Of a stretch of 60,475 bases of DNA, positions 1-60,475 are shown piece by piece. The notes under the pieces are model-generated. The model was not told where the DNA came from. It ran no database searches and saw only the letters and a list, made by a program, of their open reading frames with translations. The stretch is taken from contig CAMPAL010000003.1 in assembly GCA_946631855.1 (NCBI GenBank), positions 1 to 60,475 of the forward strand, given 5' to 3'. Position 1 is the stretch's first letter; every line of letters begins with the position of its first letter. Source of the DNA: an uncultured Treponema sp. GTDB lineage: Bacteria > Spirochaetota > Spirochaetia > Treponematales > Treponemataceae. The position numbers were made by a program, and so were the translations under genes.

Positions 1-325
1 TGTTTAAATCGCTTGGTTCACCGTGAGTTGCCCATCTTGTATGACCAATTCCAAGGTTTCCTTTGATGATATCTCCAGTTTTTTCATAAAGAGACATTTC
101 AAACTTTGTAAATTCATCATCTTTTAAGTTTTCAGGAATTACCTGGCCTGTAATTTTTTCACCAAGATTTTTGAGCTTTCCTTTAGCTTTCTGAACTAAG
201 ATTTCTTCTCCAGTATAAACTGCAATACCAGCACTATCATAACCACGATATTCAAGTTTCTTCAAAGCCTTTATCAAAATTGGTGCTGCATTTTTATTTC
301 CGATATAACCAACAATTCCACACAT
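1..325 (-). CDS. glmS: Glutamine-fructose-6-phosphate aminotransferase, N-terminal part (runs off window)
   Basis: Minus-strand translation [36 protein letters not shown]...[15 protein letters not shown]: Ntn amidotransferase N-terminus with catalytic Cys2. Confidence 0.93.
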
Positions 326-370
326 AAAAAAAAATCTCCTAGCCCTAAAGTTTATAGGATTAAGAGATTT
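323..370 (-). terminator. Hairpin between histidine kinase and glmS; right arm contains the glmS Shine-Dalgarno and U-run
   Basis: Minus strand AAATCTCTTAATCCTATAAACTTTAGGGCTAGGAGATTTTTTTTTATG; AAATCTCTTA pairs with TAGGAGATTT (one G-U). Confidence 0.6.
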
Positions 371-382
371 ACCGCAATAAGA

Positions 383-1753
383 TTAAAGTAAAATTGTTAG
401 TAAGGCACCCTTAGTTTTTTCAGAATTTGAAGCCAGAATTTTTCCACCTAAAGAATCAATTATTACTGAAGAAATTGAAAGTCCTAAGCCAGCTCCTCCT
501 GCAGAACGGGAATGAGATGCGTCCCCTCTGTAAAAACGTTCAAATATATGAGGGAGCACTTCTTCTGAAAAGCCCGGACCATCATCTTCTACCTGAATAC
601 AGATTTTTGGACTCTTAGGGGTCTGTCCCCCCTGCTCTTCTTCAACTTTTCCATAAAGATTAATCTGACCAGCCCCAAATTTTATACTGTTAGAAATCAT
701 TGCAGTAAGAACCTGATGCAGCAGTTCCAGATCTGTTTCAAGACTGATATCTACATTTTCATCAAAATTGATTAAAACATCTGAATCTATTCCGGCGAAT
801 TCATTTTTTAGTCTGCTGAATAAAGCCCAGATATTAAAACTTTCTTTTTGAGGCTTTATGATTCCGTGCTCAATTTTAGACATCTGTAACAAATTTGTGA
901 TGATTGAATTCATGGAATTTGCTTCTGCTATTATCATATCCAGAGATTTTTCCAGCTGTTCAGGATTTTCCTTTCCCCATCTTTTCAAAAGATTTGCCTG
1001 ACCAAGAATGCCTGCCACTGGAGTTTTTAATTCATGCGAAACATCGGAAGTAAAACTTCGTTCACGGTCAAAATCCTTTCTAAGACTTTCAAAAAGGGTG
1101 TTAAAAGTTTTAGCAAGCTGGTCCAGTTCATCATCATTCTTACTAACAGGTAAAAGAGTTTCCAGATTTGTACTGCTCATTTTCTGAGCCGCCTGAGTAA
1201 TATGTTTAACCGGTTTTATAGTTTGTTTTGTTATCAGATAAGAAAGTAAAAATGAAACAATCAGAATTGGGATGATAACTATAAGTGAAATAAGAGGAAG
1301 CTGTTTTGCTATACCATGCGGAACGTCATTATCAATATCCATAGCGGTTTCAATAATATAAAGATGATTTCCAGTTTGATACTCTAAGCTGGTGTATAAA
1401 ATGTTCAAATTGCCATCAACAAAATAATCTTTCACAAAATATCGTTTTACCTTACCAGAAGTTGAAGCAAGTTTTGGTAAAAACGGATCATTGGTGATTA
1501 AAGTTTCTTCATTTTCTGAATCATAAATTACATAGGTGATGTAATAAGGCAAATCTAAAAATTCAGGGATTAATGACAAGGAAAACTGCATTTCATGTTT
1601 TAAAACAATAGCCGCATGATAAAGATCCCGCCCCTGCCTGTTTCTTATTGAATAACGAATAAGCATCAAAGACGCAAAGGATAAAAGGATCAGAATTGAG
1701 GCCACAATAATCATAAATCTGTAAGAAAGTCTAACTGCCAGCGATTTTTTCAT
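383..1753 (-). CDS. Two-component sensor histidine kinase (HAMP, HisKA, HATPase)
   Basis: TM segments, SHELKTPVAGILGQ H-box, DDGPGFSEEVLPHIFERF and GLGLSI motifs. Confidence 0.93.
   Translation of the reverse strand: MKKSLAVRLSYRFMIIVASILILLSFASLMLIRYSIRNRQGRDLYHAAIVLKHEMQFSLSLIPEFLDLPYYITYVIYDSENEETLITNDPFLPKLASTSGKVKRYFVKDYFVDGNLNILYTSLEYQTGNHLYIIETAMDIDNDVPHGIAKQLPLISLIVIIPILIVSFLLSYLITKQTIKPVKHITQAAQKMSSTNLETLLPVSKNDDELDQLAKTFNTLFESLRKDFDRERSFTSDVSHELKTPVAGILGQANLLKRWGKENPEQLEKSLDMIIAEANSMNSIITNLLQMSKIEHGIIKPQKESFNIWALFSRLKNEFAGIDSDVLINFDENVDISLETDLELLHQVLTAMISNSIKFGAGQINLYGKVEEEQGGQTPKSPKICIQVEDDGPGFSEEVLPHIFERFYRGDASHSRSAGGAGLGLSISSVIIDSLGGKILASNSEKTKGALLTILL
618..630 (+). repeat. GGGGTCTGTCCCC motif, exact copy, inside histidine kinase gene
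   Basis: 13/13; coding strand GGGGACAGACCCC, read as GGQTP. Confidence 0.8.
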
Positions 1754-2445
1754 GCCTGATTCACCATCATATAGCCAACTCCACGAACAGTTTTTATATA
1801 TTCTGTTTTTGTTGGCTGATCTATTTTAGAACGTAAATAATTTACATAAACATCTACTGTATTTTCTTCAATGAAATAATCTTTTCCCCAAACTGCATCA
1901 ATAATTTGAGAACGACTTTGCACCACATTCTGGTTTTCCATAAAAAGTTTTAAAAGTAAAAACTCAAGTTTTGAAAGAGAAATTGAATTTCCCTGAACAC
2001 TTGCAGTCATACTCTGTAAATTCAGTTCAACATCCCGATTCTGAAGGATTTGAGTCTGAACAGGAGCTGCACTTTTACTCCGTCGCAAAACCGCACTTAT
2101 ACGGGCAAGAAGTTCTTCAATTGCAAAAGGTTTCGAAATATAATCATCGGCACCGGTGTTAAGCCCGTTTACTTTATCATAAGTTTCGCCTTTTGCTGTA
2201 ACCAGTATGACTGGAACCTGAGATACTTTTCTGATTCGGCGCAGAACTTCTATACCATTTAATTCAGGCAGCATGATATCCAGGAGAATTAGATCTGGTT
2301 TTTCTGCTTCAAACTTTTCGAGCGCCTGCCTGCCATCCACCGCGGTTACAGTTGTATACCCTTCGTGACTCAATTCAAGATTTTCAAAATTCAGAACAGT
2401 TTCATCATCTTCTACAATTAAAATTTTTTCCATTTCTTCTCCCAC
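1750..2445 (-). CDS. OmpR-family response regulator
   Basis: ILIVEDDETV receiver domain, DLILLDIMLPELNG, winged-helix C-terminus (ENTVDVYVNYLRSKID...IKTVRGVGYMM). Start probably at MEKILIVEDD. Confidence 0.93.
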   Translation of the reverse strand: MGEEMEKILIVEDDETVLNFENLELSHEGYTTVTAVDGRQALEKFEAEKPDLILLDIMLPELNGIEVLRRIRKVSQVPVILVTAKGETYDKVNGLNTGADDYISKPFAIEELLARISAVLRRSKSAAPVQTQILQNRDVELNLQSMTASVQGNSISLSKLEFLLLKLFMENQNVVQSRSQIIDAVWGKDYFIEENTVDVYVNYLRSKIDQPTKTEYIKTVRGVGYMMVNQA

Positions 2446-2975
2446 GGATTGTACTTATAGCTGTTATTAATCATAAGTCCCTGAATATCAAGTTTTACTT
2501 CTTCACCTGAAAAGGATTTTACACCGCTAATTTTCAGATTAAAATCCTTATTCAAATCTTCAAGTTCTGACTTCAAAATAAAAAGCTGGAACCCCCTGCA
2601 GTTTTTTCTGAACAAAATTCTTGCTTCTTCCAAAAACTTATTATTCAGGGTGATATTTTCAAGCCTTACTGTAAGCGGATCAACTTCTCTGGAAAAAACT
2701 AAATCTAATACAACAAATTCCGGAATATTTTCTTCTTCAGAAAAATCCTTCTTCCCTTCAAAAAATCTTATTCCTAAAAGAGTAAATTCTTCAATTTCTT
2801 CAGACCATCTGCGGCTTTTAAAATTCTTGTAAGTTTTCTGCTCACTTTCTGATGAATCATTTTCTTTTTCAGTAGAAGTGGCAAATAAAAGACTGCCTGA
2901 GAAAATCATTATTGTTAATAAAAATAAAAATCTGAATTTCATTTTCTGCTTATATCTTAATGTTAAAATCGCCAA
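2418..2975 (-). CDS. Hypothetical secreted protein
   Basis: N-terminal signal-like hydrophobic segment; no family recognised. Confidence 0.6.
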   Translation of the reverse strand: MAILTLRYKQKMKFRFLFLLTIMIFSGSLLFATSTEKENDSSESEQKTYKNFKSRRWSEEIEEFTLLGIRFFEGKKDFSEEENIPEFVVLDLVFSREVDPLTVRLENITLNNKFLEEARILFRKNCRGFQLFILKSELEDLNKDFNLKISGVKSFSGEEVKLDIQGLMINNSYKYNPWEKKWKKF

Positions 2976-3130
2976 ACAGAAAGACTTTTTTAATTAGAGT
3001 TTTCTAAGATTTCTCTAAGAGTATTTTAAAGAATGCGTAATGATATTTTGTTATATTTTCTTATGTAAAGTAAAACTTACAAGGAGGATAGCTTATAAAA
3101 TAAAAACTAAAAAATGAATGAATACTCGGC

Positions 3131-3180
3131 AAAATCACTGTGGATTTTTTTTATAGTTTCCTCACCCACAGTGATTTTTT
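3131..3180. terminator. Intrinsic terminator hairpin at the mnmE 3' end
   Basis: AAATCACTGTGG ... CCACAGTGATTT inverted repeat with flanking T/A runs. Confidence 0.6.
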
Positions 3181-4568
3181 TATTTCCCGACACAGAAATT
3201 TGCAAAAATTGAACCAAGCACATCGTCCGGAGTTACATCACCAGTAACTTCTCCAAGGCTATCAAGGGCATCTTCCAAATCCTGAACAACTGCATCAAGA
3301 GTGTAGTTATCATCAGCACTAACGAGGGCATGTTTTACACTTTCAAGAGCTTCTGCAACCGATTCTTTTTGTCTTGCAGAACCAAGACCTGCCTGCTGAC
3401 GTTCTGTAGAAAGGCCTGCGGTAAGAATTGCGGTTATTTGAGCATAGAGTTCTTTAAAACCACTTCCTTTTTTGGCAGAAACAAAAGCCTGAGGTCTGTC
3501 CCCTATATCACATGCCTCCACCCGGGGTCTGTCCCCTCCTGCTTCAATTTTATCAGCCTTATTCCAAACCAAAATTAAAGGTTCCTGACTCTTTTTTATA
3601 AATTCTTTGTCTTCATCATTCAGTCCAGAACTGGAATCTACCAGATATAAAACTAAATCTGCATCCTGAGCAAGATTTCGGCTTATCTGAACCCCCTGAG
3701 CTTCAATTTTATCATCAGTTTCTCTAAGGCCTGCTGTATCAAACAGTCTTACTGGAATACCATTTATACTTGCCCAGCTTTCAAGCCAGTCTCGGGTTGT
3801 ACCTTCTATATCACTTACAATTGCTCTTTCTTCTTTCAAAATTGCATTAAATAATGATGATTTTCCGGCATTTGTACGGCCTGCCAGTACAACTCTTGCC
3901 CCATCCTGATAGAGTTTTTCACCCTGCCAGGAATCAACCAGACTTTGAAGTCTTTCTATTGCAATTTCTATATCTTTTCTGTCAAAGGTGTCTGCAATTG
4001 TTTCTTCATCTTCCGGATATTCAATTTCTACTTCGATTGAAGCAAGTGTATCTATTATCAGTTTTTTGATTGAATCTATTTCGGTAAAAAGAGAACCAGA
4101 AAGTCGGCCTGCAGCATGAGAACGGGATGCATCTGTGTGAGAATCAATAATTTCTTTTACAGCTTCTGCTTTTGTAAGGTCAGTTTTTCCATTTATGTAA
4201 GCTCGGAAAGTATATTCACCACGGTTGGCCTGTCTAAATCCGCTTTTCAGCATTAAATTCTGAATGGCTGTTACAACTGCAGGTCCACCATGGCAGGAAA
4301 TTTCTACCATATCTTCACCAGTAAAAGATTTAGGAGCCCGGTAAACAGAAAGCATTACTTCATCAATTTTTTGATTTTGATCTACAATCCAGCCATAAAC
4401 AAGAGTATTTCCGGCAGCTTCCAGAAGAGCCTTTGGTCGTGAAAAAACTTTACTTACCAGTTCAATACAGCCTTTTCCAGAAACTCTGACTATTCCCAGT
4501 GCTGATGGAGCAAGGGCTGTTGCAATTGAAGAAATTGGTTCTTCAGGAGTGTATTGTGATGATGTCAT
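3180..4568 (-). CDS. mnmE: tRNA modification GTPase MnmE
   Basis: SIATALAPSALGIVRVSG N-terminus, GRTNAGKSSLFNAIL G1, GTTRDW, NKAD, C-terminal FCVGK. Confidence 0.97.
   Translation of the reverse strand: MTSSQYTPEEPISSIATALAPSALGIVRVSGKGCIELVSKVFSRPKALLEAAGNTLVYGWIVDQNQKIDEVMLSVYRAPKSFTGEDMVEISCHGGPAVVTAIQNLMLKSGFRQANRGEYTFRAYINGKTDLTKAEAVKEIIDSHTDASRSHAAGRLSGSLFTEIDSIKKLIIDTLASIEVEIEYPEDEETIADTFDRKDIEIAIERLQSLVDSWQGEKLYQDGARVVLAGRTNAGKSSLFNAILKEERAIVSDIEGTTRDWLESWASINGIPVRLFDTAGLRETDDKIEAQGVQISRNLAQDADLVLYLVDSSSGLNDEDKEFIKKSQEPLILVWNKADKIEAGGDRPRVEACDIGDRPQAFVSAKKGSGFKELYAQITAILTAGLSTERQQAGLGSARQKESVAEALESVKHALVSADDNYTLDAVVQDLEDALDSLGEVTGDVTPDDVLGSIFANFCVGK
3491..3536 (+). repeat. Two GGGGTCTGTCCCC motifs inside mnmE (3491-3503, 12/13; 3524-3536, 13/13)
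   Basis: Read as GDRPQ and GGDRPR between G4 (NKAD) and G5 of the GTPase domain. Confidence 0.8.
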
Positions 4569-6922
4569 GGTATAACCTGTAAAAATGGAGTAAATTTTTT
4601 AGTATTACGTTTATCCAGTTCTTCCAGATAAGTTGGATTCAAAATACTATCAAGCACGGAAACATCTGTATCTACAAATGCCGGACGAACCAGATTTCCA
4701 ATAGCAGGTTTTCTAAACTTTAAACTTGCTTCTGGAGCTGTTCCAATAAATTCTTCATCGGACGTAACATCTGCAGGTGTTGTATCATAATTTCCTACAT
4801 TATTCCAGCACATATAACCATGATCTACAGAGTCGCGAACTCCGAAGAACTGCTTCTTAATATAATCTGAATCATAATACAATCGGTCATAACTTACATT
4901 CAAAAAGAAGGACTGAACCCAAGGTCTTACAATTGCCCTGTTACGACACAAAACTGTATTTCGGAAAGAACCATAATAATAAATTCTGTAAGTTCTATCT
5001 GCCACAGGAGCATAATTCACAAAAGTCTGTTCAAAATGACTTGGATAGAACATTGGTCCAATTACATCAACATATTCAGAAAGCATTTCTGCATCCTGAC
5101 CGGTTCTTGTACCCGAGCGATTCCAGCCATTTGCTCCGTAAATATCAATGCCAATTGGTGCGTTTATGTTTTCGCGGGCGTAAGAAAGGAATGAAATTAA
5201 GGCTGATTCTTTATCCATCCCCTTATTTTGCCAGCGGTATCTTGCATTATATAAATTTTTTCCATCAGTTGGGAAACGAATATAATCAAACTGAATTTCA
5301 TCAAAACCACGGGAAATTAATTCTTTTGCAATTGTAATATTGTATTCCCATACTTCCTCAGAAAAAGGATCTACCCAATATTCATCATAATAAGCCATTT
5401 TCTGCTGGCCTGTTGGATTTCCTTCTTCATCAAGAACGTCTTCCATTCCCTTTTCACCCATCCAGGCACGATTTGTTTTTCCATCCCAGACGGCATATTT
5501 TCCACCAGCATATCGCGAAAGAACCTTATCTTTAAAAGTTACAATGCGGGCAATCATGTAAATTCCGTTCTTTTTATAATCATCAATAAAAGCATTTAAA
5601 TCTTTAATTGCATAATCAGATTCTTTTCCTTTTTCCTGAACAAGAGGATCTTCTGTATGATAACGCAGGTATCCATAATCATCCTTCATATCAATTACAA
5701 CCGCATTCATATTTCGGCTAAGAATGATATTTTTGAATTTATCCTGTCCTTCCTTATTTCTACTCTGATATGCCGAAGCATAAATTGCCTTTCTTCCGTT
5801 TGCAATTTCTGCATATGGAGTATTGATTGTTCCAGGATAAAGCATCCAGAGTTCATTTAAGACAATACCTTTTGAAAAACCACTTCGGTAATTTGGAATC
5901 CAGGCTGTATTGACCATTCCAGGAACTGCTGAAAAAGCCTTATGCCAGTCCTCCTCCTGTGATGGAGTGCCAGGACTCTGCAAAGTTGATAAATCTAAAG
6001 AGCCAAAACCTTCCAGTCTTGTATAAAGCAAAACATTATCAATAAGGCTAAGACCATCTATAACATCAGCAGGTTCTGTCCCCGCATAAATTAATTCACC
6101 CTTCTGCTCTTCCCAGTTAAACTTATAAATTCTAGGCATATAAGTTTGAGAAAGATATATTTCGGTAAAAGTACTTCCATCTGCTCTGGTACGAATAATT
6201 GGGATGATGTCAGAAATTTCATCTGCAGAAGATGAAGTTTGCGGCATTTTTTCAAAACCTTCATCAACATCAATCCAGACTGGTTTTTCACGATTAGGAT
6301 AAATATAAGAAAGTCCTAAAATTGGATGAGACATAAAAACTACAGTTTCGGCATTTATTGTAGCAACCGCAACGGCCTTTACACCTGGAGTTCTAAGGCT
6401 CATCGACTTCAAATTTTTCCAGCTTCGTCCTGCATCCTGAGAATAAAAAACAGCATCCTTTGTAGCAGTAACAATTTCTTTATTGTTAATAGGATTTACA
6501 CAAAGATCCTTCAATTTTTGAATTTCTTTTACAAGACTTGTACTTTTATTTTTGTACTTTTTGATTGTCAGGAAAGTAAGTCCATCATCCCGCTCTTCAA
6601 AATTTTTCAAATCATAAGAAAAAAAGATTCCTTTTGATGTACGGATAAACCAGCCTGAGCGCAAAGAGTTTGCAGAATCATTGAAATTTACCGGTACAAT
6701 CTGGTCTACACGACCTTCAGTCCAGAGAGGAATTGCGGCATTTCTGTTTGTAATACGAAAAAGACCTTCATCTGATCCAACTAAAAATACATTGGTTCCA
6801 GATTCAACTTCTTCTGCATTTACTGCAGTTTTTTCAGGAAGTTTGTATAAAGGTTTAATTTCCTGTGCATTTAGAAAGAGCCCTAAAAAAAACAAAGAGA
6901 GTACAAAAATTAATTTTTTCAT
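4565..6922 (-). CDS. DUF4015-type putative glycoside hydrolase, secreted
   Basis: Signal peptide; AVVIDMKDDYGYLRY and GFDEIQFDYIRFPTDG motifs typical of the GHL/DUF4015 family. Confidence 0.75.
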   Translation of the reverse strand: MKKLIFVLSLFFLGLFLNAQEIKPLYKLPEKTAVNAEEVESGTNVFLVGSDEGLFRITNRNAAIPLWTEGRVDQIVPVNFNDSANSLRSGWFIRTSKGIFFSYDLKNFEERDDGLTFLTIKKYKNKSTSLVKEIQKLKDLCVNPINNKEIVTATKDAVFYSQDAGRSWKNLKSMSLRTPGVKAVAVATINAETVVFMSHPILGLSYIYPNREKPVWIDVDEGFEKMPQTSSSADEISDIIPIIRTRADGSTFTEIYLSQTYMPRIYKFNWEEQKGELIYAGTEPADVIDGLSLIDNVLLYTRLEGFGSLDLSTLQSPGTPSQEEDWHKAFSAVPGMVNTAWIPNYRSGFSKGIVLNELWMLYPGTINTPYAEIANGRKAIYASAYQSRNKEGQDKFKNIILSRNMNAVVIDMKDDYGYLRYHTEDPLVQEKGKESDYAIKDLNAFIDDYKKNGIYMIARIVTFKDKVLSRYAGGKYAVWDGKTNRAWMGEKGMEDVLDEEGNPTGQQKMAYYDEYWVDPFSEEVWEYNITIAKELISRGFDEIQFDYIRFPTDGKNLYNARYRWQNKGMDKESALISFLSYARENINAPIGIDIYGANGWNRSGTRTGQDAEMLSEYVDVIGPMFYPSHFEQTFVNYAPVADRTYRIYYYGSFRNTVLCRNRAIVRPWVQSFFLNVSYDRLYYDSDYIKKQFFGVRDSVDHGYMCWNNVGNYDTTPADVTSDEEFIGTAPEASLKFRKPAIGNLVRPAFVDTDVSVLDSILNPTYLEELDKRNTKKFTPFLQVIP

Positions 6923-6995
6923 ACTCTCTTTATCGGAAGAATTAATATAATGATAAAGTTAAAAATTACAGATGTAATTACATAACTTTTTGCTA

Positions 6996-8471
6996 TTAAA
7001 CAATCTTATCCAAAGCTTCTACAACTGCTTCATCGTAAAGATTCTTCTGTTCTCTTAAAGTTGCAACTGCTGATTCCTTATCCATTGCATCACGATAAGA
7101 ACGTTTACTTGAAAGTGAAACATATGATTCTGCAACACGAATAAGGCGTGCAATCTGAGGAATCTTGTCTCCAGTCAAACCGTTTGGATATCCAGAACCA
7201 TCAATATTTTCATGGTGATTCATAGCAGCATCTTCAAATACGCTCCAGTATTTCTTTGGAACAAATTCAAGATATTTTTCAGCAAGATTTACATGTTCTT
7301 TCATTGCTTCTTTTTCTTCATTTGTTAAAGAAGTTGCAGAAAGTAAATCTGGATCAATTCCAAGGAAGCCCGCATCATAAATCATGGCAGCACAGAAGTT
7401 GAGCATTGCCATTCCCTGAGGAAGTCCAAGCTGAATTGAAAGTTTATATACAAGTTCACTTACGTTCTTAGAATTGTTCTTACGACCTGTAGCATAATCA
7501 ATCTGCTGACCAATTTCTTCACACTTAACTGCAAGCTGTTTAAGTTCATCTTCATCTTCTTCAGAAATTGTTAAATCAGGAAGAGCGGTTGCTGCAGCCC
7601 ATGAGGATTCTCCTGCCAGTCTTAACTGAGGATTTCCACCATACAAATCGGTAATTCCACCAAGCATAAGACGGTTTGTCTGAGTCTGATTTGCAGCCAG
7701 AAGTTTGAAAGCCTGAACGTACTGTTCCTGCTGAATCTGCTGCTGTTTGAATCCTTTTCTTACAATAAAGATGATAAGGAATACAATTATAAGGATGATT
7801 AAAGCAATTCCAATTACAGAGAAAGCAATTACTTTTGTAGAACGCTTTGTTTCATTTGCTGAAATTGTAAAGGCATTTCCCATGTCTTCAAGACCTGTTT
7901 TCAAAGCTTCTTTAAATTCCTGCTGACTCTGCTTTGTAGCTTCTGTCTGTTCCTTCATAGCCTGAGCCTGTTCCTGCATAGCTCTGGCCTGGGCATCCAT
8001 AGATTCCTGCTGAGCCTGGAAACGTTCCTGTTCAACTTTACGCTGAGCAGCTGTTTCTGCCTTTTCAGCAGCCTTCTGTTTATTTTCCTGTTCTGTTTCA
8101 ATCTGCTTAATCAGCTTTTTGATTTTTGTGTTTTCAATATTCGGATATCTTTCAAGATTCATCTGAATATCAATCAAAGCCATTTCATCATAGTCCTTCT
8201 GAATCTGCTGCAATTTAGTTGTATAAACTGTCTGTGCAAAGAAAAGAACATTAGCCTGAGATTCTTCATCTTTTGCTACTGCTAGTGCCTGATTTACATA
8301 TTTGTAGGCATTTTCTACATTACCATCATCATAAGCTTCATTTGCCTTATCCAAGAATCGAACAGCAAGATCACTGGTTGCGGCAAAGACACTAGCGGTG
8401 ATAAAAACAAAGCATAAAGAAAGTACAATTTTTTTTAATTTACCTGATAACATTTTCGACTCCAACAGCAA
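6996..8471 (-). CDS. Membrane TPR/coiled-coil protein with degenerate HD-GYP-like domain
   Basis: Signal/TM, Q/A/E-rich coiled coil, second TM (VIAFSVIGIALIILIIVFLIIFIVRKG), C-terminal HHENIDGSGYPNGLTGDKIPQIARLIRVAESY. Confidence 0.75.
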   Translation of the reverse strand: MLLESKMLSGKLKKIVLSLCFVFITASVFAATSDLAVRFLDKANEAYDDGNVENAYKYVNQALAVAKDEESQANVLFFAQTVYTTKLQQIQKDYDEMALIDIQMNLERYPNIENTKIKKLIKQIETEQENKQKAAEKAETAAQRKVEQERFQAQQESMDAQARAMQEQAQAMKEQTEATKQSQQEFKEALKTGLEDMGNAFTISANETKRSTKVIAFSVIGIALIILIIVFLIIFIVRKGFKQQQIQQEQYVQAFKLLAANQTQTNRLMLGGITDLYGGNPQLRLAGESSWAAATALPDLTISEEDEDELKQLAVKCEEIGQQIDYATGRKNNSKNVSELVYKLSIQLGLPQGMAMLNFCAAMIYDAGFLGIDPDLLSATSLTNEEKEAMKEHVNLAEKYLEFVPKKYWSVFEDAAMNHHENIDGSGYPNGLTGDKIPQIARLIRVAESYVSLSSKRSYRDAMDKESAVATLREQKNLYDEAVVEALDKIV

Positions 8472-9570
8472 GAATTAAGCTGGCACGGTTTTCTATACCA
8501 GCGTCCTTCATAATAAATTTGTCTCTAATACCAACATTTAAACTAAGGCTAACTTTTTCCAAATCGGCAAAAGGAAACTGAAGATTCATATCGGCACCCA
8601 TAGCGAACTTTATGTTATTATAAAAAAGATGTCCTGCATACCAGTCTGCACCAAGGTCAACTTTAACTCGTCCAAGAGGAATTCTTTCGAGTTTAATACC
8701 AACCAGGGGTGTATACATAGTATCAGCAACAGTTTTTATTTCTACACTATCAGTAGGTTTTCCTGTAACAATAGCACCAAATCCAGCTGTAAGGAAGAAT
8801 TTTGGTAAAGCTGATGGAGCAAACTTTAAGCTTGCATCTGCATCAACAAGTAAAGGAATAAGTGCCTTTTCATTTGAAATTGCTATTCCTAATGGCTGAA
8901 TAGATGCAAATAATTCTGCACCAATATTTGCCTTATTTTCCAGTGTATATTCATAATTGAATCCTATTGCTGGACCATAATGCAGATTTGTAATCTTACC
9001 AACTCCATCATAAAGGAAAGAAATATCAGCAAGACCAATATCAATCTTCCATTTATAACTTGTAAGATTTGTTTCCTTACCAGTTACGTAAACCTGTTTT
9101 CCACTGTCTGTATTCTTAGCAGCAACGTATTCCTTATCAACTGCTACACGCTGTTTTTCCTTCTCTTTTTCAAGACGGGCAACTTCGAGCTGACGCTGAT
9201 ATTCAACTTCTGCTTCATGTTCCTGCTGAAGTTTATAAGCATCTGCAATAACAGAATACATTTCTACTGCCTGTTCGTTATCAATATTATTTTCGATAAC
9301 AATTACAATTGCAGTCATGGCAAAATCATAATCATTATTAACAATAAGACGTCTGATTTTCTTTTCTGTATAATTTTCTATCAGATAATAATTTTTATCT
9401 TCGTTATTATCTGATAAGACAGAATTCAACTGAGATTCAGACTTTATAATGAAAATCTGATCTATCTGCTTGTAAATATTACTAATATATTCTTCAACAG
9501 CAAACACTGAACTTGCAGTAAAAAAGAGCACTACTAATATTACAAGTAACTTAATCTTTTTAAAGATCAT
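8440..9570 (-). CDS. Hypothetical outer-membrane-like protein
   Basis: Signal peptide; C-terminal half with alternating beta-strand pattern (LEKVSLSLNVGIRDKFIMKDAGIENRASLILAVGVENVIR). Confidence 0.55.
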   Translation of the reverse strand: MIFKKIKLLVILVVLFFTASSVFAVEEYISNIYKQIDQIFIIKSESQLNSVLSDNNEDKNYYLIENYTEKKIRRLIVNNDYDFAMTAIVIVIENNIDNEQAVEMYSVIADAYKLQQEHEAEVEYQRQLEVARLEKEKEKQRVAVDKEYVAAKNTDSGKQVYVTGKETNLTSYKWKIDIGLADISFLYDGVGKITNLHYGPAIGFNYEYTLENKANIGAELFASIQPLGIAISNEKALIPLLVDADASLKFAPSALPKFFLTAGFGAIVTGKPTDSVEIKTVADTMYTPLVGIKLERIPLGRVKVDLGADWYAGHLFYNNIKFAMGADMNLQFPFADLEKVSLSLNVGIRDKFIMKDAGIENRASLILAVGVENVIR

Positions 9571-9589
9571 TTAAACTCCTTTCTATTTC

Positions 9590-12500
9590 CTAGAATATAT
9601 TTGTTCTTAAACCAAATCCAATCTGAGGGATAAGGTTCTTAATATCTACAGTACTTGAAACATCGGTTGGAATAAACCAGAGAGATCCTTCAACATACAT
9701 AGAGAAGGTACTGAATGCCTTCACATTCTGTAATTTTACCTTAGGGAACTCAACTTGTCCAAGGATTGCTGAAAGAATCTGTGGTTTTCCTGAGTTTGTA
9801 TCTGTAAAGTAAGAGAAGTCAGCACCTACAGATGCAGAAGCATACAACCAGTCCCAGTCATGTCCCATAAAGTAACTGAATGGAATTTCCATGATATTTG
9901 CAAGAATCTTCAAACTGAAGATATTTCCACCATAACGATACTTTTTCATTTCCTGACCTAAAAGTTTAGAAACAGCATCGCGCTGAGACTGTGTAAACTG
10001 TCCATAAGATAACTGAACTTTTACAACATCATCAAAGAAGGTAAGTCCGGCACCTACAGAGAATAATGAAGCTCCCCATAAACGGAAGTCAAGATACAAG
10101 CCCTGGATGAATGAAGGAACTTCATAAGAAGCCTTATCACCTTTTCTAAGTGCAACTACTACATCTTCCAGCTGAACATCATCATTTGAAAGTCCTGATA
10201 CACCAAGTTTCTGATTGTAACGTCCACCAATTGATGGAGAAATCAGCTTAATCTTAGGTGAAGTATTATCAATCTGAATAATTATTCTAGTGATTGCAGT
10301 TTCACCATTCTTCATTGTCGCACGGATAAGGAAGAAATGATATCCTTCTGGCAAATCCTGATTTTCTATACGGTACATCCACTTTTCATTTTCAGAAAGA
10401 AGCTGGAAGGTTTTACCGTTATCAAAAGATATTTCAATTTTTGCAACTTTCTTAGCGGCAACTGCAGCCTTAAACTCTGGAGTAGCTTCTTTTGTCTTAG
10501 AAAGCAGAAGTTCATCTTCACTAATTGAATAACCAGCCTGACCACGAATATATGGACGACCTGTTGCGAAATCACCATAAGTAAAGTTTTCAATTGTAAT
10601 CCAAGGACCAGTTGAAGAATAAGTGATTGTCTGTTCTTTAGAAGCTACCTGAGTACCGTTTCTAAGAATTGTATCTACACGGTAAGTATGTTTTCCTTCT
10701 GTAATATTTTCAGGAGTCATATCAAACTTAAAGAAACCACAACTTGTAAGGTTTGTTTCCTGGTTGAAATGTCCATCGATATAAAGTTTAAGAGAAGAAA
10801 TTTCAAACTCTGCTTCAGACTGTCCATAAATTGTAAATACACCCTGTTTATGTTCCCCATTAAGAGGATAAAGAATATCTACAGTTGCAGGAGCCTTATT
10901 CTTTTCGAGGTGGATATTTCGGCTGACATTTGTGATATTTCCAGCTTTATCTTTTCCTGTAAGTTCTACGTTATAGAAACCATCTGGAAGATCGCGGATA
11001 TCAATTGTTTCACCAATAATACGGTCAATCTTAATTTTCTTAACTACAGCACTACTTGATTTTTCAAGGTTACGGATTGTTATAAACAAGTCTGTAACTT
11101 CTACGTTATCATAAGTATTTCCAGAGAAGAAAAGATGTCCGGTTGTAGAAGAATCATCCAAAGGCAATTCAAGATTTAATTCAGGAGCATTGTTATCAAT
11201 GTTGATCAAACTTGAATACAAGCCGACAATTCCATATTTATCTGTAACTCTGAGGAAGACAACCTGTGTTCCACCAGGAATTGCACGTGTATCTACTACA
11301 TATTTCCAGTTTTCAGTTCCAACTGCATCGTTGTAGGTGTTACCGTTATCAAGAGAAACTTCTACCTTTTCAATTCCGTTCTTATCACTTGCCCAACCAG
11401 AAATTGTTACAATCTCGCGAACAGAAGTGTCGATTGTAGGAAGTTCTACTGCACCTTTTGGTTCTTCAAGAGAAATTCTGTAAGTTCTTGCAACCTCAGG
11501 TCCTTTTACGCCATTAATATCAACTGCATAAACAGTTACAGTATGCTCATTATCGGTCATTGTTTCCAATGGAACGTCGATTGAGAAGCTGGTGTTCAAA
11601 CCATATTCAGCATCTGCACTTTCACGTTTATAAACTTCTTTTGAAGAAACCTGTTTATACTGTCCGTTGTCAATCTTATAGAAGATTGAAGATTCACCAT
11701 CATCATCATAAACTACACCAGAAATTGTGAAGTCGCGTGTGATTACCTGCATTTCTTCTGGAACGTGAATTTCGGCGCGAGGTAAATCTGATTCATTATC
11801 AATACTGAATGCCCAGGCTTCCACTGTTGTCGAATTTCCTGCAGCATCTGTAAATACAAATGACATTGCATCATCAATTGGAGCTTCTGGAGTTCCTACC
11901 ATCATATTTGGAAGAGGATCCAGTTTCATTTCTATTCTATCTGAAGATTTACCTTTTACTGGTGGAGCAACATATTCTCCCTTAGCTAAGAAGCCGTTAT
12001 CTTTTACATCAAATACAATCAGGTTTTCACCGTTTACAACATCTATTTCCAGAGGTTCAACAACTTTTACTTCTGGTGGTGTTGTATCTTTATATGCTGA
12101 TGTAAGAATGTTTGTTACATGTCCAGAAAGTGATGTTGCACGAACATTAATTCTAATAAGTCCATCTTCATATTCTGAAAGATTAATATCCTTACTGAAA
12201 GTAACTCCAAGGTTGCTTGCATTTTTTCCAGAAGGAAGTGCAAAGTTAGACCAGCTTTCTCCACCATCGAGAGAGAATTCTACACTCTTAACTCCCAGCT
12301 GATGAGCGGCAGTTCCCGAAATTTTAACAGAATTACCAACCCACTGGAAAAGTTCTGGAGTCTGAAGAACTAAATCTGGACCAGAATTACTTGCAAGGAA
12401 GTTCAAAGGTTCTGAATTGTAAGAATCGTTCAAGCGGTCTGTAATTCTGACTGTTACATTCTTGTAAGAGCCATCTTTTTCTGCTGTAAGAATTACAAGA

Positions 12501-15500
12501 TTATCAACAGTTTCAAGTTTCAAACCATCAATATTTGTTGTAAATTCAGCATTAATTGGACCACTGACATTTGCATAATAATAATATTTAGAACCGTTAC
12601 TTAAAATATAATTCTTTTCAACTTCATCATAAACTGTAGCGGCATCCCTCATTCCATAAACTTTTTCTACATCATCAATATTTGCAGGATCAGTTTCACG
12701 GATAACTGTAATTGCTCCCTGAATTGTTGTTTCAAGAGAACCTGCCTTAATTGTAACCTTAAGATTGTTTACACGAGAAGGAAGATTTGCAAGAGGAATA
12801 TCTGCAACCCAGCGAAGAGGATTTTCAATTCCAGGTTTTACAAGTTTTGCTGCACCTTTCTGAATAACATCTCCACCTGCAACTTCATCACCATAGAATT
12901 CATAGGTTACCTGAGAAACTACAGCACCAGTATCAATATAAACGAAGATATCTCCACCAGCTTTTGTTGCATAATCAAGAACAACAGGCATACCACTCAT
13001 ATATTCCTGGTCATTTACCAGAGCAATATTAGCTGATAAAGTTGGGTTCTTTATAGCGGTGAATTTTCCTGAAGTAATTTTTCCATCGTCTGTAACAACA
13101 TCCATTGCAAGAGGATTGTTGCCTTCGATCATATCATAACGAGAGAAAACTCCGAAGTTTCTGTCCAGATTACCCTGATATACGCCAAGAGCATAAACAT
13201 CATATCCGCCATCAATCCAGCTAACTACAGGAGCTTTTGGAACAGGCATTTTTCCATTTTCAAGTTCTTCGATTTCTGGAATTTTAGAAATTGCAAAAGC
13301 ACGGGTATTAGCATTTCCACCTGCACTCTTAGCTACAATTTCAACTACATACATACCATAGTCAAATATACTTGTATCAATATCGATTTTGTATGAACCA
13401 TTCTTTTCAAGTTCTATATCTGTATAATTTTCTTCAATTGGAGAAGGTTTTACAGAAGCAATAACTCCTTTCTGAATATCTGCAATAACAGAAAGGATTC
13501 TATACTGAGCTGAAGAAAGGCCTGTCTGACAGGTGATTTTTCCTTTTACAGAAACAATTCCTTCTTCTGCTTCATAAGCGTTGATTGCAGCAGTATCTGA
13601 ATAAGCATCAATTCCAATTACAGGAAGAGCTGAATCATTCTTGAAAATAAGAGGTCTTGATTCAACTATCTTACCTTTCTTTGTTCTTACACGAACTTTT
13701 ACTTCTTCTGAAGAACCAACTGAATTCATCTGAGGTGTAAGTTTTATCTGATTTCCTGAAAGTGAAACTTTTGCAAATGGTGTAGAAGGATAAAGTTCTG
13801 CACTTACAGCAGTATCACCAATTAAATAACCGGTAACAGGGAATTCTGCATTACAGATAATTGAACCGTCTTCTGCTACAGTAGAATCATCAAAAACAAC
13901 AAGTGGTTCTGGTGCTTTTACTACATTTGTATTTGTAACATAGAAGAGAGCCTTATATTCTGATTCACGTCCAATTGTATCAGTTGCTTTTACAGTAAAC
14001 TTCATAACTCCTTTTGGAGAATCTGGATTAATAGGAAGACTTACTGTATATGAAGTCTGAGCTTTTAATTCGACATCATTTTCAATTATTCCATCTGAAC
14101 CCCATGTAAGTTCAGAATGAATGTTTGTAAGTCCAACACCAGAATTTGCAACTACAGAAATTGTTGAACTGCTTTCCGGATGAATTGCTATTCCGTTTAT
14201 AAAATCAATTGAACCTTTTCCAGAAGAAAGTCTTGGATCTGAGAAGGTTGGAGCAATTCCTTTTGAAACAATATTTGTTACATAAGGATTGCCTGTAACA
14301 TCATTTACATCAATTCCCCAGATTGTAACTTTATGATTTCCTGCAGCTAAATCTTCTGCTCCACAAAGGTCATAATAATAAACACCTTTAGTTTCCTGAA
14401 TGACTGGTTCATTATTATCAAGCTGGATTTTTACAGCCTTAACACCATCATCATCAGTTGCACGACCACGAACTGTAAGTCTGTCTGTATCGCCAAAAAC
14501 CTGACCTTCAGCAGGCTCTACTGTTGCTACAAGAGGCTTATCAAGTTCCTGATCAATAATTATATTTTTTGAAACATCTACAATGTTGCCTGCACGGTCA
14601 ACTGCATGAATTGAGAATTTCTGTGATTTTTCTTTACCGTTTGTTGTATCAAGAGTTACTGACCAGTAAGGGTTACCTGGAATTAACTCAAACACTCCTG
14701 ACTGACTTCCAAAAGTCCATGAAAGATCGGTAATACCAATTGTATCTTTAGCAAATCCTGCTACTGTAAATTTTCCGTTTACAACCTGATTATCAGCGGG
14801 GTAAACAATCTGAACATCAGGTTTTGTATTATCAATAAAGTAAAGGAATGAATACATACCAACAGATGTAGCTTTATCTACAGCTTTAAACCAGAGTACG
14901 GCTGGTCCATCTGGGAATTTACGAGTATCTACACTAAGTGAGAAAGTGCAGACATTCTTGTCTTTAGTTGTACTGATTTTTACTGGTGTAAAGGTTTTAC
15001 CGTTATCAACAGAATATGAAAGTTCTTTGATTCCGTTACCGTCCGAAACTACACCGTCAAATTTAACGTTTCCTGAAACAAGAATACCCATGCTTTTATC
15101 ACTAACTTCTGTAACAGGCTGTTTACGATCCAGCTGCCAGGTTAAAGAAACAGGCTTTCCAACTACAGGCTCATCATTAATATCATAACCAATTACTTTG
15201 ATTGTATGAGGACCTTCTTCCAGAGTTGTTGTATCCAGATAATAAGACCAGAATTCTTTACCTTCTGCTACAACAGTCTTTTCAATATCAGTTCCTTCAT
15301 CAAGAATCAATTCTACTTTTGAAACACCATCATCATCAACACAAGTACCGACAATGTTAAGGTTTCCTACAACCCTCATATTTGGATATGGGTTTGTAAT
15401 ACCAGAAATTGGTAAATCCGAATTTGGATCATAAAAAAGATTGTGAGGACCTTCAATGTATGTATTTCCACCAAGGTCGCGGGCAGTAATCATAATATTA

Positions 15501-15679
15501 TACTTGCCTGGTTTTCTTGAATCTAAATCAAACTGTTCCTGCCAGCTGTTTAGATTTTCAACATTTAATTCTTCAATATCGCCTTTACCATGTGCAAAAA
15601 GCGGTAATACAAAAATGGAAGCTATCAATACTCCCAAAATTTTCTTTCCAATTCTTAACATTCGATACCCCTTAATCAA
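9590..15679 (-). CDS. Giant Ig-like repeat surface protein (2029 aa)
   Basis: Many repeated Ig-like units (e.g. VEPAEGQVFGDTDRLTVRGRATDDDGVKAVKIQLDN; IDNTxP...I); signal-like N-terminus; barrel-like C-terminus ending ...IGFGLRTNIF. Confidence 0.75.
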   Translation of the reverse strand: MIKGYRMLRIGKKILGVLIASIFVLPLFAHGKGDIEELNVENLNSWQEQFDLDSRKPGKYNIMITARDLGGNTYIEGPHNLFYDPNSDLPISGITNPYPNMRVVGNLNIVGTCVDDDGVSKVELILDEGTDIEKTVVAEGKEFWSYYLDTTTLEEGPHTIKVIGYDINDEPVVGKPVSLTWQLDRKQPVTEVSDKSMGILVSGNVKFDGVVSDGNGIKELSYSVDNGKTFTPVKISTTKDKNVCTFSLSVDTRKFPDGPAVLWFKAVDKATSVGMYSFLYFIDNTKPDVQIVYPADNQVVNGKFTVAGFAKDTIGITDLSWTFGSQSGVFELIPGNPYWSVTLDTTNGKEKSQKFSIHAVDRAGNIVDVSKNIIIDQELDKPLVATVEPAEGQVFGDTDRLTVRGRATDDDGVKAVKIQLDNNEPVIQETKGVYYYDLCGAEDLAAGNHKVTIWGIDVNDVTGNPYVTNIVSKGIAPTFSDPRLSSGKGSIDFINGIAIHPESSSTISVVANSGVGLTNIHSELTWGSDGIIENDVELKAQTSYTVSLPINPDSPKGVMKFTVKATDTIGRESEYKALFYVTNTNVVKAPEPLVVFDDSTVAEDGSIICNAEFPVTGYLIGDTAVSAELYPSTPFAKVSLSGNQIKLTPQMNSVGSSEEVKVRVRTKKGKIVESRPLIFKNDSALPVIGIDAYSDTAAINAYEAEEGIVSVKGKITCQTGLSSAQYRILSVIADIQKGVIASVKPSPIEENYTDIELEKNGSYKIDIDTSIFDYGMYVVEIVAKSAGGNANTRAFAISKIPEIEELENGKMPVPKAPVVSWIDGGYDVYALGVYQGNLDRNFGVFSRYDMIEGNNPLAMDVVTDDGKITSGKFTAIKNPTLSANIALVNDQEYMSGMPVVLDYATKAGGDIFVYIDTGAVVSQVTYEFYGDEVAGGDVIQKGAAKLVKPGIENPLRWVADIPLANLPSRVNNLKVTIKAGSLETTIQGAITVIRETDPANIDDVEKVYGMRDAATVYDEVEKNYILSNGSKYYYYANVSGPINAEFTTNIDGLKLETVDNLVILTAEKDGSYKNVTVRITDRLNDSYNSEPLNFLASNSGPDLVLQTPELFQWVGNSVKISGTAAHQLGVKSVEFSLDGGESWSNFALPSGKNASNLGVTFSKDINLSEYEDGLIRINVRATSLSGHVTNILTSAYKDTTPPEVKVVEPLEIDVVNGENLIVFDVKDNGFLAKGEYVAPPVKGKSSDRIEMKLDPLPNMMVGTPEAPIDDAMSFVFTDAAGNSTTVEAWAFSIDNESDLPRAEIHVPEEMQVITRDFTISGVVYDDDGESSIFYKIDNGQYKQVSSKEVYKRESADAEYGLNTSFSIDVPLETMTDNEHTVTVYAVDINGVKGPEVARTYRISLEEPKGAVELPTIDTSVREIVTISGWASDKNGIEKVEVSLDNGNTYNDAVGTENWKYVVDTRAIPGGTQVVFLRVTDKYGIVGLYSSLINIDNNAPELNLELPLDDSSTTGHLFFSGNTYDNVEVTDLFITIRNLEKSSSAVVKKIKIDRIIGETIDIRDLPDGFYNVELTGKDKAGNITNVSRNIHLEKNKAPATVDILYPLNGEHKQGVFTIYGQSEAEFEISSLKLYIDGHFNQETNLTSCGFFKFDMTPENITEGKHTYRVDTILRNGTQVASKEQTITYSSTGPWITIENFTYGDFATGRPYIRGQAGYSISEDELLLSKTKEATPEFKAAVAAKKVAKIEISFDNGKTFQLLSENEKWMYRIENQDLPEGYHFFLIRATMKNGETAITRIIIQIDNTSPKIKLISPSIGGRYNQKLGVSGLSNDDVQLEDVVVALRKGDKASYEVPSFIQGLYLDFRLWGASLFSVGAGLTFFDDVVKVQLSYGQFTQSQRDAVSKLLGQEMKKYRYGGNIFSLKILANIMEIPFSYFMGHDWDWLYASASVGADFSYFTDTNSGKPQILSAILGQVEFPKVKLQNVKAFSTFSMYVEGSLWFIPTDVSSTVDIKNLIPQIGFGLRTNIF

Positions 15680-15831
15680 ATACAGAGAATTTGCCTTATA
15701 TATTTATCGACATGATTTGTCTATTTAATTACGAAAAAATGATTTAGTTATTTTTGCAAAAGAGTTACACTGTTAATTGTAAGTTTGCAAAATATTTTTT
15801 AAAAGCAGCACTTTTGTTAGCAGGAGAATTT

Positions 15832-16575
15832 ATGGATATATCTAATATAACTATATTACAGAATATAATCGATAAAAGCAAAAAAATTGTTTTTTTTGGA
15901 GGAGCTGGAGTATCAACAGAATCTGGTTTACCTGATTTTAGAAGTGTTGACGGCCTTTACAACCAGGAATGGAAATATCCGCCGGAAACAATAATCAGTC
16001 ACAGTTTTTATTATAAAGACACAAAAGAATTTTACCGCTTTTACAGGGCTAAACTTTTACCAGTTGGAATTGAACCTAATCCTGCTCATTATAAACTTGC
16101 AGAACTTGAAAAAGCAGGCAAACTACTGGCAGTTGTAACTCAAAATATAGATGGATTACACCAGAAAGCAGGAAGTAAAAATGTTTTTGAACTGCATGGT
16201 TCTACATTGAGAAATTATTGTCTTGATTGTCACGCCTTCTACAATGAAACAATAATCCTTGAAAGTGAAAATGCCCCTGACACCCTTCCCCACTGCCCGA
16301 AATGTGGTGGACTTATAAAACCAGATGTTGTGCTTTATGAAGAAGGGCTGGATCAGGATGTTATTTCGGGAGCGGTAAATGCCATTTCCCAGGCAGACAC
16401 CCTGATTATTGGTGGAACTTCACTAACTGTTTATCCTGCAGCCGGTTTAATAAACTATTTCCATGGCGATAAACTGGTTCTTTTAAATAAATCTGTAACT
16501 CCTCAGGATAATATGGCAGATTTAGTTATTCATGAACCAATTGGACAAGTCTTAAGCCAGATAAAAGTAAACTAG
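15832..16575 (+). CDS. cobB: NAD-dependent protein deacylase, Sir2 family
   Basis: GAGVSTESGLPDFRS, TQNIDGLHQKAG, CxxC...CPKCGG zinc site, GGTSLTVYPAA. ORF opens at 15754, but the SD-supported start is 15832. Confidence 0.9.
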   Translation: MDISNITILQNIIDKSKKIVFFGGAGVSTESGLPDFRSVDGLYNQEWKYPPETIISHSFYYKDTKEFYRFYRAKLLPVGIEPNPAHYKLAELEKAGKLLAVVTQNIDGLHQKAGSKNVFELHGSTLRNYCLDCHAFYNETIILESENAPDTLPHCPKCGGLIKPDVVLYEEGLDQDVISGAVNAISQADTLIIGGTSLTVYPAAGLINYFHGDKLVLLNKSVTPQDNMADLVIHEPIGQVLSQIKVN

Positions 16576-16576
16576 A

Positions 16577-19500
16577 TTAAAAAGAAGCCTGAATTCCAAA
16601 TGTCGAATAAACTGGATTTTTTAAATTCTTTCTAAAACTTACACTTGTCAGAGAAAATATACTCATCTTAAGTGAAGATTTTGCGAAAGGCCCGATATTT
16701 GGTGTAGCTTCCATAGTAATCTTTAAATAAGCAGAATCTAAGAAACAGCCCCTGCCTGAAAAAAGATTGCCTGCATAAGTCATAAGATGAGCACCCTGGA
16801 ATCCTGATTGTGTATAATAACTTGCACCAGCTGAAAGGGCATAACCTGCTGAAACATAGAAATTATTTGCATAAAACCAGTGTATTAAAGGAAGAGCCTT
16901 CTGTATTTCCATTCCAAACAAAACTGTTTCTGTATAAAGATCAAAAACAACGCGGCCTGTATCTCCAATATATTCTGTATAACCAAGAATTGAATTTGAA
17001 GGCAACAAAGTAAAATCTACTTTTGTAGGAAGATTGTAAACAAATCCGTTATAGCAGGTTAATGGAATTAAACGAGGAATGTACCCTTTAAATCCTGCAG
17101 ATAAAGCAAAGGCGTCTATATATTTTACAGGATTTTCTTCAATCGAAGCGTCTTTTCTATATCCTACAGAAACTGCTGCTGTAACTCCGGCTTTTTCCAT
17201 GCGGGAAGTTCCTGCTTTGTGAACATTTGTATATTTCAATGTTACGATATCCTGAACGGTGTAGAATTTTTTATCATCCTGTGGAGCAACAATATTCTGA
17301 TACTTTGGAAGCCAGAACAAAAATTCATGATATGACTGAAGGTTTTTATTTCTTGCATCCTGACGGCCATATCCACCTTCGATAGTGTTTGAAATTCCAG
17401 CGTAAGAATGTCTTCCAAAAGGATACATAAAGGACTGCTGCATCTTTCCATAAGTCAGCTTAAATCCTTCTTTATCGAACTCAACTTTTCCATCGATGGT
17501 AGAAGAGAATAAAGAGGTGTCTGTCCCCTTCTGCGAAAGGAATTCAAGTCCAAATCCACCATTCAGGTAATTCCATCCACCAGTCAAAATGAATAAATCA
17601 TTACTTCCGTCTGTCCATGGATTTGCTGTTATATAAGAAAGTCCAACAAAATAATTTTGAGTACTTGATGTATAAACTGCATTTCTTCCAAAATAAGAAG
17701 TTGAATACAAAGAAGCAGGAATGAAAATTCCATGTCTTAAATAATTTAAAGAATTATATTTTTTAGAATTCAGTTCGTAAGAATCTAAAGCTGATAATAC
17801 ATCTGTTTTCTGTTCGGATGATAAAAGCTCTGATTTTGCAGAAGATGCTATATCATAAGTTTGATGTGGAAAATCGTTCTGTGAAGGAAGAAGTAAAATC
17901 CTGTTTTGTCTGAAGAAAACACCACTATAAACTATGTAATCTCCAAAACTAAGTGGTTCATAAACACCGCCCGATAAATCCTGATTAATCAGTTCGAACT
18001 GATTTTTGGAAATGTCCAGCTTTCCGAGTCTTGGCATTGAATCTGGAATAGCAAAACTAAAATAGATATTTCCATCTTTTACAGAAAGAGAACGAACTAC
18101 CATTTTTTCTTCAGGCATTTCATAAAGTGCAAGTTCTTTTCCGTCTAAATCACAAATACAAATTGCGTATTTTGTACCTGTCTTTTTTATACAGGCAAAC
18201 TGTCCATCAGCATAATTCTTATAGTCGAATTTCATGCCTGCATATGGAGAAGAAATTGTTTTTACATCTTCAAGACTGATTTTTTTGTTCTTTTGAAAAT
18301 CAATTCTGGCAATAAAAGTCTCATTTGCAAAATTTTCGTATTTATCGGCAACAAGATAGTAATCATTTCCGGACATTACAATTTCAGCATTTTTTAAGCC
18401 GGTTTCTTTGATTTTTATAAAAGATTCACTTTCAAAATCATATAATTTAAGGGCAGTTTTTATTGTTGCAGCTTCTTCTGATGTATAAGAAAAAAGTAAA
18501 AAACGGTCATCTGGAGAAATTGTAAAAGAAGAAATTCTGTTATGAGAAAGCAGTGTCTTTGGCTTAAGAGCAGAGATATTTTGTAAAGCCTCTTCCAAAT
18601 CATCTTTTTCTACATACTGAATTGTTGAAGTAAGAGAATCAATCCAGAAAATGCCTTTTGAACTTTCTGTTAAATTTGAAAATAAAGAACCTGAATTATT
18701 GTAGATTGAATAAGCAGATGATGATGGATTGAAAAAATCTTTTACAAGGCCTGCTTCAACTGGATTTGCAGGAACAGAAGGTACGGAATATGAGTTTATA
18801 AAATATTTCCATGCTATACGGGTAGAAACTTTAAATGCCTTCTTGAAACAACCTTCCACCGAAAGCGAATTTAGATTTACAAGGTTGTACCAGAATTTTG
18901 CATAAGCTTCGAGTCCATATTTTTCCTGTAGATACTGATGAAATGCACCATTGAAGTAATAATTTGCTCCTGTCGGAACAACATCACGGGAACCAAACGC
19001 ATCATAAAAACCAGGAAAGTCATCTTCAATTTTAGCCTGTTTTACATACTGTTTGGCATATTCATTATTAAGACGGCCTTCGCCTTTTGAACTTTCACTG
19101 CTTACTGCTGCACCTTCTGCAATTCCTGAATTGATAAGAAAAAATCCCGGAGTTGCAATATCACCAAAAACTGATGAAAAAAACTTCCAGAATCCATTTT
19201 TCATATTGAAGGTAACTGCATGAGTTACTTCATGCGAAAAAACAGAAAGAAATGTTTCCGAAAAAACGTTTAAATCATCTAAATCGGTTACAGAAGTATC
19301 ATAAATTACAATGTGATTATATGGAGAAATTGTCCAGTAAGCATTTAGTTTTTCAACTGCAGGTGTAATTACAACCGGCATGCGAAAAGAAGGTTTTATT
19401 CCGTACTGCTCAGTTACTTCATAATAAATTCTGTCTGCATTTTCATACAAAATACTTGCAGTTCTTTCACAACGCTTAGGATAAATGATATCAAACCATT

Positions 19501-19642
19501 CTGTCTTAACAACTCTAAGTTCTTTTTCTCCTGATAAAGAACCACTTGCGGCAAAAACATCTGTAAATAGTAATCCCGCTAAAATAAGAAATAGAAATAC
19601 TTTTTTCATTATTCTCTCTCCTCTCTTAGCGGATAGTAACAA
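16577..19642 (-). CDS. Large secreted protein with HExxH peptidase-like segment and beta-rich C-terminus
   Basis: Signal peptide; FLSVFSHEVTHAVTFNMKNG; propeller-like middle; barrel-like C-terminus ending TFGIQASF. Confidence 0.55.
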   Translation of the reverse strand: MLLSAKRGERIMKKVFLFLILAGLLFTDVFAASGSLSGEKELRVVKTEWFDIIYPKRCERTASILYENADRIYYEVTEQYGIKPSFRMPVVITPAVEKLNAYWTISPYNHIVIYDTSVTDLDDLNVFSETFLSVFSHEVTHAVTFNMKNGFWKFFSSVFGDIATPGFFLINSGIAEGAAVSSESSKGEGRLNNEYAKQYVKQAKIEDDFPGFYDAFGSRDVVPTGANYYFNGAFHQYLQEKYGLEAYAKFWYNLVNLNSLSVEGCFKKAFKVSTRIAWKYFINSYSVPSVPANPVEAGLVKDFFNPSSSAYSIYNNSGSLFSNLTESSKGIFWIDSLTSTIQYVEKDDLEEALQNISALKPKTLLSHNRISSFTISPDDRFLLFSYTSEEAATIKTALKLYDFESESFIKIKETGLKNAEIVMSGNDYYLVADKYENFANETFIARIDFQKNKKISLEDVKTISSPYAGMKFDYKNYADGQFACIKKTGTKYAICICDLDGKELALYEMPEEKMVVRSLSVKDGNIYFSFAIPDSMPRLGKLDISKNQFELINQDLSGGVYEPLSFGDYIVYSGVFFRQNRILLLPSQNDFPHQTYDIASSAKSELLSSEQKTDVLSALDSYELNSKKYNSLNYLRHGIFIPASLYSTSYFGRNAVYTSSTQNYFVGLSYITANPWTDGSNDLFILTGGWNYLNGGFGLEFLSQKGTDTSLFSSTIDGKVEFDKEGFKLTYGKMQQSFMYPFGRHSYAGISNTIEGGYGRQDARNKNLQSYHEFLFWLPKYQNIVAPQDDKKFYTVQDIVTLKYTNVHKAGTSRMEKAGVTAAVSVGYRKDASIEENPVKYIDAFALSAGFKGYIPRLIPLTCYNGFVYNLPTKVDFTLLPSNSILGYTEYIGDTGRVVFDLYTETVLFGMEIQKALPLIHWFYANNFYVSAGYALSAGASYYTQSGFQGAHLMTYAGNLFSGRGCFLDSAYLKITMEATPNIGPFAKSSLKMSIFSLTSVSFRKNLKNPVYSTFGIQASF
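17516..17528 (+). repeat. Motif copy (GGTGTCTGTCCCC, 12/13) inside the 1021-aa protein gene
   Basis: Read as KGTDTS. Confidence 0.6.
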
Positions 19643-19647
19643 AAATC

Positions 19648-21402
19648 CTACATTTTTGCAATTTTACTAACAGAATATTTAAAATAAAAAGCACCTGTTG
19701 GAGCAGCAATTACTGTAAATATTGATGTAAATATTATCAGTCCAGCAGTATTCTTTGGTAAAACAAAAAGTCCAAGTAAAACTGCAATAACAGTAACAAT
19801 CATACTAAAGAAAACAGAAATTAAACTGTTCATATTCTGTTTGAATGCCGCTGTAGGATTTTCCCACTGAAGTTTTGGATTGACTGTATCAATAAACATT
19901 TCAATCAGCACAATAAGCACTGAAACTGAAAGTGAAACAAAACTTGCACCAATAAAAATTCTTACATAAGCGGCTGCTGGTAATGTAAGTCCCAGAATAA
20001 GACCAAGGCCAGTAAGTAAAAGTGACACATAAATATCTGCAATAATGATATAAGTTATAGCGTGCCAGAATTTTGCCTTAACAATTAAATCATACTGAAT
20101 TGGCATGGCTTTTAAATCATACAGGAACTTTCCTTCTCTCGAAAAAGAAGATGAAGCCAGCATAGACATATTTCCTATAAAAATAATTACAGCTCCTACA
20201 ATGACACTTGCATAATAGAAGAAGATATCACCTTTTTTTGTAGAAAACTCATATATGAAAGATTTTATTGTGAAGCAAAATTGTTCAAAAGTTCCTTCAC
20301 TGCCAGAAATAAATCCGAAAGAAAATGTAACAAGAAATATTAATGGCATCAGAAATATCATTAAAGGGCCGTTTGCAAAAAATGCAGGTTCGCGGAGGAC
20401 TGTTTTTACATCACGCCAGTAAAGAGCCTTAAAAATTGAGTCTGAATGAATATCTTTTGAAAGAACTTTTTCGACCTTTTCTGAAGAAAGCTTTTTTTCT
20501 TTACCTTCTGAAAAGCCTTTTAAAGTTTTTACATAGAATTTACTCATCACAGGAATAAGGGCAAAAATGATTACAGCTGTAAAAACCAAAAGAACAAGAA
20601 TTGCTATAAAATTTCCATCCACCGCTTTTGAAATAAAAGAAATAAACGGAAATTTTTCAGAAAAATTCTGCAGATAATTAATAAACGGAACTAATGCAGA
20701 TACATTTTCTTCTTCTCCAAAAGCTAAAAGAGAAACTCTGGAGTTTATAAGGCCATATATTGCTGCAAAAATGATGATAAAAAAACTGGCTATAAGATTT
20801 AAAATTTTTCTCTTACGCAAAGCTGGAATAAGTGAAAGCACCAGAATAAAAAGAAAATAGATTATAGCTACACCAAAAATAGAAAAGGAAAGACTTACTG
20901 CCAGAAAACCCAGATAAAACAAAGGATTTGTCAAAAGTCCTTCATTGAATCCATAAATAAAAGATGCAATTGCAAAAAATAAAACGGCAAAAACTGCATC
21001 TGTTACAAAAGAAACGCCAAACTTAGCCCCGAACAACTGCACTGGGGTTAAAGGCATTGCCATAAATTCGTCTTCACATTTACCAGTGTAATAATTTGCT
21101 GCAACTGAAGTAAAACCTAGAAACAAAATGATGAACAAAGCCAGAAAACATGAAAGGACTGGCATAAAAGAACTTTTTCCATTCAATGCCAGAACTTTAT
21201 AAACTGAATTCATAGAAAGGGTGTACATCAAAGTAAAAACAGAAAGAACATAAACTAATACAAGAATAAGCAGGATACTTTTTATTAGTCCTTTGGGACC
21301 TTTCTTAAATCCTTCAAAAATAGTGTTAAAAGAAAAACTGTTGGAAGCAAAAATTTTAAATAACTTAAAAATCATTTTTACCTTCCTGTACTTCACTTCC
21401 AA
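19648..21402 (-). CDS. ABC exporter permease (multi-TM)
   Basis: Multiple TM segments; immediately downstream of an ABC ATPase gene. Confidence 0.7.
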   Translation of the reverse strand: MEVKYRKVKMIFKLFKIFASNSFSFNTIFEGFKKGPKGLIKSILLILVLVYVLSVFTLMYTLSMNSVYKVLALNGKSSFMPVLSCFLALFIILFLGFTSVAANYYTGKCEDEFMAMPLTPVQLFGAKFGVSFVTDAVFAVLFFAIASFIYGFNEGLLTNPLFYLGFLAVSLSFSIFGVAIIYFLFILVLSLIPALRKRKILNLIASFFIIIFAAIYGLINSRVSLLAFGEEENVSALVPFINYLQNFSEKFPFISFISKAVDGNFIAILVLLVFTAVIIFALIPVMSKFYVKTLKGFSEGKEKKLSSEKVEKVLSKDIHSDSIFKALYWRDVKTVLREPAFFANGPLMIFLMPLIFLVTFSFGFISGSEGTFEQFCFTIKSFIYEFSTKKGDIFFYYASVIVGAVIIFIGNMSMLASSSFSREGKFLYDLKAMPIQYDLIVKAKFWHAITYIIIADIYVSLLLTGLGLILGLTLPAAAYVRIFIGASFVSLSVSVLIVLIEMFIDTVNPKLQWENPTAAFKQNMNSLISVFFSMIVTVIAVLLGLFVLPKNTAGLIIFTSIFTVIAAPTGAFYFKYSVSKIAKM

Positions 21403-22120
21403 TTAATTTCAGGAAGATTTCTTCTAGTGACTGACCTTCCTGCCCATGCTTTTCTTTAAGTTCATTCATTGTTCCTACAAAAAGCAGTTCTCCTTTTTTT
21501 ATAATTCCAATGCGATCACATAATTTTTCTGCAACTTCCATTACGTGTGTCGAAAAGAAAACTGTTTTTCCAGAATTAGCTCTTTCCCTCATAATCTCTT
21601 TGATGATGAAAGCAGCTTCAGGATCAAGACCAACCATAGGTTCATCCAGAATCCAGTTATCTGGTTCTGTAATTAAACTTGCAATAAGAAAAAGTTTCTG
21701 CTTCATACCATGGCTGTAAGATGAGATTTTATTGCCAAGAACATCTTTTAAGCCAAATTTATTACAGTAAAATTCTATTCTGCTTTTACGTTCCTCCAGC
21801 GAAACTTTGTAAACATCACCAATAAAATTCAAATATTCTATAGCTTTAAGACGGGAAAAAATTTCAGGGTTATCTGGAACAAATGCAAAAGTTCTCTTGG
21901 CAGCAATTGGTCTTTCTGCAAGTGAAATGTCATTCAAAATAACATCACCCTCGTCTGGTGGAAGAATGCCTGTTATCATTTTGATTGTTGTTGTTTTTCC
22001 AGCCCCGTTTGGTCCAAGAAAGCCAAAAATTTCACCATTATTAACAGTCAGATTAAGGGAATTAACCGCTTTTACACCGTTTTTATTATAGGATTTAGAA
22101 ACACCTTTTATTTCAAACAT
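21365..22120 (-). CDS. ABC transporter ATP-binding protein
   Basis: FGFLGPNGAGKTTTIKMITG Walker A, LDEPMVGLDPEA. Start reassigned to MFEIKGVSKSY at 22120; the longer ORF start (22165) translates the 5'-UTR repeat. Confidence 0.9.
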   Translation of the reverse strand: MFEIKGVSKSYNKNGVKAVNSLNLTVNNGEIFGFLGPNGAGKTTTIKMITGILPPDEGDVILNDISLAERPIAAKRTFAFVPDNPEIFSRLKAIEYLNFIGDVYKVSLEERKSRIEFYCNKFGLKDVLGNKISSYSHGMKQKLFLIASLITEPDNWILDEPMVGLDPEAAFIIKEIMRERANSGKTVFFSTHVMEVAEKLCDRIGIIKKGELLFVGTMNELKEKHGQEGQSLEEIFLKLIGSEVQEGKNDF

Positions 22121-22165
22121 TTTATTTTCTCCTTTAAAACACCACGTTAGTGGTGCTGCATGCAA
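22118..22165 (-). promoter_or_regulatory. 5'-UTR repeat element copy 1 (GCATGCAGCACCACTAACGTGGTGTTTTAAAGGAGAAA)
   Basis: CACCAC-TAAC-GTGGTG hairpin just before the SD; near-identical to 25821-25860. Confidence 0.6.
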
Positions 22166-22235
22166 AATAATTTTATCAGAATAAAATAAAAAAAATAGTA
22201 AGGTATTTGTATTATTTCAAAAAATCTATAAAAAA

Positions 22236-23837
22236 TTAAAAATCTGCTGTTTTGGCAAGAAGATAAACAAAAGTTGAATTCCAGTAGATTGCAACTTCAT
22301 TCGTACTGTAACTTGGCTGTTCATCTATAAAACATTTCAATGGTGGCTGCCCCTGAAGATTTTGTTTTGCACATTCATCCTGAAGCCATTCAGAAGGACC
22401 ACCCGAAAGCATTCCTGCAGTTACAATTCCACTCGCTCCGGAAGGCCTGTGATGAGGATGCAGAGGACTTTTACTTCCACAACCGGTTACATAACAGATA
22501 TTCAGAGGATTAGCTCCCAAAATATAATCAAGCTGATATTTTGCAGCAGCCTTATATTCAGGCTTTCCGTTAATTGAATAGGCCAGCATAAGCAGATGAG
22601 CCTGATCACAAACAGCCCCGTTACTTCCCCAGCCAAAATGCTGCAGACAGGTTTTAAAAGCAGACTGATTTACAATTCCCATAATTTCATCTGCACCTTT
22701 TAAAACATCAGAACGGATACTGTTTAAAAGTGTAAAATCTTTTATACGTTCAGAATTTTCAAGAAGGATTTCTGTTCCATAGCCAGAAACCATGCCCCAG
22801 CCAAAACTTTCTGTCCAGCCGCGATCCCATGGAGTAGCAGGATCCAGAGGTCTCTGTTTTTGCAAAGTACGAATTCTTACAGCTTTTTCTAAAAGACTAT
22901 TGTCGCCAGTGGCAGCCCACAAAGCACAAAGAGCGAAATATCTTTCATCAGAAACATTGCGGTCACCATAACCACCTGTAGTTATTTCAGGAGGATTGAT
23001 AAAAAATTCATCTTCGTGAGTATCAAGATAAAGCTGGGCCTTTTTTGCTGCAGCCAGAAGATTTCTTGCAAAGTTAGGATCAATATCTTCAAAAAAAGCA
23101 GATGAATAAGCCATTACTCCTGCAAAATCGGCAGTTGCGGCTGTAGAAACTGGAGATAAAACCAGCTTATCTTTTTCTTCTTCAGGCATTATAAAAGCAC
23201 AGAAATGATAGCATGAAATTTTATGATAGACTGCTCCATCATCACGCTGCATCTGAAGCATCCATTCCAGTTCAAACCGTACTTCAGAAAGAATATCAAA
23301 ATCTGTAAATGAATCTCTGGTATTTTTATATGCAATTAAAAGATCCATTACAGTCTTGGCACCTGCAACAATATAACGTCCATAATCTCCGGCATCATGC
23401 CATCCACCCTGAACATTCTTTGTCTGATTTGTGCCGTAAATTTCTGCTTCACCAGTATGACAGATTCCCTGTCCACATCTTGAAAGATTAAAAAAATTCA
23501 ATGACTTAAAATACAGGTCTTTGTATACATTCTTTTCAATTTTGAAGTTAAAACTTTTTGCGTCTTTTGACTGAACATAATACTGACCTGGATTTTCCAG
23601 TTCAGAAAAATCTGCCAGGTAAACAGGTTGACCTGCCCGTGCATCATCTTTTTGACTTAAAGAAATTTTTCCAGAATAAACACAAGCATTAGTCTTTGCA
23701 TCAAAAACTTCAAAGAGGTCTGTCCCCTCATGAAAATCTCCCATAAGAAATGCGTACTTTGAATCCTTAAGGGAATATCCAACCTGATTAATGAAAACTG
23801 AATTATTATCTTTCATGAGAAAAACTATAACTGACAA
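22236..23837 (-). CDS. Glycoside hydrolase family 9 (endoglucanase/cellodextrinase-like) with N-terminal Ig-like domain
   Basis: FINQVGYSLKDSKYA CelD-N motif, GGWHDAGDYGRYIVAGA, GCGSKSPLHPHHRPSG, SYSTNEVAIYWNSTFVYLLA. Confidence 0.9.
   Translation of the reverse strand: MSVIVFLMKDNNSVFINQVGYSLKDSKYAFLMGDFHEGTDLFEVFDAKTNACVYSGKISLSQKDDARAGQPVYLADFSELENPGQYYVQSKDAKSFNFKIEKNVYKDLYFKSLNFFNLSRCGQGICHTGEAEIYGTNQTKNVQGGWHDAGDYGRYIVAGAKTVMDLLIAYKNTRDSFTDFDILSEVRFELEWMLQMQRDDGAVYHKISCYHFCAFIMPEEEKDKLVLSPVSTAATADFAGVMAYSSAFFEDIDPNFARNLLAAAKKAQLYLDTHEDEFFINPPEITTGGYGDRNVSDERYFALCALWAATGDNSLLEKAVRIRTLQKQRPLDPATPWDRGWTESFGWGMVSGYGTEILLENSERIKDFTLLNSIRSDVLKGADEIMGIVNQSAFKTCLQHFGWGSNGAVCDQAHLLMLAYSINGKPEYKAAAKYQLDYILGANPLNICYVTGCGSKSPLHPHHRPSGASGIVTAGMLSGGPSEWLQDECAKQNLQGQPPLKCFIDEQPSYSTNEVAIYWNSTFVYLLAKTADF
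23715..23727 (+). repeat. Motif copy (GAGGTCTGTCCCC, 12/13) inside the GH9 gene
   Basis: Read as EGTDLF. Confidence 0.6.
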
Positions 23838-23884
23838 TATGGCTGAAAACTTGTATAAATCTCCACATTATTTGCTAAAAGATT

Positions 23885-24493
23885 TTATTTCCAGCACATT
23901 AGACGGCTAAAAGGTAGCCTTTGAGTTTGAGTTTCGCCCTTATAGTTTGTAAGTTTTATATTGATATAACTGTTCTGAACTTCTTTTGCAGAATCTTCTC
24001 CGTAAAAAGTAGCAAGAAGTTCCAGATACTCTTCATCTGAAATGTCTTCATCATTAAAAACTGGAGCAAGAAACAAATCCAGAATCATTTTTAACTGCTC
24101 ATCTGCAGAATTATAAAAATCAACAAGACTTTTTCTTGTAATGTTCAGTTTTAGAAAATCTTTTTCGCAGGTCACAATTCCAGATGAAAAAATGTAGGAC
24201 TGCCTTTTATCATCCTTCATTGAAATACGGATAATTGAAAAATCACTGGCACTGCAATTTACATTTATAAAACCTGCCTTTGCAAGTTCGTAGCTTACCT
24301 GTTTTACGTCGATAGACTGTTCATTCCCACCAGCGGCTGCAAATATCATTTTTGTAAAAGCCTGTCCTGTTCCACCTTCAAATGAAATATCTACAGAACC
24401 GTCTTTCTGCAAAACCAAAGATAAATCAACCGTGCAGGAAGATAAAAATATTAATGATAAAAATGCTGTCAAAATAAAAAGTCTGTGTTTCAT
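23885..24493 (-). CDS. Hypothetical lipoprotein
   Basis: MKHRLFILTAFLSLIFLSSCTVD lipobox. Confidence 0.6.
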   Translation of the reverse strand: MKHRLFILTAFLSLIFLSSCTVDLSLVLQKDGSVDISFEGGTGQAFTKMIFAAAGGNEQSIDVKQVSYELAKAGFINVNCSASDFSIIRISMKDDKRQSYIFSSGIVTCEKDFLKLNITRKSLVDFYNSADEQLKMILDLFLAPVFNDEDISDEEYLELLATFYGEDSAKEVQNSYINIKLTNYKGETQTQRLPFSRLMCWK

Positions 24494-25681
24494 CTACTTA
24501 CCTAAAAAAGTTCCAAGACCAAAAGTTACACGAATACCTGTAAACAAAACAAGACCAGCTGAAACGGACTGGATGAATGGTAATGCTGCATAATCTTTCT
24601 GATTAAAAACTGTATAACTTATATCCTGTACAAGCTGAACTTTTGAGTCTCCAATAGGAATTGAAGGTGTTGAAAAAGATGCCCCAAGAATTCCTGGAAA
24701 AACAGAGGCACTTATTTCTTCATTTGTACCAATCATTTTTGGCTGTCCAAAAGTTATAACAGGCCCTGCATAAAAACGAACAAAATCATTTACAGTTGCA
24801 GAAAGCATTAAAGGCATCTGGAAAACTCCAAGCCCATGATTATATCTGAATGCAAGACCAATACCAGGTTCCAGAATCCATTTTGAATATCTTACATTTG
24901 AATGAATATCTATTCCCCGCCATTTAAGCATAAATTCATTTGGTGAAACTAATGACCAGTTACAGAAAACAGTTGAATCGACTGTCACAGCATCAGGAAA
25001 TTTTGCATTTGGCTTGTAGAAGGAACTTCCTTTATATTCCAGTTTTACCTTTGATTTTGAAGAAGCTTTTTCACCATCTGCTTTTACAACTTCCTCTTCA
25101 AAAACTTCTTCTGTATTTTTAGCTTTTCCAGATTTTATAAACTGACCACAGGCAACATATTTTGGCTGCCAGTAAGGCTGATTAAGAGAAGAAATTATAA
25201 CACCAGTGTTTGGGCCATCGCTAATTGCAGAAATAAACTGATTATTTCCAATGTAAATACCAACGTGGGTGATTGGAGCAGTATTATTTGTTTTAAAAAA
25301 CAAGAGATCTCCAATTTCCTTATTTTTATCAGGAATAATTTTACAATAACTGTACAAAGCCTTTGAGGTTCTTGGTAACTGTTTTCCGATTGATTCTCTG
25401 GCAACATAATAAATTAAACCTGAACAATCAAACTTATCTGGGCCGACAGCCCCGTACACATAAGGAGAACCAACATATTTTTTTGCTTCTGCTACAAATT
25501 TTTCTCTTGAAACCTGAGCCTGTGCCGGAGTCTGATCTTCCGCACAAAGTTTTAAACATGAAACGGAAAAAAGAATCAAAAGTAAAACAAGAATTCTTTT
25601 TGCAGGCTGATTAACTAAATTTAAAATCTTCATAATTATATTTTCGATATATTTTAGCATTAACATTCTAATTTTTTTCAA
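24494..25681 (-). CDS. NlpC/P60 family secreted peptidase with beta-rich C-terminus
   Basis: AKKYVGSPYVYGAVGPDKFDCSGLIYYVA and THVGIYIGNNQFISA. Confidence 0.85.
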   Translation of the reverse strand: MKKIRMLMLKYIENIIMKILNLVNQPAKRILVLLLILFSVSCLKLCAEDQTPAQAQVSREKFVAEAKKYVGSPYVYGAVGPDKFDCSGLIYYVARESIGKQLPRTSKALYSYCKIIPDKNKEIGDLLFFKTNNTAPITHVGIYIGNNQFISAISDGPNTGVIISSLNQPYWQPKYVACGQFIKSGKAKNTEEVFEEEVVKADGEKASSKSKVKLEYKGSSFYKPNAKFPDAVTVDSTVFCNWSLVSPNEFMLKWRGIDIHSNVRYSKWILEPGIGLAFRYNHGLGVFQMPLMLSATVNDFVRFYAGPVITFGQPKMIGTNEEISASVFPGILGASFSTPSIPIGDSKVQLVQDISYTVFNQKDYAALPFIQSVSAGLVLFTGIRVTFGLGTFLGK

Positions 25682-25748
25682 ATTTTTATATATATGGATG
25701 TATAATTAACTCATAAAATCAGCCGCAAACACGGTGTTTACAGGAGGC

Positions 25749-25860
25749 ATGATAAAAAGTACTTCCATGTACTTTTTATCATAGGCAGATTTTGCCGATG
25801 GCAAAACTGTGATTTACTGCATCCATGCAGTACCACTAACGTGGGGTTTTAAAGGAGAAA
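25749..25860 (+). promoter_or_regulatory. Array of 5'-UTR hairpins including repeat element copy 2 upstream of acyl-CoA synthetase
   Basis: ATGATAAAAAGTAC-TTCCAT-GTACTTTTTATCAT; TTTTGCC-GAT-GGCAAAA; TACTGCAT-CC-ATGCAGTA; CCAC-TAAC-GTGG; then GTTTTAAAGGAGAAA. Confidence 0.65.
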
Positions 25861-25863
25861 CAA

Positions 25864-27633
25864 ATGTCCACTAAACAAAGAACTTTACCATGGGCTTATT
25901 TAGATGATTTTAGAGGAACTGATTTCAAGGGTGAATGGCCAACATTCCCAGAAATGCTCCGTATTCAGACAAAAAGAAATGGAGAAAGACCATTTTTCAC
26001 TGTTTTTGAAGGTCCTGAAGATGAAAAAAAGACTTTAACCTACAATGAAGTTTTGTCAAAAGTTCAAATACTGGGCAAATGGTTAATAGCCAGCGGAATT
26101 AAAAAAGGTGACAGAATTGCCGTAATGGGAAAAAACTCTCCTGAATGGGCAACAGTTTTCCATGCAGCATTTTTCGCCAGCGGTATAATTGTTCCAATTG
26201 ATAATGGACTTCACGAAACAGACGTAATCAACATTGTAAATACAGCAAAACCAAAAATTGTATTTTGTGATGATGATAAAGCTGCTTTCTACACCAAAAA
26301 TTTTAAGGACATCATTGTAAAATCCTTAAATCCAGATAAAGCAGAAGACTATGTCTACAATCTTAGACCAAACGGTGATGTAAAAGACAATGAACCTGTT
26401 CAGGAAACTGATACTGCAGCAATTCTCTTTACTTCTGGAACTACAGGAAGACCAAAAGGCGTTATGCTTAGTCACAGAAACCTGATTTCTGATGGTTTTA
26501 TTGCCATGACCAACCTTACAATTTATAACACAGATGTTTTTTACGCCCTTCTTCCAATCCACCACGCCTACACCATGCAGGCAGCCTTTATTGTTCCGGT
26601 AGAAACTGGTGCTGAAATTGTATTTGGAAAGAGTCTTGCGGTTTCAAAACTGATGAAAGAACTTAAAGAAGGTAAAATTTCCATCATGCTGGGAGTTCCA
26701 CTTCTTTATAACAAACTGCTTTTTGGAATTCGAAACGGAATTCGTTCAAAAGGACCACTTGTTTCTGGTCTGATTGCCTGCCTCCGTGGTATTTCTTTCT
26801 TCATAAAAAAACTGACTGGAAAAAATCTTGGAAAAGTCCTTTTCAAATCAGTTTTACAGCAGGCAAATATTTACACCCTTAGAGTTGCAATTTGCGGTGG
26901 TGGACCTTTGGCTTCCAGCGTATTCAAACAATACAATGCAATGGGTATAGATTTTATCCAGGGTTACGGTCTAACAGAAACATCCCCAATTATCACCCTT
27001 AATCCTCTGGAACACTTTAAAATTGAAAGTGTTGGACGTTCTTTTGCACCATACGAAGATATAAAAATTATCAATGGTGAAAAAACTCTTACAAACAAGG
27101 GCATTCAGAATGTTGGTGAAATTGTTATAAAAGGTCCTATGGTAATGCAGGGTTACTATCAGATGCCGGAAGAAACAAAAGCAATGTTTACTGAAGACGG
27201 ATATCTGAAAACTGGTGACTTAGGATGGATGGATAAAGAACTTTATGTAATGCTTTGTGGTCGTGCTAAGAACCTGATTGTTACAAGTGGTGGAAAAAAT
27301 GTTTATCCTGAAGAAATTGAAGATTCTTTCCAGTTGATTGATGACGTACAGCAGGTAACAGTCCGTGGATATCACCCTGATGATGATAAAACTTCAGAAC
27401 TGATTGAAGCTTTAATCTACCCAAGCGATTCACTCTATCAGAAACTTGGATGTGAAAGAAACAATCAGTTCGTTCAGGATGAAGTAATGGAAGAAATCAG
27501 GAAGGATGTTGCAAAGGTAAACAAAAACTTCCAGAGTTATTCTCAAATTACAAAAATTACTCTTTTGAAGGAGCCATTAGAAATGACCACTTCACAAAAA
27601 GTAAAACGAAATTTTATAGCTAAAACCTATTAA
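25864..27633 (+). CDS. AMP-dependent acyl-CoA synthetase/ligase
   Basis: ILFTSGTTGRPKGVMLSHRN, QGYGLTETSPIITLNP, YLKTGDLGWMDK. Confidence 0.92.
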   Translation: MSTKQRTLPWAYLDDFRGTDFKGEWPTFPEMLRIQTKRNGERPFFTVFEGPEDEKKTLTYNEVLSKVQILGKWLIASGIKKGDRIAVMGKNSPEWATVFHAAFFASGIIVPIDNGLHETDVINIVNTAKPKIVFCDDDKAAFYTKNFKDIIVKSLNPDKAEDYVYNLRPNGDVKDNEPVQETDTAAILFTSGTTGRPKGVMLSHRNLISDGFIAMTNLTIYNTDVFYALLPIHHAYTMQAAFIVPVETGAEIVFGKSLAVSKLMKELKEGKISIMLGVPLLYNKLLFGIRNGIRSKGPLVSGLIACLRGISFFIKKLTGKNLGKVLFKSVLQQANIYTLRVAICGGGPLASSVFKQYNAMGIDFIQGYGLTETSPIITLNPLEHFKIESVGRSFAPYEDIKIINGEKTLTNKGIQNVGEIVIKGPMVMQGYYQMPEETKAMFTEDGYLKTGDLGWMDKELYVMLCGRAKNLIVTSGGKNVYPEEIEDSFQLIDDVQQVTVRGYHPDDDKTSELIEALIYPSDSLYQKLGCERNNQFVQDEVMEEIRKDVAKVNKNFQSYSQITKITLLKEPLEMTTSQKVKRNFIAKTY

Positions 27634-28839
27634 TTATCTTAAATATGCTCTGATTTCTTTTGCCATTTCAGCAAAATCGTCTGGTCTTCTCTGGTAGACA
27701 GCAAGATATGGGTCAGGTAATGCACCACCTGCGCAGGAAGCTGCAAAGAAACGTACATCATCTGACTGAACATCATAAGCTTCTGCCCGGGAATTGACTG
27801 GAGCGAGCATAGTTTTCATTGCAATATGATTCTGTACATCAATAGAAATCAGACTTGCAAGTATATCTTTTCCATTCACATTATCACTTACTAAAACTCC
27901 AGAAATTGCAGGAGCAATTACCCCATGAGAGATAGTATCAGTCAGATATGGCATTCTTATAGTTTCAAAATTTCTGACAACGTTATAATTCAAAGTTCTG
28001 TGCTGAGAAAGACTTGTAAAGAAAACTGCTACCTGGAACTGACTGGCAAATCCAACCAGGTCATTTATATTTCCCATGTACCACTGAGGATGAGTCAAAC
28101 CAAGTTCTGGCCAGGTTTTTAAGATATCAAGCTGACTGCGTAAAGTAAGAGTTCCACCATCATCTGGTAAAACTGCAAGTTCTGCATCCAGAACATCAGA
28201 AAGAGACTGGGCAGATTTTAAAGCTTCAATCAGTTTGTTATAGGCGTCTGTCCCCCCCTGTGCTTCAATCAAAACTGCAAGGAAAGCAAAAAGAACTCTG
28301 TCATCACCACCATTTGTAAAGAATGGAGAAAAAACAAGTTTATTCGCACCGTAAACATAATCCATAAAAGATTTATAAGATTCAAAAGGTTTTACTTCGC
28401 TTTTTGAAACAACCGGATTATAAACATCCATTTCATAATGATCGAGCAAAAGTGGCAAACAGTATTTATTGCGCAGGGCAGAAGGAATGGAATCTAAAAG
28501 TCTGTTTGGAATTGTTTCTACACTACCTGCAAGAGAGTCTGTAACTTCGCCTTTCCAGGTAAAAAGAACATCATATTTTTTTTGAAGAATACCAAGATCC
28601 ATAGCTCCGGGAGCAATTACATCATACTTAATTGTAATTTTTTCTTTTTGAGGAATGTATTCTTTTAAAAGATTTACAATATCATCTGACAAACCATAAA
28701 AAGCAACTTTTACAGTTCTATCGTTAATTCTTTTTCTTATTGAATGGACTGCTGTAAATCCACCAATAATTATTACCAGAGCAATAATTCCAATAAATAC
28801 AAATTTCGATAATTTAATAGATTTTGTTTTCTTTTTCAT
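27634..28839 (-). CDS. Hypothetical protein, possible extracellular solute-binding-like
   Basis: N-terminal TM anchor; GNINDLVGFASQFQVAVFFTSLSQ and similar; family assignment weak. Confidence 0.4.
   Translation of the reverse strand: MKKKTKSIKLSKFVFIGIIALVIIIGGFTAVHSIRKRINDRTVKVAFYGLSDDIVNLLKEYIPQKEKITIKYDVIAPGAMDLGILQKKYDVLFTWKGEVTDSLAGSVETIPNRLLDSIPSALRNKYCLPLLLDHYEMDVYNPVVSKSEVKPFESYKSFMDYVYGANKLVFSPFFTNGGDDRVLFAFLAVLIEAQGGTDAYNKLIEALKSAQSLSDVLDAELAVLPDDGGTLTLRSQLDILKTWPELGLTHPQWYMGNINDLVGFASQFQVAVFFTSLSQHRTLNYNVVRNFETIRMPYLTDTISHGVIAPAISGVLVSDNVNGKDILASLISIDVQNHIAMKTMLAPVNSRAEAYDVQSDDVRFFAASCAGGALPDPYLAVYQRRPDDFAEMAKEIRAYLR
28243..28255 (+). repeat. Motif copy (GGCGTCTGTCCCC, 12/13) in the 401-aa protein gene
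   Basis: Read as GGTDAY. Confidence 0.6.
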
Positions 28840-28879
28840 AAACTCATTATCGGCAGAAAGAGTTTTTTATTGCGTTTTT

Positions 28880-29500
28880 TTAGAAGATTTTTATTAAAAG
28901 AAGATGACCCTTTTTTACACTTACTTCAGCAGTTTTTCCAGGCAAAACTTCATTACTGCAGGCATACTGATAATCACAATTTATGGAACCATTTTCCAGA
29001 GGATATTTTGCATTTTTGATAGTAAGGCCACCTGCATTTCCGTCAACGCAAAGAAGGGAAAAATAGGAAAATGATGAAGGAATATAAGAGGGGTCTGTCC
29101 CCACTATCTCCATTTCAGAATAATCATCCAAAAGGCGGGCATTTTTTCCGCTTTTGTAGAGATAAAGCAGGGCAGAAATATTAACCAGAGAATGATCAAA
29201 ACGCTGGCCAAGGAATCCCAAAAGTAAAAAATCATCAAAACCGCGACGGACTGCTTCCTTGCAGGCATAAAAAGAATCTGTATCATCTTTTTCGCAGGGA
29301 AGCTGAATTATTTCCACCGCCAGACCGGGCCTTTCATGAGAATCGAAATCTCCAATCACCAGATCAGGTTTTACCCCAAGGTTTTCGGCATGATTGAGTC
29401 CTCCGTCACAGAAGATAAAAAAATCATCTGGACGAAGCTGTTCGCGCAGTCTTGCATAATTTGTAATTTGAGCCGCACCAACAATAACACAACGTGCCAT
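28880..29500 (-). CDS. thiN: Thiamine pyrophosphokinase
   Basis: FCDGGLNHAENLGVKPDLVIGDFDSH...LPCEKDDTDSFYACKEAVRRGFDDFLLLGFLGQRFDHSLVNI. Confidence 0.9.
   Translation of the reverse strand: MARCVIVGAAQITNYARLREQLRPDDFFIFCDGGLNHAENLGVKPDLVIGDFDSHERPGLAVEIIQLPCEKDDTDSFYACKEAVRRGFDDFLLLGFLGQRFDHSLVNISALLYLYKSGKNARLLDDYSEMEIVGTDPSYIPSSFSYFSLLCVDGNAGGLTIKNAKYPLENGSINCDYQYACSNEVLPGKTAEVSVKKGHLLLIKIF
29090..29102 (+). repeat. Motif copy, exact, inside thiN
   Basis: 13/13; read as VGTDPS. Confidence 0.8.
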
Positions 29501-29516
29501 AAAAACCCCTTGAAAA

Positions 29517-30545
29517 TTAAAGTTTGTCTGCTATATCGTAAATCAGTTTTTCCGATTTTTCCCAGCCCAAACAAGGGTCGGTGATAGATTTTCCGTAACA
29601 ACCTTCACCAATTTTCTGTGCACCGTCTTCGATATAACTTTCAATCATAAATCCTTTTACAATCTTTTTAATTCTATCATTGTGAGCACAAGAATTAAGA
29701 ACATCCATAACAATTCGAGGCTGCTCAAAAGGATTTTTCTTTGAATTTGAGTGATTGGTATCAATGATACATGCAGGATTTTTAAGTTCGCGTTCATCGT
29801 ATGCATCACAAAGGCGGATTAAATCTTCATAATGATAATTCTGCTGATTATTTCCGTGCTTGTTTGTTGAACCGCGGAGGATGGCATGTGTATCTGGATT
29901 TCCTTCTGAATGAACTTCCCAGCCCCTGTAAATAAAAGTATGTGGATGTTGAGCGGCATGGATTGCATTCATCATAACTGCATAATCACCGGAAGTTGGA
30001 TTTTTCATTCCTACAGGAACTTCAATTCCACTTGAAACAAGTCTGTGTTCCTGATTTTCAACAGAACGGGCACCAACAGCAACATAGCCCAGTAAATCAT
30101 CAAGATACTGATAATTATCCGGATAAAGCATTTCATCTGCAAAAATAAAGCCTGTTTCTTCCACCGCCCTCATGTGCATTCTACGGCAGGCAATCAAACC
30201 TTTATAAAGATCTGGTTTCTGACTTGGGTCAGGCTGATGTAACATTCCCTTGTATCCGTCCCCAGTTGTACGAGGTTTATTTGTGTAAATTCTAGGAACC
30301 ATAAAAATTTTGTCCTGAACTTTTTCCTGAACCTTTATAAGACGGGTCATATAATCTAAAACTGCATCTTCATTATCAGCAGAACAGGGACCTATAATCA
30401 GCAAAAGTTTATTCAAACGTCCTTCAAAAACAGCCTTTAATTCTGCACGTTTTTTTTCAACTATTTTGCTGACCTTTCCAGTTACAGGGAATTCTTCTTT
30501 TACCTCTGCTGGAATTGCTAATTTTCTTTCAAACTCCATATTCAT
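29517..30545 (-). CDS. aroF: 3-deoxy-7-phosphoheptulonate synthase (AroF/G/H class)
   Basis: LLIIGPCSADNEDAVLDY, NKPRTTGDGYKGMLHQPDPSQKPDL, ACIIDTNHSNSKKNPFEQPRI. Isozyme letter uncertain. Confidence 0.92.
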   Translation of the reverse strand: MNMEFERKLAIPAEVKEEFPVTGKVSKIVEKKRAELKAVFEGRLNKLLLIIGPCSADNEDAVLDYMTRLIKVQEKVQDKIFMVPRIYTNKPRTTGDGYKGMLHQPDPSQKPDLYKGLIACRRMHMRAVEETGFIFADEMLYPDNYQYLDDLLGYVAVGARSVENQEHRLVSSGIEVPVGMKNPTSGDYAVMMNAIHAAQHPHTFIYRGWEVHSEGNPDTHAILRGSTNKHGNNQQNYHYEDLIRLCDAYDERELKNPACIIDTNHSNSKKNPFEQPRIVMDVLNSCAHNDRIKKIVKGFMIESYIEDGAQKIGEGCYGKSITDPCLGWEKSEKLIYDIADKL

Positions 30546-30572
30546 TTTATTTTCCTACCTTAGTTTGTAAAT

Positions 30573-33062
30573 CTATTTTCTCTCTACATTTATTCCCAGT
30601 TTTTTAATTACATCAAAATAAGACGGAAAACTCTTTTGAACGGCATGGGCATCATCCACCACCCCGCCAGTTATACTTAAAAGAGTTGAAAGTGCCATTA
30701 CAATCCTGTGATCGTTACAGCCTTTGGCCCTGCCCTTAGGAGTAAAAATCTTTCCGCCTTTTATCACAATCTGATTTTCAGAACGTTCTGTTTTAATTCC
30801 AAATTTGGCAAGTTCTTCGCACATTATTTTTCCGCGGTCACTTTCTTTTATAGCAAGTCTTTTTGTTCCCGTAAAAATTCCACCATTATGAGTTGCAGCC
30901 ACCACAAAAAGAACCGGTCCAAGATCAGGACAGTCTGAAATATCCAGAGTTGGGCAGCCTTTTTCCAGCTGAGCAAACATTTCTTTATAAACCCGGTCGC
31001 CCTGCAAACTGTGATCATAAAGACCTTCAACACTGACCTTTCCGCCAAGTGTATTAAAAACATCCAGAAAAGCGGCGTTTGAATAGTCACCTTCGACTGC
31101 AATTTCACGGGCTTTATAGGTCTGTCCCCCTTTTACGAACAAAGTGTTTTCATCTTTCCACTCTGCTTTTACACCAAAATCGGACATAGCCTGCAAAGTA
31201 AGGTTGATGTAAGGACGGCTTTCTACAGGAGGAATCAGTTTTATCTGACTATCGTTTTCGAGTAATGGAAGCACAAAAAGAAGGCCTGTTATAAACTGAC
31301 TGCTGATATTTCCTGCCAGTTCATAAGTTCCCCCTGTAAACTTTTTACCATTCGTGTTGATGATAATTTTGTTTTCCTTACGGTCAAAAGAAATTCCAGT
31401 TTTAGAACAAAGATCTTCATAAATTGTCTGAGGACGAGTCATTAAAACTTTAGAACCAGACAGTTCTGTTTTTGAAGCAAACTGAATTGCAAGCGGGATA
31501 AAGAAACGCAAGGTTGAACCACTTTCACGGCAATTTAAGAAAAGTTCATTTGGGGTCTGTCCCCTCATGTTTTCATTTCCAATTCCTGTGATAGAAACTG
31601 TATCTTCATTACATTCAACCTGAGCCCCTAAAGCCTTTACACAATCCAAAGTTGCCAGAATATCCTGAGAATAATCAACATTGGTAATAAGACTTTTTCC
31701 TTCTGCCAAAGCGGCACAAATTATTGAACGGTGGGCTAAACTTTTCGATGGTGGAGCAGAAACTTTTCCTTCTGCTTTGCCTGGCTTAATAAGCGCGATG
31801 TCCTGAACTATATCAGATTCAAGTCCGGCATCTGAAATAATCTGACGGGCTATTTTTTCAGGTCCAATTCCACCTTTCACGATAGCATCTGCAGCAGCCT
31901 TGTAGATTGGAAAACGAACTTCAAATAAAGCTTTTATTTTTTCTGCACTATTAGCGGTTGGACGGTCTTTTGTTGGTAAAAGTTCTTCCAGCGGACGATT
32001 TATAAAATAAATTCTTCCATTCTTTTTAAGATTATGTACATTTTGCGGATTCAGAATTGCCCCGCCGCCGGTGGAAATTACACAACCATTTTTTAGGGAA
32101 AGTTCGGCAATTACTTCAGATTCTACTTTTCTAAAATAAGCTTCACCCTCTTTTGCAAAAATTTCAGAAATTTCACGACCTTCTTTTTTTACAATTTCTG
32201 CATCCGAATCAATAAGTTCTCTGTTCAAAAGTCTTGAAATCTGTTTTCCGACTGTAGATTTTCCACTTGCAGGCATTCCAATCAAAACCAGATTTTCTTT
32301 TCTGCCTAAAATTGTCTTAAAGATTTTATCAGCCTTGTCTGTTTCAACTGATTTATCAAAAAAGAATTCTGCAGCTTTGATAGCCTGACCAACCAGCATG
32401 TAAAGTCCACCCTCGGCCTTCAATCCTCTTTTTTTTGCATCAAGAATTAAATTCGTACAATTTGGATTATAAATTGCATCTAAAACGCCTTCCAGTTTTG
32501 GGAAAGAGTCCAGACTGATTGGCTGTGCATCGGTTTTAGGAAACATTCCGCATGGTGTTGTATTAATGATGATATTTGTATCTGTTTCTTTCAGAGCTTC
32601 TTCATAAGTAATTTCTTCTTCACTTTCAGGATGACGGCTTACCTTTGCAACACTTTTACAGCCCAAACTTTGAACCAAAGCTTTAGCCGTTTTACTGGTA
32701 CCTCCAGTTCCCAAAATCAGAACTTTCTTACCCTTTACAGAAAGACCCATTTTTTCGAGCAGAGATTTCATTCCGTAAAAGTCTGTATTGTAACCGTAAA
32801 GTTTGCCATTTTTATTAACAATTGTATTTACGGCTCCAATCAGTTTTGCAGCTTCATCTATTTCATCAAGATAAGGGATTACTGTTTCTTTATAAGGAAT
32901 TGTTACATTTATTCCCTGAAAATCCCTTGCCTTCATAAAAGCATCAACTTTATCTGGTTCAATTTCTTTTAACTCATACTGATAGTCTCCTATCATGTTA
33001 TGAATATCTTTTGAAAATGAATGTCCTAAATGCTCACCTATCAGACCGTATTTCATAACCAT
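30573..33062 (-). CDS. Trifunctional fusion: shikimate dehydrogenase - shikimate kinase - EPSP synthase
   Basis: AroE (GLIGEHLGHSFSKDIHN, GYNTDFYGM), AroK (LVLIGMPASGKSTVGKQISRLL, CVISTGGGAI), AroA (SAPPSKSLAHRSIICAALAEGKS, RESGSTLRFFIPLA, KESDRGKIMCEEL, DHRIVMALS) in one 829-aa ORF. Confidence 0.95.
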   Translation of the reverse strand: MVMKYGLIGEHLGHSFSKDIHNMIGDYQYELKEIEPDKVDAFMKARDFQGINVTIPYKETVIPYLDEIDEAAKLIGAVNTIVNKNGKLYGYNTDFYGMKSLLEKMGLSVKGKKVLILGTGGTSKTAKALVQSLGCKSVAKVSRHPESEEEITYEEALKETDTNIIINTTPCGMFPKTDAQPISLDSFPKLEGVLDAIYNPNCTNLILDAKKRGLKAEGGLYMLVGQAIKAAEFFFDKSVETDKADKIFKTILGRKENLVLIGMPASGKSTVGKQISRLLNRELIDSDAEIVKKEGREISEIFAKEGEAYFRKVESEVIAELSLKNGCVISTGGGAILNPQNVHNLKKNGRIYFINRPLEELLPTKDRPTANSAEKIKALFEVRFPIYKAAADAIVKGGIGPEKIARQIISDAGLESDIVQDIALIKPGKAEGKVSAPPSKSLAHRSIICAALAEGKSLITNVDYSQDILATLDCVKALGAQVECNEDTVSITGIGNENMRGQTPNELFLNCRESGSTLRFFIPLAIQFASKTELSGSKVLMTRPQTIYEDLCSKTGISFDRKENKIIINTNGKKFTGGTYELAGNISSQFITGLLFVLPLLENDSQIKLIPPVESRPYINLTLQAMSDFGVKAEWKDENTLFVKGGQTYKAREIAVEGDYSNAAFLDVFNTLGGKVSVEGLYDHSLQGDRVYKEMFAQLEKGCPTLDISDCPDLGPVLFVVAATHNGGIFTGTKRLAIKESDRGKIMCEELAKFGIKTERSENQIVIKGGKIFTPKGRAKGCNDHRIVMALSTLLSITGGVVDDAHAVQKSFPSYFDVIKKLGINVERK
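31552..31564 (+). repeat. Motif copy, exact, inside the AroA domain of the fusion gene
   Basis: 13/13; read as RGQTPN. Confidence 0.8.
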
Positions 33063-34207
33063 ACTCCACCGTTAAGTATCTGATCCAGCATATCTGGATT
33101 ATCATTTTTATCTAAAGAAGGACCAAAATAATCTGTTCCGTAACGACCGGCTAAAGCATCATAAATTACAAGAGCTGTTACACTATCAACAACGACCCTT
33201 GCGCGGTGGATGATTGCAGGATCATGTCTTCCTTCAATCTGAAGTTTTGCATTAGTCATAGCTTTCATATTGATAGTATTCTGTTCTTTATAAATTGATG
33301 GAGTTGGTTTTACCGCACATCTGAAAGTAACTGGCATTCCGTTTGAAATTCCACCGTTTATTCCACCATTATTGTTTGTTTTTGTTCTAACTTCACCATC
33401 TTCCATATAGAAAGCATCATTAAATTCACTTCCAGGATGATCTACCAGATCAAAAGCAGCCCCGAACTGAACTCCTTTTATTGCAGGAATACTAAAAAGT
33501 GCGTAAGAAAGCATGCTTTCCAAAGTTCCAAACCATGGTTCTCCAACACCGGCAGGCATTCCTGTAATTGCAGTTTCAAGAACACCACCAATACTGTCCC
33601 CCTGGGCTGCAACTTCTTCTGCTTTTGCTTTCATCAAAGCTGCTTTTTCATTGTCCAGAACGGCAAAATTTGTGTTTGAAAGACTGTCAAAATCCTGATT
33701 ATAATCGCCAAAAGGTCTGTCTTTTATTCCGCCCAAAGACTGAATATGACTTCCAATTCTGATACCTTTTTTTTCAAGTTCAGGAATAACAATTCCTCCT
33801 GCCGCAACCAGAGCTGCTGTTATTCTTCCGCTAAAATGTCCGCCGCCTCTGTAATCCTGAAATCCATGATATTTTACATTTGCTGTGTAGTCGGCATGGC
33901 CAGGTCGGGCAAGCATGGCAGTTTTTTCATAATCTTTACTGTGCTGAACTGAATTTGGAATAAGGATTGTCAAAGGAGTTCCTGTAGTTTTGTCATTAAA
34001 AACTCCGCTTGCAAGAATGAATTCATCTTTTTCAACGCGGGCAGTAGAAATTTTTCCGCTTGGACGTCTTAAATCCAGCTGATGATTTATAAAATCCTTA
34101 TTAACAGGAATTCCTGGTGCAAGTCCGTCTAATACAACTCCAATATATGGCCCGTGACTTTCACCAAAAATTGTTACTGCAAGATTTTCGCCAAGAATAT
34201 TCTTCAT
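33053..34207 (-). CDS. aroC: Chorismate synthase
   Basis: GESHGPYIGVVLDGLAPGIPV, RPGHADYT, GGGHFSGRITAA, GIPAIKGVQFG-type motifs. Confidence 0.96.
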   Translation of the reverse strand: MKNILGENLAVTIFGESHGPYIGVVLDGLAPGIPVNKDFINHQLDLRRPSGKISTARVEKDEFILASGVFNDKTTGTPLTILIPNSVQHSKDYEKTAMLARPGHADYTANVKYHGFQDYRGGGHFSGRITAALVAAGGIVIPELEKKGIRIGSHIQSLGGIKDRPFGDYNQDFDSLSNTNFAVLDNEKAALMKAKAEEVAAQGDSIGGVLETAITGMPAGVGEPWFGTLESMLSYALFSIPAIKGVQFGAAFDLVDHPGSEFNDAFYMEDGEVRTKTNNNGGINGGISNGMPVTFRCAVKPTPSIYKEQNTINMKAMTNAKLQIEGRHDPAIIHRARVVVDSVTALVIYDALAGRYGTDYFGPSLDKNDNPDMLDQILNGGVWL

Positions 34208-34213
34208 ATCTTC

Positions 34214-35224
34214 CTACCTCACCACTACCATTTCTAGTCTTTCATGTAATTCTTCAAGAGTCATATCTTTCATTTCAAAAGTACCTGCCTTGTTTACATG
34301 AATTGTTGAAATACTTCCGTTTCCAGCTTTTTTATCATGCCTGATTGCTTCCAGGGCTTTCTCCACATTTACAGAACATTCAACCGGAAGATTCAATTTT
34401 TTCATAATCGGAATAAGAATCTGACGAACTTCTTCTGAAGCAAGACAAAGCATTCCAAGTCCAACGCATTCCCCATGATAAAGAGCCCCATCTGAAACAA
34501 TTTCAATTCCATGCCCGATTGTGTGACCAAAATTCAAAACTTTGCGAAGGCCTGATTCTTTTTCATCCTTTTCAACAACATCTGTTTTTAACTGAACTGA
34601 ACGCTGAATTATTTCTTCAAGATGATCAAAAGGATTGTCTTTCTGAAATTTTTCCACAAGAGCGGCATCAAAAGTCAAAGCCATTTTTAAAGCTTCAGCA
34701 AGTCCGTTTGAAATCTGACGCTGAGGAAGAGATTTTAACAAATCAACATCTATAAGAACTTTTTTAGGCTGCCAGAAAGCCCCGATAATATTTTTTACTC
34801 CGCCAAAATTAACAGCAGTTTTTCCACCAACCGAAGAATCGACCATTGATAAAACTGTAGTAGGAATATTGTAAAAATCGATACCACGCATATAAGAGGC
34901 AGCAGTAAAACCACACAAATCACCAACCATTCCTCCACCAACAGCAAGGACACAATCTTTGCGGGTAAAATTATTCTGAATCATCAGCTGGAACAAATCC
35001 TGCATGGTTTCCAGATTTTTATGATTTTCACCACTTTTAATTACAGCAATAACAGGCTCTTTACATTTTTCAGAAATTGCCTTTGCGTATTCAGGAGGAA
35101 CCCCTTCATCTGAAACAATCAAAACTTTTCTATTCAGATTGAGTTCTTTTTCTGCACGTTTAAAAACGCCTTTCTCAATCACCACATCATAAGTTTTTTC
35201 ACCTAAATGAACTGTATTTACCAT
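34214..35224 (-). CDS. aroB: 3-dehydroquinate synthase
   Basis: GGGMVGDLCGFTAASYMRGIDFYNIPTTVLSMVDSSVGGKTAVN; NFGHTIGHGIE. Confidence 0.96.
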   Translation of the reverse strand: MVNTVHLGEKTYDVVIEKGVFKRAEKELNLNRKVLIVSDEGVPPEYAKAISEKCKEPVIAVIKSGENHKNLETMQDLFQLMIQNNFTRKDCVLAVGGGMVGDLCGFTAASYMRGIDFYNIPTTVLSMVDSSVGGKTAVNFGGVKNIIGAFWQPKKVLIDVDLLKSLPQRQISNGLAEALKMALTFDAALVEKFQKDNPFDHLEEIIQRSVQLKTDVVEKDEKESGLRKVLNFGHTIGHGIEIVSDGALYHGECVGLGMLCLASEEVRQILIPIMKKLNLPVECSVNVEKALEAIRHDKKAGNGSISTIHVNKAGTFEMKDMTLEELHERLEMVVVR

Positions 35225-35236
35225 AATATCTTCCTG

Positions 35237-36331
35237 CTAGAGTTTTTTATTCAAAATATATGAGCCAAGAACTTTTAACATCTGGCATTTTTCAGAAACT
35301 TCCTTCAACATTTCCTGAGTATCTTCTGAAGAAAGTTTACCTTCTGCTTCAACATAAAAATAATATTCCCACTGTGAATCTTTCAAAGGACGACTGCGAA
35401 CAACCCGCATATTAAATCCGAAATCTGAAATAATGTTCAAAACTTTTACCAGAGAACCAGATTCATTTTTTACAACAAACATCATAATAAAAGTACTGAA
35501 ATCTTCTGTATTGATAATTTCTTCTTTTACTTTTGAAAAAACTGCGAAGCGGGTGGTGTTGCTTGTATTTTCGTTGATATGAGAAGCCAGAACATCAAGT
35601 CCGTAAAGTTCTGCTGTTTCTGAACTGGCAATTGCGGCTATAGATCTGTCCCCCAGTTCTGCAACCTGTTTTGCCGCTCTGGCAGTATTACTTGCAGTTT
35701 TAGTTTCCCAGTTATGTGCTTTTATGTATTTTTCACACTGATCCAAAGCCTGAGGATGACTAATAACTGTTTTAATATCAGAAAGTTTTGTTCCCTTTAC
35801 GGTGAGCAGATTTTGAGTTACAGGAAGACCATAAATACCGTTTACATAAAGTTTTCCTGTAAACATAAGATCGTTTACCTGACCAACTTCACCAGCGTAA
35901 GAGTTTTCTATTGGAAGAACTGCTACATCACACTCCCCGTTTTCTACAGATTCATAAGCTGATGCAAAGTCGGTGTAGGAAATTAAAACTCCATCCGGGA
36001 AGATTTTTTTTGCAGCAATATTTGCAAATGCACCTTCAATTCCGCTGTATGCAATTTTTGCACCTTCCAGAAGTTTATGCTGATATTTTTTGGAAATATC
36101 CATCAAATCCTGAATGAACTTAACATAATATGGCTGTAAATCTATATTTTTAATGAACTGAACACAGCGGTCTATAACCTGCTGTTCACGAGTTGAATCA
36201 AATACCTGCATTCCATTTTTCTTTTTATAGTTTGCAACCTGCACTACAAGATTCATTCTCTGCTCAAAAAGTTCAGCCATTTTAGCGTCAATTTCATTAA
36301 TTTTACTACGAGCCTGTTCCAGTTCAGTCAT
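35237..36331 (-). CDS. pheA: Bifunctional chorismate mutase/prephenate dehydratase (P-protein)
   Basis: N-terminal chorismate mutase helix, AYSGIEGAFANIAA, VLPIENSYAGEV, C-terminal ACT-like domain. Confidence 0.93.
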   Translation of the reverse strand: MTELEQARSKINEIDAKMAELFEQRMNLVVQVANYKKKNGMQVFDSTREQQVIDRCVQFIKNIDLQPYYVKFIQDLMDISKKYQHKLLEGAKIAYSGIEGAFANIAAKKIFPDGVLISYTDFASAYESVENGECDVAVLPIENSYAGEVGQVNDLMFTGKLYVNGIYGLPVTQNLLTVKGTKLSDIKTVISHPQALDQCEKYIKAHNWETKTASNTARAAKQVAELGDRSIAAIASSETAELYGLDVLASHINENTSNTTRFAVFSKVKEEIINTEDFSTFIMMFVVKNESGSLVKVLNIISDFGFNMRVVRSRPLKDSQWEYYFYVEAEGKLSSEDTQEMLKEVSEKCQMLKVLGSYILNKKL

Positions 36332-36370
36332 TTTACTTCCTCATATTTTTTTGATACACAAAAAAGCACC

Positions 36371-36412
36371 AAAAAAAAACGGTTCCATTCGATAAAGAAT
36401 AGAACCGTTCTT
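36371..36412 (-). terminator. Attenuator-type intrinsic terminator upstream of pheA
   Basis: Minus strand AACGGTTCTATTC-TTTATC-GAATGGAACCGTT followed by T-run; 13-bp stem with one U-G pair. Confidence 0.85.
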
Positions 36413-36464
36413 TTTGTATATAAACTATATCGTTTAATCTACAAGCAACTTGCCAGCCTACGCT

Positions 36465-36545
36465 TTATCGGGCACTCCCATTTTTACTAAAGTAATAAAA
36501 GGAGAAAGCCTCAAAAGAGAAGAATGCAAATGTGTTTGTATTCAT
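36465..36545 (-). CDS. Phe-rich leader peptide, MNTNTFAFFSFEAFSFYYFSKNGSAR (pheL-like)
   Basis: 26 codons with 7 Phe and 2 Tyr between a TTGACA promoter and the terminator, upstream of pheA. SD is weak. Confidence 0.72.
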   Translation of the reverse strand: MNTNTFAFFSFEAFSFYYFSKNGSAR

Positions 36546-36563
36546 AGATTTCATATTTAGAAA

Positions 36564-36600
36564 ATATTATCTTTTATTCTTTGTTCTTGTCAATAGAAAC
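36564..36600 (-). promoter_or_regulatory. pheA/aro operon promoter with partial trp-type operator overlapping -35
   Basis: Minus strand GTTTCTATTGACAAGAAC (36583-36600) containing TTGACA, then GATAAT about 16 bp downstream. Confidence 0.6.
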
Positions 36601-36627
36601 ATAAACGAAATGCTTCTTAAGTCTTTC

Positions 36628-36656
36628 TTGACATTAAAGGCTGATAATTTTATTAT
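36628..36656 (+). promoter_or_regulatory. carA promoter
   Basis: TTGACA (36628-36633), 17-bp spacer, TATTAT (36651-36656). Confidence 0.6.
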
Positions 36657-36672
36657 TTCTTTCAATCTGAAC

Positions 36673-36733
36673 AAAGACGTTCATTTTAAGTTAAGACATA
36701 TTGTCTTTATTTAAAATGAGCGTCTTTTTTTTT
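36673..36733 (+). terminator. Attenuator-like terminator upstream of carA
   Basis: AAAGACGTTCATTTTAA pairs with TTAAAATGAGCGTCTTT (17 bp, one G-U) followed by a T-run; loop contains AAGACA-TAT-TGTCTT. Confidence 0.75.
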
Positions 36734-36747
36734 GCCCTGGAGGTTTT

Positions 36748-37892
36748 ATGGCATTTCTGATTCTTGCCGACGGGACCGTTTTTGAAGGAAAATCCATTGG
36801 TGCAAGTGGTTCTACCATTGGAGAAACAGTCTTTACCACCGGTATGACAGGCTATTTGGAAACTCTGACTGATCCAAGTTATTTTGGTCAAATTGTTACC
36901 CAGACTTTCCCTTTGATTGGAAATTATGGAGTTATTCCAGAAGATTTTGAAAGCAAAAAGTCCTGGGTAAAAGGATATATTGTACGAGAATTGTGTGATA
37001 TTCCTTCCAACTTCAGATGCGAGGGCACCTTAGATTCCTTCCTTAAAAGTCAGAATATTACCGGAATTTGCGGGATTGATACCCGAGCACTTACAAAAAA
37101 ACTGAGGGAAGCAGGCGTTATGAACGGCATGATAATCAGCAGTGATAAGTGCCCCGAAATTAATGCTTCACTTTTAGAAAAAATCAAAAATTATAAAATT
37201 ACAGAAGCAGTTGAAAGTGTAAGCTGCTCTGAAATTAAAAAAGAAAAAGCCTCTCTTGTAAAAGATTATCCTGAAATTAATCACAAAATGGAAAAAGTTC
37301 AGAACCTCAAAATTGTTTTGTGGGATTTTGGTGCAAAAACAAATATTCAGAGAGAACTGGAAAAACGAGGTGCGGAAGTAACAATTGTTCCTTATTTCAC
37401 CACCGCCCAGGAAATTCTTGCCCTAAATCCAGATGGAATTATGCTTTCAAACGGTCCTGGAGATCCTGCAGATAACACAAAAATTATTTCCGAAATCAAA
37501 AAACTCTGTGATTATGATCTTTCTCTGCCAGAGGGCAAAAAGCCTGTCACAATTTTTGGAATCTGTCTTGGTCATCAGATGCTGGCCCTGGCTCGTGGTG
37601 CAAAAACTTCAAAACTAAAGTACGGACACCGCGGTGGCAATCATCCTGTAAAAGATACTGAAACCGGATTGATTTATATCTCAAGCCAGAATCATGGTTA
37701 TGCGGTAGAAAATGATTCAATCCCTCCATATGCAAAACTTGCTTTTATAAACTGTAATGATAATACATGCGAAGGTTTAACTTACACAGACATTCCTGCT
37801 TTCAGTGTGCAATTCCATCCGGAAGCCTGTGGCGGCCCTCACGACACAAATTATCTTTTTGACAAATTTATCAGGGAGATGACAAAAAAATT

Positions 37893-37896
<4 letters not shown>
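36748..37896 (+). CDS. carA: Carbamoyl-phosphate synthase small subunit
   Basis: LADGTVFEGKSIGASG, GICGIDTRALTKKLRE, FGICLGHQMLALARGAKTSKLKYGHRGGNHPV. Confidence 0.97.
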
Positions 37897-42688
<4,792 letters not shown>

Positions 42689-42690
42689 GA

Positions 42691-42769
42691 GGGGTCTGTC
42701 CCCTATTGTATGTCCCTGATAGTGAAAAGTTCTTCCACCATCAGGGGGGGCCAGCAGGGGTCTGTCCCC
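42691..42769 (+). repeat. Two exact motif copies downstream of pyrG (42691-42703 and 42757-42769)
   Basis: 13/13 each, intergenic, flanking a CCCTGAT...ATCAGGG inverted repeat. Confidence 0.8.
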
Positions 42770-42805
42770 TCCTGTTTCAAATCTTTCAAAATCCAAAATT
42801 ACCGA

Positions 42806-42876
42806 ACGGAAATTTCCGCAAACCTTATAATAAAAAGGAATATTCCCAAAATTTGAAAATTTACGGAAAAATCCGT
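42806..42876. promoter_or_regulatory. Two related palindromes upstream of the XRE regulator
   Basis: ACGGAAATTTCCG (42806-42818) and ACGGAAAAATCCGT (42863-42876). Confidence 0.5.
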
Positions 42877-42888
42877 CAAAATATTTGT

Positions 42889-43236
42889 ATGAATTTTTGG
42901 GAACGAGTAGATGCTCTTATCGTTGATAAAAATCTTACAAGAAAAGCTTTAGCACAAGATGCAGGTTTTAATGTTTCAAATATAGGAAAAGGAATTACAA
43001 ACAATAACATACCGGCTGCAGACACAGCAGTTAGAATAGCAAAAATACTTGGTACAAGCGTTGAATACCTTGTAACTGGTGAAGAAGTTTCCACCAGAAA
43101 ACATTCCTACAAAATGGATGATTACTACAAATATTCAAAAATAATCAAAGCCTTAAACAATATTCCTGAAGAATCACGCTCTTCTGTTGAATTATTTCTA
43201 AACGACCTTTCCAGCAAATATCACAGTTCAAAATAA
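42889..43236 (+). CDS. XRE-family transcriptional regulator
   Basis: MNFWERVDALIVDKNLTRKALAQDAGFNVSNIGKGITNNNIPAADTAVRIAKILGTSVEYLVTG HTH domain; ORF opens at 42706 but the N-terminal extension encodes repeat DNA. Confidence 0.85.
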   Translation: MNFWERVDALIVDKNLTRKALAQDAGFNVSNIGKGITNNNIPAADTAVRIAKILGTSVEYLVTGEEVSTRKHSYKMDDYYKYSKIIKALNNIPEESRSSVELFLNDLSSKYHSSK

Positions 43237-43280
43237 ATTTCGAAAATACAACAATTTTTAAATTTTTTTCTAAAATTCGA

Positions 43281-43337
43281 TTGACAAAGATTCGGGGTGG
43301 TTGTATATATTATATATACCCACAAACCTAGTAGGTA
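43281..43337 (+). promoter_or_regulatory. Promoter and operator of the metY-like gene
   Basis: TTGACA-17-TATATA within GTATATATTATATATAC, then TACCCACAAACCTAGTAGGTA; same architecture as 59574-59630. Confidence 0.7.
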
Positions 43338-43353
43338 AATAATAAAGGAGGAC

Positions 43354-43434
43354 ATGATGAAAGTTTATTTTGAGAAACTTGTTAGAGAAAATTTTAGAAA
43401 TGGAGTCATGTGCTCATGTAAATGCATTCACTAA
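43354..43434 (+). CDS. Cys-containing leader peptide, MMKVYFEKLVRENFRNGVMCSCKCIH
   Basis: AAAGGAGG SD just upstream; ends MCSCKCIH before stop; followed by CCGCA-AAG-TGCGG stem and T8 before the metY-like start. Confidence 0.65.
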   Translation: MMKVYFEKLVRENFRNGVMCSCKCIH

Positions 43435-43506
43435 CAAAATAACTAACCTTTACCACCGCAAAGTGCGGACATTATTAATTTTTTTTATAAATAGGAGATT
43501 ACAATT

Positions 43507-44793
43507 ATGGCAGATTTTTCAAATACAAAATTCGAAACAAAACAGTTACACATTGGACAGGAAACTCCTGATCCAGCATCAGATTCAAGAGCTGTTCCAA
43601 TTTATCAGACAACTTCTTACGTATTCCGTAATTCACAGCACGCCGCTGACCGTTTTGGTCTTGCAGATGCAGGAAACATCTACGGACGTCTTACAAACTC
43701 AACTCAGGGAGTTTTTGAAGCAAGAATTGCCGCTTTGGAAGGTGGTTCTGCAGCCTTAGCAGTTTCTTCTGGTGCCGCAGCAATTACATACGCAATCGAA
43801 GCCATTGCCCAGGCAGGTGATCATGTTGTTGCTCAGAAAACAATCTACGGGGGAACATACAATCTTCTTAAGCACACACTTAAACCATTTGGAGTTGAAA
43901 CAACTTTCGTAGATGTACACAACTTAAAAGAAGTAGAAGCAGCTATTAAAGACAATACAAAAGTTCTTTACCTTGAAACACTTGGAAATCCAAATTCAGA
44001 TGTTCCAGATCTTGATGCACTTATCGCACTTGGTCACAAATATGGTCTTGCAGTAATTGTTGATAATACTTTCGGAACACCTTACTTAATCCGTCCTCTT
44101 GAACACGGAGCTGACGTAGTAGTTCATTCTGCAACAAAGTTCATTGGTGGACACGGAACAACTCTTGGTGGAATTATCATTGAATCTGGTAAAACAAACT
44201 GGAAATCTGGAAAATTCCCAAGCATTGCAACTCCAAACGAATCATACCATGGAGTAAGTTTTGCTGATGCAGTTCCTGGTGCAGCATACGTAACTTACAT
44301 CAGAGCAATCCTCCTCCGCGATACAGGTGCTTCTATTTCACCTTTCAACGCGTGGGCATTAATTCAGGGAACAGAAACACTTTCTCTTCGCGTAGAACGT
44401 CATGTTGAAAACACAAAGAAAGTTGTAGAATTCCTTGCAAAAAATCCAAAAGTAACTAAAGTTAATCATCCGTCATTAAAAGATCATCCAGATCACGCTT
44501 TATATCAGAAATACTTCCCTAATGGAGGAGCTTCAATCTTCACTTTCGAAATTAAAGGTGGAAAAGAAGAAGCCTGGAGATTTATTGATAACCTTCAGAT
44601 TTTCAGTCTTCTTGCAAATGTTGCTGATGTTAAATCTCTGGTTATTCATCCTGCTACAACAACTCACTCTGAACTTAGTCCAGAAGAACTTGCAGAACAG
44701 GGAATCACACAGAGTACAATCAGACTTTCAATTGGTACTGAACATATTGATGATATTATTGCGGATTTGGAAAGAGGATTTGCAGCTGTATAA
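43507..44793 (+). CDS. O-acetylhomoserine/O-acetylserine sulfhydrylase (Cys/Met PLP enzyme)
   Basis: FETKQLHIGQETPDPASDSRAVPIYQTTSYVF; SATKFIGGHGTTLGG PLP lysine; IRLSIGTEHIDDIIADLE. Confidence 0.93.
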   Translation: MADFSNTKFETKQLHIGQETPDPASDSRAVPIYQTTSYVFRNSQHAADRFGLADAGNIYGRLTNSTQGVFEARIAALEGGSAALAVSSGAAAITYAIEAIAQAGDHVVAQKTIYGGTYNLLKHTLKPFGVETTFVDVHNLKEVEAAIKDNTKVLYLETLGNPNSDVPDLDALIALGHKYGLAVIVDNTFGTPYLIRPLEHGADVVVHSATKFIGGHGTTLGGIIIESGKTNWKSGKFPSIATPNESYHGVSFADAVPGAAYVTYIRAILLRDTGASISPFNAWALIQGTETLSLRVERHVENTKKVVEFLAKNPKVTKVNHPSLKDHPDHALYQKYFPNGGASIFTFEIKGGKEEAWRFIDNLQIFSLLANVADVKSLVIHPATTTHSELSPEELAEQGITQSTIRLSIGTEHIDDIIADLERGFAAV

Positions 44794-44845
44794 GTTGACT
44801 TTTTCATAATTGAAAAAAAAAGTCATTTGTATAAATATTAAAATA

Positions 44846-44883
44846 AAGCAGCAGATTTTCAAAAAGAAGATTTGCTGCTTTTA
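44846..44883 (+). terminator. Hairpin between metY-like gene and cysK
   Basis: AAAGCAGCA...TGCTGCTTT inverted repeat followed by T-rich sequence. Confidence 0.55.
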
Positions 44884-44895
44884 TCAGGAGATTTT

Positions 44896-45831
44896 ATGTC
44901 AAAAATTTACACATCAGTTGATCAGTTAATTGGTCACACACCACTTCTTGAACTTACACATCTTGAAAAAGAATTTGGTCTTAAAGCAAAAGTTCTTGCA
45001 AAACTCGAAGCTTTCAATCCTGCAGGCAGCGTAAAAGATCGTATTGCTAAAAATATGATTGACCAGGCAGAAAAAAAAGGAAAGCTAAAACCTGGTGCAA
45101 CAATCATTGAACCAACTTCTGGAAATACAGGTATTGGTCTTGCTTCTGTTGCAGCTGCAAGAGGATATAAAATTGTTATCGTAATGCCAGAAACAATGTC
45201 TATCGAACGCCGTCAGATTATGAAAGGCTATGGTGCAGAACTGGTTTTGACAGAAGGCGCAAAAGGTATGAAAGGTGCCATCGAAAAAGCTGATGAACTT
45301 GCAAAACAGATTCCAGGCTCATGGATTGCCGGTCAGTTCATCAATCCTGATAACCCTGCTACCCACGTAGAAACAACAGGTCCAGAAATCTGGGAAGATA
45401 CAGACGGTAAAGTTGATTATTTTGTTGCCGGTGTTGGTACAGGTGGAACAATTACTGGTGTTGGAAAATTCCTCAAATCTAAAAAAGCTGATGTAAAAAT
45501 TGTTGCTGTTGAACCTGCTACTTCTGCAGTTCTTTCAAAAGGAACTCCTGGTTCACACAAAATTCAGGGAATTGGAGCAGGCTTTGTTCCAGATGTTCTT
45601 GATACAAAAATCTATGATGAAATTATCACTGTAGAAAACGAAGCTGCTTTTGAATATGGCAGATTGACTGGTCATAAAGAAGGTTTCTTAGTTGGTATTT
45701 CTGCAGGTGCCGCAATAAAAGCTGCAATTGATCTTGCAAAAAGACCAGAAAGTGAAGGAAAAACAATTGTAGTTCTTTTGCCAGATAATGGTGATAAATA
45801 TCTTTCTACACCATTATTCGCCGAAGAATAA
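44896..45831 (+). CDS. cysK: Cysteine synthase (O-acetylserine sulfhydrylase)
   Basis: [53 protein letters not shown]. Confidence 0.95.
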
Positions 45832-45864
45832 TACAAAGATTTATAAAAGTAACATTCTCACCGT

Positions 45865-45894
45865 AAGAGGGGTCTGTCCCCTCTTTTTTTTTTT
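45865..45894 (+). terminator. Intrinsic terminator built from the GGGGTCTGTCCCC motif
   Basis: AGAGGGG-TCTGT-CCCCTCT followed by a long T-run. Confidence 0.8.
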
Positions 45895-45909
45895 AACATT
45901 TTTTTTCAT

Positions 45910-45963
45910 GTTTCTATTGACAGAAACAAAATCTAATTATATAGTGTTACTATAAAGAGAAAC
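45910..45963 (+). promoter_or_regulatory. Promoter plus two trp-type operators upstream of the TrpX-like gene
   Basis: GTTTCTATTGACAGAAAC (45910-45927, holds -35 TTGACA), TATAGT -10 (45940-45945), GTTACTATAAAGAGAAAC (45946-45963). Confidence 0.75.
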
Positions 45964-45988
45964 ATAATTAATCAGGAGAAATAAAAAT

Positions 45989-46981
45989 ATGAAAAAATCA
46001 ATCGCAATCGCATTAGTTGCAGCTCTTTGTCTTTCATCAGTAAGTGCTGCTAAAAAACAGAAAGCAAAAAAAGTTAGAATTGGAATCGCAAAAATTGTTC
46101 AGCACGTAGCTTTGGACGATGTAGAACGTGGTGTTATTGATGCTATTAATAATGCAGGATTCAAAGCAACTTATGACCTTCAGAATGCAAATGGTGATAT
46201 CAACACAGCAAACCAGATTGCTTCACAGTTCAAAGATGAAAAGGTTGATGTTGCTGTAGGTATTGCAACTCCAATCGCAATCGCACTTGCAAACACAATG
46301 AAAAGCACACCTATCGTATTTGGTACTGTAACTGATCCTCTTGGAGCAGGCCTTGTAACAACATTAGAACATGGCGAAGGCAACATCACAGGTATGTCTG
46401 ATGAACTTCCTTCAAAAGAACACATCAAACTTTTCAAAGAAATAGCTGGAATCAAAACTCTTGGATATATCTACACTTCAAACGAAGATAACTCTATTTC
46501 TTCTCTTGAACTTGTAAAAAAAGGATGTGAAGAAGCAGGCATTCAGCTGGTTGTTCAGTCAATCACTAATTCATCAGAAGTAAAACAGGCTGCAGAAGCA
46601 ATTGTTGGCCGTGTAGATGGTATTTACCTCACAACAGATAATACTGTTTTCTCTGCTCTCCCAAGTTTAGTTTCAGTTTTCAACAAAGCTAAAAAACCAA
46701 TCTTCTCTGGTGATGTAACTGGTGCTAAAGACGGCGGATGTTTCATGGCTTCAGGTTTCAACTACTACAAAGCAGGATATGCAACTGGTGAAATAGTAGT
46801 TTCAATCCTCAACGGAAAGAAACCTGCAGAAATCCCAGTTCGCTTTATGACAAAACCTGAAGATTCAGACCTTCTTTTTGACCTGGATGCAGCTAAAACT
46901 TGTGGAATTACAATTCCAGAAAAATATCTTAAACAGGCTACATTCATTATTGAAAATGGCAAATTAAAAGAAAATAAGTAA
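45989..46981 (+). CDS. ABC transporter substrate-binding protein (PF04392-like, TrpX-like)
   Basis: Signal peptide; VRIGIAKIVQHVALDDVERGVIDAINNAGF; PIVFGTVTDPLGAGLV. Confidence 0.88.
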   Translation: MKKSIAIALVAALCLSSVSAAKKQKAKKVRIGIAKIVQHVALDDVERGVIDAINNAGFKATYDLQNANGDINTANQIASQFKDEKVDVAVGIATPIAIALANTMKSTPIVFGTVTDPLGAGLVTTLEHGEGNITGMSDELPSKEHIKLFKEIAGIKTLGYIYTSNEDNSISSLELVKKGCEEAGIQLVVQSITNSSEVKQAAEAIVGRVDGIYLTTDNTVFSALPSLVSVFNKAKKPIFSGDVTGAKDGGCFMASGFNYYKAGYATGEIVVSILNGKKPAEIPVRFMTKPEDSDLLFDLDAAKTCGITIPEKYLKQATFIIENGKLKENK

Positions 46982-47017
46982 AAAAAAGTTAAACCAATAC
47001 AAAATGTTTTTTTCCTA

Positions 47018-47052
47018 AAAAAGGAATTCCTACTTTTGGAATTCCTTTTTTT
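47018..47052 (+). terminator. Intrinsic terminator after the substrate-binding protein gene
   Basis: AAAGGAATTCC-TACTTTT-GGAATTCCTTTTTTT. Confidence 0.75.
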
Positions 47053-47056
47053 GTTT

Positions 47057-47080
47057 TATAATGTTTCTAAAAATAGAAAC
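47057..47080 (+). promoter_or_regulatory. -10 element plus trp-type operator upstream of the permease gene
   Basis: TATAAT (47057-47062) directly followed by perfect inverted repeat GTTTCTA-AAAA-TAGAAAC (47063-47080). Confidence 0.65.
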
Positions 47081-47098
47081 ACTAGGATATTAAAAAAA

Positions 47099-48037
47099 AT
47101 GATAGAAACAATTCTTATTGAAGGCTTAATTTACAGCATCATGGTTTTAGGCCTTTTTATCAGCTATAGAACCTTAAATTTCTGTGATATGACTGTAGAC
47201 GGAGCATTCCCAATGGGGGGATGTATTCTTGCAGCCTGTCTCACACACGGTATGGCACCTGTAACAGGTATTTTCTTAGCCTTTTTAGGAGGCTGTTTAG
47301 CAGGTCTTATAACCACTCTTCTTTATACAAAACTCAGAGTTCCAGATCTTCTTGCCGGAATTTTAATGATGACTATGCTCTATTCTGTAAACCTTAGAAT
47401 CATGCAGAACAGAGCAAACATTTCTTTCCTCCGCCTGGACACTACTTTTTCAAAAATCACAAGTTTCTTTGAAACTCATTTTGAATCACTCCCAGCCGAA
47501 ACAGGCATTTTAATTTTCCTTGTTCTTTTCATTATAGTTTTTAAAATCCTTCTGGACCTTTTCTTCCACACAGATTTAGGTCTTACAATGGGAGCCTTAG
47601 GTTCAAACGAACAGATGGTCATTTCTCAGGGAGTAAATCCTCAAATTGTTCGTGGAATCGGAGTTTGCTTTGGAGATGGACTTGCTGCCCTTTCTGGTGC
47701 TTTTGCCTCTATGTATAACGGCTTTGCAGATGTAGGAAGTGGAACTGGTGTAATTGTAAGTGGACTTGCTTCTCTTATGCTGGGTGAATTTATTATCCGT
47801 TCAAACAAAATTGGATTACAGACTTTACGCGTATTGATTGGTTCAATCATCTACCGCGCATTAATGGTTCTTGCAAGAAGATATGGTCACTATATCCACC
47901 TTACAGCAAACGACCTTAAACTTATTACAGGCCTTCTGATTATCATCTGTCTTATCATTGCAAATGCTAAAGGCAAATCTAATATTTCCAAACACTTAAA
48001 AAGACCTGTCAAAAAAGGATGTCTGCAAGAGGCTTAA
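47099..48037 (+). CDS. ABC transporter permease (TrpY-like)
   Basis: Multi-TM; LNFCDMTVDGAFPMGGCI and GANEQM/GSNEQMV-type motif. Start reassigned to 47099 because the longer ORF translates the operator. Confidence 0.85.
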   Translation: MIETILIEGLIYSIMVLGLFISYRTLNFCDMTVDGAFPMGGCILAACLTHGMAPVTGIFLAFLGGCLAGLITTLLYTKLRVPDLLAGILMMTMLYSVNLRIMQNRANISFLRLDTTFSKITSFFETHFESLPAETGILIFLVLFIIVFKILLDLFFHTDLGLTMGALGSNEQMVISQGVNPQIVRGIGVCFGDGLAALSGAFASMYNGFADVGSGTGVIVSGLASLMLGEFIIRSNKIGLQTLRVLIGSIIYRALMVLARRYGHYIHLTANDLKLITGLLIIICLIIANAKGKSNISKHLKRPVKKGCLQEA

Positions 48038-48047
48038 AATTCACACC

Positions 48048-48061
48048 GGCCGCTAGCGGCC
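48048..48061. repeat. Perfect 14-bp GC-rich palindrome GGCCGCTAGCGGCC in the permease-ATPase gap
   Basis: Direct reading; lies just before the SD of the ATPase gene. Confidence 0.6.
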
Positions 48062-48079
48062 TTACACAGGAGATAAAAA

Positions 48080-48898
48080 ATGATTAAGTTAGAAAATATT
48101 GGTATTACCTTTCATCCAGGCACTCCAGACGAAAATACAGCCCTCAAAAATATCAATCTGGAAATAAATCAGGGCGATTTTATTACTGTAATTGGTTCAA
48201 ACGGAGCTGGAAAATCTACCCTCTATAACATAATCGCAGGAACTCTTTCTCCAAGCAAGGGAAAAATTCTTCTTTCAATGCCTGGTCAGGACGGAAAAAT
48301 TGAAGAAAGAGATATCACATTCGACGCTGAACATAAAAGAGCTGCTTACATTGGACGTATTTTTCAGAATCCGCTTTTAGGTACCGCCGGTAAAATGTCA
48401 CTCGAAGACAACATGATTATTTGTTCTTCAAAGGGCTGGAAGGGACTAAAAATCAGCCTGAATAAAAAGAAACGTGAAGAATTTAAGAAACAATTGCAGC
48501 AGTTGAACATGGGACTGGAAAACCGTCTTTCTGACAATGTGGAACAGTTTTCTGGTGGACAGCGTCAGGCCCTCACCCTTCTTATGGCCGTTCTTTCAAA
48601 ACCAGCAATCCTTCTTTTAGATGAACATACCGCTGCCCTGGATCCTACAAACGCCGCAATTGTTATGGAATTAACCAGAAAATTCGCAAAAGAATATAAT
48701 CTTACCGTTATGATGGTTACTCACAACATGCAGCAGGCCCTGGATTACGGTAACCGGCTTTTAATGATGGATGATGGAGAAATTATCCTTGATATTAGCG
48801 GTGAAGAAAAACAGAAACTTACACTTGATGATTTAGCAGAACGCTTCAAACAGATTAAAAAGCACTCTATGACCAACGACCAGATGGCACTGCAATAA
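48080..48898 (+). CDS. ABC transporter ATP-binding protein (TrpZ-like)
   Basis: VIGSNGAGKSTLYNIIAG, QFSGGQRQALTLLMA, LLLDEHTAALDP. Confidence 0.92.
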   Translation: MIKLENIGITFHPGTPDENTALKNINLEINQGDFITVIGSNGAGKSTLYNIIAGTLSPSKGKILLSMPGQDGKIEERDITFDAEHKRAAYIGRIFQNPLLGTAGKMSLEDNMIICSSKGWKGLKISLNKKKREEFKKQLQQLNMGLENRLSDNVEQFSGGQRQALTLLMAVLSKPAILLLDEHTAALDPTNAAIVMELTRKFAKEYNLTVMMVTHNMQQALDYGNRLLMMDDGEIILDISGEEKQKLTLDDLAERFKQIKKHSMTNDQMALQ

Positions 48899-48938
48899 TT
48901 TTTGATTTTCCCTACAAATAAGGTTACAATATTTTATT

Positions 48939-49685
48939 ATGAAATATGTACTTATTGCAGTTGGTGCCTTACTTGCCTTATGGCTTGCTTTTTATCTTGT
49001 AAGCTGGATTTTTCTCATCCTTACAAGTATCACAATTCCAATGAAGAAAGTTTATGATAAACCATCAAAGTTTTATTATAAAATCTTCAACTACGGTTAC
49101 TGGATTATCTGTAAACATGGAAGAGTAAAAATCCATACAAGTGGAACCGAAAAAATCCCGACAGATGGAACCCGATTCCTCTTTGTTTCAAATCATCGTT
49201 CAAAATTTGATAACATGATTCATTCCCTCACCATGAAAAATCAGTTCTTAGCATTTATTTCTAAAACTGCAAACTTTAAGATTCCAATGGGCCGTCACTT
49301 TATGCAGAGAAGCTGTTATATAGCAACTGAACAGAACAATGTTAAAAGCGGATTAAATGCAGTTCTAAGAGCAATCTCTCTGATTAAATCAGATGCAACC
49401 TCTATAGCAGTTTTCCCGGAAGGAACCCGTAGCAAAGATAACACCCTTCTGGAATTTAAACCAGGTTGTTTCAAAATCGCTGAAAAAACAAAATGTCCAA
49501 TTGTCGTTGGAGTAACTCAGGGTACAGAACGAATCCACAAAAACTGGCCCTGGAAAAAAACAGATACATATTTTGATGTAATTGACGTAATCTATCCTGA
49601 ACAGCTTGAAGGAAAAACCACTGTTGAAATTAGTGATTACGTTTACAAAGAAATGAAAGAATATTTAATGAATAACCCAAAATAG
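48939..49685 (+). CDS. 1-acyl-sn-glycerol-3-phosphate acyltransferase (PlsC family)
   Basis: VSNHRSKFDNMIH (HX4D-like) and FPEGTRSKDNTLLEFKPGCFKIA. Confidence 0.88.
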   Translation: MKYVLIAVGALLALWLAFYLVSWIFLILTSITIPMKKVYDKPSKFYYKIFNYGYWIICKHGRVKIHTSGTEKIPTDGTRFLFVSNHRSKFDNMIHSLTMKNQFLAFISKTANFKIPMGRHFMQRSCYIATEQNNVKSGLNAVLRAISLIKSDATSIAVFPEGTRSKDNTLLEFKPGCFKIAEKTKCPIVVGVTQGTERIHKNWPWKKTDTYFDVIDVIYPEQLEGKTTVEISDYVYKEMKEYLMNNPK

Positions 49686-49700
49686 GAGGAGTTATAAAAA

Positions 49701-50558
49701 ATGATTTACATTTTGTACAATCTGCTCGCTAACAATAAAAGCGGCGAAAGCGCTTCAGAAGAAGTAAAAGGAATTCTTTCTGGCAAAGAATTCACTGTAA
49801 AAGACATCACAAAAGAAGGAAATCTTGTACAGTACATTAAACCTCTTGCCGAAGGCGATTCTCTGGTAATCGTTGGTGGAGACGGAACTTTAAATGTTGT
49901 AATCAATCATCTTTATGGAAGAATTAAATGGGATAACGTTTACTACTATGCAGCAGGTAGTGGAAATGACTTTGCTCATGATGTAAAAGACTGTGAAAAA
50001 TTCATGTCCTTCCTTATTCCACTTAAAGATTTCGTAGCTAATCTTCCAACTGTTTATGTAAACGGAATGGAAAGAAAATTCATCAACGGAATCGGTTATG
50101 GTATCGATGGTTACTGTTGTGAAATGGGTGATGAACAGCGTGCAATTTCAACAGAAAAAATCAATTACACAGCAATTGCAATTAAAGGCCTTCTTGGAAA
50201 ATTCAAACCATGCAACGGAAAAGTAACAATTGATGGTGTAGAAAAGAAATTCAAGAAAATCTGGCTTGCTCCAACAATGATTGGTAAATACTACGGTGGT
50301 GGTATGATGGTAACTCCAGATCAGAATCGTCTGAATCCAGAACACAAAGTTTCAGTTGTTGTATGGCATGGCGGCGGAAAGCTTGGTACTTTGATGAAAT
50401 TCCCTAAGATTTTTGAAGGAACTCACCTTAAATACAAGAAAAACATTCAGTGTTTCACAGGACACGAAATTACAGTTGCATTTGATAAACCACAGGCTTT
50501 ACAAATTGATGGTGAAACTGTAAAAAATGTTACTTCTTACACTGTAAAATACAACTAA
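49701..50558 (+). CDS. Diacylglycerol/lipid kinase family protein
   Basis: YNLLANNKSG, VIVGGDGTLNVVINHL, GSGNDFAHDV. Confidence 0.88.
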   Translation: MIYILYNLLANNKSGESASEEVKGILSGKEFTVKDITKEGNLVQYIKPLAEGDSLVIVGGDGTLNVVINHLYGRIKWDNVYYYAAGSGNDFAHDVKDCEKFMSFLIPLKDFVANLPTVYVNGMERKFINGIGYGIDGYCCEMGDEQRAISTEKINYTAIAIKGLLGKFKPCNGKVTIDGVEKKFKKIWLAPTMIGKYYGGGMMVTPDQNRLNPEHKVSVVVWHGGGKLGTLMKFPKIFEGTHLKYKKNIQCFTGHEITVAFDKPQALQIDGETVKNVTSYTVKYN

Positions 50559-50577
50559 TTTAAATCTTAATTTAGTT

Positions 50578-50625
50578 TTTAAACTCCGGATGATATGAAC
50601 AAAACATTTCTCCGGAGTTTTATTT
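50578..50625 (+). terminator. Intrinsic terminator
   Basis: AAACTCCGGA ... TCCGGAGTTTTATTTTTTT. Confidence 0.75.
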
Positions 50626-50645
50626 TTTTTAAATTTATTTTTCAT

Positions 50646-50711
50646 GTTTCTATTGACAGTAACAAAATGTTAATGTTACTATAAGTAGTAACAGTTACTA
50701 TTTATAGTAAC
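50646..50711 (+). promoter_or_regulatory. trp operon promoter with three 18-bp operators
   Basis: GTTTCTATTGACAGTAAC (50646-50663, holds TTGACA), GTTACTATAAGTAGTAAC (50675-50692), GTTACTATTTATAGTAAC (50694-50711). Confidence 0.8.
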
Positions 50712-50749
50712 ATTACAAAAAGTTTATTTACTTTCAGGAGAAACTAATT

Positions 50750-52198
50750 ATGGAAAAAAGAAATGATGCCCTCTATCAAAGCCTTTCAGCAGAAAGATAC
50801 ACCCCTTACTCTCTTGCACGTAAAATTGGAGCAAAAGCAATTTTAGAATCAGCCAGTTTTGCAAAAGGCAGAGAACGTTATTCCATTCTTATGACAGAAG
50901 AAGCTTTTAAAATTATTCAGGATCAGGACGGTCCAGCTTTCATAGTTGAAGGAAAACGTATTCCATTTGATTCATCAAACACAGACAGCCGCGACGCACT
51001 TGGTCGAAAAAAAGATGCTGATATTCTGGATGCCCTTCTTTATGTTGCAGAACAGAACGATTCACCAGCACAGGGAACAAACGCCGAAATCCCTCTTCCT
51101 GCAAGTGGTCTTGGATATTTAAGTTACGAATTTGCTGCCCGCTGTGACAACATAAAGTTTTTTGAACAAAAAGATGAACTGAAAATTCCTGAAAGTCTTT
51201 TTATTGCGGGTCACATCTATATTGTTTTTGACCATTTTACAGAAACAATGCACATTTTCGGATTAAACTACAACGAACACCAGATTGACCTGCAGGCTGC
51301 AATCGATAATTTAATCAAACGTATGAATGATATGGACTTTTCTTATGTAGAAGAGCCTCCTACCCATTTTGAATACAAAATGATTACCGATCTTGAACAG
51401 TCGAAAAAAGAATACATCGAAAAAGTTCAGACTCTAAAAAAACATATTATTGCAGGAGATATTATTCAGGCCGTTCCAAGCCGCAGAGTTCAGATTGAAT
51501 GCGATGCAGCTGCTCTGATAGTGTATGGCAAACTCCGCAAAGTAAATCCTTCCCCATATCTTTTTTACATTGATTTTGGAGATTTCCAGCTTACCGGTTC
51601 TTCACCAGAAAGCCTGGTAAGAGTCAGAAATAAAAAAGCTTCAATCCACCCTATTGCAGGAACTATCCACCGCGGTAAGAACGATGCAGAAGATGAAGAA
51701 TTAAAACAGACCCTGCTGTCTAATCCAAAAGAAAGAGCAGAACACCTTATGCTGGTAGATTTAGCCCGCAACGATTTAGGTCGTGTCTGCAACGAAGGTT
51801 CTGTAACAGTTCCTCAATATATGGAATGCGAACTTTACAGCCATGTAATTCACATTGTTTCAAACACAGAAGGAATTGTCCGCGACGGAATTAAACCAAT
51901 CCAGGTTTTAAGAGCTTCCTTCCCGGCAGGAACCGTTTCCGGTGCTCCAAAAATAAGTGCCATGCAGATTTTAAGTGGTCTTGAAGATACAAAACGCCGT
52001 TTCTACGCCGGTGCAGTTGGTTATGTTCAAAGCAATGGTGATTTGGACTTCTGTATTACAATCCGTTCTGCCCTAAAACAAGGCAAAGTATGGTCTTTAC
52101 AGGCCGGTGGAGGAATAGTTTACGATTCAGATCCAGAAAGAGAATACACAGAAACCTGCGAAAAACTAGGTGCCCTAATAGACACCCTGACAAAATAA
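50750..52198 (+). CDS. trpE: Anthranilate synthase component I
   Basis: HPIAGTIHRGKNDAEDEEL, LMLVDLARNDLGRVC, FPAGTVSGAPKISAMQIL. Confidence 0.95.
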   Translation: MEKRNDALYQSLSAERYTPYSLARKIGAKAILESASFAKGRERYSILMTEEAFKIIQDQDGPAFIVEGKRIPFDSSNTDSRDALGRKKDADILDALLYVAEQNDSPAQGTNAEIPLPASGLGYLSYEFAARCDNIKFFEQKDELKIPESLFIAGHIYIVFDHFTETMHIFGLNYNEHQIDLQAAIDNLIKRMNDMDFSYVEEPPTHFEYKMITDLEQSKKEYIEKVQTLKKHIIAGDIIQAVPSRRVQIECDAAALIVYGKLRKVNPSPYLFYIDFGDFQLTGSSPESLVRVRNKKASIHPIAGTIHRGKNDAEDEELKQTLLSNPKERAEHLMLVDLARNDLGRVCNEGSVTVPQYMECELYSHVIHIVSNTEGIVRDGIKPIQVLRASFPAGTVSGAPKISAMQILSGLEDTKRRFYAGAVGYVQSNGDLDFCITIRSALKQGKVWSLQAGGGIVYDSDPEREYTETCEKLGALIDTLTK

Positions 52199-52210
52199 GG
52201 AGACACGACC

Positions 52211-53809
52211 ATGATTTTAGTTATAGATAATTACGATAGTTTTACATTTAATGTAGTTCAGGCATTTGAACAGGCTACAAGTGAAGAAATTCGTGTAGTT
52301 CGCAACGATGAATATAAAATTGAAGAACTTGCCGCAATGAAGCCAAAATATCTGGTAGTTTCACCAGGCCCTGGAAATCCTTCATCAGCTGGAATAAGCA
52401 AGGAAGCAATTGCATTCTTTGCAGGAAAAATTCCAGTTCTTGGAGTTTGCCTTGGTCATCAGTCAATTGCAGAAGCTTTTGGTGCAAAAATTGTAAGTGC
52501 AAAGTTCATTAAACACGGAATTGTAGAAGATATAGATTTAGACGGAAAAGGAATCTTCCGTACAATCGGTAAATCTGCAAAATTTACCCGTTATCATTCC
52601 CTGGTAATTGATGAAAGTACCCTGCCAGAAGAATTTGAAGTTACAGCCAGAGCAAAAGATGGAGATATCATGGGTATTCGCCACAAAACATACCCAATTG
52701 AAGGAATTCAGTTCCATCCAGAATCAATTGCATCAGAAAACTGTCAGAAACTTATCCAGGCCTTTTTGAATTACAGACGAGACAATCTTCCTGTTGCCCA
52801 GTATCTTAATCAGCTTATGGATAAAAAAGACTTATCTGAAGAAGAAGCAGCATTCTTTATGGAAAACGTAACCGACGGAACAATGGAACCAAGCGTTATG
52901 GCCGCAATTCTTACTGCCATGGCGGCAAAAGGTCCTGCCACATCTGAGATGATTGGTTGTGCAAAAACTTTGCTCCGTAAAAAAAGAGAATTTCCTTGTC
53001 AGAAAAAAGGTCTTGCAGAAATTGTAGGAACTGGTGGAGACTGCAAAGGAAGTTTTAACATTTCTTCTCTATCTGCAATTATTGCCGCTTCTTGTGGACA
53101 GCCAATGGCCAAGCACGGAAACAGAGCCGTTTCTTCTAAATCAGGTTCAGCAGACTTTTTTGAAAAACTTGGAATTAATATTATGGCAGAACCAGAAAAA
53201 ACTGCCCGACAGGTTGAAAAAACAGACTTCGGCTTTTTGATGGCACCAGTTTATCACTCTGCAATGCGTTTTGCGGCACCTGTAAGAAAGGCCTTAGGAA
53301 TTAAAACAATCATGAATATCCTTGGACCTCTTTTAAATCCTGCCGGAGCTGAATACGAAGTTCTTGGAGTTTATTCAAAGGACCTTTTAAAAGATTATGC
53401 CCACGCCGCAATTTCTCTTGGTGCAAAAAGAGTTATGGTTGTCTGCTCTGAAGACGGATATGACGAAATCTCTCCTTGTACAAATACTTATGTTTACCAG
53501 ATGGATAACAAGGGCAACGAATATCACTATGTCATTAATCCTGAAAAATTTGGAATTACAGATGCTTCTGAAACTGAGTTGATTGGCGGTTCTGGAGAAG
53601 AAAATGCCAAGCTCGGTTTGGAAATACTGAACGGTGGTGGAAGAAAAACAATCCGCTATGCAGTTGGCTTAAACACAGCTGCAATTTTATACATCACAGG
53701 AAAAACCAGAACCCTAAAAGACGGCTACAAAATGGCTTTGGATGCAATAGACAGCGGAAAGGCCTTAGCAAAACTTGAAGAAATCAGAGAATTTAGTAAG
53801 AGCGCATAA
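52211..53809 (+). CDS. trpGD: Anthranilate synthase component II / anthranilate phosphoribosyltransferase fusion
   Basis: TrpG (DNYDSFTFNVVQ, GVCLGHQSIAEAFGA) fused to TrpD (VGTGGDCKGSFNISS, KHGNRAVSSKSGSADF). Confidence 0.95.
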   Translation: MILVIDNYDSFTFNVVQAFEQATSEEIRVVRNDEYKIEELAAMKPKYLVVSPGPGNPSSAGISKEAIAFFAGKIPVLGVCLGHQSIAEAFGAKIVSAKFIKHGIVEDIDLDGKGIFRTIGKSAKFTRYHSLVIDESTLPEEFEVTARAKDGDIMGIRHKTYPIEGIQFHPESIASENCQKLIQAFLNYRRDNLPVAQYLNQLMDKKDLSEEEAAFFMENVTDGTMEPSVMAAILTAMAAKGPATSEMIGCAKTLLRKKREFPCQKKGLAEIVGTGGDCKGSFNISSLSAIIAASCGQPMAKHGNRAVSSKSGSADFFEKLGINIMAEPEKTARQVEKTDFGFLMAPVYHSAMRFAAPVRKALGIKTIMNILGPLLNPAGAEYEVLGVYSKDLLKDYAHAAISLGAKRVMVVCSEDGYDEISPCTNTYVYQMDNKGNEYHYVINPEKFGITDASETELIGGSGEENAKLGLEILNGGGRKTIRYAVGLNTAAILYITGKTRTLKDGYKMALDAIDSGKALAKLEEIREFSKSA

Positions 53810-55242
53810 TGACAAACATAGTTGGACAAATTGTTGAAAAACGTAAAAAAGATATAGAAAAAAAAGGCTATACTTTTGGATTTGAAATTCCTGCTAAGAG
53901 GGACAGACCCCTCAATCCTTTTATGCAGGATAAGGGAGTAATTCTTGAAGTAAAAAGAGCTTCTCCAAGCAAGGGGGACATTGCTCCAAATCTTGATTCA
54001 GTTGAAACCGCAAAACGTTACCAGAAAAACGGGGCGTCTGCCATTTCCTGTCTTACAGAAGAAAATTATTTTAAGGGTTCTCTAAAGGACTTAATGGCAA
54101 TCTGTAAGGCTATTCCAGATATTGCAGTTCTTCGTAAAGACTTTTTGCTGGAAGAAGAAGAAGTTGATATTTCCTACCGCTGTGGTGCCGATGCCGTCCT
54201 TTTAATCTGCGGAATTTTGAGTCTGGAAAAATTACTTTCCATGACAAAACGCTGCAAGGAGCTTGGAATTAGGGCTCTGGTGGAAGTAAGAACTCAGGAT
54301 GATGTAGAAAAAGTTTTGCAGGTAAAAAAGGAATATGCAGACACAATAGTTTGCGGAGTAAATTCCCGAAATCTTAAGGATTTTACAATTGATCTTTTAG
54401 TTCCTGCCATGCTTAAGAAAAAACTTGGCGGACAAGTGATTTTTGAAAGTGGAATTACCACCGCCCAGGCTGCTTCTACAATTGCTTCAATGGGCTTTGC
54501 AGGCCTCTTACTTGGTGAATTTGCCGCAAGAGACCCGGAAAAAGCCGGAAGATTTGTTCAGGCATTTAAAGCTCAAAAAGAAAGTCTTTACGGCAAAAAA
54601 ATGCTTGAGCTGGCAGAAGTAATTGAAAACAAGAATAATAAAAACAGAGGGGACAGACCTCTGGTAAAAATATGTGGACTTACCAGAGCAGAAGATTTAC
54701 TTTTAGCAGATCAGCTGGGAGCAGATTTTACAGGCTTTATTTTTGCCCAAGAATATGGCCGCAACGTTTATGGTCCAAAGTTTAAAGCAATGGAACCTTA
54801 TCTTGAAAAAATAAAGGCTTTTAAGGTTGCAGTTATTACAAATCCTCTTTCGGAAGAAGCAGAGGAAGCAGCCCGCCTTGTACAAGAAGGAAAACTTGAT
54901 TTTATTCAGTTGCATGGCATTCCATACGCCAAAGTTCCAGAAAAGTTTTTGAACCTGCCCCACTATTTTGCCATTACAGATAAAATGGGCAATTTAGAAA
55001 GTCTGAGTCATGAATTAAAAGATTTGGGGCAGGCCCGTTTTATTCAGGAATCAAAAGAAGGAAACTACAGCCAGGAAGGAAAACTCTGGATGGCTGGAGG
55101 TCTGTCCCCAGACAATATTTCCCAGCTGGTAAAAAAATACAATCCAGAACTGGTAGATTTAAGCAGCGGGCTGGAAGATTCTGGACAGACAGGAATTAAA
55201 AACCCTGATAAGATGAAAAAACTATTTGAAGCCCTAAAATAA
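53809..55242 (+). CDS. trpCF: Indole-3-glycerol phosphate synthase / phosphoribosylanthranilate isomerase fusion
   Basis: TrpC (LEVKRASPSKGDI, VLRKDFLL) and TrpF (VKICGLTRAEDLLLA, MAGGLSPDNI, VDLSSGLE). Confidence 0.95.
   Translation: MTNIVGQIVEKRKKDIEKKGYTFGFEIPAKRDRPLNPFMQDKGVILEVKRASPSKGDIAPNLDSVETAKRYQKNGASAISCLTEENYFKGSLKDLMAICKAIPDIAVLRKDFLLEEEEVDISYRCGADAVLLICGILSLEKLLSMTKRCKELGIRALVEVRTQDDVEKVLQVKKEYADTIVCGVNSRNLKDFTIDLLVPAMLKKKLGGQVIFESGITTAQAASTIASMGFAGLLLGEFAARDPEKAGRFVQAFKAQKESLYGKKMLELAEVIENKNNKNRGDRPLVKICGLTRAEDLLLADQLGADFTGFIFAQEYGRNVYGPKFKAMEPYLEKIKAFKVAVITNPLSEEAEEAARLVQEGKLDFIQLHGIPYAKVPEKFLNLPHYFAITDKMGNLESLSHELKDLGQARFIQESKEGNYSQEGKLWMAGGLSPDNISQLVKKYNPELVDLSSGLEDSGQTGIKNPDKMKKLFEALK
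53899..53911 (-). repeat. Motif copy (12/13, reverse orientation) in the TrpC domain
   Basis: AGGGACAGACCCC, read as KRDRPL. Confidence 0.65.
54649..54661 (-). repeat. Motif copy (12/13, reverse orientation) at the TrpC-TrpF junction
   Basis: GGGGACAGACCTC, read as NRGDRPLVKICG. Confidence 0.7.
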
Positions 55243-55262
55243 GATTTAATAAAGAGGTATTT

Positions 55263-56534
55263 ATGACACATTCAGATAATGGATTTTTTGACCGTTTTGG
55301 CGGTAAATATGTTGCAGAAGTTTTGCGAAGTCAGCTGGATGAACTGGAAGTAGCTTTTAATAAGGCTATGAAGGATCCGGCATTTTTGGAGGAATTTGCC
55401 ACAATTCAGAGAGATTATATTGGCCGCGAAACTCCACTTTTATATGCAGAAACTGCTACAAAACTTTTGGGCGGAGCAAAAATCTACATAAAACTGGAAG
55501 GCCTGGCAAATACAGGTGCCCACAAAATCAACAACGCAATTGGTCAGTGTTTGCTGGCAAAATACATGGGTAAAAAACGAATTATTGCAGAAACTGGAGC
55601 TGGACAGCATGGCCTTGCAACTGCAGCAGCCTGTGCAAAACTTGGTTTGGACTGTACCGTTTACATGGGAGAAGTTGATGTTCGCCGTCAACAGCCAAAT
55701 GTTGCTTCTATGGAATTATATGGAGCAAAGGTTCAGGCAGTTACTTCTGGAAGTCGTACCCTTAAAGATGCTGTAAACGAAGCTATGCGTGACTGGGCAG
55801 CCCATCCAAACGATACTCACTATGTTCTGGGCTCAGCTTTAGGTCCTGCACCTTTCCCAGATATTGTACGCGAATTTCAGTCTGTAATTGGAAAGGAAAT
55901 TCAAAAGCAGTGTGCAGAAAGAAACATTAAACCTACAGCAATTATTGCCTGCTGCGGCGGTGGTTCAAACTCCATCGGTTGTTTTGCCCCATTCATTGAC
56001 CAGAAGGAACCAAGACTTATTGCAGTTGAAGCGGGTGGAATTGGTCCTGGAGTTGGCGAAAATGCTTCCCGCATGACAGGAAATGCCAGCCGCGAAGGAA
56101 TTATGCAGGGCTACAAATCACGCTTTTTGCTGGATGAAGATGGCCAGGCCCTCCCAACCCGCTCAATTTCTGCTGGCCTTGATTACTGTGGAATTGGGCC
56201 TCAACTGGCCGCTTTGGGAAAATCTGGACGTGTAGAATTTACTTCTGCCCTGGACAGAGAAGCCCTGGATGCCCTTAAGTTTTTTGCTAAAAACGAAGGT
56301 GTTCTTTTTGCCATGGAATCTTCCCACGCAGGAGCTCAGGCAATCAAAATGGCTCCTACAATGAGTAAGGATGATGTAATCATTATTAATATGTCTGGTC
56401 GTGGTGATAAAGATATTTTCATCACAAGCCCAGTCTTCCGCCCTCAAGAATGGAAAAACTTCCTGGAAGCAGAACTTGAACGCCTAAATTCTGCAAAAGA
56501 TATTCACGATGCAGATTTGATGAAAGACCATTAA
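55263..56534 (+). CDS. trpB: Tryptophan synthase beta chain
   Basis: GGKYVAEVL, EGLANTGAHKINNAIGQ, ETGAGQHGLATAAA, CCGGGSNSIG. Confidence 0.97.
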   Translation: MTHSDNGFFDRFGGKYVAEVLRSQLDELEVAFNKAMKDPAFLEEFATIQRDYIGRETPLLYAETATKLLGGAKIYIKLEGLANTGAHKINNAIGQCLLAKYMGKKRIIAETGAGQHGLATAAACAKLGLDCTVYMGEVDVRRQQPNVASMELYGAKVQAVTSGSRTLKDAVNEAMRDWAAHPNDTHYVLGSALGPAPFPDIVREFQSVIGKEIQKQCAERNIKPTAIIACCGGGSNSIGCFAPFIDQKEPRLIAVEAGGIGPGVGENASRMTGNASREGIMQGYKSRFLLDEDGQALPTRSISAGLDYCGIGPQLAALGKSGRVEFTSALDREALDALKFFAKNEGVLFAMESSHAGAQAIKMAPTMSKDDVIIINMSGRGDKDIFITSPVFRPQEWKNFLEAELERLNSAKDIHDADLMKDH

Positions 56535-56542
56535 TTTTTTGA

Positions 56543-56589
56543 GGGGTCTGTCCCCCTGCATGGTACAATCCATTTAGGGGTCTGTCCCC
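56543..56589 (+). repeat. Two exact motif copies between trpB and trpA (56543-56555, 56577-56589)
   Basis: 13/13 each, intergenic. Confidence 0.8.
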
Positions 56590-56613
56590 CCACCATCATA
56601 TTCAGGAGAAACT

Positions 56614-57372
56614 ATGAACGAAAAAATAAAACTTATGTCACACCTGGTAGCCGGCTACCCAACAGATGAATATGCCCTCACCGCAGCCCGTGCCCTTATT
56701 GCAGGTGGAGCAGATATATTAGAAATCCAGCTTCCTTTCAGCGACCCAAGCGCAGACGGTCCTGCAATTCAGGGAGCCTGTACCCAAGTTCTTTCCAGAG
56801 GCTACAAAACTGCTGACGGACTAAAATTCATTGAAACAATTCACAAGGAATTCCCAGATATCCCAATCTATCTTATGAGTTATGCATCTTTGATTTACAC
56901 TCCAGGCATAGAAACCTTCTGCAAAAAAGCGGCACAGGTCGGGGTAAAAGGAATGATTATTCCAGACCTCCCTTTTGATAATGATGAAGGACTTACAAAA
57001 GCCTGCCAGGCAAACGGCATGATAAACATTCCTGTTGCAGCACCTAGCATGAGTCGTGAAAGACTTGAAAAAATGGCTAAAGCAGGATTTCCTTACATCT
57101 ATGCAGCCCTTCGCACTGGAATTACAGGCCAGGACACCCAAATTGACCAGGCAACTTTAGATTTTATTAAAGCAGTTGGTCAGGGCGGTTCTAAAGTTTA
57201 CGGAGGATTTGGAATTTCCAATGGTCAACAGTCAGCTGCTCTGGGGCATTCAGTTGAAGCAGTAGTTGCAGGTTCAGTTTTTGTCCGCACCATCACTCAA
57301 AATCAGGATGATAAAGACAAGCTTTTCCAGGCTGTAGAAGCTAAAGCCCGGGAAATTACTCATTCAAACTAA
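56614..57372 (+). CDS. trpA: Tryptophan synthase alpha chain
   Basis: LVAGYPTDEYAL, LEIQLPFSDPSADGPAIQGAC, GGFGISNGQQ. Confidence 0.95.
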   Translation: MNEKIKLMSHLVAGYPTDEYALTAARALIAGGADILEIQLPFSDPSADGPAIQGACTQVLSRGYKTADGLKFIETIHKEFPDIPIYLMSYASLIYTPGIETFCKKAAQVGVKGMIIPDLPFDNDEGLTKACQANGMINIPVAAPSMSRERLEKMAKAGFPYIYAALRTGITGQDTQIDQATLDFIKAVGQGGSKVYGGFGISNGQQSAALGHSVEAVVAGSVFVRTITQNQDDKDKLFQAVEAKAREITHSN

Positions 57373-57429
57373 AATTCAAAATGCACAAATGCAGACCTTA
57401 CATTGACTAAGAAGTCTTAAAAATTTAAA

Positions 57430-58104
57430 ATGTCGTATTTTATGGACTTCGAATTCATTAAACAAGTCATTCCGATGTATGTCGAAGCCGCAGGTCTTAC
57501 CCTTCGTCTTGCTTTTATTGGAATCCTTTTATCAATCGTATTAGGTCTCATTTGTGCCCTTATAAAATATTTTAAGGTACCAGTTTTACGTCAAATAACC
57601 AGTATCTACATTGAATTTTCAAGAAACACACCACTGTTAATCCAGCTCTTTTTCCTTTATTTTGCATTTCCAAGAATGGGAATAAAACTTTCCTCTGTTC
57701 AGTGTGCAATTATCGGATTGACTTTTTTAGGTGGAAGCTACATGGAAGAAACATTCCGTTCAGCCCTGGAATCAGTTTCAAAAATTCAGATTGAATCTGC
57801 CCAGTGCATTGGTCTAACCCGCCGACAGATTACTCAATACGTAATTTTACCTCAGGCTATTTCAGTTTCAATTCCAGGCTTTTGTGCAAATATCATGTTT
57901 ATGATAAAAGAAACCTCCGTTTTTTCTGCCGTAGCTCTGGCTGATTTAATGTTTGTTGCAAAAGATTTAATCGGGCTTTACTACAAAACAGACGAAGCCC
58001 TTACTTTACTTTGTATCTCATATTTAATCTTATTACTGCCTGTTTCAATTCTGGCAGCTTATACAGAAAGGAGATTGCGTTATGCACAGTTCGGAAACCA
58101 TTAA
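57430..58104 (+). CDS. Polar amino-acid ABC transporter permease
   Basis: HisM-type: EFSRNTPLLIQLFFLYFAFP, EAFRS-like EETFRSALESV, SVFSAVALADLMF. Confidence 0.92.
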   Translation: MSYFMDFEFIKQVIPMYVEAAGLTLRLAFIGILLSIVLGLICALIKYFKVPVLRQITSIYIEFSRNTPLLIQLFFLYFAFPRMGIKLSSVQCAIIGLTFLGGSYMEETFRSALESVSKIQIESAQCIGLTRRQITQYVILPQAISVSIPGFCANIMFMIKETSVFSAVALADLMFVAKDLIGLYYKTDEALTLLCISYLILLLPVSILAAYTERRLRYAQFGNH

Positions 58105-58783
58105 TGCAATCTTAGATGCTTTCAGTGTTCTTGGAATGGGAACCAATTTTCTCCGCCTTTTAGGAGGGCTCTGGGTAACCGTCTGGATTGCACTCGTATC
58201 AGTAGCTTTTTCAATCATCCTGGGTTTTGGTCTTGGAATGCTCATGACCCGAAAAAATAAATTCTTAAAGGCAATATGTAAAATTTACCTTGAAATAATG
58301 CGTATTATGCCTCAGATGGTACTGCTTTTTGTTGCATACTACGGACTTACAAGAATGTTCAACATTTCTCTTTCAGGAGAAGCAGCTTCTATTCTGGTTT
58401 TTACACTCTGGGGAACTGCAGAAATGGGTGATTTAGTCAGAGGCTCTTTAGAAAGCGTACCTCAGCACCAGTATGATTCAGGTCGTGCTCTGGGATTAAC
58501 AGAACGTCAGATTTTCTTCTACATAGTAATTCCTCAGACTTTACGTTCACTTATTCCTTTAAGCATGAACTTAATTACCAGAATGATTAAAACAACTTCT
58601 CTTGTCGTTTTCGTAGGTGTAATTGAAGTTGTAAAAATTGGTCAGCAAATTATCGAAGGAAACAGGCTTACAAAACCAACTGCCTCAATCGCCGTTTACT
58701 TTGTAATTTTTATGATGTATTTCCTTGTCTGCTGGATTTTAAGTCTTCTTGCCAGATACATCGAAAAGAAACAGAAAAAATAA
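58082..58783 (+). CDS. Polar amino-acid ABC transporter permease
   Basis: HisM-type: YLEIMRIMPQMVLLFVAYYGL, GSLESVPQHQYDSGRALGLTERQIF. Confidence 0.92.
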   Translation: MHSSETINAILDAFSVLGMGTNFLRLLGGLWVTVWIALVSVAFSIILGFGLGMLMTRKNKFLKAICKIYLEIMRIMPQMVLLFVAYYGLTRMFNISLSGEAASILVFTLWGTAEMGDLVRGSLESVPQHQYDSGRALGLTERQIFFYIVIPQTLRSLIPLSMNLITRMIKTTSLVVFVGVIEVVKIGQQIIEGNRLTKPTASIAVYFVIFMMYFLVCWILSLLARYIEKKQKK

Positions 58784-58794
58784 GGAATTAAATT

Positions 58795-59550
58795 ATGGCT
58801 TTACTGGAAATAAAAAATATCGAAAAATCTTTTGGTGATGCAAAAATCTTAAAAAACGTATCTTTAAGCGTTGAAAAAGGACAGGTAATTGTCATTCTGG
58901 GGCCTTCCGGCTGTGGAAAATCTACCCTCCTGCGCTGTATAAACGGTCTTGAAACAATTCAGAATGGAGAAATCACTCTGGATGGACAGGTTATTTCAAA
59001 CCGCAAAAAAGATATGCACTTAGTCCGCCAGAAAATTGGAATGGTTTTCCAGAGCTATGACCTTTTCCCTCATTTGAACGTTATGAAAAATCTTCTTCTT
59101 GGACCAAAACATGCCCATGACCTTAATCTGAATATGGATCAGGTTCAGAAAGAAGCAGAAATGTGGCTGGAAAGAGTTGGTCTCGCAGACAAAAAAAATG
59201 CTTACCCAAGAACTCTCTCCGGTGGACAAAAACAGCGTGTTGCAATTGTTAGAATGCTCTGTCTACATCCGGAAGTTATGCTTTTTGATGAAGTTACAGC
59301 TGCCCTGGACCCTGAAATGGTTCGCGAAGTTCTTGATGTTATGATGGATCTTGCAAACGACGGTAAAACCATGCTCATTGTAACTCACCAGATGGAGTTT
59401 GCCCGTGCAGTTGCAGACAGAATTATTTTCATGGATGAAGGCCAGATTATTGAAGAATCAGATCCTGAAGAATTCTGGACAAATCCAAAAACTGAAAGAG
59501 CAAAGAAATTCCTTCAGACTTTTGAATTTGAAAGCAGAAAACACAAATAA
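58795..59550 (+). CDS. Polar amino-acid ABC transporter ATP-binding protein
   Basis: ILGPSGCGKSTLLRCINGLE, LSGGQKQRVAIVRML, FDEVTAALDPEMV. Confidence 0.95.
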   Translation: MALLEIKNIEKSFGDAKILKNVSLSVEKGQVIVILGPSGCGKSTLLRCINGLETIQNGEITLDGQVISNRKKDMHLVRQKIGMVFQSYDLFPHLNVMKNLLLGPKHAHDLNLNMDQVQKEAEMWLERVGLADKKNAYPRTLSGGQKQRVAIVRMLCLHPEVMLFDEVTAALDPEMVREVLDVMMDLANDGKTMLIVTHQMEFARAVADRIIFMDEGQIIEESDPEEFWTNPKTERAKKFLQTFEFESRKHK

Positions 59551-59573
59551 TTTTAAAATTTTTTGAAAACTTA

Positions 59574-59630
59574 TTGACTATTCTTCTTAGAGGCTGTATA
59601 TATTATATATACCTACTAAACAAGTAGGTA
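59574..59630 (+). promoter_or_regulatory. Promoter and operator of the amino-acid-binding protein gene
   Basis: TTGACT-17-TATATA in GTATATATTATATATAC (59596-59612), then perfect inverted repeat TACCTACT-AAACA-AGTAGGTA (59610-59630). Confidence 0.7.
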
Positions 59631-59668
59631 AACTATAAAAACAAAACATAAATTAAGGAGATAATTCT

Positions 59669-60475
59669 ATGAAAAAATCATTCGCAAAAACAATAATTGC
59701 TGCTGCACTTGTTCTTACAAGTCTTTCACCACTTGCTGCTAAACCAAAATTCCGTACATTGGATCAGATTAAAAAGAAGAAGACAATCAACATTGCTGTT
59801 TTCAGTGACAAAAAACCATTCGGTTATGTTGATGAATATGGTAAGTATCAGGGTTATGATGTTTACTTCGCAGAAAGAATTGCAAAAGATCTCGGAGTAA
59901 AAGTAAAATACGTTCCAGTTGAAGCTGCTGCTCGTGTAGAAGTTCTTGAAACTGGTAAAGTTGATATCACACTTGCAAACTTCACTGTAACACCAGCTCG
60001 TGCAGAAAAAGTTGATTTCACACTCCCATATATGAAATGTGCTCTTGGAATTGTTTCAAATGAAAAAAATCTTATTACAGATGTTGAACAGTTAAAAGGC
60101 AAAACTTTGATTGTTTCTAAAGGAACAACTGCAGAAACCTACTTCACAAATTTCTATCCAGAGGTTAAACTTTTAAAGTTCGATCAGTATTCAGAAGCTT
60201 ACAATGCCCTTCTTGATGGACGTGGAGATGCTCTTTCAACAGACAACACAGAAGTTCTTGCATGGGCAATTGAAAATCCTGGATTTGCTGTAGGTGTTGA
60301 AACTCTTGGAGAATTAGATACAATTGCAGCAGCAGTATCAAAAGGAAATACAAGCCTCTTAAACTGGCTCAACGACGAAATCAAAGCTTTGGGAAAAGAA
60401 AACTTCTTCCATGCTGATTACGAAGCAACTCTCCGCGCTGTATACGGAGCTGAATCAAATGCAGATTCTCTTGTA
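59669..60475 (+). CDS. Extracellular amino-acid-binding protein (family 3), runs off window; probably cystine
   Basis: MKKSFAKTIIAAALVLTSLSPLAA signal peptide; INIAVFSDKKPFGYVDEYGKYQGYDVYFAERIAKDLGVKVKYV; no stop before window end, so absent from the ORF track. Confidence 0.88.
   Translation, partial: MKKSFAKTIIAAALVLTSLSPLAAKPKFRTLDQIKKKKTINIAVFSDKKPFGYVDEYGKYQGYDVYFAERIAKDLGVKVKYVPVEAAARVEVLETGKVDITLANFTVTPARAEKVDFTLPYMKCALGIVSNEKNLITDVEQLKGKTLIVSKGTTAETYFTNFYPEVKLLKFDQYSEAYNALLDGRGDALSTDNTEVLAWAIENPGFAVGVETLGELDTIAAAVSKGNTSLLNWLNDEIKALGKENFFHADYEATLRAVYGAESNADSLV

Follow-up and report, generated by a model that had tools for sequence, protein, structure and literature searches.

A leader-peptide family of Treponemataceae as a candidate translational attenuator of sulfur-amino-acid genes

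The leader and its downstream genes in the window

Does the short open reading frame (ORF) that runs into Met and Cys codons just ahead of an O-acetylhomoserine sulfhydrylase gene control this gene, and at which step would it do so? The question is raised by a locus in a stretch of 60,475 nucleotides from an uncultured Treponema sp. (contig CAMPAL010000003.1), here called the window, for which a sequence-only reading had suggested cysteine-responsive attenuation by the translating ribosome. On balance, we lean towards the view that the window carries a member of a Treponemataceae leader-peptide family that regulates sulfur-amino-acid genes through translational attenuation; such a switch may enable the cell to detect cysteine shortage.

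The elements named in that reading were borne out by the window sequence, all on the forward strand. The leader ORF (MMKVYFEKLVRENFRNGVMCSCKCIH*, 43354-43434), which is conserved in 113 loci, starts with ATGATG at 43354 behind a strong Shine-Dalgarno (SD) sequence (AAAGGAGG, 43344-43351), and its Met and Cys codons precede a TAA at 43432-43434. The leader contains the putative nascent-peptide core FEKLVRENFRNGVM (codons 0-13, 43369-43410), the peptide segment FEKLVRENFRNG, and codons 12-17 (GTCATGTGCTCATGTAAA, 43405-43422), which include the first Cys codons. The leader SD belongs to a first RNA strand that is predicted to pair with codons 12-15, while codons 12-17 form the second strand, an anti-SD to the leader SD and AUG. 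Further downstream, the short stem CCGCA-AAG-TGCGG (43456-43468), a T8 tract (43479-43486) and the gene SD AGGAG (43493-43497) were all present as described; in the predicted fold, the T8 tract can pair with AGGAG in a weak A-U/G-U hairpin (43479-43497). The next gene is indeed metY, encoding O-acetylhomoserine sulfhydrylase (43507-44793; PF01053; TIGR01326, 612.6 bits, above the cut-off), and it is followed by cysK, encoding cysteine synthase A (44896-45831; TIGR01139, 449.9 bits, above the cut-off). Just 5' of the leader, an ORF with a Cro/CI-type helix-turn-helix domain occupies positions 42706-43236.

The leader peptide had no match among NCBIfam or Pfam models. Rfam gave no match anywhere in the window, in 16 leader loci, or in 16 metY loci that had no recognised leader when screened (most of these still have none, and a variant may be present in one or two). 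A riboswitch or other known RNA was rejected on the basis of these results for the window and the 32 related loci.

Distribution of the leader family

Comparison with related treponemes, which the sequence-only reading had proposed as its check, revealed that the leader is real and conserved at sulfur-amino-acid genes. The 26-residue peptide found matches at E<=0.02 in approximately 71 of 196 Treponemataceae genomes from six genera, and when 395 genomes from the whole phylum were searched with a profile, the leader proved almost confined to this family. Named records with the leader are Treponema bryantii, T. porcinum, T. zioleckii, T. saccharophilum and T. berlinense, and many gut and rumen MAGs also carry it. 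The sole strong match outside Treponemataceae (L120 in G231) comes from a MAG that is 86% complete and assigned to a different family of the phylum; it precedes a metY gene resembling those of Treponema, and may represent a misbinned contig, contamination or transfer.

After the removal of duplicates, 113 distinct loci remained. In most of them the gene 3' of the leader is metY; the others include cysK, metQ, metN, genes for cystathionine-type PLP enzymes, amino-acid binding proteins, MtbA-like methyltransferases and LanM-like proteins, and further genes. A genome may hold up to four leader copies, each before different genes. At five loci (L146, L144, L184, L201 and L136), the leader precedes a protein of approximately 476 residues with partial similarity to LanM/lanthionine synthetases, far below the cut-off, which is an unexpected member of a sulfur regulon. 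At L138, L149, L157, L158, L192, L193 and L202 it stands before a UroD/MtbA-like methyltransferase, possibly an enzyme related to methyl groups or to methionine. In addition, palindromic repeats of REP-like appearance (e.g. AGGCGAGAGGGTAGCGACCAACGAAGTGGGCGCGCAGGGGGAGACTTCCCCC) lie between leader and gene at L141, L139, L174, L168, L116 and L196, and such repeats recur in several Treponema genomes.

The core is conserved at the amino-acid level

Whereas the sequence-only reading had stressed the Cys run, the most conserved part of the leader proved to be the core FEKLVRxNFRxGxM, which is common to all 113 loci without a single insertion or deletion and ends in an invariant Met-13. Over codons 0-11, pN/pS was 0.11 and pS was 0.76, with synonymous sites near saturation. 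All synonyms are in use at these codons, with less than 0.55 bit at each synonymous position relative to codon usage in the downstream genes, and the residues are fixed. This combination of free synonymous sites and fixed residues indicates that selection acted on the peptide. The leader therefore displays the property sought in an arrest peptide, namely a peptide kept independently of its nucleotide sequence.

An RNA code in codons 12-18

In the 113 loci, codons 12-18 hold a second code, at the level of RNA, that forms an anti-SD. The usual sequence of codons 12-17 is GUCAUGUGCCUCUGUUGU, which can base-pair with AGGAGGCAnAUGA of the same leader. Of 65 Val codons at position 12, 62 are GTC (5 expected), and CTC accounts for 44 of the 49 Leu codons at position 15 (5 expected); codon 14, often Arg, is almost always TGY or CGY. 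We attribute these biases to pairing of the RNA with the leader SD. The duplex of the second strand with the leader SD had a mean energy of -12.8 kcal/mol, compared with -8.9 kcal/mol for synonymous recodings, and codons 0-5 and 6-11 showed no such effect. The tail also fitted the SD and AUG of its own leader better than those of swapped loci (z -7.4), and the choice of Cys or Arg at codon 14 followed A or G at the SD flank (Fisher p 1.2e-5); these permutation and Fisher tests treat loci as independent and do not fully correct for relatedness, so that the p-values are optimistic. In the own-versus-swapped test, reversed tails, codons 3-11 and gene-internal controls were not significantly below chance. 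Even the rare codon-14 variants TAC, TCT and ATT match altered SD flanks. The predicted leader-SD hairpin is clear in the window copy, with GAG and ACAUGAU pairing with GUCAUGU and CUC; the window leader as a whole was no more structured than its shuffles (z 0.19). An RNA-polymerase pause motif around ATG-YG was also considered, and was dropped when SD pairing explained the same bases.

Strong amino-acid conservation, together with an RNA signal that is strongest at the leader's own SD, would also suit a small protein that is functional as such and autoregulates its translation by sequestering its SD, with cysteines that serve the product, for instance in metal binding, instead of sensing in cis. 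However, a genome may have up to four copies, mostly placed directly upstream of genes for sulfur-amino-acid transport or biosynthesis, which argues for action in cis, and the Cys tail is variable and at times absent. We therefore consider a small protein of this kind very unlikely.

Cysteine codons of the tail

The Cys enrichment noted earlier is real: Cys makes up 37% of tail residues, compared with 0.25% of residues in the downstream genes. Among leaders that reach these positions, 87% have Cys at codon 16 and 75% at codon 17. Where these codons are unpaired, Cys is still found at codon 16 in 13 of 17 loci (76%) and at codon 17 in 14 of 24 (58%). Because Cys persists without pairing, Cys-16 and Cys-17 appear, from these counts, to be selected as cysteine, while codon 14 seems to be largely an RNA position. 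A reading of codons 13-14 (Cys/Met) as a pure amino-acid signal was rejected, since codon 14 is nearly always TGY or CGY and its exceptions pair with an altered SD flank. Of the residues that had been taken as the signal, Met-13 and the first Cys, at codon 14, are constrained by SD pairing, as are codons 12-15 in general. Moreover, the Cys run cannot explain everything, since tail Cys is absent from five of the 113 leaders and occurs only once in another 16.

In a rival explanation, the nascent chain itself would sense cysteine, O-acetylserine/homoserine or another sulfur metabolite in the exit tunnel and stall the ribosome, as in TnaC or SpeFL, with the Cys codons being secondary. The core varies less than the Cys tail, shows no change in length across the 113 loci, and stands at a fixed distance from codons 14-17; in addition, leaders that end in MCR*, MCV*, MRF* or even GRM* persist upstream of metY or metQ. 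Nevertheless, Cys at codons 16 and 17 is far above background even when unpaired, which argues that codon identity matters too, and we regard ligand sensing by the nascent chain as rather unlikely to be the main principle.

Pairing with the SD of the downstream gene

Translational attenuation by the leader calls for a gene SD that can be sequestered by a segment masked during leader translation. When the full 27-nt tail was used and redundancy was removed, the tail paired with the SD of its own downstream gene better than expected in the family (z -3.0), most strongly for metY alone (z -3.5), and the pairing was not significant for non-metY genes (z -0.8). The first own-versus-swapped test, with an 18-nt strand, had been negative (p 0.15), and pairing with the gene SD is therefore less secure than pairing with the leader SD. 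Its mean energy is a modest -9.6 kcal/mol, and the window copy is weak (-4.4 kcal/mol). In every state tested, the gene SD of the window was predicted to be paired within the local U-rich hairpin; according to these folds, this hairpin may close it instead of the anti-SD.

Some individual loci support the pairing. At L097 and L103, GCTCCTGTT pairs with AACAGGAGC, and at L105 and L126, ACTCCTGTT pairs with AACAGGAGT; at these loci, a substituted base in one strand has a matching substitution in the other. Complementarity between tail and gene SD reaches approximately 13 pairs at L164 and L128. The L127 leader ends immediately behind Met-13, and its complementary segment is found 3' of the stop codon.

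Folding with a ribosome-sized block pointed in the same direction. A block at codon 13 or 17 raised the mean predicted accessibility of the gene SD from 0.32 to approximately 0.42, and with blocks at codons 13-17, the gene SD opened by more than 0.2 in 29-31 loci and closed in 3-5. A block at codon 5 changed accessibility by only +0.02, versus +0.10 for one at codon 16 (paired p 0.0007).

Terminators and leader-gene gaps

An alternative suggested by a leader with runs of the regulatory amino acid, followed in the window by a stem and T8, is transcription attenuation of the classical trp/his type. This mechanism depends on an intrinsic terminator between leader and gene. The scan found none in the window, and a terminator-like element occurs in only 5 of 110 leader-gene gaps; furthermore, T8 begins 10 nt past the short stem, which is thus not a terminator. 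The comparative data bring terminator-based attenuation close to refutation, and we consider it extremely improbable. The sequence-only reading had allowed for a translational effector step given the shortness of the stem, and this option fits the data better than a terminator does.

Attenuation of transcription by Rho, governed by translation of the leader, would not need intrinsic terminators and would tolerate gaps that vary widely in length and sequence, as these do; it has been put forward as a weak prediction for mycobacterial cys leaders (PMC1262725). However, some gaps measure only 21-50 nt or are negative, the leaders of L096 and L103 overlapping metY, which leaves little untranslated RNA, and this scheme does not explain the anti-SD signal at the gene SD. 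Rho-dependent attenuation is accordingly assigned a small probability.

In approximately 30 of the 113 loci, a hairpin of 6-8 bp starts 19-26 nt after Met-13, a position that would be near the leading edge of a ribosome sitting on the Cys codons. As a universal element, this post-stop hairpin was rejected because it is clear only in these loci.

Promoter, operator and a candidate CymR-like repressor

A putative promoter, TTGACA-17 nt-TATATA, was read from the sequence upstream of the leader (43281-43309, forward strand); a strict consensus scan listed none. In most relatives, the -35 TTGACA lies inside the palindrome ACCTATTGACATAGTAGGT, and a second full copy is located just past the -10. The window copy is missing the palindrome around TTGACA, and only a degenerate copy of the 19-bp operator ACCTAnTnnnnnAnTAGGT (ACCCACAAACCTAGTAGGT, 43318-43336, 2 mismatches) is left there. 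Elsewhere in the source genome, the palindrome precedes a second sulfhydrylase gene (on contig C9), metK and several genes for binding proteins. Within the window itself, a perfect palindrome, ACCTACTAAACAAGTAGGT, the same box as at the leader promoters, lies at 59611-59629, approximately 58 bp upstream of a gene for an amino-acid-type substrate-binding protein.

At G000:C10:33232-33250 (L222), the palindrome stands directly beside an Rrf2 gene that is divergent from another ORF. The best NCBIfam match of this Rrf2 gene is CymR, at 110.8 bits, below the equivalog cut-off of 195. Its product is a candidate master repressor of the sulfur regulon. Since the palindrome occurs at sulfur genes and adjoins the Rrf2 gene, transcription of the leader-gene units is probably controlled by a CymR-like Rrf2 repressor as a first layer. 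The likeness to the cysteine regulon of the Rrf2-family regulator CymR in Firmicutes lies in this gene and the shared palindromic operator beside it. It differs in that the Treponema Rrf2 protein scores below the cut-off and would act on transcription, with the leader as a second layer.

A model of the leader switch

Translational attenuation, our preferred explanation, builds on features shown by sequence statistics: conservation at the peptide level, an excess of Cys codons, anti-SD pairing with covariation, and the absence of terminators. From these we infer ribosome stalling or nascent-chain arrest, the cysteine signal, the sense in which the switch turns ON or OFF and what the conserved peptide contributes, all of which would operate as follows. 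A ribosome would start at the leader SD and make FEKLVRxNFRxGxM, which would fill the upper exit tunnel as codons 14-17, mostly Cys, are decoded; the conserved core may set or lengthen a pause at this point. Pairing of the anti-SD codons with the leader SD and AUG could shut the leader, and pairing with the gene SD could shut the gene. A ribosome held up on these codons, by a shortage of Cys-tRNA or by its nascent chain, would mask the anti-SD and leave the gene SD free (ON). If the ribosome runs through and leaves, the anti-SD would be released and could close the gene (OFF). In a fuller and considerably more tentative version, approximately 20 codons would form a dual-code element and serve as a module across the sulfur regulon, atop the CymR-like repressor: they would encode FEKLVRxNFRxGxM as a nascent-chain arrest peptide, sense cysteine through the Cys codons, and provide an anti-SD that toggles between two ribosome-binding sites.

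The family is of interest in several respects. Leader control of cysteine genes has been described in Actinobacteria, and the version in this spirochaete family is apparently independent and strongly conserved. It provides a candidate arrest peptide with more than 100 natural variants. As comparison can disentangle constraints on the nucleotides from those on the peptide within the same codons, stalling, sensing and SD switching are directly testable in standard reporters.

Comparison with known systems

In the literature searched, which covered few subscription journals, no mention of the core peptide or of a Treponema cysteine leader was found. Cys-rich leaders without a conserved terminator have been predicted for mycobacterial cys operons (PMC1262725), and leaderless polycysteine ORFs that respond to cysteine are described in mycobacteria (Canestrari 2020, as cited in PMC9094748). 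As far as that secondary account describes them, these small ORFs resemble the Treponemataceae leaders in being short, having Cys codons near the stop, and preceding sulfur genes without a conserved terminator; a response to cysteine is proposed for both. Set against the same account, the start is different: the mycobacterial ORFs are leaderless, whereas a strong SD is found in the window and in almost all Treponemataceae loci. Compared with the mycobacterial ORFs as summarised there, the Treponemataceae leader also adds a core of 14 conserved residues and a tail whose codons serve at the same time as an anti-SD.

In the ermC leaders and in the Trp leader rtpL-rtpA of B. subtilis, translation of the leader sets the accessibility of the next gene's SD, and rtpL uses starvation for its codons. 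In contrast to these systems, the anti-SD of the Treponemataceae leader lies inside the leader ORF and could close either the leader SD or the gene SD, and the core is conserved. TnaC and SpeFL are ligand-sensing arrest peptides, short leaders conserved at the amino-acid level upstream of a metabolic operon, and the family described here shares with them this conservation of a short leader before a metabolic operon. It differs from them in that no sequence similarity is apparent by eye and the position of the stop is not fixed relative to the core.
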